Assembly: GCA_004794785.1 (NCBI GenBank)
Contig: SJOL01001927.1
Coordinates: forward strand, 42,969 to 106,968
Length of the DNA stretch: 64,000 nt
Source of the DNA: Opisthorchis felineus
Lineage: Eukaryota > Platyhelminthes > Trematoda > Opisthorchiida > Opisthorchiidae
Reading direction: 5' to 3'
Positions within the stretch are counted from its first letter, which is position 1, and every line of letters starts with the position of its first letter. A program made the translations under genes and the position numbers. Below the pieces are notes generated by a model. It did not search any database, was not told the origin of the DNA, and worked only from the letters and a program-made list of their open reading frames with translations. Shown here piece by piece: positions 1 to 64,000 of the stretch.

Positions 1-1240
1 CGAACTCTCAGGCATCAGGTGAAAAAGTGCATCTGAGCATATCGGGAAGCTTGGCGGCTCCGGAAATTCGAGGAGATGGAGGGAGCGAGAAGCTCTTGGA
101 ATGTGTGTAAGCTACTTCTCAATAACGCTAGCGCAACAGAGTATGCCCCAGAAGTTCGTGAATATCATGCATTATTTGTGTTCACATACTTGTGGCTTCA
201 TGTGACTGTATGGGGAGCTGTCCGAAAGCTTTCTTACGAGAAATGGTGTCCGACAAGGTTGTCCACTCTCTCTCTCTCCCTCTGTGTCTCTGTTCAATTT
301 CGACCTTGATGAAGTAATGAGGGGACACTGGGAGGTCTCCAAAACCCAGGTGTTTAGATCCCTCAGAGCGAAAACCTTGTCGATCTGGACTATGCAGTCG
401 AGATTGTTCTCGTCTTTTAAGAGCAGAAAGGAAGGGAAGTTGACTAAGCTCATCCAATCTTTCGGTATGTGCTTCGCGCCCACAAATTGCGAAGTTATGC
501 TGTGGGAAGTACAGCTTTTGAGCATGCCTCTGAATATTCAAGGAGTGAAACTGGAAGTTGTGGAACACTGCGTATCTCAGAAGTTGCATTAGGGTTAGCT
601 TGACAAACGAAGTCAACTCACGAGTCTCAAAAGCCAGAATTGTGCTTGCCAGTTTGCGCCACTTGTGGCATCGAAAAGGCATATCACTAGGTCTCAAAGG
701 ATGCTTCTGCTAGACTACAGTGCTGGCTGCATTGTTGCACTGTTGCGAAACTTGGCCACTTCGTGTGGAGGACCTGAGATATCTCCAGGTCTGTAATCAG
801 AGATGTCTCAGAACTATAACTGGAATAGGATGGAACCAGCGGTTTCGCAATGAGGTAATCGGGAAGTGGGTTTTGGTGAAGTGGATGGTACCTCACCCAA
901 CGAATGCATCCAGCACCGCAAGCTAAGGTGACTGGGCCATGTGCTGCGCATGTCGAGTTACTGCCTCCTGAGACGAGCGCTGTTTTGCGTACCTGATTCG
1001 GAGTTACGGGAACCTAGGGATGGACAGAAATATGACATGGCAGATATAAATGAAGGAGTTTACGAAAGGTTTGGGTGCTGTTCACCTTCCAGGATGGGAT
1101 CCACTTGGATACTCCCTGTGCTTCACCGAAGACAGTGAACGATGTGGTAGTTAACCGATGTCAGTGGCGTTTGTACTGTCAGTCTCTACCCAGACTGGAT
1201 GTTGGACGTGTAGGCATCTCGAATCCCTTTTTTCTTTAGA
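1..1240 (+). mobile_element. RTE-type non-LTR retrotransposon, decayed 3' half
   Basis: This is a frameshifted remnant of the reverse transcriptase and C-terminal part of an RTE-type element. It aligns by eye with the better copy at 18400-19470: the segment around 215-310 corresponds to the block reading SGVRQGC..FNFVIDEIM there, 480-560 to the CKVML..LTIQGE block, 720-800 to the CETWPLR..LQV..RCL block, and 930-1130 to the GHVLRM..LF..P.SE..R...GQ block. A CT-rich tract has replaced the LSPFLFNF stretch near 260-290. Many stops and indels break every frame, so it is not functional. The 5' part lies beyond the window edge or is lost; the 3' end fades near 1240. Confidence 0.85.
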
Positions 1241-1615
1241 TTTTATGGCCTTATTCAGATGATTTAGAATAGTTATAAGGCAGGCACGTATCAGAATTCC
1301 CCGCTGCTGTCGCTCTCAATAATGAAGAGGACGTGGACGGCTGCTTCGCAGGTATACTAGCTAGTTTAACTGAACTTGTATCGTCTTTACTAACCAACGG
1401 TAGAAGCACCGAGCAGAGAATGTTGGTAGCCACCACAGTCCCTTCTACTGTAAAATTGACTCGATCGACGGGTTTTCGTCACGTAATTTAGTTTCAAGTA
1501 TGATAGACTTCTTTTACAAATTGGAACCGGTCTTTGGTGAATTCTGGTTACTAAATTAGGGCTCCTTCCAAGCGAAGCATTGGAAATTGGTGGACTGGGT
1601 TAGGCTTACGATTTT
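1241..1615. other. Unassigned spacer
   Basis: This stretch lies between the 3' end of the RTE remnant and a tRNA-type SINE. No convincing exon, RNA gene or repeat was seen. Confidence 0.4.
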
Positions 1616-1617
1616 AT

Positions 1618-1830
1618 TACCCTAATAGCTCAGTTGTTAAGACGTGAACCGACTTACTGGAAGGTCCGTAGTTCGAACCCAGCCACAGCATCTCGACTCC
1701 CCTTGTCTAGGTTTGGACAACTTGGCAGTGTCTCAATCCTCGTGCTTTCTTCAGGCAGCATGACAGCTGGGCACCGAAAAAGTTTTGCAGCTGGAGATTA
1801 TATTATTCTTTATTTTACTGGGCACTACAA
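1618..1830 (+). mobile_element. tRNA-derived SINE (family A), copy 1
   Basis: The copy begins with an A-box-like TAGCTCAGTTGTTAAGAC, has a good B-box AGTTCGAACCCAG about 40 bp later, then a non-tRNA body ending in GGGCACCGAAAAA and a short AT-rich tail. Four other stretches share the body (23606 +, 36965-36745 -, 39760-39590 -, and perhaps 31500 +). The conserved landmarks are ACTTACTGGAAGGTC, GTTCGAACCCA, GGCAGTGTCTCA and GGCACCGAAAA. The two boxes would form an internal RNA polymerase III promoter. It is a dispersed SINE rather than a tRNA gene because there is no acceptor stem. Confidence 0.75.
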
Positions 1831-1834
1831 TTAA

Positions 1835-3155
1835 TAAACCAGGCGGCTATGAGGCAAACACTCGACTGTTTGATGATAGATTTGGTTGAGGTCCTCTAGT
1901 CGTAGCAGGATTGACTGGCCATATTCGGTATTAGAGGTAGGTGCTCTTTGATGAGCTCCTTGAGTTCATGAAAGTTGAGATTTGTCATTTTAATGACTGC
2001 CGTGGCCCTTCAATGTGAAGGAGGCTTATAAAACATAGCTCGAGTGGTAGTATGAGCGTCTAGGCGAGACTCATGCAGCACCCACAATAGTATCATGTCG
2101 CGCGATATTGGCTCCTGAGGTAATTCTTCGAGGGCTCTTGCGTCATGAGTTCTCAAGGGAAGCACTTTAAGTGGGGGGTCGATGTGTAAACGTGCTGTCA
2201 TAAAATTCTATCCAAGCCTCTCGCTTAACGTCCTCGCTTCAGAATAATCTTCCAAAGATTCGAGGGCGACACACGACTTGATACCACTATGTGCTGCCCC
2301 ATCTATCGCACTACTGTACTAAACTAATGAGTCTCCTGTGGTTATCTTCCGTCTTTTGCTCCATCAGCGCTTCACAATCACAACGCCAATACAGTCTCGT
2401 GTTACCACCGAACCTTAGAGTCCGCATGCACGGAAGTTTCATCCGTCTAACGTATCCGTCAAGCGCGCGTTGTGCACATCCCCAATAGGTTATCGAGGTT
2501 CAAATAAATTTGGGCGTTGGATTGCAGCCTCATTTCTCTGCAAATCAGTTTCCCTTGTATCCTGTATCCCTTCCCTAGCAGTACTACCTGTATAAGGAGG
2601 GAGACGCTTCGCTGCGGAGTTGTTTATTAGAAAACGCCAACTAAACGGTTACAGACTATTGGACAGGAAGGTTAAACTATCATTTGCATGTTGTTTTTAA
2701 AAACGGAATATCCATCTTCTTCTCGAACGCGTCTTCTTGAACTCTCCTGGATATTCATTGACTATCAAAAAATTGCAAGCAAAAACTGTAAAGTAGTTCC
2801 ACAGATTCCGTAATACATCCCACCTTCCATTAGATCAAGGCGAAGTTACGAGAACACACATACTACTCGCATGCGTCATCAGTAGTACCCACCGTTACAC
2901 CTGTAGTTTCCATGGTTCTGTTTGATCAGCACGTGCATCGTTCTTGAGTATTTCGTCAATAAAGGCGTGCGGATTTAACCTTGTCACGCGATAGTACTGG
3001 GGCGTGGGCATTTCGAAGGATTTTCTCATAATCCTTCACTGACACTGCTAGCTATAGTGTTCCATAGGGTGCAGGCCTAACAGACTAGCGAACGCTGTAC
3101 TTGACTTAGTTCTGCTAATGCCACAAGTCATGCCCCAACGGCGTCACGCCAGCTG
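1835..3155. other. Unassigned intergenic stretch
   Basis: Only short reading frames on either strand and no recognisable domain. There are no clear splice-flanked exons. It is probably old repeat-derived sequence. Confidence 0.4.
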
Positions 3156-3158
3156 CTG

Positions 3159-3440
3159 ACCGAAACCATCGTTTTCCTCGGATTCGAAGTAGCTTTTAAC
3201 TCTCCAGACAGGCTGACCCTTCTGCATGTACTTGAAAAATGAGGAATGCCGTTGAGATTTATAGTGTCCTTCATGCTCTCTCTTTCAATCCTTCCGGTCG
3301 TGTGAGTGTTTACCATGAACTGTGCAAAAGTCTATCCACAACTAGTGTGGTTTGCAAAAATTGTCTTCCTATTAATTCGGTTTCTTGTCAGACCTCATCC
3401 CTTTTTCCGGCTTCATGTGGGATTCTACCAGGATTTTAAT
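3159..3440 (+). mobile_element. RTE-type reverse transcriptase fragment (box A region)
   Basis: Translation from 3159 gives TETIVFLGFEVAFNSPDR, which matches the reverse transcriptase box A pattern FLDF.AAFDS.DR of RTE elements. It is followed by LL.VLEK, a stop, then GMP..FI, as in the GVP.KFVN segment of intact copies. A frame change then gives SGRVSVYHELCKS, matching the SGRV.VY.ELS block, then a degraded GVRQGC region. The first catalytic Asp of box A is Gly here. Stops and frame changes show it is dead. Flanking pieces of the same element are not recognisable. Confidence 0.7.
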
Positions 3441-4440
3441 CCCATTATGTCCTTTTGAAAGATCTCTTTAAAGATCTTGAAAGCCCGCAGCGTGGAAACT
3501 GACAAGCTCAACGGAGGTGAACAGCTGTGATCGCGGTCTTTGGTCTAAGATTACCTCTATTTTATCTTTCCTTACTGCACACATCCTCCTCCAATCTGTT
3601 TCCCATTTCCATCCAGTGAAGACATCGTTTTTATGGTCGATCCGTTTTTAAGACTCCCTGGCTTTCTGAACTCCGGTAGCTCCCCTGGAATGCCCCTTTT
3701 CGACGATTAAGGAGTACTGCGCGACACACCAGCTGTAAAGTCTGTCACGCGGTTGACATGTGACAATAGCAAACTCACCTCGAACCATTCGTTTGTTGTT
3801 TGTTGTTCGCACGCGTAGGTCACCCCACTATTTCCGACACCAGATAGACTATATACAATTGCTATTGTCAAGGTCAAATGGAACCCGAGAGGCGAACCAC
3901 AGATCACATCGAATCGTTCGACTGTCGACATATTTTCGACGGACAAAACGGGTGAAACGCCAGGTTCGGACTAGATTCATACAGTTCTCCGGTCAGTCGC
4001 TCGTGCCCTAATCACCGGTTAGTCTGCATGCGTCCTGGTCCCATTCATCGACATTGATGTGAGCTTATGTGTATAGCAGCTTAGTGGCTGTAGAGACTAC
4101 GGGCTCGGATACGCTGTGCGGAAATGCTTCATGCTGTGGCCACACATTGAATGTGTTTATCTTAGAAAAAACTTCGATTTCAACCGTTTTTGGGAATGTG
4201 GAATGCTAGGAGGTTAGTGTCGCAATGAAATGGGATAAAAGTTGAATGTCTACGGCATCAGAAAATGCGATAACCATCTAATGTCGATAGGGGGACTACG
4301 CAGAAGGCACTTTTGAAGCCATGGCCTAACGGGTTCCTTGATCCGAACTCTGCTTTTGTTCAAACTCTGCTTAAGACACGCAGTCCCGAACTGTTTACGT
4401 AATCTGTAGGGCGTTTTTCCGCATGATTGTTCTATCTTGT
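3441..4440. other. Unassigned region upstream of the zinc-finger gene
   Basis: No convincing coding sequence or repeat. The last part must contain the promoter and 5' leader of the gene at 4510, but no core promoter element was recognised. Confidence 0.4.
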
Positions 4441-4446
4441 TTCATT

Positions 4447-4454
4447 CCTTCCAG
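4447..4454 (+). other. Probable 3' splice site before the zinc-finger coding exon
   Basis: A pyrimidine tract, TTTCATTCCTTCC, runs into AG at 4453-4454, 55 bases before the start codon. This suggests a separate 5' UTR exon or a trans-splicing acceptor, both common in flatworms. Inference from consensus only. Confidence 0.4.
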
Positions 4455-4509
4455 TTGGTGGACGGCCAGATTCAAAGCGACTTGAAACACGGATTGGGTT
4501 TCCATCTAC

Positions 4510-6042
4510 ATGACCACCACTGCTCCGGTTTCCATACAGTTGCAAGGTAGCCTAACACTCGTGCGCTCCAAAAGTCCTCCTACAACCCGTGCCGTGTCTA
4601 GATTTCATCCTGCTTCACCTGTCCGCGTACCTTGGCTTTCGTATTACTTTGGCACAACTGCTGCGACTTCAGAACAGTCGCACTTCGAAATTCTTTCTTC
4701 GCAGGGTCTGGTGGTCTGTCCTGTTTGTGCACAACATTTTTCAAACAGTAAATTGCTACAACACCTCGCGTTACATTTGCTGGTTGATGAACTCTATTTG
4801 GGCACATTATGGCCATACGAGTTTTGCCCTGAGTGTATCTCACCCCAGACACGTGAGCGTATGTGTGACCATCGACGTGTACATTCCCACTTGCGTGACA
4901 ATGATCCAGCTACTCTGTTGGATGGTCTTTTCGTCTGTCCAGCGTGCGAATTGAGTTTTGCTAGCATACTCAAATTTGCTGTTCATCTATACGAACGGCA
5001 CGTCTTTCGTGACGCACCCTATGTTTGCTCCATATGCCACTCGTTTCACACTTCTCGGTATACCGAATTGATGCGACATTTAAGTACTTCGCACAACAAT
5101 ACCAATCAGCTGTTTTGTCCATATTGTCTCAAGCACTTTGAGTTACCCACAGTAGAAAAAAACTCACTGAGCAATATAGATGTATTCTCAGCGCACCGTT
5201 TATATGATCACATGCGGTCACATTGGGACGACCTCACTTATCGCTGCGATTGCTGCCGGCTAGATTTTACCCATCGGAGGGATTTACGCCTGCATGAGTA
5301 TTTGCAGCATCAAGGATTTAATCCCTCACCGACATCTACAGATTGTACGTCTACAATTGACACGGCCTTTGCGGATGACCACCTTTCATCTAATCAACTG
5401 TGCCTATACTATTCAAATCACCTAAGGACAACCACCCCTCGAATGAGTCTAAAGTGTTTGGAATGTGGTGAAAGTTTACGACAACCGATCAGTCGTCATT
5501 TCAATCTAACAGTCTGTTGCCCCAGTTGTCGCTTCGCCTCGTCATGTAGTATGGCCGTCCACTGTCACTGGTGTAATGTGCACTCCGCTCCGCCAGTACC
5601 TTCCTCCTCCTCCTATATCATGGACCTATCCAAGCAACTTACCTCGTGGGAACGATGCGTAAGCTCATTGCTTGGCTCAATTCATTTGGACCAGAAGGCA
5701 AAGTCCACGACAAATCCTCCGCCTCATGACCCCTGTGGATCCTTATTTTCTCGAGTCAGACATTGCAGACACAAACATACTCCTCCAGATATTGAGTTCC
5801 GCGGTCTACTACGTTGTCATTGTGGGTTTCGCACTATCATTGGCAATCAGATGGCCAGGCACTTGGCCACTGGACGTTGTAAATCGACCACAGCCTATTT
5901 GGACTACAGTCCCCGCCCTCCCATCTTTTCCGTTGTTGAACGATCCCGCAAAAGCTTATTGCGTGCCAGAAAACGTGCGCTTGATAAATTCAATGCCTCC
6001 CCTTTTGTACTTCAGTCCGTCGGTTTGCTTTCGACCAGATGA
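4510..6042 (+). CDS. C2H2 zinc-finger protein of the ZNF280/POGZ type
   Basis: This is an intact 510-residue protein in one exon. The start is supported by an in-frame TGA at 4483, just after a plausible acceptor (CCTTCCAG at 4447-4454), so the segment before ATG 4510 is probably 5' UTR. Zinc ligand groups, by residue, are C70/C73/H85/H89, C106/C109/H121/H125, C143/C146/H159/H164, C173/C176/H190/H195, C203/C206/H234/H238 (long linker), C246/C249/H262/H267, a C316/C319...C337/C340 double unit, and C436/C438/H451/C457. The order, including a finger of type CPYCLKHF, then CDCCRLDFTH, then CLECGESL paired with CCPSCRFASSCS, then a final C.CGF finger, matches the zinc-finger block of vertebrate ZNF280 and POGZ proteins. 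There is no transposase-like domain as in POGZ. The basic tail near 478-492 could be a nuclear localisation signal. It is probably a nuclear DNA- or chromatin-binding protein; its target is unknown. The family call rests on motif order only. Confidence 0.85.
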   Translation: MTTTAPVSIQLQGSLTLVRSKSPPTTRAVSRFHPASPVRVPWLSYYFGTTAATSEQSHFEILSSQGLVVCPVCAQHFSNSKLLQHLALHLLVDELYLGTLWPYEFCPECISPQTRERMCDHRRVHSHLRDNDPATLLDGLFVCPACELSFASILKFAVHLYERHVFRDAPYVCSICHSFHTSRYTELMRHLSTSHNNTNQLFCPYCLKHFELPTVEKNSLSNIDVFSAHRLYDHMRSHWDDLTYRCDCCRLDFTHRRDLRLHEYLQHQGFNPSPTSTDCTSTIDTAFADDHLSSNQLCLYYSNHLRTTTPRMSLKCLECGESLRQPISRHFNLTVCCPSCRFASSCSMAVHCHWCNVHSAPPVPSSSSYIMDLSKQLTSWERCVSSLLGSIHLDQKAKSTTNPPPHDPCGSLFSRVRHCRHKHTPPDIEFRGLLRCHCGFRTIIGNQMARHLATGRCKSTTAYLDYSPRPPIFSVVERSRKSLLRARKRALDKFNASPFVLQSVGLLSTR

Positions 6043-8880
6043 ATCTGTGCTTTGATATACTAATGGGCCACCTCATGTTGGGGCGCATTTTTCCACCTGC
6101 TCATTTAACTAATGTCAGCATGTTAGGTAGGACCTTTTTGAACATATTTCATTGATTAATATTAATACTATCTGTATTTTGTTGCAACAGAAAGATAGTG
6201 TTGGTTTCTGTGCATTTTAGTTGATCACACAGGTTAATTGAAATCCTTGTATATTTCAGCAGTTTGGTGGTTGCCCAAAATGCACTGTGAACCGTTGATT
6301 TGCTACATGTTTCCAATCGTATTATACATGTGCACTTCCAGCCAAATAATGTACCCAAGTCTACCAAATCAGCATATTTTCTCTTGAAATGAAACTATCT
6401 CAACTGTTGCCAAAAGCTTTGTCTTCACAAACCAAAGGGGCGGGCTAAGGGTATTTTGCGATTTTCTGAGATTTTGTCATGCATATCAATGCAACCCACC
6501 CAGACTTTATATGAAGTTAGTCGCTTATGGTCATGAACGGGTGGCTTAGGAGTTTGCCCGCATTTTTTCCGATAGCATGTTGAGTTCTTCCGACAAATCG
6601 AATTTCGAAGAACACAATTGGGTAGATAGGAAGTTAGCTTTTAGGGTTGGCTCCCACTCCTTCTTGCCATCGAACTGTAATGCTGAACGACAAATAACTG
6701 ATGGTGTCTATCAGATCAGACAGTTTATTGCTGATCAGGTAGGCAGCAAACTAGCATCGAAGGATATGTTGACATGAACCGATTCCTGCTCCTTTTTGTT
6801 GTGTACTTGACGGTTTTCAGACTGCCCTACTCGTTTTACAGAAGGTATCTCTGACAGCTTAAGATTTGTCTACGCTCCGTCTTTCATACCAATCTTCTGA
6901 TTTTTTGTTCCTAATGACTCATAAGTCTATGCCCGAACTTATCGCAACAATGTTAGGGCAATCTTTTATCGCACTAGATCACTATTTTGCCGGCCTGTGA
7001 AAATCTGTAAAGCCTGAAGACCTCTTGCACTAGATCGGAAGCAAAGTGCAACGATGAAATGCTTTCGACCTGGCGTTTACCACGAAACAACCCAATGGAC
7101 CTCTTGCATAGGAAACCAACTCAGTTACGTGATCTGGTGTAAGTTGTGCAGCTTTACTTACCCCGAAGAACGCGTTAGCTTTGTCTACATGTTGTGGTGA
7201 GCCTGGTCTCTAATAAACCTTTCCGACCCTTTTTCACATCTAGGAAAGCTTTTTTACGTGAACCAGAAGTGTGAATAAAATTGGTCAGCAGTCGGGATTT
7301 GCTTACAGACTCGGCAGATATGGTCGGCGTCATGTGAGTGGTGGACAATCGTCAGTATGGGCTCTAGCGCCCCACCCTCGTTCTGAGCAAGTTCTACAAC
7401 ACGAGGCCTCAAGAGTGCTTCGTGACCACTCCATTTTTCTGTGTATATATGATCACTCTGAAGCGTCACTGGATCGTCTCCATACAGGCTAGCGTCGCTT
7501 CGAAGCGTGCTTCAACAAATAAATCGCACGACCAGTGGCAGCTCTAGTTTTGACGCTGGTTGACAGATGTGATTATCCTGAAGTGGATATCGGGAGCGCG
7601 GTACACCTTTCGGGATTGGGCGCATTTCGCCCTGATAGTTTCATTGCTGGATTCTCAGTTACCTTTTTTCTCATGGGTGATACCGATTCGGGGTATACTT
7701 ACAGCCGGGTCATCCTTCCCAAGGAAAAAGTTGCCGTAAAGTAAAGCTAGTGCCTTTTCCCGAAAAAATATTGTCACAAGGAGAATCGCGGTGTACTCTC
7801 GCGACTTGGTAGGTGGTCTTTCCCTAAATATGCTAATGGCTATAGTTACTTGGCCGAAAAAACTATTCATGACTGTCGCTGAGTTTTGGAATGGCCTCAA
7901 TACGTATGCGAGGCTTTCCTTATGTTCAAGGTCCAGGAAATTTCCCTCTTTGTACATGTTCTAACTGGTTACCGTCAAAGCTATCGCCTTCAATGCGTAG
8001 GTGCCCATTTTCCCGAGCTAACTTATCAGGCCTTCGCCTTCAGTTTTTGGCTATATCTCTTACGCCCTCCCATTCTCTGGTGATCTAAACTGTATCGACT
8101 GGAACCAGCGTACCTTTGGCATGTGGTTTACTATGATAAAGTAACTAACTTTCAAGTTACATGCGGTTCCGTTATCTGGTCTGCTAATGGAGCCCCCATG
8201 TTGCGCCATTGTTGTGGCTTTAGATGGCTGCTTTGGAGTATCTAGAACTCTGATGGGTATTGCGTTCATAGGGATTTCATGCTAATTTTGGATAATTGAC
8301 GAAGTTGTTACAGTAATTATTCAGATTACTTTCACACATGCGTTAATGTTTGATCCCAGACAAACTGCATTTAGTTCCAAGTGATACTAGTTTGTGTAGA
8401 ACATGCGTTGGCCGTGGAGTTGAATGATTAGGATTAAGGGCTGACTACAACAAGCATCATCGTCCTGACAGTTGGACAATTCAGTTTTCCTCCTCGTGGT
8501 AAATTTATCTCTTCCTCGATGGTGGCTTGGCGTTCATTGGATACGGCCGCTGGTCGTACAGAACTACTTCGTTCTACGCCTGCATTATTTAAACACTGGC
8601 TGCTCGTCGTGCTTCTCCAGTCCGCACACTAAACAAAATACTCGTTCAGGCTTCCAGTCTCACGTAGTATGGTACTTTCATCTCGTTTCGCTGAACAGGG
8701 GTCTCAAATATCATGCTTTGAGGAACACTTTTCTCAGGAGCGTCGATTATCCCGTGAGAGTGACCAACTGATACCAAGAAGTTGCAAGTGGTCCTTTGGA
8801 TATCGGTCCGGTATTCCTACTACGAGCAAATGACAACACTACGTTTCCGCATTGGGCTCTTGGTTAGCAATCTGAGGATG
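6043..8880. other. Unassigned region downstream of the zinc-finger gene
   Basis: Contains several short open frames, the longest about 100 codons, none with a recognised domain or clean splice borders. An AATAAA occurs at about 7517-7522 on the plus strand without an obvious gene in front of it. No transposon protein motif was recognised. Confidence 0.35.
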
Positions 8881-8950
8881 TTTCCGTGTGGCACCAAGAT
8901 ATCACGAGGAGTATCTTGATATATGTAATCCCAAGAATATCTGACGTATT

Positions 8951-8990
8951 GGAACGTAATAACTTTACGGTCGAACGTAAAGTTCGTTCC
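8951..8990. repeat. Nested palindrome (stem-loop)
   Basis: GGAACG (8951-8956) pairs with CGTTCC (8985-8990). Inside it, AACTTTACG (8961-8969) pairs perfectly with CGTAAAGTT (8976-8984), leaving a 6-base loop and a 4-base one-sided bulge. Weaker pairing continues outward (ACGTATT against the later AATTTACGT). It could be a relic foldback element or an extruding palindrome. No gene is attached. Confidence 0.6.
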
Positions 8991-11900
8991 AGAATTTACG
9001 TACGTGAGAAGGAAACAACACACTCACTGGCCCAGGATCAACATACCAAACACATATATATGGATGAACATATAGTGAGTGTGACTCACCAAATAGAGCC
9101 CTCCTTGACCCACTTCCACCTCAGCTCGTTAGGGATCGTTAAGGAACCAAGGGCGCGTCCAAATTTAACTTCATGATGGTTTCGTTCGTCCTTGAACCGG
9201 TCGTGATTGGCTTCTTTGCCTGCTTGTTATCAGTTATCTTTTACGTCCTATACATGGGATGGGAATTGTGTTTCGTATGAACTCCTATCTACCTATATTC
9301 TGAATTGCGGATGAGACGAACGAACGATAGTCACTGGTACATGCTCCATCCTTATAGGTTGAATAAGGCCGATCAAAAAACGAAATTATTTATCAATTAT
9401 CTAACCTCATTAAGTGCGAATCAACCATCTCATTATGGAATGGAAAGCAGTACGTCCGTAAGTCACCCTCCTTTACTATGAGTAGCGTTTATGTCCGGTA
9501 GAGGTTCCGACCGCTCTTGTCTTTAGGTCACTTGAAACGGTTTTTGACATCCACCCTCGTACGGGTATATGATGAGCAGAGTCAGAATACCGCCTTCCTG
9601 TTTCCTGGTCATTGCATCCGACGAGAACCATGGTAGCTGAAGCCAAATACCACTAACGAGAACTTGTAAACTAGTGTACTGCTTTTCCTGAGTATAACGA
9701 ACATGACTTTTGAATCGGTGATATACCGCATTCATTCATCTGTCTTAGTGGCCGCACGTATAGTCTAAGAAGGCCGGGATGGTTAGAAAAGAAAATATCA
9801 CCATCCCAATTTGAAGATGTGTTGAGTCAGGCATTCAGATAAAAACAACGGTAGAAATCGGGGGGCCGTGCCTAGCTAATTAATCCCATAAAGGCTGCCG
9901 AACAGTCTTCACCAATCTTATAGATGGTCGTGTTTCGTGTAATGCTTCGTTTGTTCGAAAAACTCATTGGTAAGGACCATACGGCAAAAATATTGAGCAA
10001 TTTTGGATATTGCAGTTTACTTATAACAGGGACTTATGTAAAATTTGAGTTTGGATGCACTCCTTGCCATATTTCTGAAGCCGTGATTCTACTATACATT
10101 TTTATTATGTTTAGACAACCAGCCTGGCACATCGTCGCACTGTTTTTCTCAGTCAGCTTCAGGTTATCCTGACCATTCGTGTTGTTTCAATGTCCATCGA
10201 CACAAGCAGAATGAAGTGTCGTTCATTCACCGGAGAAATCGACTTTTATTCCGTCTGGCTAATCTAGGCAAACGATCATGTGCAAATCACTCCAGCACGC
10301 CATGCCTTCTAAATATTATTGAATACATGTTGGACGCGCAGAACTTCTGCTAATCAATAAACCTATTCAATAAGGTGTTGTGACTTTATCCCACTGCTTC
10401 CAAAAATAATTTTCACTGCGTTAATCAGCACGGAACTAGATTTCAAGAATGTGTCAGAAACGCAATGATCACTTTATAGACAGAAAGTCCTCACAAAAAC
10501 GCATGCCGGCATGGATCGTGTTCTGTTGCGAAAACCAGTGAGCTAAAATGGTCCAAAGTCGATTCCTGTGTTTGTCTATCCAGCTCACTCTCCTAATGTT
10601 TATGTAGAGGGTGCAGTGTCAGTAAGCTGTTAAACTTTTGTACATCAGGCTTTTGCTCCTGGTTGACTAGTGGACTTGTATATTTCAGGTGAGATTAACG
10701 TACGAAAAGACCGGATGTTGAACCCAAAGAGAATAACATGTAGGTGTGCAAAAAATCATGACCGTTAAAATTGAATAACATATATTACTTTGCATAAACC
10801 TAGCTTAGTTACTGCCCAACAGTAGTGATAACCTATGACCTCGGATAAAGACTAGCATTTACCTGTGTGAGCAGCAACTGGCTTTCCATAGACTTTTTTC
10901 ACCCAGAAAATGTTAATTGTCATATTTCACACAAATCACAGAAAGTTCCGCAGTAACGGGTTCGACACATTTTATCTACCGGAATTATTTCTCTGAATAA
11001 TTCAGACAGGCACAACACAAATCATGTGATCTGGCGGTCTGTGAAGCACTAGGGTAATAAGGCGAGAGATGAGGGTTGTTGGTATGGTGGAAGTCAAAAA
11101 GACCAAAGGCTAAAATTGCATAACATTGGAAAACGTCGCGTTTATTGAGGGGGGAGATTGACTATGGTCATTGCACTGTATGGGTCATTAATATCGTTCA
11201 ATAAATGTGATTCTTCAAATCCAGTTCGTTTTGATCAATCTTAACTTCATTTCCAGCTTCTGGCTCCTGTGAGGGAATAAGCCGGCTCCGCGAAAATCAG
11301 CGAATTGTGGAGCGATTTGGATCACCCGTAACCCAGTACTTTTCTTAGCATCGGATACCTTATACCAACGGTAAGCCAAGGGTATCTACTTCCGATTTGA
11401 TGATGGACAACCAGAACTCCAGCTGCCACTTCTCGACGTCAATCGCAAGACTGCGACCGACCTAGTCTGAGAGGCTTCTTCACAGGTCCGTCGTTTAGTT
11501 TGCAGCACACACTCCGTGAACATCTTGGTTCCCGAGGTCAGTTTCTAATCTACGACCTAGCTAAAGAGAACTGGAGATAACAAACATACCCACAAAATGA
11601 AGTGAGGCCTCACAATGTGGTCCTCAGTCCCAGATGCCAGTCAGCGGCGAATCTGAGGCCTCAGAGATCTATGAAACACTAAGCGGGGTAACAAGCTGAC
11701 CAACAAAAACTTCCTGGACAAAAGCCTCCCTTATTGGATTGGGTGTGCGCGTGTCCACCAATGGGCATCCATTTAAAGCCAGTGTCTTTCTGGTCGTCGC
11801 ACATAACTTTCTCAACTTCCTTCCCTAGTAGTAGTGGTACTGAAATGACCCATCTGAACTGCGCTACTTCTGTGAAAGAACTCGTCAATAGGTTCGGGTA

Positions 11901-14900
11901 AAACAACCCGACACGCTCAAACAAAGCTACTGAAATCGAGTCATGAGCAAAGATTGGAGCAAGTAGCGCTGGATGCACTTCTGACGCGGAAACTGGTGGT
12001 GAAAAATATGCTTGAACCTTATTTGCCTTCAAAAGTCAAGACCCCGTGCAGGTAACACCTGTACTGTTTAAGGTAATCCGAACAACGATTCAATAACCTT
12101 TAAAATAGGAGTGTAGTGCACCTTAATAGCGTATCGGGTAGAGGGTTCCCTAAGTTGAGCGGAGACGCATCGGAAGACGGGAACTGGACGACACACCCAG
12201 TAGAATGAAGTGCAAAGGATGGAAGGATGGAAGAACTACATCAGGTGGCAACGAGTTTCTACTTTGAAAATGTGCAAAACTCAAAGTTGGTGGGAGAGTG
12301 GCCCTAGCAGTAAAATTCTGAAACACCAGGGGTTGGTCAGAATTGGCAGCAGTTAGGTCTCTTGGAACTTCCTCAGTGGAAATACAGTCAAAAAAAGTGT
12401 TTTTAAAACCAGATAGACTTGTCGTCTGCTCAGCTAAGTGTACGACACTGCCACCCTCTTAGTTCAACTACAGCACATAGGACGGTCTTAGACCATAATG
12501 GAGCGGACATATGAAATTCATAAAGATCATTTGCCTGTAGAAATGGGATTACCTAACCAGAACACCATAAAAATGTTCTGTACGTCTTACACGCGAATAT
12601 AGTTCACAATTTGTCGACAGCCTACTACCGATTTCAGCCTGTTCGAGGCTGATCGGCTGGGCGTGGTTTCTAGAATTCAATTAGATTCCCACCATTTGAA
12701 CGTTGGTTTGTATGTAATTGGAACGACTTAATCCGTTGCGTTTTTGGATCGTGTAAATGTGAAATCCCATGGCATCTCTTACCAGTATCAACTGACTATT
12801 CGTTTTGGTGTTTTCTAGCGGAGTATTCAGCACTCATACAGCCCCATAGTTCATTTGCCTTTATTTCGTAAATTCACGTACAGATTGAATCGCTCCACCT
12901 TGGAAATGAGTCCAAGTCACCGAAGTTGTAATCCAAGGTTTTTTCGGCGGACCAAGCCGGATCTTTAATAAACACTTTGGTGCACTTTGGTGGACTCACA
13001 AAGCCGTTTGCAATGAGGTTGTTTTGGTTTGTGCACATTCACACTCAGACTCATTGCAGTAGGCGGTATTTGGGACGGTTGATATCGTCTAGCACTGGTG
13101 TCAGGGTGGCCTAATTGGATGGCCTGGACATGTTGCACACTGACTGCCCGACCACACACGATAGCTAATTCCATCCTACTACTCTATCCACTCAAGTTTT
13201 GTTTTATCACTCGTCTATGTAGTTTCACACGTCCTAAATGTGATTGAGGTCCTTTCCCCAGTGCTTGCCTAAAACTCCTCAATGTTAATTGGTATAGTGT
13301 GCCTAGTGTGCCAAGTATGGAAATAAATAAGTCGTATCCTAATCAGGCAAACAGTAAACCAAACACGATTTCAAGACACCGGTAATCTGTTGTGCTGATA
13401 GTTCTACAGACTGGTAGTCAACACACAACCCATTCCGTGTGACTGTTTAGTTGTATCTGGCTGTCTTTTGAATCTATCCATTTCACAGTGTCCCACGTTT
13501 ATATCTATCCCTCGTCAAACCTATTGGATAATTTGCATCTGGGCATTTCCAATATCAGGCCACTCTCCGTCCAAGCTACCACCATCACTGCCTCTATGTA
13601 AGTTGTAATACCAAGCTTAGCATCAATCCACACACAGCATTAAGTTGCACTGTTCAGTTTAAATGAGATTACGGACTTCTGGAACACATTCATTTCTATA
13701 AGTAGAGCAAATAGCCAACCAGTAACTGCGGTGGTGAAGCCGGTTTTATACACTTTTTCGGACAACTAAAAGAGTTGATACTCTTCGCTAGCGTGTTGTC
13801 TAAATACCATTTTCTTTTAGTCACGGTCAGTGATCTCGCGTTCTGTGCGTTGGTCTCTGCGAGGTTTGTTGATGAACCGTTAGGATGTCTACCATCACCC
13901 TGAGATATCAGGTAACTGTTTATCCCGTACCATGGCTTAGTTTGTTGGCCACAAAAAGGGCATGGACGTTCCTCCGGTTATTCTGAATGAAGGAAGCTCT
14001 ATGGGATTGGAACTGGGAAGCTTTTGACTGAGAGAAATAAATTACGGGCGTGAAATTTTGTGTAAACTGATGGACTGATTAATTCTTATTTACGGGTTAT
14101 TAAGGGACCAGATTGTAACTAGGAGGATAGATAAACCGCTCAGACGAGGAAGGCTTTAATCAACCCAGAAATGTTGCTTACCGCACAAGATCCACAGCTG
14201 AAGAGCCCGCAGACAGCGTAATCTGTTTTCTACGAGACAACGCCTCAAAAACCAGCGAATCTCAATGAGTTTTGCCAACTCAAGAAAGACTTTTATGATC
14301 GGGTACAATAATGCTCAGTTGTTTGCAAATCTGCTCAAAGGAGACAAACTCTCAGCTACGATCTAACGGTATGTCGTTCTGTTTTATCCCCCTCCCAGAT
14401 TAACTTAACCCAGTCAGCATTCCCTGTATGAAAGCGGAAGTTTGGGTCCAAACCTGAGATGGTGTGCTCGCAATCAGCGGTGTATTTGACCAAAATAGAA
14501 TACGGCCAGAGGGCATAAATTCTCGAATGAGAATATTCCATGTTAGTTTGTCAGCCAAAAACTCATCTGAGTGATTCAGACACCGCTAGACACATGACTA
14601 CATCAGCTGACTGATGGGGAGTGTCTTTGCATAAGCTGGATGAGGAATTTTGCGTTCAAGGTATACCCTCAAGTCCATTTCATTTTTTCTGCGTTCATAA
14701 GACTCGTATAAGGGAGCAGCCAGAGTTTTCGTTATCTTAACAGCATACCAAAAAAGACGGAGCGGAGAAAGTAGCGCCACCTATAGTCATACTGTGCAAT
14801 GCTATCGAACTTTTTGGGTTCCACGTTCTTACGTCTGCATCCACTCTTCTTACTGGACTGTTCGATGTAGGTTCTGTTATACTTCTTTGGGTTTATTAAT

Positions 14901-16720
14901 CGGTCTTGTCGATAAAAGTCTCATCGCGGCTGCAAACGAAACCTGCCAAACAACATGAAAAGCAAGGTAAGTGTACTGCCACTGGACGCACCTGAACAGG
15001 TCACACCTCAGCGATGTGACTGGTTCGTCCGACGCCTCCAAAGACGACGCAGAAACTCTCCTGGTTGTGTCGATCGACTGACCCTTCTATCAGGCCTTCC
15101 CAGTCGGGTAACGCCAAAGTCGCTTGAAATCAGCTGGAAAATTTTTGCACGGTTGTAGGTGGTTGCGGTATTCGTACAATCCACATTCATGTCAGTATCG
15201 TTTAAGTAGTCGCCCTCTTGTCCTGTCGCACATATTCTTGTTAGTCCACAGCAGAGAGGATAGGCACTGGTTTCGAGTTTCGCTGTGATTAGATCTCGTC
15301 ACCAAGATAGGATGATGACTGTTCAAAGGAGAGTGATGCGGATGTAAATTCTACGAATTCCACAACCATCTACAACAAACAGGTATTTCGGAGACATTAT
15401 GAGGGACATTTTGGATGAGTGGTAGTGTGTAGCTAACACAACTGCGCTGCGCATTTTCTCTGAGTAAGCGGTCAGCACAGCTCTCACTTTAAATTCATCT
15501 GAGAGATCCCTTTTGGTTTTAGTAGGATCTCTTCTACAGAACCGTAGCATATCTGGGATGTCTGTTTTTGATCACTTCTTCCATTTAATCGACTTCTCGA
15601 GGCATCCTAAACCTTCACTGTCCCTAGTGTTAGTTGTCGGAAGTAAATAATTGGCGAACTTGGCCAAGTGAACCCCCCATCCACTCGCATTTGTAAGCTA
15701 CTTGTTAGCAGCCGGTATTGCGAAGATATTGTGAAATCCATATTGGCTCCTGGTGTATTTGGCGCTATCCTCCGTAAACGACCTGAGGTTTACAAGAACC
15801 GTTTCCTACGTTAGGGTCTCGCTCAGTGAGAGGATGCCTTTTAGAATGAACCTACATTGGAGCATTTTCGAGACTTCTAATAAAAATCATTTTCTACTAA
15901 AGAAGTGATCTGTGCAAGTTTGTCCCCTTCTGCTCTCAAAGCGACTTCACCCGAGAGATTGGTGAAGGTTTTAGCGTTCTGTAGCAAAGATCACCAAAAT
16001 CTTTTATCCTATCGAGCGCTTGCAAACGAGTCAAAGAGTGCTTCCTCTTTTTTTCTGATTATAGCTCCACAGAATTTTGGCGGTCACCACCATTGGCCAG
16101 CACTTTGTTACCTAGGTGTTCATTCTATTGCAATAAGGGACACTCATCTATTTCTTTGCAGTCCTCGGCATTTAGGCTCAGAAATGACTTAGTTGAGAAA
16201 TCGTCCTTCAAATTATTCAGAAGCAGTGGGTACAATTTTATTTCAGAAACATTCAGAACAAGGTGCGATTGTGAACCTTGACACCCTATCCCACTCTGCT
16301 TCACTATAATCTATTTCAGTCGGGGACTAAATTTAACAGGATGAGAGAAATTCGGACATAATTTAGCTGCTACCATGTTTATGTTGGTATGCTCACCCAT
16401 GAGTTGCAGAATATGCCCTATCGGACTTTGTTTGTACTTTAGTTTGACAGTTCAGATGTTCGATTTCAACTGGCTGGAGTTCAGATGTAGTATTATACAG
16501 TTGTAACGTCGGCTTTATACAAATTAGCTCCTAATCGGATTTCGCACTGCGGCAATCGAAAAGCAGGACACTTCAGTCCTCTGTTCGAAGTGCGCTGTCA
16601 TGTCTTTCAGAGACATGTGTGGTCATGTGAATCTCATGGCTCGCTCCAAGGATCACACGAGGAACTGCCTTGTAGAAATAACATGATTGTTCCCTTCTAC
16701 CTATGATAAAATGGATTTGG
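8991..16720. other. Long unassigned stretch
   Basis: Nearly 8 kb in which no exon, RNA gene or retroelement protein could be supported on either strand. Short frames of 60-117 codons occur at the density expected by chance. Very old repeats or untranslated gene regions cannot be excluded. Confidence 0.35.
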
Positions 16721-16724
16721 TTTT

Positions 16725-16885
16725 TCTACGACGTTCGTGGCTGAACGGTTAAGTGTTCAACTACTAGCTGGGAGGTTGCGATACCCCCTGGGGTTCCGTG
16801 AAATGCGCACTGCTGATGAGTCCCAATAAGGATGAAACAACTGTACAGTGCTCGACTTTTCAGCATAAATTGGCTTCACTTACAG
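16725..16885 (+). mobile_element. Hammerhead-bearing tRNA-type SINE, single copy
   Basis: The 5' part has an A-box-like TGGCTGAACGGTTAAG and a degraded B-box (GGTTGCGATACCCC), followed by a hammerhead ribozyme (16805-16853) and a tail CAGCATAAATTGGCTTCACTTA. The whole unit aligns with both arms at 41617-42310, which share GAACGGTCAAG, CGGGTTCGAAACTC, AAACAGCTGTACAGTGC and GGCTTTTCAGC. The plan (pol III promoter, ribozyme, short tail) is that of schistosome SM-alpha SINEs, although outside the catalytic core the sequence is its own family. The extreme 5' part seen in the inverted pair appears to be absent here. Confidence 0.75.
16805..16853 (+). ncRNA. Type I hammerhead ribozyme
   Basis: All core elements can be placed. 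CUGAUGA is at 16813-16819. Stem II is GUCC (16820-16823) with GGAU (16830-16833), closed by the loop CAAUAA, with one G-U pair. GAA is at 16834-16836. A two-pair stem III, AC/GU, is at 16837-16838 and 16843-16844 around AACU. The cleavage nucleotide is A16845, giving a GUA site. Stem I pairs GCACUG (16807-16812) perfectly with CAGUGC (16846-16851). A very short stem III is typical of retroelement hammerheads and usually means weak activity as a monomer. Self-cleavage is predicted from the structure, not shown. Confidence 0.8.
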
Positions 16886-16889
16886 TACA

Positions 16890-17365
16890 AAATCTCAAGT
16901 AAAATTTCCAAATCCCCTTAAATAACTAACATCCGTTGATTGTTCCATATTTGGTAACCTGTTCTGTAATGCTTGACAAGAAGTTCCGCGATCCTCCCGC
17001 CACTCGCCGCTGTTTCAGTCTGGCGTGCGATATTACCTTTTCTGAGCATAAGGTGAGAGTTGTTAAGAAAGACGTCCTGCCTTTAATTTAACACGCTGTC
17101 ACGAAGATACTGGACCTTACCGAGGTACGACGCTTTGTGTGCCCCCGTGACCCGCTGAGCCATGCTGGATAGTATCCGAGTCTCCCATACCAGGTTAGTC
17201 AACGGTTAGACTTCTGACCAAAACAGTCTCCTGGCCCTCCAGTATGGGGATTGGAACAGGTGTGGCGACTTGTTCTATGAAAATGGTAACGCACTTGCAT
17301 TTCCTGCCAAACACCGCTGCCTTGCGGTTAGGCTTTTGAGCCAAAGGCTTTGGTCGACGAACCTA
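16890..17365. other. Unassigned spacer
   Basis: Lies between the hammerhead SINE and the RTE element. Nothing recognisable. Confidence 0.35.
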
Positions 17366-17369
17366 ATCG

Positions 17370-19600
17370 TCTTCCTGTCTAGGTCCGGGCGCCCTAGCAG
17401 TAGCCCATGTACAAATATGAACTACACACATACAAAAAAGCTAGTACCACATCGGCCTTGGCGTGGTCAACAGCCGGGTCGCCTTACTTGCCGCATACAG
17501 CAGGGCGGGTAAGTGAAAACATGCTACTGCTGACGCCTCCCTTTCCCTCTTCTACCCTACCCCACTCAAATTTGGATACTCTCTCAGCAGGTCCCGTCAC
17601 TAGGACCGACCGTTTTGGTCGCCCTGCATCACACTTAGCTTTCAAACCCCGGAAGCCTGTCTACTTAGCCGTCTTTAATGTTCGCACATTGAAGCAATCA
17701 GGACAACAGGTGGCTCTTGCTCGTACGCTGGATTCCCTCTGTAATGATGTATGCTGTCTGTCACAAACAAGGATACAGGACGCAAGTACTGTGATAGAAC
17801 TGACTGCCCCCTCACTCTCTTCCAGGTTCCAGCTGCGCGCCTTTGGTGATGCTGAGGCCGCTTCAGTTGGATATGCTGGGGGGTATCGTATTGAGCGACC
17901 AAGCAGAAGCGTCTCTACTTGATTGGATCATACGAAACTATCAGCACCGGCTCCTCGAACGCCTGCCGAACGGCCTGATGTCGGATATAAACGGCCACGG
18001 TGAAAATATAACCAAAGCGCCACTCAGGGCCGGAGTTGCTGTTTACGGTACAACCCAGCCAACCTCATCCAAACATTTTATCTCTGATAGGAAAATGTCT
18101 TTGCTGAAGGCCCGGTGACAGATTTCTCCTGGCCGCAAACACAACCCCACCCGACGCCAGGTAAAACTGAGTGTCCGTACAGGCCGTGAAGCTTGGTGGA
18201 CCCTAAAGGCAGAAGAGATTAGAGGTAAAAAACGCTGTAAACTTACGCAATCTGTCCCATTTTATGCGTTTGACAGGTCCTCAGCAGCCTCTTGTCAGCG
18301 AAACAATCAGAGACCAAAATGGTCCATGATATCCAGCAAGAGAGAACATTTGGACCGCCGGACACAGTATTTCGAAAAGGAATTCAGTTGGTCACCCGCT
18401 ACCTCCAATCCGGAATCCAAACGGTCAATGCTGTTAACTACACTTGCTCAACAGGGTATGTCCCAGACGTTTGTGAACATAGTCCGATCCCCATATTCAA
18501 ATACCTCTAGCCGTGTGAAGGTGTATGCTGAGCTCTCCGAAAGCTTCCCTATGAAAAGTGGTGTCCGACAAGGATGTCGATTCTCTCCATTCTTGTTCAA
18601 CTTCGTCATTGATGAAATAATGAAGCGAACGCTAGGTCTTCAAAACCCCGGTGTTCAAATTATCGCTGGTGAGAACTTTGTCGATATGCAGTACGCAGAC
18701 GACATCTCCCTCATCTTTGAAAACCAAGGCGAAGCACAAGCCCTGCTGAATAGACTGATCACCATCATACCATCTTTTAGCATACGCCTTGCACCTTCAA
18801 AGTGCAAAGTCATGCTTCAGAACGCGCAGTCTGCGAACATATCCCTTACAATTCAAGGAGAATCACTGGAGGTTGTGGAAAATTTTACATACCTCGGTAG
18901 TTGTATTAGCTCTGACGTAATTGTCTGATGAAGTCAGTGCAAGAATCTCAAGGGCTCGAATCACGTTTGCTAATTTGCGTCACTTGTGGCGTCAAAAAAG
19001 GCATCTCACTAGATCTTAAGGGTCGTGTGTATCAGGCTACAGTAAGGGTTGTGTTGTTGTATGGGTGCGAGACATGGCCTCTGCGGACAGACGATGTGGA
19101 ACGTCTTCAGGTTTTTGACCACCGATGCCTCACAAGCGTGGCTGGTTTCGGATGACGTCAGCGTTAGTAACGAGGTGATTAGAAAACGGGTATCTGGTTG
19201 TGCAGCAGGTACTTAATTCGCGGGAAACATCCAGTAACATCAACTGCGGTGGCTTGGTTATGTGCTACGCAAGACGGAGCACCGTCTACCGGGACGAGTG
19301 TTGTTCTCTGTGTCCCTCAGAATGGCGCAAACCACGATGTGGCAGAAGGGCGTGAAAGAGATGACTGAGTTTGAGTACTGTACACCTTCCAGGATGGAGT
19401 TACCGTGACTCCGTCTATGGTTGGTGTTCGTGCTTTCAGTTTCTTCCGAGATTGTCTGACTGAGCGCCTGGGTGTGCAGGCATCCCAAAATTCTTACGAT
19501 AGGCCAACACCAGGTCCCCTCCCTCCCCCATTCATTTTTCACTCTGGGGTTTCAAATATAATTAGATAAACTTCATGTTTGTACGGCAGTGAAGCATCAG
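17370..19600 (+). mobile_element. RTE-type retrotransposon, best-preserved copy with internal deletions
   Basis: From 5' to 3' it has a GC-rich leader (17370-17510; the same leader occurs in the reversed copy at 30070-29830); an apurinic endonuclease N-terminus at 17640-17890 (LAVFNVRTLKQSGQQ, then DVCCLSQTRIQD); a short linker at 18120-18420 (EAWWTLKAEE, YFEKEFSW); reverse transcriptase at 18430-18930 (SGVRQGCRFSPFLFNFVIDE, YADD at 18692-18703, then GSCISSD); and a C-terminal block at 18930-19160 ([17 protein letters not shown]), trailing into GWLGYVL-like and GQ..TWQKGVKE remnants by 19370. Most of the endonuclease and the 5' half of the RT are deleted, and stops occur at 17920, 18118 and 18926. 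It is therefore inactive although the YADD site survives. The 3' flank around 19577 (TTGTACGGCAGTGAAG) recurs at 27024 after another RTE copy and may mark the shared 3' UTR. Confidence 0.9.
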
Positions 19601-19609
19601 TGTCAAAAT

Positions 19610-21445
19610 TGATGTTGTTGTCTCTGATGAATTTTACACGTGTAGAATACAGCTCTGACACGAATACTTTTGATGTTTATTCGAGATCCCACTCAGTCAG
19701 ACGTCTGATTTGTACTAGCAGTGAAAAATAGACATTCACTCAAGGGCGATAAATACCAACAAGGTTTCATAAAGGAAACTACTCACAAGGTTGCTGTTCA
19801 CTAAAAGCAAGCTAAGCGTTCGCTTAGGCTGATATCATTTCTGAATGTTCCAGGGGATAAGGGGAATACGATAGTAAAATTGCAGCAAATAAACAACAGC
19901 AGGCTTGTCAGTTGTATTTTTGGCAGTTTCGTCCGCTTTTCTGCCGAAGGAAGTTTATGAAACCTCTGCATTGTTCTGATCTGATTGCAGTTTGTTAATC
20001 ATATTTATGTAAACAAGGCTGAGAAGATTCGTTCTCCGTGGGATGTCAACCACTTCTGACGAAAACAGTTTGATACTGAGTCGACCGTTGATACTCAAGC
20101 AAAATTATAACGGAAACATCCCCTGATATTTCTTTCTAGCTGACAAACACTACTGTAATGAGACCATCTCGATATTGCAATTCATTTCATGTCAACCATA
20201 AGATAATGACCCCTCTCAAGCGTTCTGTTCGCTGCGGCGTTAATGAAAGTGGACGGTTGCTTTGCCTTTCAGTTGAAAGCTCCTAATTCCGCGTATTTGC
20301 AGGTGGTTGCTGGTTACATATAAATCAATTTGACTACTCTGTAACCCCGGCTACGTAAGTGGACTGAACGTCAGAATTCGTATGGTTCTTCTAAGGTTGG
20401 TTATTTGTAAATACGCCTAATCGCGTGATCCAAAATCACCACGACGTCGGATACAGGAAAGGTAGAAAGTATACTGCCATTCGGTGAATGTGCTAGGCGT
20501 ACACAGGCCGAAAGCAAAGGCTGAACATGGTCAGTTCGAGAATCCAGAAAGATGAGACGTAAAGTTGCATTGTCTCTAGCTGTTACATACTACGACGAGG
20601 AAATGTTTTTTTCACTACGTATAGCCTCTCCTCACTAAGACTGTCCTGACTGTGACCATATAGATCGACAAGCGGATTTGAACTACTCTGGTAAACGAGT
20701 TCCACGTTTTACGCCACCGGCGCATCCAAATCAACTGTCTAGCTGGACTATTTCATAATCTTTCTCTTTGGAAGTAAAAACAAGGCCAAACTATACGCAG
20801 TCATTTGTGGTTCAAAACCTGCCTGGGTTCACTTCTGCCGGTGTAGTATAGAGTGTCTACCACTTTGGATGATTCCTAAGTGAGTATTGGCTATGTACAA
20901 CCTTGCTTACTGAGCTTCGGCTCATGAACTTTCTTTGTTTTCCATCCACAGAAGTTGCGGTGAACACCTGCCTTTCGAGAATCACTGTACCCTGGTGCTT
21001 CCATAGCGTGCACACAACACCTGTAGAACGCCAGTAGTCGTTATCTCGCGTTACATAGCCATCGCTAAACGAATACCAACCTTCTCAGACTAAAGTACCT
21101 TCTTGGTAGCTGGCTGTGGTATTTATTTTCAAAAGTCACATCCCAACTGACAGAGTAGGACAACAAGCAATCGGTGATCTGCGCCGTCCAAGTGGCGAGC
21201 AGAATGTATGACTGGGCTCAGAAGCAAGAGAAAACGCACCGGTGGCATTCGTTCAGCTGTGGTAATATAACAAGACTACTGTTGCTTCACCCATCAATAA
21301 CGAGATATAAAAGTGAAATACGCCAGCAAAAGCAACTTCTTGTGACGTCTCGTGACACTACCCCGGTGGTGGTGTTCAGTGGCTACGCTGTCTAAGCAGC
21401 AACATGCGACCGCTGACACTCTCCATATTTCGTCTCGGTTACCTT
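19610..21445. other. Unassigned stretch upstream of the plus-strand multi-exon gene
   Basis: No strong coding signal. Earlier exons and the promoter of the gene that ends at 22563 may lie here. A frame from 21174 to 21395 (start of translation not defined) looks mildly protein-like but has no clean splice borders. Confidence 0.3.
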
Positions 21446-21448
21446 TAG

Positions 21449-22563
21449 ACCCCTCTCCTTCCCTGGTCGAGTCATTCTTCTGTGGGACTCATCTGTAGGC
21501 ATCAGACATCCACTCAGGGAAGTGACCATTCAGGCGTCATACCTCACGTCTGCTGATTTATATGATCTATTCAGCCACTGTTCTCCTGTTTCTATTGTAA
21601 GCTTTATCGTACGCGTTGTCGACCAGTTCGACCAAAATGCCGTTCTTCTGTGCACTCGGGATACTTTTCGGACATCTGCTGTACCCCTGGAAATCGAATA
21701 CAGGATCCAAACACAGCAGTTGAGCATATGATACGCTATCCCTCCGAAATCCGTCTACTACGAACTTCGATCGATGCTACAGCTACTGAACTGGGTTGCG
21801 CTAATGTTGGTTTTACCCTAAGTTAGCAAACTGAGACCTCCTCACTCGAGTGGATGCTTGTAAATAGCTGATACTGTGCCGACCGACCCTCCGCTATAGG
21901 GACTCGCACTCGTCGAACTACAGAACGTTTGTTGACCTTACTTATGCACCATCGAGCTGTAGCTATGATCCATGGAAAAGATGCCTGCCGATCTAGCCAC
22001 CGTCTTGTCCACAACGAAGAGTTCATGTATGGTCACAGTAGTGGATAATTTAGTGCCTAGTTAGGACAATTCAGTTCAGCAGAGGCACATCTTGGCAGTA
22101 TGCTCAGTCTGGACACAAAACGTAATGATATTGCTGAGCAGTTCTCGTGGCTTCGTACCGGCCGCCAGTTTTTTCAGTAGCACTGAATTTTGACACAGCG
22201 ATAAGCGGTGATGCTGAGAAACTTAAACCGGCGTAAACTATGTACATAGTTGAAGCAAGTGTTTTGGTAATTGTGGCATTGATCAGGTGACTCGCATAAA
22301 TTAGCCAACTAGTGTCTGTTATATATTGTCTCTACTCTTTATTTATATAACTTGCTTTTTATACGTCCACGACTGAGGAGAGTAAAAAAACAGTTAGCAC
22401 ATCGCAGCGTAGGTCTTCTGTCAGTTCTAATAAAACAGTGAGTGCCGTTGTGCCACCTGGCGTTCCATTGCTTGCGAGCAACCTTGGAGTAAAGTTGGTT
22501 ACAAAGCAATCAGCTATCGATGGTGCCGTCCAGACCTTAGTTGTCGAGCAGCAAACGGTTTGA
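21449..22563 (+). CDS. 3' part of an unrecognised multi-exon protein gene
   Basis: Five exons keep one frame across all junctions: A 21449-21596 (acceptor TTACCTTTAG, donor GTAAGC), B 21704-21821 (acceptor AATACAG, weak donor GTTAGC), C 21900-22037 (acceptor CCGCTATAG, donor GTAGTG), D 22080-22176 (acceptor TTCAGTTCAG, donor GTAGCA) and E 22383-22563, ending in TGA. The C-D intron is only 42 bp. Exon A encodes PLSFPGRVILLWDSSVGIRH and more; B-D look helical (RLLRTSIDATATEL, RTTERLLTLLMHH, SLDTKRNDIAEQFSWLR); E is Ser/Lys-rich, then PPGVPLLASNLG and ends VQTLVVEQQTV. The helical part faintly recalls the C-terminal region of nucleoporin Nup54, which is too weak for a name. The 5' exons were not found. 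Junction B is the least certain. Confidence 0.5.
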
Positions 22564-22717
22564 GGGCGGATTAGAGGGTAGTTATCAAGATATATTAACA
22601 AAGATTTCACATTGGGGATTGACTAGTGGGGAGGGGAGAGGCCATTTAACGCAACGGGGTACGGCAATTTCGGCAGAAGGGCAATCCAGGTCCATTCGCA
22701 GTACCACAAGATCTAAA

Positions 22718-22731
22718 AATAAAGCAATAAA
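22718..22731 (+). terminator. Tandem AATAAA polyadenylation signals
   Basis: AATAAA occurs at 22718-22723 and again at 22726-22731, about 155 bases after the TGA at 22561-22563. This is the expected place for the 3' end of the multi-exon gene and supports the strand assigned to it. Confidence 0.6.
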
Positions 22732-22749
22732 ACAAAAACGATGTATAGG

Positions 22750-23600
22750 CTAACAAAACGAAACATCACGACGGTGCGTTCGGGAAATCGGATGAATCTA
22801 TCAACCAAACGCACACATTTACATGTATCCAGCCTGATCCTGTACTCCCTTCGATCGACCGACCTGCATGCGTTCATGATGGGTGACCACTAAATCACTG
22901 AATGGAACAAGCCAACTACTCAGCTTGCGCATGATTGTCGGACAGTTCGAAGGAACACATGTTAGAGTTGCAAAGATGTGCAGCGAAAGGATGGCAAGAC
23001 GAAGCGGGAACTCGCGTACAAGCTGCAAGCAGAATACGCGATCGCAGAATGGTACAGTGCGTAAAAGCATATAGGTCATTCTGAGTGCGCCACAATGAGT
23101 TTCGGCACAGTACTGCTGTATAAGCAAACTAAAGTAATAACCCCCCGAGGCGATGTGTCAAATTCCCAACAAAACAGCTAACACGGTTGAAATCAAGGCT
23201 ACATCAGCTGCAGTAATGCGGGGCTGGGCAAACATCCATCCACATAGGAAACAATCATTGGGAACGGTTTCTTGCGTTGTCAACAATACGCAGCCGAGGA
23301 TCCGTCCAATGTAGATGCGACAGGTGACGCGACAAAGCCAGTGAATGCAATTTTACTCGTGCTCAATGGTATGACCTTGTTAGGGTCCCATCCGGGACAA
23401 AATATTACTAGTTATGGGATAAGTCACGACCGCACACTTTAAAAGTTACTGGTATTAGAAGTGGATTACGGTTTCTAGCAGCGTGATTTACGACGTCTGA
23501 CTTGGCTTGGTTAAGAGCAACTTCCTCTCTGTCTTCGATGCTAAACAGGCCCCATTTTCCTCTCACAATCACAGTAGTTCAAAAATGTCCGCAACATTGA
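22750..23600. other. Unassigned spacer
   Basis: A 102-codon open frame on the minus strand (23127-22819) has no recognised domain. No repeat landmarks were identified. Confidence 0.35.
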
Positions 23601-23605
23601 AGTGT

Positions 23606-23808
23606 GTGCTCGAGAGAGCATAGTGGTTAAAGCGCGAATTTACTGACTGGGAGGTCTGTGGTTCGAACCCAACCTCTGCACCTCGACTGCTCTGGTCTGG
23701 GTCTGGGCAACCTGGCAGTATCTCAACCCTCTTGCTTCCTTTGGGTGGCATGGCAGCTAGGCACCGAAAAACCGTTACGGATGAACGATTGTTTTTATTA
23801 TTAGCATG
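23606..23808 (+). mobile_element. tRNA-derived SINE (family A), copy 2
   Basis: The most complete copy. It has the A-box-like GAGCATAGTGGTTAAAGCGC, the B-box GTGGTTCGAACCCAACC, the body (TCTGGGCAACCTGGCAGTATCTCAACC split over two lines of homology), GGCACCGAAAAA, and a tail TGTTTTTATTATTA. The TTATT-type tail resembles the 3' tails of the LINE copies in this window, which may supply the reverse transcriptase. Confidence 0.8.
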
Positions 23809-24149
23809 TGTGCCAGAGATGCCTGGGCAAGGTCCTAAAGGCGTTTCAGGGCAAATCTACCATGTACAGGTTCAAAGAGCTTACTACACGGCTGGTCCTG
23901 CTTACTTACCTAATTGCCAATCGTTTAAAAATCCCCCTTGCGAGCGGGTTGTCTGAATGCGTGTTTAGAGGGGCACGAACCCCGGAACGATTGTAATAAG
24001 CTAGCACTAGATTCCTTCCATATCCTTGTTTATTCTTTTTTACAGTAAGGCTGTCAATTAAATTATGATTGCACGGATGAGAACACCGATGATGTACCAC
24101 CAATGATGAGCCCAAATGAGATCAGATATCCAGAAGGCGGACCTTGACT

Positions 24150-24560
24150 ATGCTAGTGGTAGTTGTTTAACGCCAAACGCAATGACCTTAAACAACTTCA
24201 TGACAGTAACAATCGGATTGCGTTTCAAAATGGACAAAACACTTGTCATTTGCACACCCGATCTCTAAGACACAGTGAGTGAGGGGAGAATTGGTAGAAC
24301 CAGTCTCAACCTTCCAGTATGTTGGTTCAACTATGCCTGCTAGCGACCGGGCATTCGAAGAACATGAATCCCGCATCGACCGTTGAAGAATTTGGCAAAC
24401 ATGGAATGCATTATGCGGACGGCGTGAGGGCGTGAGGGCAGCCTTAAGAACGGGACTCGCCTGCACATAACAACCTTCCATTCGCCCGGTTATCCTCTAC
24501 GCTTGTGATACCCGATCCTCGGGGGCGCAGAATAATTTGTTTCCAAAATTAGCGTAAGGC
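24150..24560 (+). mobile_element. RTE-type RT C-terminal fragment, divergent subfamily
   Basis: Translation yields CTPDL, then STFQYVGSTMPASDRAFEEH and ESRIDR, then LWRR-like and PVILYACDT. These match the F.YLGS...G....EI..RI and R..LLYGCETW blocks that follow the YADD domain of RTE elements, but differ from the copy at 18800-19100 (YLGSCISSD), so this is another subfamily. It contains stops and a frameshift and has no endonuclease part. Confidence 0.65.
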
Positions 24561-24879
24561 ACTCGCTGTGCCCTGGAGGGACGGTTCGCAAGCAATTCTG
24601 CGACATATATAAGCCTACCATGGTAAAACATTGTCAGCCCCAGTGGCCTCAATACGTCCTACAGAAAGGGCCCACGGAATTCACGCAGCAAATGCTTTCG
24701 GCTTTGCTATGCACTGATGTGCGGTGTTTACTTGACGCACAGGTCCACATATGGATCAGTACAGTCAAAGCTGATGTCTCGGCCGCGCGCCGATGAAGTA
24801 AACAGCGGATGAACGTCTCGGACCGCTGCGATCTGAGACACCGGTAGAGTCGCTCGCACACAAACAGCAGGCATCTGTC

Positions 24880-25090
24880 ATAAAGTAGGGTAATTTTTCA
24901 AAACTCCGGTGTTCAAATTTTTGCATCTCTTTATACACACATTCGCGTCCATCCAAACACTCTTCGGCATACACACGCACGCGTGTGTCAGAAGGCTGTT
25001 TGATTATCGCTGTTTTGAACTCCGTTGTTAGTCGACCAGTATGACTTGATCGATTGTCGCCCGCTGTACGGACGTTCGGCAATAAATCCT
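24880..25090. repeat. Decayed repeat shared with 26000-26170 in inverted orientation
   Basis: The minus strand reads CGAACGTCCGTACAGCGGGC and later AACAACGGAGTTCAAAACAG. The plus strand at 26010-26080 reads CAAACGTCCGTACAGCAGAT and AACAACGGAGTTCAAAGATC. A CA/GT-rich tract follows in both. At 24890-24925 the plus strand also carries a short RTE piece (CAAAACTCCGGTGTTCAAAT, as at 18640). Confidence 0.5.
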
Positions 25091-25375
25091 GCAGTGGGAA
25101 CCTTGCTTTTGGGAGGTCTGATAATAGGGTTCAGCTGATGGGAAAAAGATAGACACGTGAGTTATGTTGTTACATGTAATTGGCACGGACTTCGGTCGTT
25201 TACTTCCACATTGGGAGTATTCCCTGTTATATTTTATATTTTAGTTAACTAATTGCTCAGAAGCGGTACAGTGGTTTCGGGTGATCTACGCAAGTGATGA
25301 GCCTGATGTGACCCACACATGTAACATTAAATAAACGGGCTCCGGAGTACTACGTTTACTAAAGTGGAAATTTAC

Positions 25376-25573
25376 AGGAAATCCGATTTGTGATAAAGCT
25401 GTCGGACAAGCTTTTTCTGAAACGGCTGTGCGTAATTCTTTAATTTTGTCCAGGGTTCGACCGCGATTTTCAGTGACGTCGATGAATTCCACAGCAATTT
25501 TAAGTGGGTGTTTTGTGGCAGTGTAACCATGGGTATCTGAGAGGTGATATGCGTGTTGAAAACACGTCTCTGA
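25376..25573 (-). CDS. Possible downstream exon of the Q/M-rich minus-strand gene
   Basis: It is bounded by an acceptor (TTGCGCAG, exon starts at 25573) and a donor (CCT then GTAAAT, exon ends at 25376). Its first-base phase fits the phase left open by the exon ending at 27204. In that frame it encodes SQRRVFNTHITSQ and later TKLKNYAQPFQKKLVRQLYH. A second frame of the same stretch is also open and equally protein-like, so the assignment is weak. Confidence 0.25.
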
Positions 25574-25881
25574 CTGCGCAAACCGGACGCGTGGGTTAGA
25601 ACTAAGTGTGGGAGGGTTGAGATGAATACACTTTCGATTCATCTAGGAATCTAATTGCATATCAGACAAGAAAACAGTAACTAGGTGGGAGTCTGAGCTA
25701 GATGATGCACAGAGAATAAGGAGAAATATACAAGCCTACCAATTATGCGGAGGAACTCAGCTCTGGGTACTAAGTTGATTTAAGTACAAAGTATAACAAG
25801 GAATACGGGCAGTCTGGAATTAAACCATCGAAACTGTGGCAGCTAAAACCACTGTACGACAAGTACACGGTTCTTACAGCT

Positions 25882-25900
25882 GATGATGATGATGATGAAA
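25882..25900 (+). repeat. (GAT)n microsatellite
   Basis: A run of about six GAT units followed by GAAACC. Simple repeat. It mimics part of a hammerhead core but cannot form stem II. Confidence 0.8.
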
Positions 25901-26121
25901 CCATCGAAGTCCGTGTCCACCACATGCGACAATGTCTCATGTATGCTGATCCTCATTAAAAATCCAAAAAGACCGGGTTGCCACAACAGAACTATACTCA
26001 GACCATGACCAAACGTCCGTACAGCAGATGACAACCGACCAATCGTACCAAACTGCGGCCGAGTAACAACGGAGTTCAAAGATCAGCCTGGTCGGACTGA
26101 CAACCTGACCCTGCTGGCGCA

Positions 26122-26143
26122 TGTGTGTGTGTGTGTGTGTGTG
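26122..26143 (+). repeat. (GT)n microsatellite
   Basis: An uninterrupted GT run of about ten units, inside the repeat shared with 24880-25090. Confidence 0.9.
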
Positions 26144-26329
26144 GACGCTAGTATGTGTAAGGAGCCACGTACACCAGTAAACGGGCCACAGCACAGGTAA
26201 ACCGACAGAAGAGAAAACGAACAGTAACGCCAAACTGGTGAGAACTTAGTCGATCTGGAATACGTGGGCCATATCATTACCAGGAGCAGGATATCATTAG
26301 AATGTGAATGCAAACTGCGCAAGCGCCAA

Positions 26330-27040
26330 CGAATAAATACCACCATACTATCCACGAGAAAGTGCAGCCTCTGAACATGCCCCTCATAAGCCAAGAAGCG
26401 CCAGTTTTTGGAGAATCTACACATCTGGATATTACTTTAGTTGCCATAGAATTGGCTGATGAGTGCATAAAATCCAAAGTATCGAATAGGGTTAACCAAC
26501 TAGTGCTATCTATAGCATGAGATGAACATATCGTCGGACATCAAAGGTCACATCTACCAAGCTACAGTGCACGAAGTTATGTTTGAGCAGCACGGCCTGC
26601 GCGGGTGGACGATGAGGTGTTTCCAGATACTTGACCACCAACAGCTCAGAACAAATGATGTTGAATGGTGCCAGCAAATTCACGTGCTAGTCGAGAAAGG
26701 GTGCTCGGTTATGCAGCAGGTATTCCAGTCTCAGAGAACATTGGGCTCAGCCATATGATATGCGTAACGAATCGTTCCCCGAAAGAGGCGTTGTTTTTCA
26801 TCCCTCTTCAGGATGACGTGACTCTGTAGAAGTGTACGAAGAACCTTACAAGTCTGCGTACTGTTAAGGTCTCCGTGATCACTGTCGGAGACCCTGCAGG
26901 AAGTTAATGAACTGTCACATTTTGTCCGGACTGTCTAAGTGTCTAAAGGCGCCTAAGAATAACTGGGGGCTATTGGCGGTTCCCATTCCAGTCAACCTAT
27001 TCTTCTGTGTTCTTCGCGGTTGTACGGCAGTGAAGAATTG
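26330..27040 (+). mobile_element. RTE-type RT C-terminal and 3' UTR fragment
   Basis: The sequence from 26365 (CTGAACATGCCCCTCATAAG) matches the LTIQGE region. The part from 26520 (ATCAAAGGTCACATCTACCA) matches [11 protein letters not shown], and 26590-26700 matches the CETWPLR..LQ..DHQ.L block. The 3' flank holds GTTGTACGGCAGTGAAG at 27024, as in the copy at 17370-19600. Heavily mutated. Confidence 0.7.
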
Positions 27041-27203
27041 GTGATGATGAAGCAGTGATGTTTCGTCTAAAGCTATGAAGATAACTGCCATAAATTGGGG
27101 CAGTGAAAAAGCTTACGCCCCGAAAGGCATTCAAAAGTTAAAATCACGCATGGCGGTGCCGTTAGCGAACAGAACCAGATCCTTATAAAGGCACAAAACC
27201 CAC

Positions 27204-27607
27204 CTGCAGGTCGGCATCTGCCCAGGACTGCCCATCCTCATCCCAATGCCAACACCGCCCATCATTTGAGCAGCACCACCAGCCATCATTGGCCAGTTCT
27301 GTTGGGACATGTTCTGCTGTTGTTGCGATTGTATGCCCAAGAACCCCGGATTTACATTAGGACCAGTGCCCAACATGCCAGGACTCATTCGCTGAGGCAA
27401 GGATTGACCAGGAATTCGAAGTCCAACGTTTGGGGGCGCCTGCTGACCGAGCACACCCGGTAACTGACTGTTCAGATTGAAGCCTGGTTGAGGAGAGTTA
27501 AGCTGGGCGCGTGATGTAGGTATGTTTGGTGCCATGAATCGAGATGCCATTTGCATGAGCTGTAATCCACCAGCCGCCTGGGTACGAGGCAAATTTTGTC
27601 TTTGAGG
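27204..27607 (-). CDS. Q/M/P/G-rich exon of an unrecognised minus-strand gene
   Basis: A 404-bp internal exon with a clear acceptor (TTTTAAATTTCAG, exon starts at 27607) and donor (CTGCAG then GTGGGT, exon ends at 27204). It encodes 134 residues of low-complexity sequence: PQRQNLPRTQAAGGLQLMQ at the start, a middle rich in NSPQPGF and QAPPNVGLRIPGQ, then IQSQQQQNMSQQNWPMM and GGVGIGMRMGSPGQMPT. Such Q/M/G/P-rich regions are common in transcription co-regulators and RNA-binding proteins. No folded domain is visible. Its start phase (0) fits the exon ending at 35910, across an 8.3-kb intron. Confidence 0.65.
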
Positions 27608-28375
27608 CTGAAATTTAAAACACAGATAAGCGAACAATGTAAGTTAGGACTAAATTGGGCATGTTGACTTCAATAAAGGATAACCTTACGAACAAAGGAA
27701 CGCATGATACAAGACAAAGTGAATCGAACCGGACATATGATGACAGGCAAGTACCGGTTAGGATGGTGTAATCGACGAAGGCTGCTCCTTTTCTGCGAAC
27801 TTGTCCAGTTGAGCGTGGTTCCCACAAACGGAACAGGCGCTTCCATGACAAAGGGCTATTGACAGGGCGATTTGACCCGTGTTAGTGACAAAACGCGGTG
27901 CCTAGATGTCCAAAATGTATGAGGGACGACGGGTTTTTCTGTTTAGCCCATGGTATTACTTCGCAAAAACTTCATGTCTGAGATTACCAACGCTACAAAA
28001 AGTAACACTGACATGAAAATGCCTGCACCTGACCGCTGATTGGGACATGCCACAGCAAAACTGTATGAGGGACATCGAGACTATATCAACAGTCGTTTTA
28101 TAGCTTCGCGTGGACAATACTGACTATTAGGGCCAGTGTATCATAGGTAAACTCAGTAGGTAAAAGCACGATAACTTCTCTGATTTAGCAGTTTTATTTC
28201 ACCAGAAGAATCAGAATGATGGGGCCAAAGATGGAAGAGTAAATCCATCGGATTTACAACTTTTACGCCAGAATATGCTCGACGGTCGATATGACGACGA
28301 AACAAGGCGATGATTGAAAGGTTTTTCGGTGCCGACGGATATTTTCGAGGAAGTGCAGCGCATGTTTGGGATGAG

Positions 28376-28397
28376 CTATATATATATATATATATAT
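28376..28397 (+). repeat. (TA)n microsatellite
   Basis: About eleven TA units in GAGCTATATA...TATGCACATC. Confidence 0.9.
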
Positions 28398-28739
28398 GCA
28401 CATCAATTCATTTTACCTCAGTCGTCAACGACTCAAGGTAGTTTGCATCTCGTGAGTGGCATTAACAATTGAAGCGTTAGCGTGAGCAAACTCCAAACTC
28501 CACCGACATTTTGTCACGTTGACCCTCCAATACGGTTGATCACCAAATTAGGAGGAATGCGGGCAAGGAGGCCTTGCCCCACTGTACCGGATAACTTCGT
28601 CGCTGACAACGCTAGAGAAAAGTAGTGGCGCTTCACCATCTTAGCTTATTTGGATAAAGCCCCATAATGGGAGATAAACGGGACGAGGAAAATCTATGGT
28701 TAGACTACCAAAAACATCCAAGCTTCATACACCTCCAAC

Positions 28740-29400
28740 ACTCAACCAATCCTGAGATCATGCGTTTTGCACCTTCAAAGTGCAAAGTCATGCTTCAGAA
28801 CGTGCAGTCTCTAAACATATCCCTTACAATTCAAGGAGAGTTGCTGGATGTTATGGAAAATTTCACACACCTGGCGGAAGTGTATCTGATGAAGTCAGTG
28901 CACGAATTTCAAAGGCCCGAATCACGTCTGCCGATCTGTGACGTCAAAAATGCATATCACTGGGCTTCAAGGGTTACGTGTACCAGGCTACAGTAAGAGC
29001 TGTGTTGTCGTATGGTTGCGAGACGCCTCACATCTACAGATAGATGTGAGGCGTCTTGAGGTTTTTGACCACTGATGCCGCAGAAGCGCTGCTGGTGTCG
29101 GATGGCGTAACAAGTTAATTATAAAACGGATATTTGGTTGTGCAACAGGTACTTCAGTGGCGGAAAACAGTCAGCATCATCAACTGCGGTGTCTCGGCCA
29201 TGGGTTACACATACCGAAACACCATCTACCGAGACGAGTGTTGTTCTCCGCACCTCCTTCCGAATGGCGCAAACCACCAGGCGAACAATGCATGACTTAG
29301 CAGAAGGGTTTGAAGAAGATTACGAAGAGTTTGGGTGTTGTTGGAGCGACACACCTTCTAGGTTTGCGTAGGCAGACACAGTGAACTGGCATTGATTATC
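28740..29400 (+). mobile_element. RTE-type RT C-terminal fragment with a new perfect hairpin
   Basis: From 28764 it follows the copy at 18780 closely (RFAPSKCKVMLQNVQSLNIS, LTIQGE, then HEFQRPESRLP), then YQATV.AVLSYGCE. The CETWPLR region is replaced by a 16-bp perfect palindrome (29021-29056), after which the match resumes with LEVFDH. The C-terminal part follows to about 29370 (TSVVLRTSFRMAQ). It is frameshifted and inactive. Confidence 0.8.
29021..29056. repeat. Perfect 16-bp stem with 4-base loop
   Basis: AGACGCCTCACATCTA (29021-29036), loop CAGA, then TAGATGTGAGGCGTCT (29041-29056). The related element at 19068-19105 has no palindrome here and matches only the right arm (GATGTGGAACGTCT), so the left arm looks copied from the right arm in reverse. 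Confidence 0.85.
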
Positions 29401-29419
29401 GGTGCGTTTACGGAGTACC

Positions 29420-30070
29420 CTCATCTATAAGTTACCAAAAGAACCACAATACAGGATACTATCAGTAGGCAACCAATCAAGTAGGGACCCTTGAGATCGA
29501 AGGCTTGAAACGATACCAACCACGGGAGTGGATCAAGAAGTGCACAACCGCACTCGGGAAGGCGATGGAGAGGCCAGTTTAACAACTGTAATTTGGTACT
29601 CGCTTCAGAGAGACAGCACACATCAACAGAAAGCGTGTCCAGCGTACGTGCAGTAGTTTTGTGTCCAACTTGCTTCACAGTGCGAAAGTTAAAGGCTGTC
29701 AGATGAGCTGAGCGTCGGAGTCTGAAGAATGATTTCGAAGTGTCTACGGTAGCGGCGGCCGAGCTAACCGTAGATATTTCAACCAACGGCGATCGGTAGT
29801 GGAGTGGCCAGTTCTCAAAAATGGACGCCAGACGCCAGAAACGGAGTAAGGAGGGGGTGAGGAACGAATGCAGGGAAGAGAAAGAAGAGGCACCAGCGGT
29901 AGCCTGTTTTCACTTACCCGCTCTGTTTCGTGCAGCAACTAAGGTGACCCGGCTGGCGTCACCACACGAGGACCGATGTGGCATGAAGTTGTGGTTGTGC
30001 GACTCGCTGTTGTAAATGGGCCGGGATGCTGTCAGGGCGCCCAGGACTAGAATGGGCTATGAGGGTCCTC
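29420..30070 (-). mobile_element. RTE-type element, 5' leader and endonuclease start, reversed
   Basis: The minus strand from about 30070 reads CTGGGCGCCCTGACAGCATC, GCCAGCCGGGTCACC and GCGGGTAAGTGAAAACAGGC, matching the leader of the copy at 17370-17520. It then codes, with frame changes, ERVSENRLPLVP, then HLTAFNFRTVKQVGHKTTAR, TLDTLSVDVCCLSEAS and LLNWPLHRLPE. This is the apurinic endonuclease N-terminus with the catalytic Glu (LSE) retained. It stops near 29420, immediately beside the oppositely oriented RTE 3' fragment. Confidence 0.8.
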
Positions 30071-31499
30071 AACAAAAACACGTGGCTCAAAAGCTCAACC
30101 GCAAGGTAGCAGTAGTCGGCGTGAGACATATCAGTCTACGCTTCTAGAGAGCAAGTTGCCACACCATGGAGGACCGGAAGACTATGTTAGCCCAGTCAAT
30201 ACCGACTAGCCAATTTAATATTAGTCGCATGTACACTATTCAGTCTAACTCACTGGGTTAGGTCCCGTTGCAGCAGGGTGCAGTCGTTTCGTAGCGGGAT
30301 CTATGACAGGTACGATGATGTTCTAACAGACGACGAAGGGTCAAGATTAGATGGACAGCTACAGTCTGCAAGGAAATCAGCCCATTCAACATGTACGGGT
30401 TCGTCTTGCTTGATAGACAAACAGTGGCGGGTGGCCGAAGATAAAATGCAGTCTAGGCCTGAATATTAGACAATGTGGACATTGAGCAGTGTCAGAAATG
30501 GTAAACCAGATATAAAATAGGGACATGAAGGAAGGAAGATTGTGCCTGAGTGAGCAAGCGCTTGAATGAAAAGAATTGGAAAAATATAAAAGTAGAAGAA
30601 TTAAGCCTACGATTTGTCTGAGGGTTGGTACATTACGAATCCGTACGGGTAGGGGGGGGCTTTCAGAAGGGTCACTACTCGGAGTTTCTGGTTGAACAAC
30701 AGATAACGGGGCCAGTCAAGCAAGGAGTTCGAAATACACTGGAAACCAGTGATTACAACGATAGGCACACAATATTCCGATGTGAGAAAGCCATCCAGAA
30801 CGCCCAGTACATGTGTCCGTGGGCGCCGAAATAATTCGACGCAGAGTTACGCCCCTCCCACATCATATTCAGTTGGCTCCTCTGTCCCCATTGACCCTTT
30901 TGACTGGTGCTGTAATCTGCTCCCATTTAAATCCCACTTCTACACACCTCCGTCTCGCCGTTTTTTTAAAGCCACTCGTGTGCCTGTTCAGACGGCGCGC
31001 AAAAACTCTTCGGCTCCTGGGATAGCCGAATTTCCAACAACCCCACGAGTGTCCCCAACGAAAGAGTGCTCCAAATCACATTTTCTAAATTCAGCTGAAT
31101 GGTTCAGTGATGTGGCTAGAATAACTGAATGTATAGACGGCGAGATCCTTACCACCTTGTTCCGTTCGAACTGTTATTGTTCGCCATTTCAATACTGTCA
31201 TTGTCGACAAGGTTAGGAATACGCTTGTCAGTTACAAAGCAGACCAACCGTCCGGTGTATCCAGCGGAAGTGAAAATCAACAATCTACGGTTTCATACTC
31301 CATGGGTCAGTTATCAACTTCGGTTCTTTCTATCTAATCTTCATATTGTGGTTGTTAGTTCTTTCGGAATACAGTGCGCGTGGGGCAACATCTCTTCTTT
31401 TTCACGTTTTATGAATTTTAGTCCTCTCCCTGGGCAAGCTGTTGCCACAGACCATGTTCAAGAAACCGACAGTGGAACGGTTAGCTTCTAACCGAAAGT

Positions 31500-31600
31500 C
31501 CTTTCGTTCGACTTATCGGTCATCCGGTAACACCTTACACCTCATGCTTTCTTTCGGCTGGATGATAGCTAATCACCGAAAGGAAGCCCTAGCTGCAAGA
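31500..31600 (+). mobile_element. Possible SINE family A relic
   Basis: ACACCTCATGCTTTCTTTCG, then GATGATAGCTAATCACCGAAAGG, parallels the body of family A (CAACCCTCTTGCTTCCTTTG, GGCATGGCAGCTAGGCACCG). The tRNA part is not recognisable. Confidence 0.4.
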
Positions 31601-34600
31601 CAAGTCAGTCGGAATTACCACCCCATTCCTATCCTCCTGTTCCTGACTCCGACGAGAACCTGAACCAGATTACTCAAGAGGTCAAGATATTTTTAAACTA
31701 CGCCACATCCCCAACCTTTATCCGTCCGTCGTACAGCTTCGAAGCCATTTTCCACTACTCACCAATTCAACTGGGACTATCAGAGAATGTTTAGCGCCCT
31801 TAAGCCACCATGTCAGGATAATAATGTCCGTACTCCGGAACTCGCTCCGACAATACCCTATCTCTTCCTCTTTCCCCTTCTTACGGTGTATTTTCCACCT
31901 CTTGCAAAAGTCCTCACGAATTCTCTATTCCCATGAATGATTCTTCACCTGATACGAACCTTTATTATGCCGAAGGTCCTGGGGTCAATCTTGGCCTAAA
32001 AGCCTCGTAAGCGATCACTGACACGGGTCCAGACGCGACCCTTCTACTGGTGACTTGTCGATATAGGGTTATTTGCCCTAGACGCGTCTGACGGGACCGG
32101 ACTTGTGTGTCTTGATGTCTGAGAGACTTTGGGTCGAGTACGGCATGATGACCTGATCGCCAAAGTACCGACGTATGGATTACAATTCTACCACAGTGAA
32201 GAGACCGACTAAGGTACGTCTTGAAGTTTCTCTCCTCCCAGATGCAGAGTCAACTCAGGGATGCCTAAAGTTCCGTTCCCCACTCTCACACACATTTTAC
32301 CTCCTGTTCAACAAGGATTTCCCTTCTGTCTCTGGTCGCAACCACACCTTTGTAGGCGAAGCATCTCCCGCTAACTTCTGACGCCTATTCGTCTCAAAGA
32401 CCCGCTCCATCTCGGATTAGTGGTGACCTCGGGGATGCCATCGATATACTGAACACCGACCCTCCATTCATGTTCGGGACTGGCTGAACACGATTACATT
32501 TAATTCCACCTAATCACACATCCTCCTCTTTCCCTGCACCGACCTCTCACCCAGTATGATTCGGAACCGATCTCTCAGTCATCTACATCTACGTCTTCCG
32601 GCACAAGTAATTTCAACCAGGCCCTCCAAAAAATCCCGTTTCATCTTTTTGTTCTCGTAAAGACTTCTTCCCTCCCGACAGATCCTGGATCTGACGAACA
32701 ATGAAATACTGTAGTCATATTCTGGGTAGTGCATCTTTCACTCCCAGATAGAACTTAATGAAGAGTTGAGTTTCGTCGACTCTCCTTTGACGGACAACCT
32801 ACAAACTCCCTTATCGTTAGGATGTAGCCTTCCCTTAGCTATTTTCTCGGGACCACCACGATAAATGCTCCGAATGAAATCTCCTTCGTCGCACTCATTC
32901 TTGTTTAGTGGCCCGACCAGCCTATGCTTCTGAAATCACTCACATGAAGTTTCGTTTTCCCGTTGCTGAGCAAGACTATCCTTCTTCATGTTGTTCCTTA
33001 GGACTGCTCGCCTTTGAAACTTTCACTTTATTTTCCCTAATTTCTTACATTACTCAATCTGTTAGTATTCCAGCAACTTTTGTTTCCAGACAATCACATC
33101 CATACATCGTTTATTTCCTAAGCATTGGAGTGCTTTCATCTCTCATTGGATGTTTCATACACTTGACTAATATGACGTTCATTATTCCTACAGGCAGGTT
33201 GACTATGGGTCCCCCTTGCCCCGTAAATAACTTTTAATAAAAACGTGATTAAACCATAGTTAACTTCGCAGTGAGGTCATCCCCTAATCACGGCCCTAAG
33301 ATGCACACACCTGTGCCCTGTTCCGAGTATTGCATGCCACCATACTAACACAGCAGGACACCGAATTCCCGTAAAATCATGAAAAATACATCAATGGTGG
33401 GAAGTGTGATAGCTAGACATGCAAAAGTGGTGTTCGGAGCAATAATAACCTTTTCAAACTGAAAGGCTGATTTATCCGACAAATATCCAGCACTCCAGGT
33501 GCGAAAGTTTAGCTGGTTGGAATTTGTGAAATGCCAACTCCAAGTGATAACAGATCATACAAAGGGGTGTGAAATGAATATAGGGTTACCGCAAAATATT
33601 GGTTTCTAACCATCCTTACTCAGCTTCCCATAGTATTGTTCTCTGAGCTCCTCGTAACAAAGAGATACTCATTTGCTTAGAGGACGGCAACGGAATTAGT
33701 TGATGAGTGGACAAAGCTTTTAGATAAAGCCAGCTAACCCAAAGTGTGACGGCAAAAGAATGGATGCCGTTGGATGAAGCGATAAGGATGCTGGCACCCA
33801 CCGGAGTTGTTGGACGACCGTCCAACAGGATAACAAGTCGGAAACTACTACTGAGTCATTTATTGGACCCGTTGGCAAGTACTGGGGGAGAATTGTCTTG
33901 AAATACGACGTGGATTCCAGAGTGACTGACCAGCCATACAAATCTCAGGTAATTCTAGAATGAAAGCAAATAGCCGAAGATTTGCCAAACACAAGTGGCA
34001 ACAGAATAGCAACATTACCTTCGATGACGAAAGATCATAGACAACAGCGTGATAAGTGGACAGAGTTTGGCGTTAAGTAAGATCATCAATAGGACAATGC
34101 CTTCGTAATGTGAATAGCCCCAAGTTGGGTCGCTTTGTTCTTGTGAAAATCTATAGACGTCGCTTGTACAAATTTGAGGCCTTATCCACAAATATAGTGC
34201 GGTAATTTCCTCGTGATTTCATGTGACTTTTATTACAACATGATTGGTTGCTTCTCAGGCTACATACGTATATTCTGCTCATTTTCACCATTCCAACCAC
34301 AACCTGACTGAGGTGGGGGTAATGGTCCAATGACGCAGCGGAAAAGTAGTTTAACCAAAAAAAGTAGGCTGCACTTGCTGGAGGGATGGAAAGGAAATAA
34401 CGTCGATCTACCTCAATCCTTTAGAAGTGCAGTGCAAAAGCATATTCCAGTTAAAGAAGCCACGGACAACATACGGCGTGCTCCCTTTGGTGCAACTCAG
34501 CTCCCATAGGTGTCGAATCAATCTATCTCGCATCAAATTTCGTGATCTCGGATACTACTGACTGTGGTTGTGAAACTGAGTGGACGATGCCTGAGCTGGT

Positions 34601-35909
34601 CTGGGTGGTTATCCTCAACATGGTTTACGAATTTCTAAAAAGGGGGAACAGTGAACAGCACGACCTTCGTCGGTCCAAAGCCGGTCCAAGCCTAGAAGCA
34701 TTTAGCAAAAGTAGTAAAGTCCTCCGAACCCGAAAACACGCTAAAGACGAAAACGTAAAACCGTGCATTAGCTGCGACGAGCTGTGTGCTTACAAGGCTC
34801 ATCAGAACCACGGAGACTACCACAAAGCAGAAAACATAGAACCAAAAGTGAAATAGAGGGGTAGGATCTAAGAAGCGAACCAATAGAAAAACTACACTTA
34901 TTGCGTGTAACGTCACCTTGGTGGGTGCACAGCCGCTGAAGTTCAAATCCACTTGCCAACCACAAACCATGTGGACAGGTTGATTGCAGTTGTTACAGTG
35001 CAGAGTACATTCATGTCGAACGGAAAATTTGCACAACAGACCCATGATCCAGCTTAGTGGTGCACAAAACGAGCCAGGGTGAAATCGTAAAATGGAAGTT
35101 GACGGAAAGAGGTTGACCAGTGACAAAATGTTTCCAAATACCATGTTCATTACAGTTGGTCCAGTAAGAACGCAACACACTTATGAAAGCAAATTTTATG
35201 GAACACAGAATGCCTCAGTACAAACAGTGGCGCCCTTGGTAAACAAGGCGCCATAACCATGACAGTGAAAATGTTCATCATTGGAGTTGTGGCTCATCGA
35301 CACGTTTGCTGACAAAGGTTACACTAAGTAGTTTGAATATCTCCCTCATGTGGCAGACTGAGGTGAGAAATCGTAGCCCCTCCAGATCGGGAGGTGCCTA
35401 CGGCGACCACGTTGTCTCGTGCCAAGCTTTTCAGGCAACCATAGAGGCACCACCTATACACACTAGCAGTAACGTGGATCCTACCATTACCCAACTGGTG
35501 CGTGCCTCTTACTGAAAACACCATTCTGTTGTGGGATGTCCTTCAGGCGTTTAAAGGAGCGAGGTGTCAGAAAAACAAATGTTTGAAGTAACCGCGACAA
35601 AGCACACAGAAAGAAGTTTTGGAGTCGGGCGTAGAGGCGAAACATGAAGATCCAATAAACCAGTAGGTGCACATACTAGACAGAGCCATTGGAAAAGTAT
35701 CAGCTGAATCCAGAATTCCACAGCGAAAAACTGGTCCAACTACGGACCTGGCTTGTTTGTTATTGACATCCAGGGCAAGTGACCACCAAACACAAAGGAG
35801 TACCACTCGTCAAAACGGGAAACCAGGTAAATCAGATATCGGAAAGAAAACAATTTTAGTTGGATCAATTAATCGTAGATGAGGGCGAAAAACTAGAGTG
35901 GTTTCTTAC

Positions 35910-36108
35910 TGTATTATGCTGTGGTCTCTGGTTCCGTTGCGATCGCTTGTGACTTTGCTCTCTAGATGTATTTGTACCTGAGATGGAAGGCGAGCCTGGT
36001 TGATTCGCGTTGGGAGCTTGAGTACCGTTTTGCTTATTTCCGGAAGGTTTCGGACTATCCGACTGACTATCACCTAACCGTGCCTTCTTGGGAGCGGACT
36101 CTGTTGGG
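35910..36108 (-). CDS. Basic, Ser/Pro/Asn-rich exon of the Q/M-rich gene
   Basis: A 199-bp exon with acceptor CTCGTCCTTAG (exon starts at 36108) and donor GTAAGA (exon ends at 35910). It encodes PTESAPKKARLGDSQSDSPK, a stretch rich in NQNGTQAPNANQPGSP, and SREQSHKRSQRNQRPQHNT. PKKAR near the start looks like a nuclear localisation signal. The phases match the exon at 37656-37785 upstream and the exon at 27204-27607 downstream. Confidence 0.65.
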
Positions 36109-36744
36109 CTAAGGACGAGGTAATCATTAACACACATGTTGAGGGATTAAAAAAGATCACTGGTATTAGTTCATTGACAACAGCCAAACACGAACTAGGG
36201 CAAGCCAAGCTAGGGAAAACACAGCAGTTATACGTACCTAACGAAATGAAGAAAATATAGAGCACGAAGAAAGACAGCATCTGAATGTCTTGTTCAACCA
36301 ACAACAGACTGATTCTAGGTTGACGTATGAACGGCTGCATGGAAACCTAATAAAAGCTTGGACAGATAACAAACTGCTATAGAAGGTGTGAACTCTCAAG
36401 GTAGACCGATCAGCAGAAACAAACGGGGAGTCGATCAGTGTACCTCAACATCGAGAACTCCTTGTCCCGCAGAAACGGAAAACCGTAGTCACATAGAGGT
36501 TCTAGGAATTTAAGATAGGCAACCAGGTGGAATAAAGTACATAAGCAACTACAAGGACCATTCATGAACACTGTCAACGGGTGTTAAAGCTGTCGCACTG
36601 CAAGCGTAATATCAAGTACAGAAACGGATATATTACTACTCAAAACTGGTCATAAAAGTTTAACTGCCGAAGGCCCCGTAAAACATATGAAGCAGCTTAG
36701 AACCTGACGAGGACTGACACGGAACTAAGCCAGTCAATGAGTCT

Positions 36745-36965
36745 ACTCATCCCGAGAAAAAACGCCAGAAACTCTGAGGACTGTCGTCCGGGTCTAACAC
36801 CCTTCCGGTGCTTAGCTGCTCCGACACCCGAAGGTATCATGAGAGCTGAGATACTGCCAGGTTGCCCAATCTTAGATAGGATCAACTGAGATGCAGAGGT
36901 TGGGTTCGAACCATGGACCTTCCGGTCAGTAAGTTCGCACGTCAACCACTGAGCTATCTCGAGAA
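36745..36965 (-). mobile_element. tRNA-derived SINE (family A), copy 3
   Basis: The minus strand reads GAGATAGCTCAGTGGTTGAC (A-box), ACTTACTGACCGGAAGGTCC, GGTTCGAACCCAACC (B-box), GGGCAACCTGGCAGTATCTC and AAGCACCGGAAGGGTG. Both promoter boxes are intact. It lies in the 1.5-kb intron of the Q/M-rich gene. Confidence 0.8.
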
Positions 36966-37655
36966 CTGAGAACTGTAGTAATACATGCAGCATTCGTGAC
37001 AAATGTCCCACTCAACCAAACGTTTCTGTCCGTGTGAAACATGGACATGAAAGCATTCTCTCCTATTTATAGATTGCGGCCATAGCTGGCGGCGTGACTT
37101 CAGAACTACGCTTCAAAATACAATAGAGTAGGAGCTTCGTAGAAATCTGACATAACATGACTCATCACATTCACGAGATAAAAACTCGTCACAGTTGTGA
37201 CGCTGTTACGGTCTGTACACAATCTGTAGTCAAAACATTGTGACCCTAGGTAAACAAACTGATCCGTACAAATCAGGGTCTATTGTACATAATTTGGAAG
37301 TTGTGATGACAAAAACAAGCTTAAGGTTGTCTGAAAAGCCCCACGAGGGCATAAAAATTAATTCACAATCCGTACATGACCACGACCCACTTTGACAACA
37401 CTCGCGATAAGCTGTTGGGGTCAAACTCGTGGTAAGGAAAGTTAGATAATACTACAGTCATAACACACGCTTAATAAACATAGTGGGTGATTATTGGGTA
37501 ATTAGCCCACCTGGTTCGTAAGTCGAAGTGTCCTATTAAGCTTATTTCTACTGGTTGTCAGGAAATGGCAACAATGTTTAGCGTCACAACTAGCTCGTAG
37601 GTAGAATCGAAACTAAGATAGGCACAGTGGTCCTATTCAACAGCAGAGACCTTAC

Positions 37656-37840
37656 GGCAAGGTAACCAGTAAGCCAAATTGCCTGGGATGACACCCAAAA
37701 TAATACAAACTGGTGTCAAGTGGACGCTTTTGGGGTAAATGATTTGGGGCACCAGATAAAACGGTGTGATAAGAGGATAGTTCCACTTGGAAAAATCGAT
37801 GAGCAAATATATCATCACCTGGGAGGTTAACGTTTTCCAT
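37656..37840 (-). CDS. Probable first coding exons of the Q/M-rich gene, with a 33-bp intron
   Basis: The proposed start is ATG 37840 (MENVNLP), with an in-frame TGA eight codons upstream. The first coding segment ends at 37819 (CCAG then GTGATG). A 33-bp intron (37786-37818) ends in CGATTTTTCCAAG. The next exon, 37656-37785 (donor GTAAGG), encodes VELSSYHTVLSGAPNH and RPLDTSLYYFGCHPRQFGLL and ends in VTLP. Only this frame fits the phase of the next exon (36108). Not recognised as any family. If the ATG is not the true start, an upstream exon is missing. The gene would continue through the exons at 36108-35910 and 27607-27204. Confidence 0.55.
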
Positions 37841-37844
37841 TACA

Positions 37845-39585
37845 AAAAACTTCAGCACACATCAGAGGTATTTCGAAATCGCTTCAGTGAACTCTGCAAC
37901 AGCGGTACAAGACTCTAGGGCTAAGATTCTCTTGCTGATAGAAAAACCTCAAGAGAGTTGTCAAAATGTAACCATATGCGGTTAAGTTTGAAGGGCGAAA
38001 TTCGCCGCTGAAATCATAGTAAATCGTGAAAATCAGGATAGTAAGATTATCAACAATAAGATGCAACTTGTAGCAAACCCTTCTTACCTAACAACGCCAT
38101 CGACAGTCACATCAACTGGTGATTGCAGTTTCATCTCGGCTGCTGGGGTTACAAGCGGTAGACAGAAATAATCAGGGACAACACCAGAGATAGCTAAAGC
38201 GATCCAAAAAGCTGGATACACGAGGTGAATGTAAGGATTGCTAAGAATGGTAGCCTAGTGCGTACCGCACAGTCTGGCAATGGATGTCTCGCGAACATAC
38301 ACAAGAGGTTACGTTGGACTGAGATCAAAGACACTTCGAAAAGGAATTGGTTATTACCAAAGCAACAGTTGAATCAAGTTTGGTCGGTCGAAAATGACAA
38401 CACAGGTAGAAGGGAGAGGAAATTCACGCACCTTTCCCGCATGCTTACGACGACTGGACTGACTAAAGCCCCCCCTCCCCCTACTTTCTCTACAAGCTGT
38501 ATTCTCAATGCAGATAGAAACGGGATATATGGGTAGAGAAGCAAAATAGACAAGTCTTGCGTTTAGTATTGATGAAATAAAGGTCTACCTATAAATAAAG
38601 GTCTTTTGTCTGCGGTAATCGTTGTTTAATGAGAACTCCGAAAGGAACGAACAGCCTAGCAACAGCCAGTTTGGTAATAAGATAAAAAAGACGACTGACA
38701 TAAGTACACACACTTACATGTATTTGCCGTATCGAATTATGAAAGATCGACCTGTCCGAAGCACCTGGCTTTGTACAGATGTTTAGTGCTTAGTACAATG
38801 ATAATGGCGACTGCAACCCAGTTAGGCCCTGGTACTATACTACGCGGAATTAGGGGAAGTCATGGTAACGGTCTTAGACCAACAGAGTTATTGACAAATC
38901 ACATGGCCAGCAGTAAAAGGCACATGCCAGAAAAAGGTGCTTAAGCAGGTTGAAACGTGACGTTATGCTATCAGGGCCTGTTTGAAGCGGGATCTATGTT
39001 CACAAGTTATCGACACTCGCTGAAACACTATATGGAGAAAACAAACACTAGCGACTGTTGACCAATGGCAGGAGCGTAAGTACAGAGACAGTACTCTGAA
39101 AGGCGGCTCACGTTTTCCAATCAAACGAAAGCAAGATATGTGAAGCTTGTTGCGAAGAATGCAAGCCAATTTTCACAAAGTGGCTAGTCCAATACGAAGC
39201 AACACAAATATTCCTAACAATGTGGGGAACAGGTCAACACGAAGAATGGCAATGCCCCAAATAACTGGAAATGAAAACATGAAACTAGCGTCATAGGAAA
39301 CATGGTGGAAGTTAATCAATTTTAAGATGGATGGAGCTCATCAGTTGTGCGCAGTACATGGTCTGCAGGGTAATCGACTTCTCCGCTGAACTGACTTGGC
39401 AAGTATGTCCAATTTAACAAACGTGAACCGTGTATATAGGATGCGGCTCGGGTTACCACAGCAAGTGGCAGCGGAAAGCATGTGAGAAGTTGGTACTAGA
39501 AAAAACTGCGAAACAACTAACATCGAGAGTGGACACATGGATGCAAGTGTCACTGGCTAACATCATCAGTTTGGTAATTACCGGG
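37845..39585. other. Unassigned stretch
   Basis: Probable upstream region of the Q/M-rich gene. No repeat or exon could be supported. Confidence 0.35.
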
Positions 39586-39589
39586 CGTA

Positions 39590-39760
39590 GGTAATAATAA
39601 ATTAATCGTTCACCTGTAACACCCTTTCCCTGTCTAGCTGATATGCTACCCGAAGGAAGCACGAGGGCTGAGATAGTGCCAGGGTGACCAAGCCTAGATA
39701 GGAGCAGTCGAGGTGCTGAGGCTGGGTTCTAACCACGGAGCTTCCGGTCAGTAAGTTCGC
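39590..39760 (-). mobile_element. tRNA-derived SINE (family A), 5'-truncated copy 4
   Basis: The minus strand begins at GCGAACTTACTGACCGGAAG, has a mutated B-box (GGTTAGAACCCAGCC), the body TGGCACTATCTCAGCCCTCG, then GTGAACGATTAATTTATTAT as tail. The A-box part is missing. Confidence 0.75.
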
Positions 39761-39764
39761 ATCA

Positions 39765-41175
39765 TCTTCCTCAACACATAAAAGATAGGCGGACGAACGA
39801 CCACCTGGAACACTTAACGTATGACTAAATAAGCGTGGCAAGTTCGACCAGTTACTTTCAGTTCCCATTTAGACTAACATAGGCAAAACAAGTTAAAAAC
39901 TACAAAACGTCGGCAATTTGCCCAAAAATATGAAGCGCATGTCAAATTCTTCATCAGTGAAAGCGCGCCGTGCTGGTGGCGAACATTGGACCACACACGC
40001 CTAATCAAACTAGGTAGTTTTGTTCTGTGCAAACGCCTGACGATGGAAAAAAAACATCAGTACTGAAATTTCGGAACACCTGGTTTGTAGCGACCAGAGA
40101 CATAGTATCCCAAAAATAACCAAGGGAGGACAGTTCTGCAGTAAAACTCCAATTAATGAAAAGGTTCGTCATAAGAACAAACAATATGATGGAAGGGGGC
40201 AAATTACAGTACATATGTGCCGGGAGCAAAATTTCGGGCCGTAATGAACACAATGGGGGTCCAGAACTACCCACGGGAGTGAGGACTCCGCCCCCCAAAT
40301 CACCTAGGATGAGGTGACCACTTTTAAGATCAATAAAATGGATATGAAACAGAGATCTGGATTATCCCTTCAAAAGCTCTCATGCCCCCTATTGTTGCCA
40401 TTGTATCGCTGCTCATGCAAAGTTCGTTTATTATATCCCCTATTGGTTTGAGGAGTGAAGTATGGCTGTCGCCTACCGGGCCTCGCTACTCCATTGTTAG
40501 ACAAAGCTACTGTCTATGAGAACTTCCTAGATATCCAATTTAGTCCTAACAACCAACCGTCCAAACTCATACCTAGTGTGGGATAAAAAAGCTAGATTTG
40601 GTCCCAGGCCTGCAGTGTCTCTTAATCCAATTTCGGGTGTGGACGATGAAAACAGTCCACCAGGCATCAAATCACAAGGCAGTGAGTGTTTTCAGCAAGG
40701 GGTGTGTGTTTTCAGTACTAGCAAGGGGTTCTTACTTACAATCCTCACACAATTCCCAAGTTACTTCTGATTACCGTGATGTCTCACCGCACCAGATTAC
40801 GCGAACTGGACCGCCGAAACAACTTCACACCGGATACGCACGCAAAGGCACACAGCAGTGAGACAAAAGAGTAAAGTTGCAGTGGCAATATGGAACCACT
40901 TTGGGGAATGCATATCATGATTAAGATTCTTGTTCCAACCGCCAGAAGTCAATAAAACGAAGTTTCGCACTTGGACGAATGGAAGGGCAAGTGGTAAAAG
41001 AGCCAGAAGTATTCAACCTGGTGCAGTCGAATGACGTTCGACGTTTGCACTCAGAGAGAATCACAGAGCAATAATAAAAAATCTGTCGTGCCGAGTGAAA
41101 CTAGATTAGTATTAAAAAAATCCCCGACAGCTACGATGGTTAGTTGGTAGCCCAAATAAAAAAAACGCCCTAAAT
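39765..41175. other. Unassigned stretch
   Basis: No exon or repeat supported. A 97-codon minus-strand frame (40298-40005) has no clear features. Confidence 0.35.
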
Positions 41176-41178
41176 GAG

Positions 41179-41363
41179 TTATCGAATGTCGATGGGGATA
41201 TCCATGTAGCTCAGCATCTGATCGTTATGTGCCACCAATTTATGCCTAAACTCGAACGGGGAGCGGATTCCCACCGAGTGTCTGAAATTCGGCCGAGGAA
41301 ATGGTACAGGAAAACGGGTGAGTGGAATATCACACACAATGCGTTCGAGTTTATTGGCCATAC
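41179..41363 (-). CDS. Orphan terminal coding exon
   Basis: A strong acceptor (ACTTTTGTTTTCACAG) leads into an exon starting at 41363 with a two-base split codon, then MANKLERIVCDIPLTRFPVP, FPRPNFRHSVGIRSPFEFRH and KLVAHNDQMLSYMDIPIDIR, and TAA at 41179-41181. The composition is convincingly protein-like, but the family is not recognised. The two-base phase fits the possible donor at 43664 in the QPRT-like gene (G plus GT gives Gly), so it could be that gene's last exon. A separate gene is equally possible. No AATAAA was seen downstream. Confidence 0.5.
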
Positions 41364-41616
41364 CTGTGAAAACAAAAGTGAAGAATTATGCAACAAGAGG
41401 AACCAAGTCACAGTTGTCAGGATATTGTCTGTAATACCCTCCATTTATGTCTCCCCTCCGCTGTTTTTAATGAACGTTAGGAAGTACATAAAAGGCTTAA
41501 GTGGGGTCTACCAAGAGGCACAGCAGATTGCGCAAGAGTGCGTTCTCAATAGACATAGGGTGGAGGACATAGGGTGTGAGGAGACGTGGTAATTTTCAAC
41601 AGATATTCCGTCCTAT

Positions 41617-41925
41617 CGGTGAAGCCAATCTACGCTGAAAAGCCGAGAAGCACTGTACAGCTGTTTCGTCCTTGTGGGGGAACTCAGAGTTTCGAACCCG
41701 CGACCCTCCGACCAGTGGCTGGAAACTTGACCATTCGAACACGAGTGGCTGATCAGCAGTGTAGCTAGCTCTCACTTGAACAGGACAGCGCGACTCAACG
41801 TTCGATCACGGAAACCGCATCACGTGGTCGCGTACAGACTGGCTCCTAGATTGACGATTTATCAGAAGGGAGTTCTACTCATCTTGTGAAATTCTTCCCG
41901 AGCTACATATAGATTGATAATGATG
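41617..41925 (-). mobile_element. Hammerhead SINE, left arm of an inverted pair
   Basis: The minus strand reads AATTTCACAAGATGAG, GGAGCCAGTCTGTACGCGAC, GATGCGGTTTCCGTGATCG, CTCGTGTTCGAATGGTCAAG (A-box region), GTCGCGGGTTCGAAACTC (B-box), then GGACGAAACAGCTGTACAGT and CTTCTCGGCTTTTCAGCG. The stretch that should hold stem I and CUGAUGA has been deleted between CTGAGTT and CCCCCACAAGGAC, so the ribozyme is dead, although GAAAC, stem III and the cleavage site remain. Confidence 0.75.
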
Positions 41926-41994
41926 TGAGCGGAACTGGTAATTTTCAACAGAGATATAGTCCTGTCCAAATCTCCACACATCAACCTGTAAGTA

Positions 41995-42310
41995 GCTCAA
42001 AGGAATAATTTCACAAGATGAGCGAAAATTCCTTCTGAAAGGTCGTCGCTCGAGGAGCCAGTCTGCACGTGACAACGTGATGCGGTTTCCGTGATTGAAC
42101 GATGAGTGGGCTATGCCCTATTCAAGTGAGAGCTAAATACACCTCTGATGGCCACTTGTGTTCGAACGGTCAAGTTTTCAGCCACTGGCTAGAATGTTGC
42201 GGGTTTGAAACTCTGAGTTTCGTGGGATGCGCACTACTGAAGACTCCGGACAGAGATGAAACAGCTGTACAGTGCTTCTCGGCTTTTCAGCATAGATTTA
42301 CTTCATTAAA
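41995..42310 (+). mobile_element. Hammerhead SINE, right arm of an inverted pair
   Basis: Homologous to the left arm over its whole length in the opposite direction, with about 70 bp between the arms. The ribozyme region (42229-42275) reads GCGCACTA, CTGAAGA (allowed, as core position 7 varies), a stem II that no longer closes properly, GAAAC, AGCT, GTA, CAGTGC. The first pair of stem I is also lost (A42236 against C42270). It is a decayed hammerhead. Confidence 0.75.
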
Positions 42311-42319
42311 AGGAGGAAA

Positions 42320-43400
42320 CCCCTATTAAAAGGGCAAATTGACAAACCATTCCCGTTCTTTGGCAACGGATGTCGTCTCTGGTGTGAGAATGACCTAGCA
42401 AAAGTTTTACGACGGCCATTATTTTAAGTTGAGTGGAATGCTACTCGGTTTCCCGCCAGGTGATAACCCATCGCTGCAAACTGGATTTTCCTGATCACAT
42501 GATTGCTCGAGTCGGGTCTAGGGATTGCAACTTATACGCTGGTTGGCCGCATCTCTCGCACTTTTTTGGATACATACATAGACCGACTGACCTGTGACTT
42601 TTAGGCTACGACACATGCGTATAGGTACCGATTATAATCGGCATTTAGGTAGTGGGACCTCAGGCGAGTAGGTTCTCTGACAAGGCACCACTCAGTGCGA
42701 CCCACAAAAACCAATAAGTCCCAAAAATCACAATGGGAGCAAGTGATTTAAAATCAACGGAACCACAGAACTCTTGACCGGCCAGACAACAGTAGGCCCT
42801 CAAGTACTCTTAAGCATAAATAACAAAAAAATACAGTGAGAAACTAATACACATACAACTATTTGCAAATTCAGGACTGGTTTCAAAGTATTCTAGAAGG
42901 TTATCGCGCTGAAATGTCAGCAGCAGCACGGGTCAAAGTGGAACATGCTGGGGAAAACAGTTGTTGGGTGAGGATCGTGGAGATACTTAATACTACTCAG
43001 CATTCACTACATCCGTGATGAACACCTATTATATTATCTGGATTGGAAGAAACTTAGGTACTTTGTACTGTTAAAATATGAGACTGGGGATAGGGCCCTT
43101 GCAGTGTGACTGACTTTAAATCCCTACGAAGTCTCCAGGTACACAGCAAACCTGATGTTGGAGTGTAAAAGATGAGTGTATGCATGCATAAGGTATGGAA
43201 TGCATCGACTAGCGGGACTGGAGAGTATATCAGAGGTAGAAGTCTTAACATCCCCAAGTTAGGGCTAAACTGAGTCGGCGGTGTTGATGTATGGGCCTTG
43301 AACCTCAGCCGAGCGGAACGGAAAGCGAGAAAAGACAGTAGGTTACTTGTAAACATAGACATGATGGCCGAGTGTCTCGCTTGAGTACGTAACAGGTATA
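42320..43400. other. Unassigned spacer downstream of the QPRT-like gene
   Basis: May be 3' UTR or intron of the QPRT-like gene. A 102-codon minus-strand frame (43362-43054) is not recognisable. Confidence 0.35.
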
Positions 43401-43401
43401 T

Positions 43402-44684
43402 TCAGAGAGCAACTCGACCGGCGGATGTAACTTGTGGCATCCCTAAACTGGGTTGCATAGGCCAGGTTGCCAGAAATAAATTCGATGGCTGTAGTGTCGA
43501 ACAATGAGAGCCAGTGTTAGAAGTCTGGCTGGTAATCTGGGTAGCACTACAACAGAAATGACAAACTGGTGGGTCTGGTCGTGATAACGTTGAAAAACTA
43601 CTGTGGCAACAACAAAGTAGTTCCGAATGAAAACCAGCCTGGGTGTTCCAGTCCCACCGGTTACCTGGAGATTCGGTTAAGGGGGATTCAACGAGTTTGG
43701 ACTCCTCCTCAATAGCGACGTCATTTCCATAGGTCACACGGAACATAATAGGCGGATATCCAGTTGATAACTTGGAAGTAGCCAGAAGGTCCACACAAGG
43801 AAGAGCGTACGTTTTCAGATTGGCCTCATCAATTTCACCGCTCAGCTGGATCCTAATATGTGGATGTGACGTTTTCCACTGAGAAGTGCGTGCATCGATT
43901 TCCTAAGGGAAAACTCTTAGTATATTGTCGAATTACCTGAGGAACTTGATTGAAGGTAAGGATATCTGCGCCCGAATTAGCCGCCTCTGAAGCCTGTCCA
44001 ATGTTCTCGCACTCGACCTCTATAGGCACTCCTGGAGCAGCGGAACGGATAGCGCGAACAACCTGCAGGCGTAAAGTGACTGAAGAACACCTACCACATC
44101 AACGCCTCCTGCAGAAACCGCCTGAAGTCCTCGTACACACGCGGTCGGCTTGATACTAGTTAAGCCGGCAAGAAGCATGGCATATTCCTCCACTAAGTCG
44201 AACCCGGGCGTGAGGGACGACGGAACTCTCATCTTCCCCTTCCAAGCTGTCTCAGACAGCAGCTTATAGAGCCTGCGGAATTCAGATCGACTGAAAAAAC
44301 CTACTTCCGACCATAAGAAGTAATGCCGCTTGCCCGCGATAGGATGCTTACAGCAAGCTTCTCACACGACAACAAATCACCGAGGCATCCTGTCACTGTG
44401 GCCACGACGAGGTCGTGATCAACCACAACGTCCCCGTCAAACATATTCCACTTGACAGAGCACCCAAACTCTTTAAACAACGCATCCACGAATGGGACAC
44501 CTGCAAGAACTCCTACGCGAAGGTCAGCAACCACATTGACGACCTTACCGGGACTGCACATCTGCACTGCTGCTGAGACTCGGTGTTCCGATTTTATTCC
44601 AAAGTAGCTTATCGCAGTGTCACGGCAGCACCAGGAGGAGACAAGTGTGCGGACAACCTCTTTATTGAGTGTACACGAAGCCAT
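43402..44684 (-). CDS. QPRT-like protein, predicted catalytically inactive
   Basis: Exon 1 is 44684-44305, exon 2 44272-44095, exon 3 44062-43937, exon 4 from 43902. The introns are 32, 32 and 34 bp, all GT-AG, and keep the frame. An in-frame TAG 15 bases upstream supports ATG 44684. The protein follows quinolinate phosphoribosyltransferase, the NAD-synthesis enzyme, over its length: GVLAGVPFVDALFKEFGCSV, then EKLAVSILSRASGITSYG, TPGFDLVEEYAMLLAGL and VPIEVECENIGQASEAANSG. Key sites are lost. The family GTRKTTPG motif reads RVPSSLTPG, so the Arg-Lys pair is gone. The HR and KDNH segment is replaced and about four residues shorter. The Asp after the second barrel block is Asn, and SGG reads SGE. 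Arg in LSRASG and Glu in VEVEC remain. The 3' end is uncertain: exon 4 stays open to TGA at 43402, or may splice at GTAACC (43664). Residue 307 is about the normal C-terminus. Confidence 0.85.
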
Positions 44685-44689
44685 CTTGT

Positions 44690-46725
44690 GCGCACTCTAA
44701 CACCGCCAAAATCGAGTAAATGACACGACTGAGCAAAGTTTCAGTTCACTAGGCCCGATGGGTGCCCACGCGAGAAGGAAGTCGATAACCCGTGGACCCG
44801 GGTCGGAGAGCGTTCGATACTGTTCGCAGTTCCTGGATGAGTGGCTGAAAGTAGATGAACAACTATCTCTCATTACTGGCAGTGGTGGGTAATCCAGGGG
44901 TAATAGTATCTAATAGAGCCGGTATAGCATTTTCATCTTCACTTACATTTCGGTGCACTTTATCATTCCATTGCTGCCAGTCCGTTTTTTGTTTCAATGA
45001 ACTACAACAACAACAACTACACACGACTCTGCCTTAACTATACCTGCGGCGGCTCGTGTCTGTCTTTTCCATTCACGTTGACCTCTACCGACTCCATTCA
45101 GGTGCGCTACTTTCTCTTGAAAAATGTCAGCAGCTCTCTGTGAACCCTGGGATTAATCCGCCCCTAGAATGCTTCTACGCGGTTCTCCACCGAGCTGAGA
45201 ACTTTCGAAAAGTTGTCCAGTAGTGCATAACTCGTAGCGTACCATTTCTCACTTGATCTGAAAAGGTGGATACCCCATGGCTTCCCCACATTAATTTTAT
45301 CAAGCCGTATTCACAACAATAGTCCATTTGGATGATGTTTGTGTGTAGCATTTTGAGCTATCACGTATTAATGAGCCGGAAGATGGTGTTCAAATTTTAT
45401 AAAGAGTACTCAAGGCTGGGGGCTTTCGAGAAGGACAGGACATGCGTCCATGCTATCCCGTTGAAGCTGGGTTCGGTTCCACCACGTTGAGAGAGTTTTT
45501 CACTGGGGGAACCGGGTCACACTTGACTGAGTCCATCTTTGCCGTAAAGTACCTAACACTGAGCATGACCTCGATGCCGGATATATTGGAGAACGGAGCA
45601 GCAGACCCCGTTGAAACCATTCGCGGAAGGCTGTCGTTTCTGGGGCGTCAGTTAAATACTCAGATTGTTGGTGGTCTATTCACGATTTCTGACCTCCTAA
45701 ACTCAACTCCGTCCTGGCTATCTCACAATGCTCGCAGTTTAAGGAGTGGTAGAACACTGAGGGAAGTTATGTTGACGCAGCCTTGAGCGGACAGAAACAT
45801 ACCTTCGAGTTCGGTTAGATAAAGATGTCGTAACTCGGAATATTTGGCACATTACGCAATTAGAGCGCAAAATCAGCGTTCAACTCAACCTACGCAACAT
45901 ATAGCAAAACTAACAGCTAGAAAATCAAGCTGCCCACCGGCGCATACCGTGACGAAGCTAACAGCTGGTCTTGGAACACTTTCGGAAAGACTTTGGGCTC
46001 TCGGGCTAAACAGCAGTCATGGACACCAACGTTCCGGAACCAAGCATCGGGATGAGAGTATTTGATACCACCATACCTTTGGCCCAAAGACCCTAGAGTC
46101 CGAAAAACATTGCACGCTCTTCCCCAGAGTGCCGTCACAAACTCTCAGAAGATACGGCGGCGGCGACGACCAATGCCAGACCGACAAGCCCCAGTCACAT
46201 ATTTTAGACAACTGGTGGATGTCTGATTGATGTATTAATGATGTAGCCAAGATGCCATATGTCTTCGGTTCTTGACAAATCCTCTTTCCTTCGGCATTCC
46301 TATCAGCATGCCGAAAGCCACTGTATTAATTGGCATTCTTATTCACCTTTCATTCTTAGCTAAAACAAATGGGTATAAGGCATTTAAGCCCGACATTCGA
46401 CAGCACATTCCCACACATGGACAGTATGTCTGCTGCTCCAGGTAGACACAAACACGATAGCATACACCTCAACTGTGTTTGCGCACCCCGATTCAGGCCA
46501 CCGGCCGCCTGGCTTCAAACGGTGTTCATGCTTCATGTCCCACCATACCAGACCCTTGTCCAATCCCCGTGTCTACGAGGTTTCTTTTGGTTTTATCATC
46601 CACCGGGTTTTTGTTAAAGATTAATCTCGTGCATGCTACCAGTGCATTCCAGCACCCACTTGATTGACCATCAGAACGGCTAACACAATCCTCTCATTAG
46701 TAAGCCTCTGATAATTTAAGGTTCC
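44690..46725. other. Upstream region of the QPRT-like gene and unassigned sequence
   Basis: Should contain the QPRT-like promoter; no core element was recognised. A 114-codon plus-strand frame (45442-45786) and GC-rich sequence to 46200 could be old repeat. No family identified. Confidence 0.35.
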
Positions 46726-46729
46726 CTCG

Positions 46730-48060
46730 AGTGCCCCTCAAACGCCATGAAGCGAGTGCCGCAATCAGAAGCATTTCTTGCCCTAAATCACTCAGCCGCT
46801 TATTCTGTATGCGTTGTGCCCCAAAGAGACACTTAAATACTTGTCCGTATTCCAGTGATGGCTGCCTTATCACTAATCCCGTCGCCATAATCAACTACCT
46901 GAAAGTTTTAATTGCTAGCTGCTCCCTGCTCATTCCACCGAAACTTTTATGCACAACATCTATAGCAAATTCGACAGCTTCTGACGGTTGGAGTAACCAA
47001 CTGTCTCTCAACTGACGTTTCCGCGCTTCTTCATAGAGTTGAAGGCTCGTTCGTGCCGGGGGCCAACGGCCTGCCATTCTGTGTTCTGAGAAATAGTGGT
47101 CAATGTGTCAAAATCCTTGCCCTGAATCGCCCTATCCACCCCCTCAACACTGGAGTCATCCCCTTCCAGCGGAAACAATCTGCAGTCTGCCATAATCACA
47201 AATCCGGCTCCAGCCCAACTACTTCCAGCATAACCTTCATTAATGATAGCCCTGGATTTTCCGGTCAAAGGCTTACTATCCGATTGTCTCCTAAGTACAG
47301 AGACCATAAATGACCAACAGCACGGAATTCCGACTCAAGGACTCAGCAATGGCCCGCATCTTTACTTCTCTGAGAAAATCAGAACAACTTGAGTCCACTC
47401 ATATCCCTAAAGCCTTAGACGAAACCTTCCATGCATCTCCGCTTCAGAAACGTAGTTTTGTTGGCACCGTTGGATTCTTACGTCAATAGTTCCATTCCAA
47501 CCTATCTGACAGAACCAATATAACACGGGTTGGTGGCACTCAGTTATCTCCACCGTCGTTTATTAGTGGAGTCATTCAACGGAGCATACTAGGCCCTATT
47601 ATCCCGATACTCTATGTCAACGAGGTCCTCGGTTGTTTCCGCGTTTCCTGCCGACCCCTTTCTCCTTGCGGACGACATAAACGTCGCCTGCCGATTCCCA
47701 AATTTACCAAAACTCTTACCATGCCAGAAAGACCTTCACCTGATGAATAGCCGGTCAGATGGCTCTGGTCTGATTTTCTCTTTTGCCGAAACCCAATAAC
47801 TTGCTTCATGCTGAAGACTTCAAACGTAATTGCAACCCCGTCAAGCATTTCACAGAGCTCAAAGTCCTGGGTCTCAGAAGCTGTTACATCTTGAGCTATT
47901 CTCATTTAGTTCAGTTCCAGGTCGCCCGCGCACGCAGGCTCCGCATTCCAAGATTGTGCTCTTTCTTTCTCGGGGACGCCAAATCGCAATTGTTAATAAG
48001 TAGGCACGAACACGTACGGAGTACTGTCCTGCATTCCATTCTCGGATTGACGGAGTGAAA
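46730..48060 (+). mobile_element. CR1-type retrotransposon RT fragment (+)
   Basis: The part at 46780-46960 reads SISCPKSLSRLF, then SSDGCLITNPVAIINYLKVL, a connector typical of CR1-type ORF2 before the RT. At 47500-47640 it reads SPPSFISGVIQRSILGPIIP, then ILYVNEVLG, matching the SGVPQGSVLGPLLFLLYVND block. At 47661-47690 LLADDI is the catalytic LADD, followed by LIFSFAETQ (the WGL.FN..K..V block). Frameshifts separate the blocks, so it is inactive. It meets the minus-strand copy near 48100. Confidence 0.75.
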
Positions 48061-48189
48061 CACGCGATCGAGGCTTTCGCCAAATGTTCCATGGTCGCTT
48101 TTGTCCATGTCGTCCACCGGCTCCAGTTCTCCTGAAAGCTACAAGCAAAAAGAGTGTAGCACTGCTCTTTAAGTTTTCAGCACGGGGTA

Positions 48190-51100
48190 GAAAGCCTGCC
48201 AGAATGAGGATTCGTATAAAAAAGTACTCCGAACCGGTTACCAGATGAAGCGTGAACAACCGTCGGAGGGAGGTTAATCCACGGAACTAATAAAGGTGTG
48301 CGCTCTGAGCTTGAAAATCTTACCATGTCCCCACCATGAGTTAGTTGGGTTAACAATAAGGTATCCGTTGGCCAGAATTCGTTCAAAAAGGGCGTGACTA
48401 TTAGGTCTTATCGAAAGTGACGGTACTGCAGTGTAAAGGGGTCAAGCACCACGAGACGCGTTTCATAGTCCACGGATTTGGGGCCGTGGCTGCCCGTTGG
48501 ACAAGCTCAATGTGGGTAACATCTATCTTGCATACTGACTAGACAACTTGGTTGGCATGTTCAAAAACGGTCTGACGCAGGCCCTATAGAGTATTTGGAA
48601 CTCTGTGCAAATAACACAGACGAAGGTGCACCGAATAATTCGCAGAACGACGAATGCCTTTTGAGCCGATTTTTTGTGATGAAGTCAGAAGGACACGGTT
48701 GAAGGGAGCCAGATTCCTAAATGCTTTCTCGTGTTTATCCTCGTAATATCTTTGGTCCATTCTCCAGGCCCACGACAAAAGCTTTCTTTGAATCTCATCC
48801 GAACGCTATATGGGTGCACTTTTCGACATTCGGAGGAAACAGATAGCCCAGCGACATTTTTTTGCGGAGTCCACATCCATTTGGAGGGCGCTGGCATGGA
48901 AACTCCTCGATCGCAAGTCGTCCGCAAAAAGTATCTGTTTGAGTACGATCAACGAATAGCGCAATGTGAGAACGAGAGCACAAATCCCAAGCTGTGGCGC
49001 AAGCCCCACCATTGTTGGCGATAAGAAGAAGAGAAAAAGACCGGATCTTCGGCGGAGAGATTATACTGCCTCAACCAAAGGCAAAGTACAGCGGCAGCGT
49101 TTTTTTAACGACTGAACGGACGGTAAATTCGTTAGCACACAAAAAGTGGAACTGGCCCACGGGAAAGAAGGGCGGGCCCTCTGAAATAATATGCAACATG
49201 GCTGAAAGGACGTGAAAATTAAAAATTCAAATTTTCAGGAATTAAACATCGCAATAACGCGACGAAAAAACTGTTTTTTAGACACCCATATCTTCAACAT
49301 GGACATGGACTTGAAATCACATCTGGAAGCTCATTGACTTAGATCAGAAACAAGAAGTTACAAAACGGAGCCTCGAGGACCTGTAATGGAGACCGGTGCC
49401 GCAGAACTAAAGTCGGACCTGCTTTCAATCTGACTGTTCTGAGTGGTGGGAAAGCCCTAATCCAGCGTGGTATTTCTCTTTGTATCCCATAAGACTCAAG
49501 CTTGTGGAACGGGGAAGTGAAACTCGATCGAGTACTCTTGAGTAGTCCAAAAATGTGTCATCCGCTTCGAGTCCTATGCCTTTGGCTTGGGTTAACCCGC
49601 TCATAAATAAGAGCATGTTCTCTACGCAAGAACGGTTGGGAGGTGTCCGTGTTGCCTTGGAGATATTAAGCTGTTGGTAGTGGGATGATTTGAGATGGCC
49701 TGCTGCAGAACGCGTTCCGTTAACCTGCGAAGCACGCTGGTGAGACCAATAGTCCTTTACCTGCCGGGCGACAAGCGATCACCTGTCTTGTATATTGACA
49801 ATTGAGTCTTTCCGAAAAGAGGGAAGGTTGCCTTCGTCGAGCGACTGATGAAATCCCGGGTCGAAACGCTTTACCAGTTGGAGCGACATTTCCTTCAGGA
49901 TCCTTGGATGAACCTCGTCTGGCCCAAACGGTCTGAAGGGGTTTGGCTTGTGCAAGAGTTGACGAACATCTTCTTCCGTGAAGATCAAGTTGGTTAGAGG
50001 TTATCCGTAGTTACACCTTGCAGAGATTGAATGCGATGAGGTCGCTTGGGCATAATGCAGATCCGCATACCATTCTTTCAAAGATACGTACACCACTATT
50101 AAATCCCTCGTGGAATCTCTGTTTCTGTCCCCCAGGAAAAAACGTTTGGCATGTTCTTCGGTGGTGTCTCATGCACTTAAAAATGGTACCTTTTGGTTTT
50201 CCCGGGAGAGGTCTAGTATTGTGGTTTATTTTTGCACGTTCTATTGGAGGATTTCTGATTTGCTGCTGCTCCGCATCTTACGAAATGCCAGCTCATCTTC
50301 TATGTCCCATGTAGCAGAATAGTTTGGGCCACGTTTCCAGAAGACAGCGAATCCTTTTAGGTAGCTTTCGGTGAGTTCGATCTCGCGCCGGTTGCTTTGG
50401 GATAAAATCCGGATCAGCTCCGTGAATTTTTTGGAAATTTGTCTTATATGTCTCTCCCATCGAAGCAGTTTCCAGTTTAAGCTTGTGGAAGTTTCGAGTC
50501 CACGTTTGAGGTTTCGGGTTCCTGCCTGGTAGCGGATGAAATAGAAAGTGGGCACGCAGGGCTCACTATATCCCAGTGGGTCCTTAGTAAACACTTGGTC
50601 AACGCAGTGTTTTTCGTTCGTGATAACCAGACTTGACAATGATGGCAGTTTGTCCGCGTCGGATCGGGTTGGTGCGACGACGTGTTAAGTCGAGTGTCTT
50701 GTTGAACGACCTCGGCCAGCGCCCATGCAAAACGTTCACAAAAGCCGCTGCTCTGGAGGCCCTTTCGGGAGGGCTTAGGAATGTTAATAATACCTGCCAG
50801 CAAGGGGTGAATGAAAGGGTAGCTGAAGCAGAGTCGCTAACAATTGTTTTATGAGGAACTGGACATCCTTTGGTGGACTCGATGGCGATGGTAGACCACA
50901 CCGAGAAAAAGAGAATCTGTCCCACGCAGAGGGATTTGAATCCAGATTGCTTCACAAAAGGGTGCGGCCTTGGCGTCTGGGAGGACAATCGAGATGTACA
51001 GGGCCGCATATATATAGAGCGACTACCATGCCTTCACACGTTTTGAGTGAACTCGGAAGTGGAGTAGCCGTATATCGAGATCTCTGCCTCAAGGATGTGT

Positions 51101-51910
51101 GGTGTGAGCCAGATTTTTGTAAGCGCGATTTGTGTGGTTGTGCAAGGAGAGTTGGCTGCTGATTACCGCGAAGTTAGTTAAAAAGACTGAGCCAGTTTGT
51201 AGACAACCATTTCAACAATACCTCTGCTGCGTCCAAAGATTGGGAGCGGAAAGGTGTGCCACCAGAGTGGTTAGCAGATTTAAGCGTTATAAGCCGAGTT
51301 GATTCCAAGTGTTCGAATGGACCCCTGTAGTGCAATTGTCGGCTTCCTAACTTGGCGCCTTCGAAGTATGTTGTTCAACTGCATGGGGTACTCCCCCAGT
51401 GTGTCCGGTTTACCAGGGCTCTCTGTCTTTGGAGGACGTGGCTTTTTCCGCTCGTTTTAGTGGCTGCTGCTTGCAGCTTGTGAAATAGGAACTTTTGCAC
51501 GCCTGTAGTCTCCGTTTTTAGAGGTTTCGCGGTGAACACGCGTCCGTTTATTTCATTGGGGTTTCGGAAGGGGTTTGGCCGGCAAAATGAGTTTGTTTGG
51601 CTCTGTCGGTTTGCGTGTGCGTTTAATGGCACAAGCAAGGGGTGTTCCAATTAGTGACAATCCCAAGAGGCTCCGTTTTGTAGAGGATCGCACCTTGAAC
51701 CCAACAAGCGGCTTTTTGGTTGGGAAAAGGCTTACGTCGCTTGTCCGACCGCGGTCGATTTCTCTAATTTTTTGGACTCTCAGATCGTCCGGGATCACCG
51801 TGGCCAAATTGGCGTACAATGTATTCTCCGACACACTGTTGATAGGTTTGTGAATTTGGACCTTGGGATCATGTGTGACAAAAGTGTCCACAATCAGACA
51901 GGCCACATTT
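48190..51910 (-). mobile_element. CR1-type retrotransposon, nearly full-length decayed copy (-)
   Basis: On the minus strand, in order: an ORF1-like basic N-terminus at 51906-51375 (VCLIVDTFV-type start, DDLRVQKIREIDRGRTSD); endonuclease at 51000-50250 (ERASRAAAFVNVLHGRWPRS, then TNEKHCVDQVFTKDPLGYSE); RT at 49988-49425 (KPNPFRPFGPDEVHPRILKE, then LDYSRVLDRV); FADD at 48928-48917; and a C-terminal block at 48870-48250 (NVEKCTHIAFG, TRINTRKHLGIWLPST, then ALFERILANGYLIVNPTN). Stops and frameshifts occur throughout. The 3' end near 48190 shows no tail. Confidence 0.85.
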
Positions 51911-52018
51911 GACGAAAAAAATTTGTGAGAAGGTAGTTAAACACTTTTCATCTGGGACACAAGGTAGTTGATCGATACTGTTTAAACAAGGCAATAAGAC
52001 AGCTCTCCTTTTGCTTAT

Positions 52019-52374
52019 GCCAGCTACCTTCAAATTCTAATGATCTGGTCTTGCTTCAGCTTGACATTTTCCCCAAAAGAAAAAAAGCGGTAGTAACTGT
52101 GCTTCCCTGCCCGTGTCTATTAGGGGCGACCACGTCTACATAGAGTAATACCCACTGTTTATGAAACTGTTCATTTTCCGCGCAATCTCCTGTACCCACA
52201 AATTTCGCCAGTTATGCAATTTATTCTAACTGCAACAATACGATCATGCCTGGCGGTACGCCACCCACCAGTTGGGAACAAATCCACACTGGACAGCGGG
52301 TGCCTCGCATGCTGTATTTACTAGAAAACGCGCTCAACTGGCTAGCTCCTTCGGATTCCTCGACTTTCCGTTTG
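52019..52374 (+). repeat. 356-bp inverted repeat, left arm
   Basis: Matches the reverse complement of 57575-57930 with only about six differences, grouped near GCCAGTTATG and GCTGTATTTACT. It contains a CR1-like 3' end (CATGCCTGGCGG stem-loop and CCACCAGTTGGGAACAAA, ending near 52290) plus about 85 bp of sequence beyond that end, so it is a copied chromosomal segment rather than only a shared transposon. Confidence 0.85.
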
Positions 52375-55300
52375 TTATTATTAGATTAGGGACTCAAAAT
52401 GGAAAGCATCAAAAAGAACTGTTAGGTGGTACTGTGTTATAAGTTGAACTGTGTCCCGAAATTGGAGGCAGCTAATAGTGATTACAGTTTCTAGCTACTG
52501 TAGTTGGGCGACACTGTCAGATTTCAAAAGCGACGATCGACATTGAGGTGAGGACAGTATGGAATAGTGGTATGCTGTCAGTGGAAAACAGTGTGGCCAT
52601 GTGAATATGAGTGACGTTCATTAGCCGAATAATGAACCACCAGAGTCATAGCCAGTTACATAATGGTCCATGGAGCTAGGTGAGAAGGGCATGGGGGCTA
52701 GCAGGCGGTCCCCAAAATTGCGACTGAAACGTAAGTGCCTTCGAATATAGTTTGTGTTTCCAAGCGGTTTTCTGGCAGGCATCTGAGGAGGTGGGTTTTT
52801 CACTCCTTCGAGCATTTCAGGGCAAGAAAGGGTTTATGATGCCATTAAAGAGAGTTTTTCGGACGGCTCAGTAGCGCCCATTCAACAATGTTTGAGGGAG
52901 CTGCAGAGGAAGACAAGCAACCAGTTAGGGGCTACGGTGAATAGTAGCATACAGACTAGTGATGTGGATGGCTTTCTGATATTACGTACTGGGCAGAAAG
53001 TGGCGCTAACCGATCTCATAATTTGAGTGAATTTAGAGGAATTAGTAGTCCATAGCATGAAGAGAAAACAACGTGAGGTGCATCGTCGCGTTGCTTATTT
53101 GGATGATGCGGTGGCCCCAGCATGACGCACTGATAGCCTAAGATGGAGGGCACAGGTTTCACGAAACGAACTGCCTCAGGCGAGTTACCCACTGCACTTA
53201 GGAAGTCTCGGATTACTTTGAAATGAGACAGCATTTTTACTCTATAATTGATGTTCTGGATTCACAGGAGGCTTTCCCAGGATGTTTGCTACAACCGGGA
53301 CAAGTTTAAGTTAGTTGCACAGGCGCTTGAAAAAAACTGATTTCATTTTCATTTTTTGTATATATTGTTGATGTTACTGATGGGTTCAGTGGCCAGCCAA
53401 TCATTCTAAATAGGAAGTTTTCAACATCGCATTCAATGGAGTTTGAAACTAAGAGAATGTGGGTAAAAGCAGTAGTTGCATGCGAAGTTAGGTTAAGTGG
53501 GCGAGGGTCCAAGTAAATCAGGGTGTACTAAACCCCGGAGGTAGATGAGTGAATGGGAAGTAGGAGGCAGGTTTGAACCCACGGCAGAAGGTGGAGTATG
53601 AAGCTCAGCATGCGGTAGGGCAGGTCTCCGGGAGGAGACATGCCGTTGAAGGGGGGTGTCAAACGTGTAATCGTTCGCATCGTCAGAGCCATTGGGCACG
53701 GAAGGATGGGATATGGTACGGAAAGAGTTAGGGGATGCTTGGGGACGGGTAGTGGCCGAGAATTTAGCCAGGTGGGACGGACATGGATAGAAAGGCAAGG
53801 TTAGTTGAAGGGATGGGTGGCTGGGAGTCATGGTCCACCGACAGCTCAGAAGTAAGAGGGGCGTTATGGCATTGTGGCATGTATGCTACTTGGATGTGGG
53901 TTAAGTGATATCTATTCCTGTGGCGACGAAACGAAGCAGTCCCCAGTTAGTTCACCATAATCAGAGACAGTTAGATTGTATCAGAAGCGGCTGTCATGGT
54001 CGCCTATGTATTCGGATAGTTTAGACATGATGGTGGAAGTGAGGATGGATGGCAATACGTCAGCATGGACAGTGGGTTAGGTGGGGCTAAAAACCCATAT
54101 GGCAGATATGGAAAGGAGCCTTAGAGTAACCTCAGATAGCGAGCGCCTTTCAACTTTTTGGGCGTGCTGCAATGTGGAAGCGTTTTTCGGCTAGGCCAGA
54201 GTAGTGAAGTTCACAAAAGAGTCAGTCTATAAATGCAAGCATGGGAGCGGATAAGCGATGTCCGCGAACGGAGCCCCTAGTTCCTGTGAGCGCTGCTGCG
54301 TTGGACCACGGGATAGTTCCCAGTAAGTTGAGGACGACAGAGCTGTAGTTTTTACTACGCTACAGGGTATCGGTATCGGGAAGCAGAAGTGGAGGGAAGT
54401 TAGGATTCAGTGCTCTAAAGAAGCGGATTTGACACCAAGTACCGGCCAACTAACCAGATCTGTACAGCTACATCCGTGGGTAAAAGTTCGCAGACGCATG
54501 AGGTCCTTGAATCCTAAGGGTCGCTTCTACATCACCTGATCTTACGACTGCCTTGTATGCAGCCCTATTAGCCATAAATTTTGCTTCGTCCAATAATGCG
54601 TATAATCACGAAATCTCGACATCGCAACATCAGTGTACACATGGCTTCTTGATCGACGACGGGGTTAATCGAGCAAGTAGCGTGTTTGTCCTTCTAACAG
54701 TTAGGTGTCTGAACACTTTTGCCAAAAATATAACGGAGATTAAGCCGAATATGCACTTTTCATTTCAGATTGGTCGTCGAGTGCATGTGGTTTGCGGAAA
54801 AAGAAATGGAGAAACTACCCAATACGGTTGTCCCAGTGCATTAAGTAAATGAAAAAGTGTTTCGCCCATGGCGTTATTTAATTTTGTGGAGCGGGCATGG
54901 CAAGGCGACAACACATCCTGTTATGATGATGAAGAGCCATCATTGGCCATTGCGTCCGGCTATCGTGCATGGTTAAGGCCTCATAACAAGCCGCGCGCTT
55001 GGGTACGGTCCTAGTAGATGGAGGCGGCCAAGTTGAAGTCCAATTTCCAGCACGCTTATTCTAAACCTTGCATTTGTATCCCGAGATGACACAGATTTTG
55101 TCTGATTCTTTACGGAGTGAATGCTTTCCAGGTCCGCGTTTTCATTTAGTGTCATGGGGTTCAAATCTTATCCACAAAGACTGCTCTTACGACAGCCTTC
55201 TATACACGTCTCTTTCGCTCCAACTTTGCTTGCGTCCAATTGTACGCCATTGAATCCGGATGTGACCACTGTATCGTCCATTACTTTGACATTTGAAATT

Positions 55301-57574
55301 CCCCACGTTTCTTGTCCCTACTTGTAACTCCCGCCCCATTTTGTGTCTAGTGCGTCTATATGAACTGACGTTTGTTTGTCCTTACCACTTCACCCATTTG
55401 GCCTTGAGGTCATTCAGCCATTTGTGGCCGACCTTACGCACGTATGACTGTCTCACGTGGGAGCCTGCTTGCTCATTTGTTTCGTAATTTTGTAGTCCAA
55501 GTGGACCGTTTGTTGTTGACGAGTATCTACTGTCGGGGTTTGTACATTTTGTGAATTGATGTCTTACGTTAATAGTACCGTATAGAAACCCAGCTCCGAC
55601 TTTGTTTTGCCTTCTCGGAGGTTCTGGAATTACGCGTCACTCGAAGATACAGTTTGCTCGTTACGACCACAGTGCAGGCGCCGATTTTTCATTCTCGACA
55701 ACGGCAGTTATCAGACACTGTGTAAGTTAGCATATCAAACTATCAAATTATGATGTTTTGATGCTGTTATCGAAGATATACACCGGATGTAATTGACTAT
55801 ACATTTTTCATTTCAGGTTACCTGTTTAATGAAGGTGGTTTTCGGAAAACCAGAGCTCCAATGGCTATCCACTAAGTTTGTGCCAGTGCATCTATTACAC
55901 AAAAACAGTAAGTCGCTATCGGTGATCTTGTAATCTTCAAGCGTGGGCATGTCAGGCGGACACCGCTTTTGGGTACGAGGGATGCCGTACAGTTATGTGT
56001 ATAGAGGGAAGTCTCTAGCCGTTGGAATAGGATATTATGAATATTTGAGGCCTCAGTCAGCGTTGCACATAAGCGCGGGCCTTGGAATTACGATAAGTAG
56101 TTAAGGTGAGAGAATACGACTAAGGCTATGGTGACGAAGAATAGCATCTGGCCATCGCATCAGGATATCACGCATAGCAAAGGCCTCATAACTAGTGGCA
56201 TGCTGAGTATGGGCCCGGCGAAAACGTGCGGTTATCACGATAAACAAGGATTCTTGACCTTATTTTTCGGCAATGACGTTGCACTTTATGACGTATTCCG
56301 GCTAAGTAACGTCATGCTTCCAAATGGGAAAGATATTTCATCGGGATGTTGGTAACCCACATGCAGATATCTGAAAACAGTGAATTATCTCCTGGGATGC
56401 TGGGCACATCCGAGAATAGGGATCAACTGCAGAGGTGCATAATCGCACCAATACTTTATGATTCACTGGTTTGTCTTCGAGTATTATAATGAACGCAGGG
56501 CGAGCTTCTCAAAAAAGTTTCGCAACGAAGCTCGCTGAACAAGCCCATCTAATTTGTTATGTATGACGGGTTATCCAACTATCTACCTGGACGGAATTTG
56601 CACGAGATATTCTGCAGACGTTATTTTTTCTTTAAAGGGCACTGTGTAACGTTTACTTTGCTTCATCTCGTAAGCCGGTAATCACGTGCGACTCAGTGGT
56701 GGTCGGTGACCTTGAAATTTTGCTCAACTAAACAAAATTGTCTGAAAAACGTATAACCGAAACGTGCAGTGCGATTAAACCAACTCCCTACAAAATTCGA
56801 AAATTCGAATACCCATAGCTCCCGCGATATTAATTTCGGTTTGCCGATAGTGAGCGGCCTGTCCTATGGTTTCAGAAGTAGCTTCACACAGGTATGTCAG
56901 GCGTCCCAGAGGATTAGCTTTCGGCCCTTTTCTGGCTGTTATCAGTGTCGGCAACCCTTCTGCGGCTCTGCTATTTGCTTGCTATTCGTTGAAGACCAAA
57001 ATGTTTAAAATGTTCATGGCTCGTACAGTTCGCAAGTGGATGGAAGCAATTTAGACTACTGGTCAGAGGACTGAGGCCTGTGAAGCGATGAGCCTTCGAA
57101 TAAACTCGACGCTAACCTGAGGCACTTGTCTTACAAAAGAGGTGACAATTTCAGCGTTTAAATCACCGTGGAACTTTCGTGACGCGCCTTGGAGGCACAA
57201 TGTGTTTTTTGCAAAACTTTTACGAGTGGAATAAAACTTTTCAAGCCGAAATGTTGCATTTCGTTGCACGTGTGCTCATATCAAAAATCGCCTTGATCTA
57301 CCGTCATTTTTCCTCGGTCTGTTTTTATTGCTATCCTTTCTAAATTTGTCGCGCGCATTTGGCTTTAAACTTGCTGTGCCATAGCTTCAGAAGTGGCTTC
57401 ACACCCGTTTTTTGAGACACTGGAGGCTGCATCATTTTTATCCATCAAGCCGTTTGAGAAGGCGTTAAATAAACTCATGAAGGATAACTACGTGGTAGTT
57501 GTGCGTTCACCCAGGAATTGAAACACCAACGTTATTTTGCGTTACAAGTGGGTGTACAACAAATGCAGAAGTGA
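52375..57574. other. Interval enclosed by the inverted repeats
   Basis: 5.2 kb without a supported gene. It holds a purine-rich plus strand at 53500-54450 and repeated blocks at 54490-55010, 55150-55330 and 55800-56240. Short similar phrases at 56866 and 57385 (TTTCAGAAGTAGCTTCACAC and CTTCAGAAGTGGCTTCACAC) suggest internal duplication. No transposase-like protein was seen. Confidence 0.4.
54490..56240. repeat. Diverged internal duplication
   Basis: GATCTTACGACTGCCTTGTA (54538) resembles GCTCTTACGACAGCCTTCTA (55182), each followed by a TTTGCTTCGTCCAA-like phrase. CTTTTCATTTCAGATTGG (54756) resembles TTTTTCATTTCAGGTTAC (55804), followed by TGTGGTTTGCGGAAA and GGTGGTTTTCGGAAA. GGCCATTGCGTCCGGCTATC (54947) resembles GGCCATCGCATCAGGATATC (56150), each followed by AAGGCCTCATAAC. 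The spacing differs between the pairs. Confidence 0.55.
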
Positions 57575-57930
57575 CAAACGGAAAGTCGAGGAATCCGAAG
57601 GAGCTAGCCAGTTGAGCGCGTTTTCTAATGAAAGCAGCATGCGAGGCACCCGCTGTCCAGTGTGGATTTGTTCCCAACTGGTGGGTGGCGTACCGCCAGG
57701 CATGATCGTATTGTTGCAGTTAGAATAAATTGCATGACCGGCGAAATTTGTGGGTACAGGAGATTGCGCGGAAAATGAACAGTTTCATAAACAGTGGGTA
57801 TTACTCTATGTAGACGTGGTCGCCCCTAATAGACACGGGCAGGGAAGCACAGTTACTACCGCTTTTTTTCTTTTGGGGAAAATGTCAAGCTGAAGCAAGA
57901 CCAGATCATTAGAATTTGAAGGTAGCTGGC
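57575..57930 (-). repeat. 356-bp inverted repeat, right arm
   Basis: Reverse complement of 52019-52374, about 98% identical by eye. It includes the CR1-like 3' end in minus orientation and the same extra 85 bp. The flanks outside both arms share no obvious target-site duplication. Confidence 0.85.
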
Positions 57931-58460
57931 AAAAATAAACCGAGGGTGGCAAAACACGAAGCATCCTGCTTGACACATGACAAGTGAAGTACAAACTGCG
58001 GAAAATGAGGAACCAGACCAACGGATCTGTTGAGGCAGCGGAGTTGTCGTGATCCAACCGATCAGTCTGAACCAAAACATAAAACCAACGCTGGGGACTT
58101 GTGGCCTTGGACTGCTGGGCTGATGGCCAGTGTCACAAAAATCGTAAGTGATGATGATGAAGTGGAGGGATTAGTAACGCGCATATATGGTAGCAGGAAT
58201 CTCAGAATTATGGTGTACACTGAAACTGTAGAGACTCACTGGTATCGCTGTTGAAGTGGAGTTGGTTGTAAAACTTCCTTGGAGGAGTGAGTTGATGACA
58301 ACACACAAGCCAAATAGTGGACCGTACAGAAAATTGTTGACTTTGTGAGGACTGAAGACTTAAAGTCCACCGGATTGTTTAAATCCGAACGAAAAGTTCA
58401 GCTGATTAGAATGAACGCCGTCTGTAGTGTATGGCGTTGCCAGTTAAACGACAACCGGGG
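57931..58460 (-). mobile_element. Body of a CR1-like 3' region, minus orientation
   Basis: The phrases AAACTGTAGAGACTCACTGG (58221) and TTTAAATCCGAACGAAAAGTT (58378) recur as AAACTGAGTGGACTCACTGG (61332) and TTAAATCCGAACGATATGTT (61488), at a similar distance from a CR1-like 3' end in each case. No coding block was recognised. Confidence 0.45.
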
Positions 58461-58499
58461 CGAGTCCAGCGCAGCATCAACGAGCCGAAAACAACAGTG

Positions 58500-58860
58500 C
58501 TGTTGAATTAAAGGCTAGGTTCAGAACCGCCGGTGATGGGCGATGCACCCCTGCTACGGGAGGGGCGGTGGGTATGCGAACGCACAATGGTGCAGCGCAA
58601 CAGGACAACATTCCCTGCAGGACGCACCATGCACCACACCAAGTTTTCACCCCTCGTGCACTCTATCAGACCTGCAATGTAGCATGCCAACAAGCAGTCA
58701 TGGTTGTGGCTTGTGCACTAATGAATAACTCCAGCTACCAGATATTTTATCCGGTTTGGGAAGCATCTCGCAGCTACCCAATATTATCTCGAACAAAACC
58801 AAAAGGTTTCTGGGTTGTTGTACGATCGGCTTCCCGTAAATCGACGACTAAGCAATGAGG
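58500..58860 (+). repeat. GC-rich dispersed repeat, copy 1
   Basis: CCGCCGGTGATGGGCGATGC, ATTCCCTGCAGGACGCACCA, then TCCAGCTACCAGATATTTTA match the reverse complement of 63000-63400 in the same order. It may be a leader region of a retroelement. Orientation is defined relative to this copy. Confidence 0.65.
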
Positions 58861-58864
58861 AGTT

Positions 58865-60055
58865 GACACCTGCAGGGCCTCGCTTGAGTACGGAGCGCCG
58901 CCATGTGTAGTGCGGCAGTTTGCGGCCAATGTATTTGGCAAGATTCTGAAAACTAGGAACATATACAACTACCTTTAGAAGTGTCAAACAGCTCCGTTGA
59001 GTAGGTGCCGCATAGTTAGGTTTTTGCTGTGGCCTATGTTATGCCTTCAGCGCTGGCCACACTTCGAGAGGTTAAATGCGTGCTTGTGCTGCAGTCAGGA
59101 TAATGTCACTGTAGCCAAATGTGCTTCGCCAGATGGCAGCAAATAGAACTTTTTCGACGCTCTCAGAATGTTGTAAATGTCGATGGAACACAAGCGAAAA
59201 GCCGTTCTGGGTAAGTTTTTTAAAGCAATTTCTATCTGGCGGTAGATACAAGCTCTGCACCTTCCTGATCACGGATGAAATGGGTACGGGATGTCCTGGT
59301 TTGTATGCCTTCCTAGAATGCGAAAAGTTTTACCCGAAGCGTTAAATGTTCCGTTTATTCAGGCAAATGATGGGTAGCAGTATCAAGTGCAGACTTTCGT
59401 CATGGACAAGTTGGCGGCACAAATGCGGACAGCGAGAGTAGTGTTCGGCTGCTTTGTCCTGTTGTGCTGCTTCCACATTGGAAAAGCTATCACGTAAAAT
59501 CCATCTATTTTTGGTCACAGACACTCTGCGAACGGCGGGCATCCATTCCATCGCATGGCCCGCCTGTACAACGCAGTACGGTAGGTATTCTGTTTATCAT
59601 GATACAAACACACAGACTCCGGCAAGATCTGCAAGTACTGCGCCACACGGACACGCGATTCATCTCTTATTCTGAGGCCCTCTGGTTATAACTCCCCGAA
59701 AATGGCCTGTACAGGCACAATCCGGGATGATTCACTTTGGTAATGTGACCACCAAACGCCTGGAGAATGCCAACGGTCGCCTTAAAAACCGGGTACACCA
59801 GTCCAACACACTGAAGCATGCCATACAGTGGGTGCCCGGCAAGCCGCGACCCACGCGAGAATTTGATATGCATACGCCATATCAATGCGACCGACGGGAA
59901 ATCCTGGAGGGCGGCGGCTACGTTCTGAACGTGGTCTGTCAAATGACTACGTATGCATGTTCCCTCACTTTGAGGCACTTGAGGCCGCGACCGTCAACAC
60001 AGCAACATCATAGTGTTGGAACATAGAGGGTGAGTCCAATCTACGTTAGCTAACT
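58865..60055. other. Unassigned stretch
   Basis: Short frames on both strands only. It may be the body of the retroelement whose 3' end lies at 60430, but no protein motif could be confirmed. Confidence 0.35.
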
Positions 60056-60059
60056 TATA

Positions 60060-60430
60060 CTTCCTGGTGAAACCACCCAGGTGCTCCCAGACGGTTGACA
60101 CCTGTGCTGGGGAATGTGCATGCCACTTCTATCAGGCAATGTGTCTCCCCCACGTCTGTTTTTTCACTGCATTCAGAGGTCGGTCGGTTCCAAGCAGCAA
60201 GAACTAAACTTCATAGATTTTTTCTCGGGTTTCTTCCCTATCTACCGACGAAGGATATCGGGTTGCAACATATCAGGACGAGCGGTACCCCTAACACCTC
60301 TTTCTAAGCTACCGCCGTCGATGCCGACGGCCTGCCCGCTAGTCATTTTTTTATTCTGACTGTAACATTATGATCATGCCTGACGGCATGCTGCCCACCA
60401 GTTGGGAATAAACATTATTATTATTATTAA
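60060..60430 (+). mobile_element. CR1-like 3' end with (ATT)n tail (+)
   Basis: Ends in the stem-loop CATGCC-TGAC-GGCATG (60375-60390), CTGCCCACCAGTTGGGAATAAA and an ATT repeat to 60430. The same terminal module occurs in both 356-bp arms and, reversed, at 60806-60960. The (ATT)n tail marks a target-primed 3' end. Confidence 0.7.
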
Positions 60431-60805
60431 ATAAACAGAGAGGTGGATAACCTTCCGGGGCGGGGACCTTGAATGGCCACCGCTTTAATTAAGCATTTGG
60501 TTGTTCAGGGGAAAATCCTGCTGCGCCAAGGCCCGATGTCTGGGGCTGACGACCTGCTTCGGTGGCCTAGGATAGTGCAGCTCAACTCAGGCGGCGGTTT
60601 GGGGAAACAAACTTGGGCTTTTGTGCGCTTTGTGACTGGCCGACCGGCAAGAGTGACTGCCGGTGTGCAAATGATCGCGTATCATATCACGTCGAATGTT
60701 GCGCTGGTGCACCTTGCCCACTGTGTGGTGATGCTCTTCAGGTGAATCCGCAGATGACATATTTATGGTGCCTAGGCCCCGGTTAGTCCAGAAGACGCAA
60801 CGGTG
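60431..60805. other. Spacer between two oppositely oriented LINE 3' tails
   Basis: A 90-codon plus-strand frame (60473-60745) has no recognised features. Nothing else was seen. Confidence 0.35.
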
Positions 60806-60960
60806 TTAATAATAATAATAAAAATGTTTATTTCCATCTGGTGGGTGGCATGCCGTCAGGCATGAGCATGTCACAGTTAGAATAAAAGGATGACTGGCGG
60901 GGTTTGTGAGTACAAGGGATTGCGCGGAAAAGGGACATTATCATAAAAGGTGGGCATTAA
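60806..60960 (-). mobile_element. CR1-like 3' end with (ATT)n tail (-)
   Basis: On the minus strand the element ends CATGCC-TGAC-GGCATG (60864-60849), CCACCCACCAGATGGAAATAAA and ATT repeats (60823-60806). Upstream it matches the arm at 57660-57810, for example GGTTTGTGAGTACAAGGGAT against AATTTGTGGGTACAGGAGAT. Confidence 0.75.
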
Positions 60961-61500
60961 TAATAACAGGTTTACTTCCCAAGTTGTAGGGAGCATGCCG
61001 ATTGAGGCATGACTGGGACGTTATAACCTGAAAGCGGTAGGCAACAACACAAAGGAGAGGGAGTTACAACTAGCAAAGCATGCTTATTACGCGAAAAATT
61101 ATCGCAGATGTGGGAACCGAAAGAAACGAGGACAATGGGTATGAGGTACGACTAGTTCAAAGATGTGGTCTGCTGGCCTGAACTAAAACTGGAAACCGTT
61201 GCAGGCCATGAGTGACCTTGGGCGGTCCAGTAAATGGCTAGGGTTACCAAATGCATAAATGGAGATGGAGGTAGAAGAATTCAATCTGGAGACAAATGGC
61301 AAGTTTTGTCTCAAAAATATGGTTTAAATTGAAACTGAGTGGACTCACTGGTGTCAATGTTGTAGGGAGGTCAGGTGCAAAGGGTGGTTTTGATGGGGAG
61401 ATTGTGCAAATGCATAGGGCCAATCGAACACCGTAAATGAACTTGTTGAAGAGGCAAGCCGAAATTGCGGCAGGAAACTTGGTTGGTTAAATCCGAACGA
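60961..61500 (-). mobile_element. Second, divergent CR1-like 3' end in tandem (-)
   Basis: Begins with a TTATTA tail remnant (about 60958-60966), followed on the minus strand by a stem-loop CATGCC..GGCATG with a six-base loop (61111-60994 region; arms at 60994-60999 and 61006-61011). The body around 61330-61510 matches 58220-58400. It therefore represents another insertion beside the first. Confidence 0.55.
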
Positions 61501-61509
61501 TATGTTCAG

Positions 61510-62990
61510 CTGTTTAGAACAAGGCGGTTGGGGCCAGGTGAAAAATTTGTTAGTGGTTGCGATTACAGGCTCGAGTGGGCGAGAGGTTGCGGTCGAGATT
61601 CTGAAGAAAACAGTTGCAGGAGTGCCATCAGACTGGGTATGGCAGTGCCATGCCATCATTGCACTGACATATTTCGGTTTCTGGACAGCTTCGTAACGGT
61701 CATCAAGGTTGCCGCAATCTGACAGGGGACACGCATTTCCTTAGCAGCCGGATCCGGATAAGACGCGGGGATCGAAACAGATAGAGTCAGGCCAATGCAG
61801 AGTCACGCAAAATTTCCAATCAGCAGGAGGACCAGGGGAGTGTAGACCGCGGACAAGCCAGATTGAATAAATAACGGTTGTACGGGACATTTGCGCAACT
61901 ACGGCCAAAGGTTGAAGCTTGGGAAGAGGGGGAATGAGGAAGGAATAGGATGAGAGCAGTATCGTCTGGTGAGTGCCAGAAGGCATCAGATAAAACGATG
62001 TCCACTAGAAAAAAATATAAAGGGGGATTACAGGAAACTAAATGAACCCAGGAAGAGGTGGATTTTGTTGGCTGACATAGAAGCCACGTACTGGCTGGAC
62101 CAAATTAGGTGCCTAAGTTTGGGAAGGGAAGGACTTAGCCGCCGAGGCAGGGAGGCTAGGCGTTGGATTAGTTGGAACAGGCGATTACATGGTGGATTAC
62201 ATGGCGGTAGTTTTTAGCCCTCGCCGAACGGTTCGCAAAAAAGGCATGTTATGATTTTGACACGAACCTAAGCACGTACTCCCAGTACGGCGTGTCCCGG
62301 AAGCCTATGTAGGTTCATATTTTCGGGCCCAACGTGAAGCAAGTTTACAACCGTGTTTTGACAGCCTAATACTAGGGCTAATGTTGTAGAGCGCTGTTAC
62401 CCCGACGGTCCTGTTACTTTGTTCTACCACGTACACTTACCAGCCTGAAACCACACATAAGTCAGCTTCCCTTTTGAGTGTTCTCGGCCATTAATTACCC
62501 TCTCTCTTATCTCTCATACAAACGTTTCACCTCCTGGAGCTTTATTCGCCCCTGCTTTCTGAAGTGCAGATATGTTGTATAGCGCCTAGTGTCAGCCATC
62601 GAAACAGTGTTCATGCCCGTCTCCGCCGACCCCGTTATATTTCCGTACCTTCCGCCTTAAGCTTCTGTGCCCAGACAACCTATCATTTGTTCCTTCGAGC
62701 TTGGTCCTATCCCTGAATAATTATGTTAGCTCCATTTAATGTATAGTGCTTTGCTCTTCCTAGGTCAAACTAACATAAACCAAACCGAGGCTTTATTTCC
62801 TTACTCTTCAAAACCACTCCGCATCCCCTGATCACGCGCAGTGCACGCACATCATATAGTGAGTCTGGAGATGCGCAATGAATGAAATAATTGCTTGGTT
62901 CTATAGCCCATTCATCCACACACATAACACTGTGGTGCACCTCTGCTTAACATGGCGGTTCGCACCAAAGCTTCGTCGTCGTTTTGCCAC
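61510..62990. other. Unassigned stretch
   Basis: Only short frames, including a 101-codon minus-strand frame (61659-61354) that overlaps repeat sequence. No domain recognised. Confidence 0.35.
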
Positions 62991-62999
62991 AGTAAACGG

Positions 63000-63400
63000 G
63001 CTCCGAACATCTCCATTCTACTGTCGCAGCCCAAATGGTAGGTGCCGTTTCACTTGCCCCCGCGACGTGCCTCTTCCAATGGCTGCTGCTGTTTTCTTGT
63101 TCGAAGTTCCTGAGCTGTTTTATTGGCCTGGCTTTCCCCCGACCGGATAAAATATCTGGTAGCTGAAGTTCTGTAATAATGCACAAGCCGCTGCTTCGTG
63201 GCTTGTCACCCTGAAGAACTAATAGCACGCACGAGGGAAGGAAACCTCGTGTGGTGGACGGGTATGCCCTGCAGGGAGGGTCGGCCTGTTACTTTGCACC
63301 ACGGTGCGTTGATATACTCACCACCCCTCCAGTGGCACAGGTGCATCGCCCATCGCCGGCGGTCCTGAGCCTGGCCTTTATTTCAGGAAACCCATAAAAG
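63000..63400 (-). repeat. GC-rich dispersed repeat, copy 2
   Basis: The reverse complement reads CCGCCGGCGATGGGCGATGC, CCTCCCTGCAGGGCATACCC and TTCAGCTACCAGATATTTTA, as in 58500-58860. It extends past the end of copy 1 with a further frame (from 63150 down) rich in Arg, Lys and Glu. Confidence 0.65.
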
Positions 63401-63404
63401 AGCA

Positions 63405-64000
63405 CCGTTGTTGTTTCTATGTAGCTGGTTTGGACTTGTTCCGGTTGTCAATTATATGGCGAAACCACGAAATACGAGCGAAAGTCAACTGTCCTTCCGT
63501 CTGATTTAAAAAAAGTGCACGGGGTAGACCGAAGATACTCCGCAAGGCTCATGGCTTCCGTCGACGTGCATGGCATCGCCACCCTCGCCCTAGTTGCGGT
63601 TGCAACACCCATATGTCCACTTCATCAGCCAGACATAATACGCACGTCCTCCCCGCTTGTTCACGAGGTGACATTATATCAGCTTTGGGCTGATAGTAGT
63701 GACTCAGTGACTGGCGAACCATACTCTTACATTTCTGTTCAGTTCATGTAGCAGTTTCCAGTTACATTACAGTTCCTATCTACTATCTCAGAGGCTCTTG
63801 TTCAACCGAGCTTTATTTGTCTGTTGTCCTTCTTCGCATTAACCTCCGCACACTTTGCACGACGGAGACCCTCTGATTGGACTGTTCAGCTGAGCTAAAA
63901 ACAACTTCAGTGCCCCGTCTAACTCGCCCTGTCGTCACCCGTACCAACTAGTCAGAAGTCTTGACTCTCTGCTGGCTACCTCGGCGGCCAAGTCCTCACC
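63405..64000. other. Unassigned window end
   Basis: A 78-codon plus-strand frame (63515-63751) has no recognised features. Nothing else supported. Confidence 0.35.

What the first reader, a model, noticed from the sequence alone, without database searches (positions are those of the whole stretch)
16805..16853. Foldable hammerhead ribozyme inside a tRNA-type SINE
Every core element and all three stems can be placed: CUGAUGA, a four-pair stem II, GAAA, a two-pair stem III, a GUA cleavage site at 16845 and six perfect stem I pairs. The catalytic core resembles the SM-alpha hammerhead of schistosomes, but the surrounding SINE, the stem I sequence and the cleavage triplet differ, so this may be a separate, possibly undescribed SINE family of flatworms.
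Basis: partly seen in the sequence, partly recalled or inferred. Interest (0 to 1): 0.85.

Follow-up and report, generated by a model that had tools for sequence, protein, structure and literature searches.

The report
Decaying ribozyme in a fluke SINE
The window holds a worn copy of a common fluke mobile element that carries a hammerhead ribozyme; most of the copies examined have lost a base pair the ribozyme normally needs, yet the element kept spreading, in a pattern that suggests both cut DNA ends can be copied onto in one event.

Summary
The motif is real: Rfam places a type I hammerhead at 16807-16851, 32.1 bits, under the cut-off of 34 but E 4.6e-4 for the window and all families. It lies in one decayed copy of a common 386-nt SINE; a 35-place hammerhead pattern has 243 exact genome matches and none to its reversed control. 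The genome is a fluke's, probably an opisthorchiid (inferred). GUA is the family norm, but of 100 listed copies 82 have U and U at 10.1/11.1 and one has the canonical G-C. The window copy has G.U and has lost its outer stem I. Support from compensated changes is weak (4 pairs; 42 of 500 shuffles as high). None of 60 mapped 5' ends lies within 4 nt of the cleavage site. Copies stand singly, in partial tandem, or head-to-head; some head-to-head pairs are bounded by one target-site duplication, and none was tail-to-tail. Most likely this is a relative of the schistosome Sm-alpha elements whose ribozyme has largely decayed while an enzyme supplied in trans, perhaps Penelope-like, kept inserting it. 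No activity was measured and no such enzyme gene was shown.

The parts
16735..16806 (+). head of the SINE copy: box A-like TGGCTGAACGG (16738-16748) and a damaged box B-like GGTTGCGATACC (16774-16785); the copy begins at unit position 181, near the tRNA-like start
   Evidence: sequence; 16735-16931 = unit 181-386, 81%; box consensus recalled; no tRNA model match
16807..16851 (+). type I hammerhead motif; scissile bond after A16845 (GUA|C)
   Evidence: Rfam RF00163, 32.1 bits
16820..16833 (+). stem II, GUCC/GGAU: first pair is G10.1.U11.1 instead of G-C
16852..16931 (+). 3' part and tail of the SINE copy; a 3-nt deletion just after stem I disturbs the outer stem I pairing seen in the family
41574..41965 (-). 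decayed second copy of the same SINE (left arm of a head-to-head pair); 5' half of its hammerhead missing from the alignment
41979..42314 (+). decayed third copy (right arm of the same head-to-head pair); hammerhead remnant near 42231-42275 with damaged stem II

Best explanation
The site is a relict copy of a common fluke SINE. The element is a 386-nt unit: a spacer, a Pol III-type internal promoter region (A/B-box-like), a type I hammerhead with cleavage triplet GUA, and a short tail. It descends from the hammerhead SINE lineage also found in schistosomes (Sm-alpha kind). In this genome the amplified family has lost the G10.1-C11.1 pair next to the catalytic core, so its ribozyme is probably slow or dead. 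The RNA was still inserted by a reverse transcriptase supplied in trans. Insertion starts at one of two places in the tail, can run through more than one unit, and in a fair share of cases starts from both ends of the cut target, which leaves head-to-head pairs flanked by one target-site duplication. Shown here: the motif, the family, the missing pair, the copy architecture, duplications around some pairs. Inferred: the promoter, descent, loss of activity, the enzyme (a Penelope-like element fits best), and the cleavage step not being needed.
For: Motif. Family: 46 matches listed with 40 of 3286 candidates scored; 243 exact pattern matches, control 0, 100 listed. Missing pair: U-U in 82 of the 100 listed, G-C in 1; unpaired in 45 of 51 distinct aligned rows. 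Canonical state elsewhere: the Rfam consensus, 30 exact canonical cores in this genome against 0 in the control, 3 of them in this SINE and 24 in another family. Insertion: of 48 clusters, 22 single, 18 head-to-head, 7 same-strand, 1 mixed, 0 tail-to-tail; 10 of 46 have a duplication score of 6 or more against 0.18% of permuted flanks, 6 of the 10 bounding a whole head-to-head pair with 10-15 nt. 3' ends: 22 of 59 at unit 352-361 and 25 of 59 at 384-386; 0 of 60 5' ends within 4 nt of the cleavage site. PMC11167929 (abstract and passages): a Penelope-like enzyme starts at two adjacent internal sites, cuts and extends both strands, stands in partial tandems, and hammerhead mutants do not affect insertion in vitro.
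Against: No cleavage, RNA or insertion was measured. The U-U pair may still allow slow cleavage or cleavage as a dimer. Model scores do not separate the states cleanly: of three G-C copies only L074 (38.2 bits) passes the cut-off of 34, while L085 (26.6) and L091 (25.4) score below the window copy. Folding does not separate them either: neither L054 (U-U) nor L074 (G-C) has the hammerhead as its lowest-energy fold. Covariation score and percentage paired exceed most shuffles (6 and 8 of 500 as high), and in the young matches the hammerhead diverges less than the rest (65 of 2104 against 415 of 8522 positions); I put both down to relatedness and to how the loci were found, but constraint is not excluded. 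The copy loci were best matches to the window, and that ranking may favour places with two copies; in the less biased 100 places, 3 head-to-head, 2 same-strand and 0 tail-to-tail neighbours lie within 1500 nt. Only 6 of 18 head-to-head pairs have a clear common duplication. No Penelope-like gene was shown: the GIY-YIG search did not complete. L1-type twin priming could explain L019 and L055. Ends at 386 partly depend on where I opened the unit.
Confidence: 0.58

Rival explanations
1. Working non-LTR retrozyme: the hammerhead is active in the young family; tandem transcripts cut themselves into 386-nt units that are circularised and reverse transcribed.
For: Partial tandem units (L049 period 379, L059 386); core letters, stem I and stem III kept in most aligned copies; outer stem I helix 92% paired with a UGC/U internal loop, a place where loop-loop contacts could form; covariation score reached by only 6 of 500 shuffles. 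L053 segments share rare variants, as expected of one circular or multimeric template.
Against: U-U at 10.1/11.1 in 82 of 100 listed; pairs changed on both sides not beyond shuffles (42 of 500); no 5' end within 4 nt of the cleavage site, though circles need not leave one.
Confidence: 0.28
2. Head-to-head pairs come from independent nested insertions into a hot spot near older copies, not from one event.
For: L024 looks nested: an older copy of about 77% identity split by a younger one of about 95%. Twelve of 18 head-to-head clusters gave no common duplication score of 6 or more (one of the 12, L042, lay too near its locus end to be scored).
Against: Six head-to-head pairs are bounded as a whole by one duplication of 10-15 nt (L060, L019, L021, L026, L039, L043); 0 tail-to-tail; arms abut or overlap by 2-4 nt in several pairs.
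Confidence: 0.12
3. Chance resemblance of one sequence to a hammerhead.
For: Score is below Rfam's cut-off; single-sequence fold not exceptional.
Against: E 4.6e-4 over all families and the window; 243 genome matches against 0 in the reversed control; two of nine other loci scanned hold a hammerhead above the cut-off, L074 in this SINE and L082 in another family.
Confidence: 0.01

Closest known systems
Sm-alpha / Sj-alpha hammerhead SINEs of schistosomes
   Same: SINE-like repeat with a type I hammerhead; high copy number (over 38,000 and over 5,000 hammerhead matches in S. mansoni and S. japonicum, PMC2770079 passages); hammerhead-like sRNA clusters overlapping SINE/tRNA repeats also in S. 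haematobium (PMC5993326 passages); schistosome peptides compatible with the same stem I and layout
   Different: GUA triplet (Sm-alpha GUC is recalled, and stands in the Rfam consensus); U-U instead of G10.1-C11.1 in most listed copies; no tRNA found by the models, whereas the Sm-alpha family is derived from tRNA-Gln; 386-nt unit against the 335-bp W36.2 element that resembles SMalpha (PMC8490949 passages)
non-LTR retrozymes of animals
   Same: small tandem units with type I hammerheads, platyhelminths listed among carriers (PMC7229834 passages)
   Different: pair next to the core lost in most listed copies; no 5' ends at the cleavage site; head-to-head pairs, not mentioned in the passages I read
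Penelope-like elements
   Same: partial tandems, two internal start sites, extension on both strands, hammerhead not needed for insertion in vitro (PMC11167929 abstract and passages)
   Different: the SINE has no recognised protein; no Penelope-like gene was identified here

Membership tests
type I hammerhead ribozyme (RF00163) | model score at or above the curated cut-off | tested here: not met
   window copy 32.1 of 34 bits; relative L074 38.2, but L085 26.6 and L091 25.4
type I hammerhead ribozyme (RF00163) | CUGANGA, GAAA, three stems, H17 | tested here: met
type I hammerhead ribozyme (RF00163) | G10.1-C11.1 pair | tested here: not met
   G.U in the window; U-U in 82 of 100 listed copies
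type I hammerhead ribozyme (RF00163) | self-cleavage | not testable with these tools
   needs a bench assay
Sm-alpha-type hammerhead SINE | high-copy interspersed element with hammerhead | tested here: met
Sm-alpha-type hammerhead SINE | tRNA-derived head | tested here: inconclusive
   A/B-box-like motifs; 10 of 60 5' ends at unit 169-186 (scan p 0.06; binomial 4e-4 for that stretch chosen afterwards); no tRNA found
Sm-alpha-type hammerhead SINE | sequence homology to the schistosome element | tested here: inconclusive
   peptide P0015 against a family unit 48% over 33 aa, E 4.8e-7 in a three-sequence search; against the whole window no hit shown exceeds the shuffled maximum of 28.5 bits, part of the output being cut
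non-LTR retrozyme | tandem units with a hammerhead | tested here: met
   partial tandems, 7 of 48 clusters
non-LTR retrozyme | circular RNA made by self-cleavage | not testable with these tools
   no RNA data
inserted by a Penelope-like enzyme | Penelope-like reverse transcriptase with GIY-YIG domain in the genome | not tested
   search did not complete; ten frames near the loci gave none

The most novel reading that the evidence does not exclude
A hammerhead SINE family is inserted by an enzyme that primes reverse transcription on both ends of the cut target at once, so single events leave head-to-head pairs, and the ribozyme became dispensable and decayed in the master lineage while the family went on amplifying. 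A second, canonical hammerhead family in the same genome shows head-to-head pairs too, so the machinery would be shared.
Probability: 0.35. Interest if true: 0.65.

Novelty: new variant of a known kind. Interest (0 to 1): 0.5.

Why it matters
What hammerheads do for the elements that carry them is open. A successful element that lost a key pair, beside relatives in the same genome that keep it, gives natural test pairs: cleavage and insertion history can be compared copy by copy. The head-to-head pairs with one duplication would be a genomic trace of reverse transcription on both strands, which I have seen described only in one in vitro study of a Penelope-like enzyme (PMC11167929, abstract and passages; I made no search for other reports of it).

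Tried and rejected
Chance resemblance: rejected. GUA as a private mutation of the window copy: rejected, it is the family norm (the pattern itself requires GTACA, so the unforced evidence is). Compensated stem changes: weak. Hammerhead product ends defining copy ends: not found. Opposite-strand peptide search from the window copy: no hit. Viral collection: 2 contigs with a similar core, L001 and L002; in the 261 bases that I read around each I saw no likeness beyond the core, by eye only. Prokaryote contigs: 0. Whether head-to-head arms come from one RNA: inconclusive, since later changes are private to each arm. Genes of the copying enzyme near the loci: ten frames scanned out of 75 of at least 110 codons in 46 loci gave one integrase core and nothing else. 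A genus name: not established.

Rows dropped before counts; clusters touching a locus end; two more clusters for the duplication test; the window's pair at 41574-42314 was counted as two singles because of a gap; matches under 80% identity and the reference copy; matches under 88%; these are BLAST segments, not whole copies; of 53 stretches found the four weakest were left out and four from L074 (two), L085 and L091 added; matches not covering the whole hammerhead; the printed expectation of 0.01 is too low; counting both directions and the part of the genome listed, I get about 0.06 by hand.

Papers. Read as passages only: PMC7761336, PMC4918200, PMC8490949, PMC2770079, PMC6155905, PMC6530080, PMC7229834, PMC2837043, PMC544870, PMC6257768, PMC7151607, PMC5993326; PMC11167929 abstract, outline and passages. 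Not held: PMC108972, PMC2941103, PMC4209133. Absence from print: 'hammerhead ribozyme' with Opisthorchis 0 papers, with Clonorchis 1, on S. japonicum eggs, listing only; 'hammerhead', 'SINE' and 'liver fluke' 3, of which I read passages of one, on S. haematobium, and the listing of two. Subscription papers are mostly not held, so earlier description elsewhere is possible.

Changes made on checking: confidence lowered from 0.62 to 0.58 because two of three G-C copies score below the cut-off, the folds do not separate the states, and the peptide evidence is partly circular.

Full report
1. The observation. Rfam's type I hammerhead model matches 16807-16851 with 32.1 bits, under the curated 34, E 2.9e-6 for the local stretch and 4.6e-4 for the whole window against all 4227 families, where it is the only match up to E 3; at the curated threshold there is none. 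The core pattern with up to three mismatches is unique in the window and absent from 100 shuffles. The single-sequence fold is unremarkable (49 nt z -1.0; 66 nt another fold).

2. Where it comes from. The protein encoded at 4486-6039 is closest, apart from itself, to Paragonimus westermani (61%), an unnamed assembly (60%), Dicrocoelium (59%), then Fasciola gigantica (50%), Fasciolopsis and Calicophoron (49%) and Schistosoma (42-44%). The genome that holds the window has 630.1 Mb in 1848 contigs. So it is a fluke; an opisthorchiid is my inference from the missing closer relatives and the genome size.

3. The family. A search with 16725-16885 scored 40 of 3286 candidates and listed 46 matches, the best others 84% identical. 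Aligned copies with flanks show a unit of about 386 nt that also stands in tandem (spacing 379 in L049, 386 in L059). Fifty-seven BLAST segments of at least 88% identity differ from the family majority by a median of 4.7%. An exact 35-place pattern with free letters at 10.1, 11.1, position 7, the loop and 15.3 has 127 + 116 matches and none to the reversed control; 100 are listed.

4. The ribozyme in the family. GUA is the norm. At 10.1/11.1 the listed 100 read T-T 82, T-C 6, G-T 5, T-A 2, C-T 2, G-C 1, T-G 1, A-T 1 (typed). On 53 aligned copies (51 distinct rows) that pair is unpaired in 45; stem I, stem III and an outer stem I helix of five pairs are 91-95% paired, stem II 75.5%. Changes on both sides occur at 4 pairs against a shuffled mean of 2.0, 42 of 500 shuffles reaching that; the covariation score was reached by 6 of 500 and the percentage paired by 8 of 500, measures that the tool warns are inflated by relatedness. 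The window copy has G.U and a 3-nt deletion that disturbs the outer stem I. The position matters because a metal ion binds at A9/G10.1 (PMC6257768 and PMC7151607 passages); in cave crickets the two positions are called conserved and show compensatory changes (PMC2837043 passage).

5. Canonical relatives. The pattern with G10.1 and C11.1 has 30 exact matches in the genome and 0 in the control. Three of the 30 are this SINE (L074, L085, L091), 24 are another family with a two-base or similarly short stem III loop, and 3 are neither, by reading. Rfam scores for nine loci: L074 38.2 and L082, of the other family, 34.7 pass the cut-off of 34; L070 32.0, L085 26.6 and L091 25.4 do not; two U-U copies (L054, L049) reach 28.3 with another hammerhead model whose cut-off is 52. 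So scores alone do not separate canonical from U-U copies.

6. Schistosomes. Their sequences are compatible with the opposite strand of a hammerhead SINE: F-R in 8 of 8 fits CGAAA and so C11.1; L (7) or P (1) fits G10.1; SSAH (7 of 8) and GST (7 of 8) fit the two arms of the same stem I. Codon choice is inferred, and my query already held these residues, so their uniformity is partly circular; what stands is that such sequences exist in Schistosoma. In the fluke family the two codons read isoleucine and histidine; the window copy reads leucine (G10.1) and histidine (U11.1). With the Rfam consensus and the canonical copies in this genome, the U-U state looks derived. A direct peptide match is modest (P0015 to a family unit, E 4.8e-7 in a three-sequence search; no hit shown above shuffles in the window).

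7. How copies insert. Mapping the unit on 38 loci and the window gives 48 clusters away from locus ends: 22 single, 18 head-to-head, 7 same-strand, 1 mixed, 0 tail-to-tail. The window's own pair at 41574-42314 was split there by a gap and counted as two singles. Ten of 46 clusters show a flanking duplication score of 6 or more (permuted flanks 0.18%); six of these bound a whole head-to-head pair, so those pairs went in as one event; the other twelve head-to-head clusters are undecided. L024, the mixed one, looks nested. In the 100 places, neighbours within 1500 nt are 3 head-to-head, 2 same-strand, 0 tail-to-tail; chance would give about 0.06 pairs by my hand correction of that script. 3' ends cluster at unit 352-361 (22 of 59) and 384-386 (25 of 59); of 60 5' ends none is within 4 nt of the cleavage site and 10 lie at 169-186, at the tRNA-like start (scan p 0.06).

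8. Mechanism. A Penelope-like element studied in vitro starts reverse transcription at two adjacent internal sites, cuts and extends both strands, stands in partial tandems, and inserts with hammerhead mutants as well (PMC11167929). The SINE shows what looks like the genomic counterpart of each point. The second hammerhead family shows part of it: a minus-strand partner within 50 nt upstream in 8 of 24 loci, and no tail-to-tail neighbour close by. I therefore hold that the SINE is inserted in trans by such an enzyme and that its ribozyme is not needed. This is inference: no such gene was shown here, and twin priming by a LINE remains possible.

9. Verdict. Real, more than chance, and of a known kind, the hammerhead SINEs of flukes, but a variant: the window copy is a relict and the family's ribozyme is probably decayed. 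The unexpected part is the insertion signature.

Noticed in passing
L065-L072, L075-L084, L087-L089, L092-L094 (24 loci of the same genome): A second repeat family with a canonical hammerhead (typically GCCTAC CTGATGAGTCCCAAGAAGGACGAAAC CG GTC GTGGGC), a very short stem III loop as recalled for dimeric hammerheads, also in head-to-head pairs.
   Followed up: partly
window 41574-42314: Head-to-head pair of decayed copies of the same SINE, 13 nt between the arms, not listed in the finding.
   Followed up: yes
window 17404-19308, 28759-29955, 1-751: Fragments of a LINE-like element; reverse transcriptase domain in the frame 18119-18925.
   Followed up: no
window 4486-6039: Zinc finger gene (POGZ-like and Di19-like fingers) conserved in flukes.
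   Followed up: no
window 52005-52375 and 57574-57944: Inverted repeat with 371-nt arms, 97% complementary, 5.2 kb apart; perhaps the ends of a DNA transposon.
   Followed up: no
L073, L086, L090: Three further canonical hammerhead cores that by reading belong to neither family.
   Followed up: no
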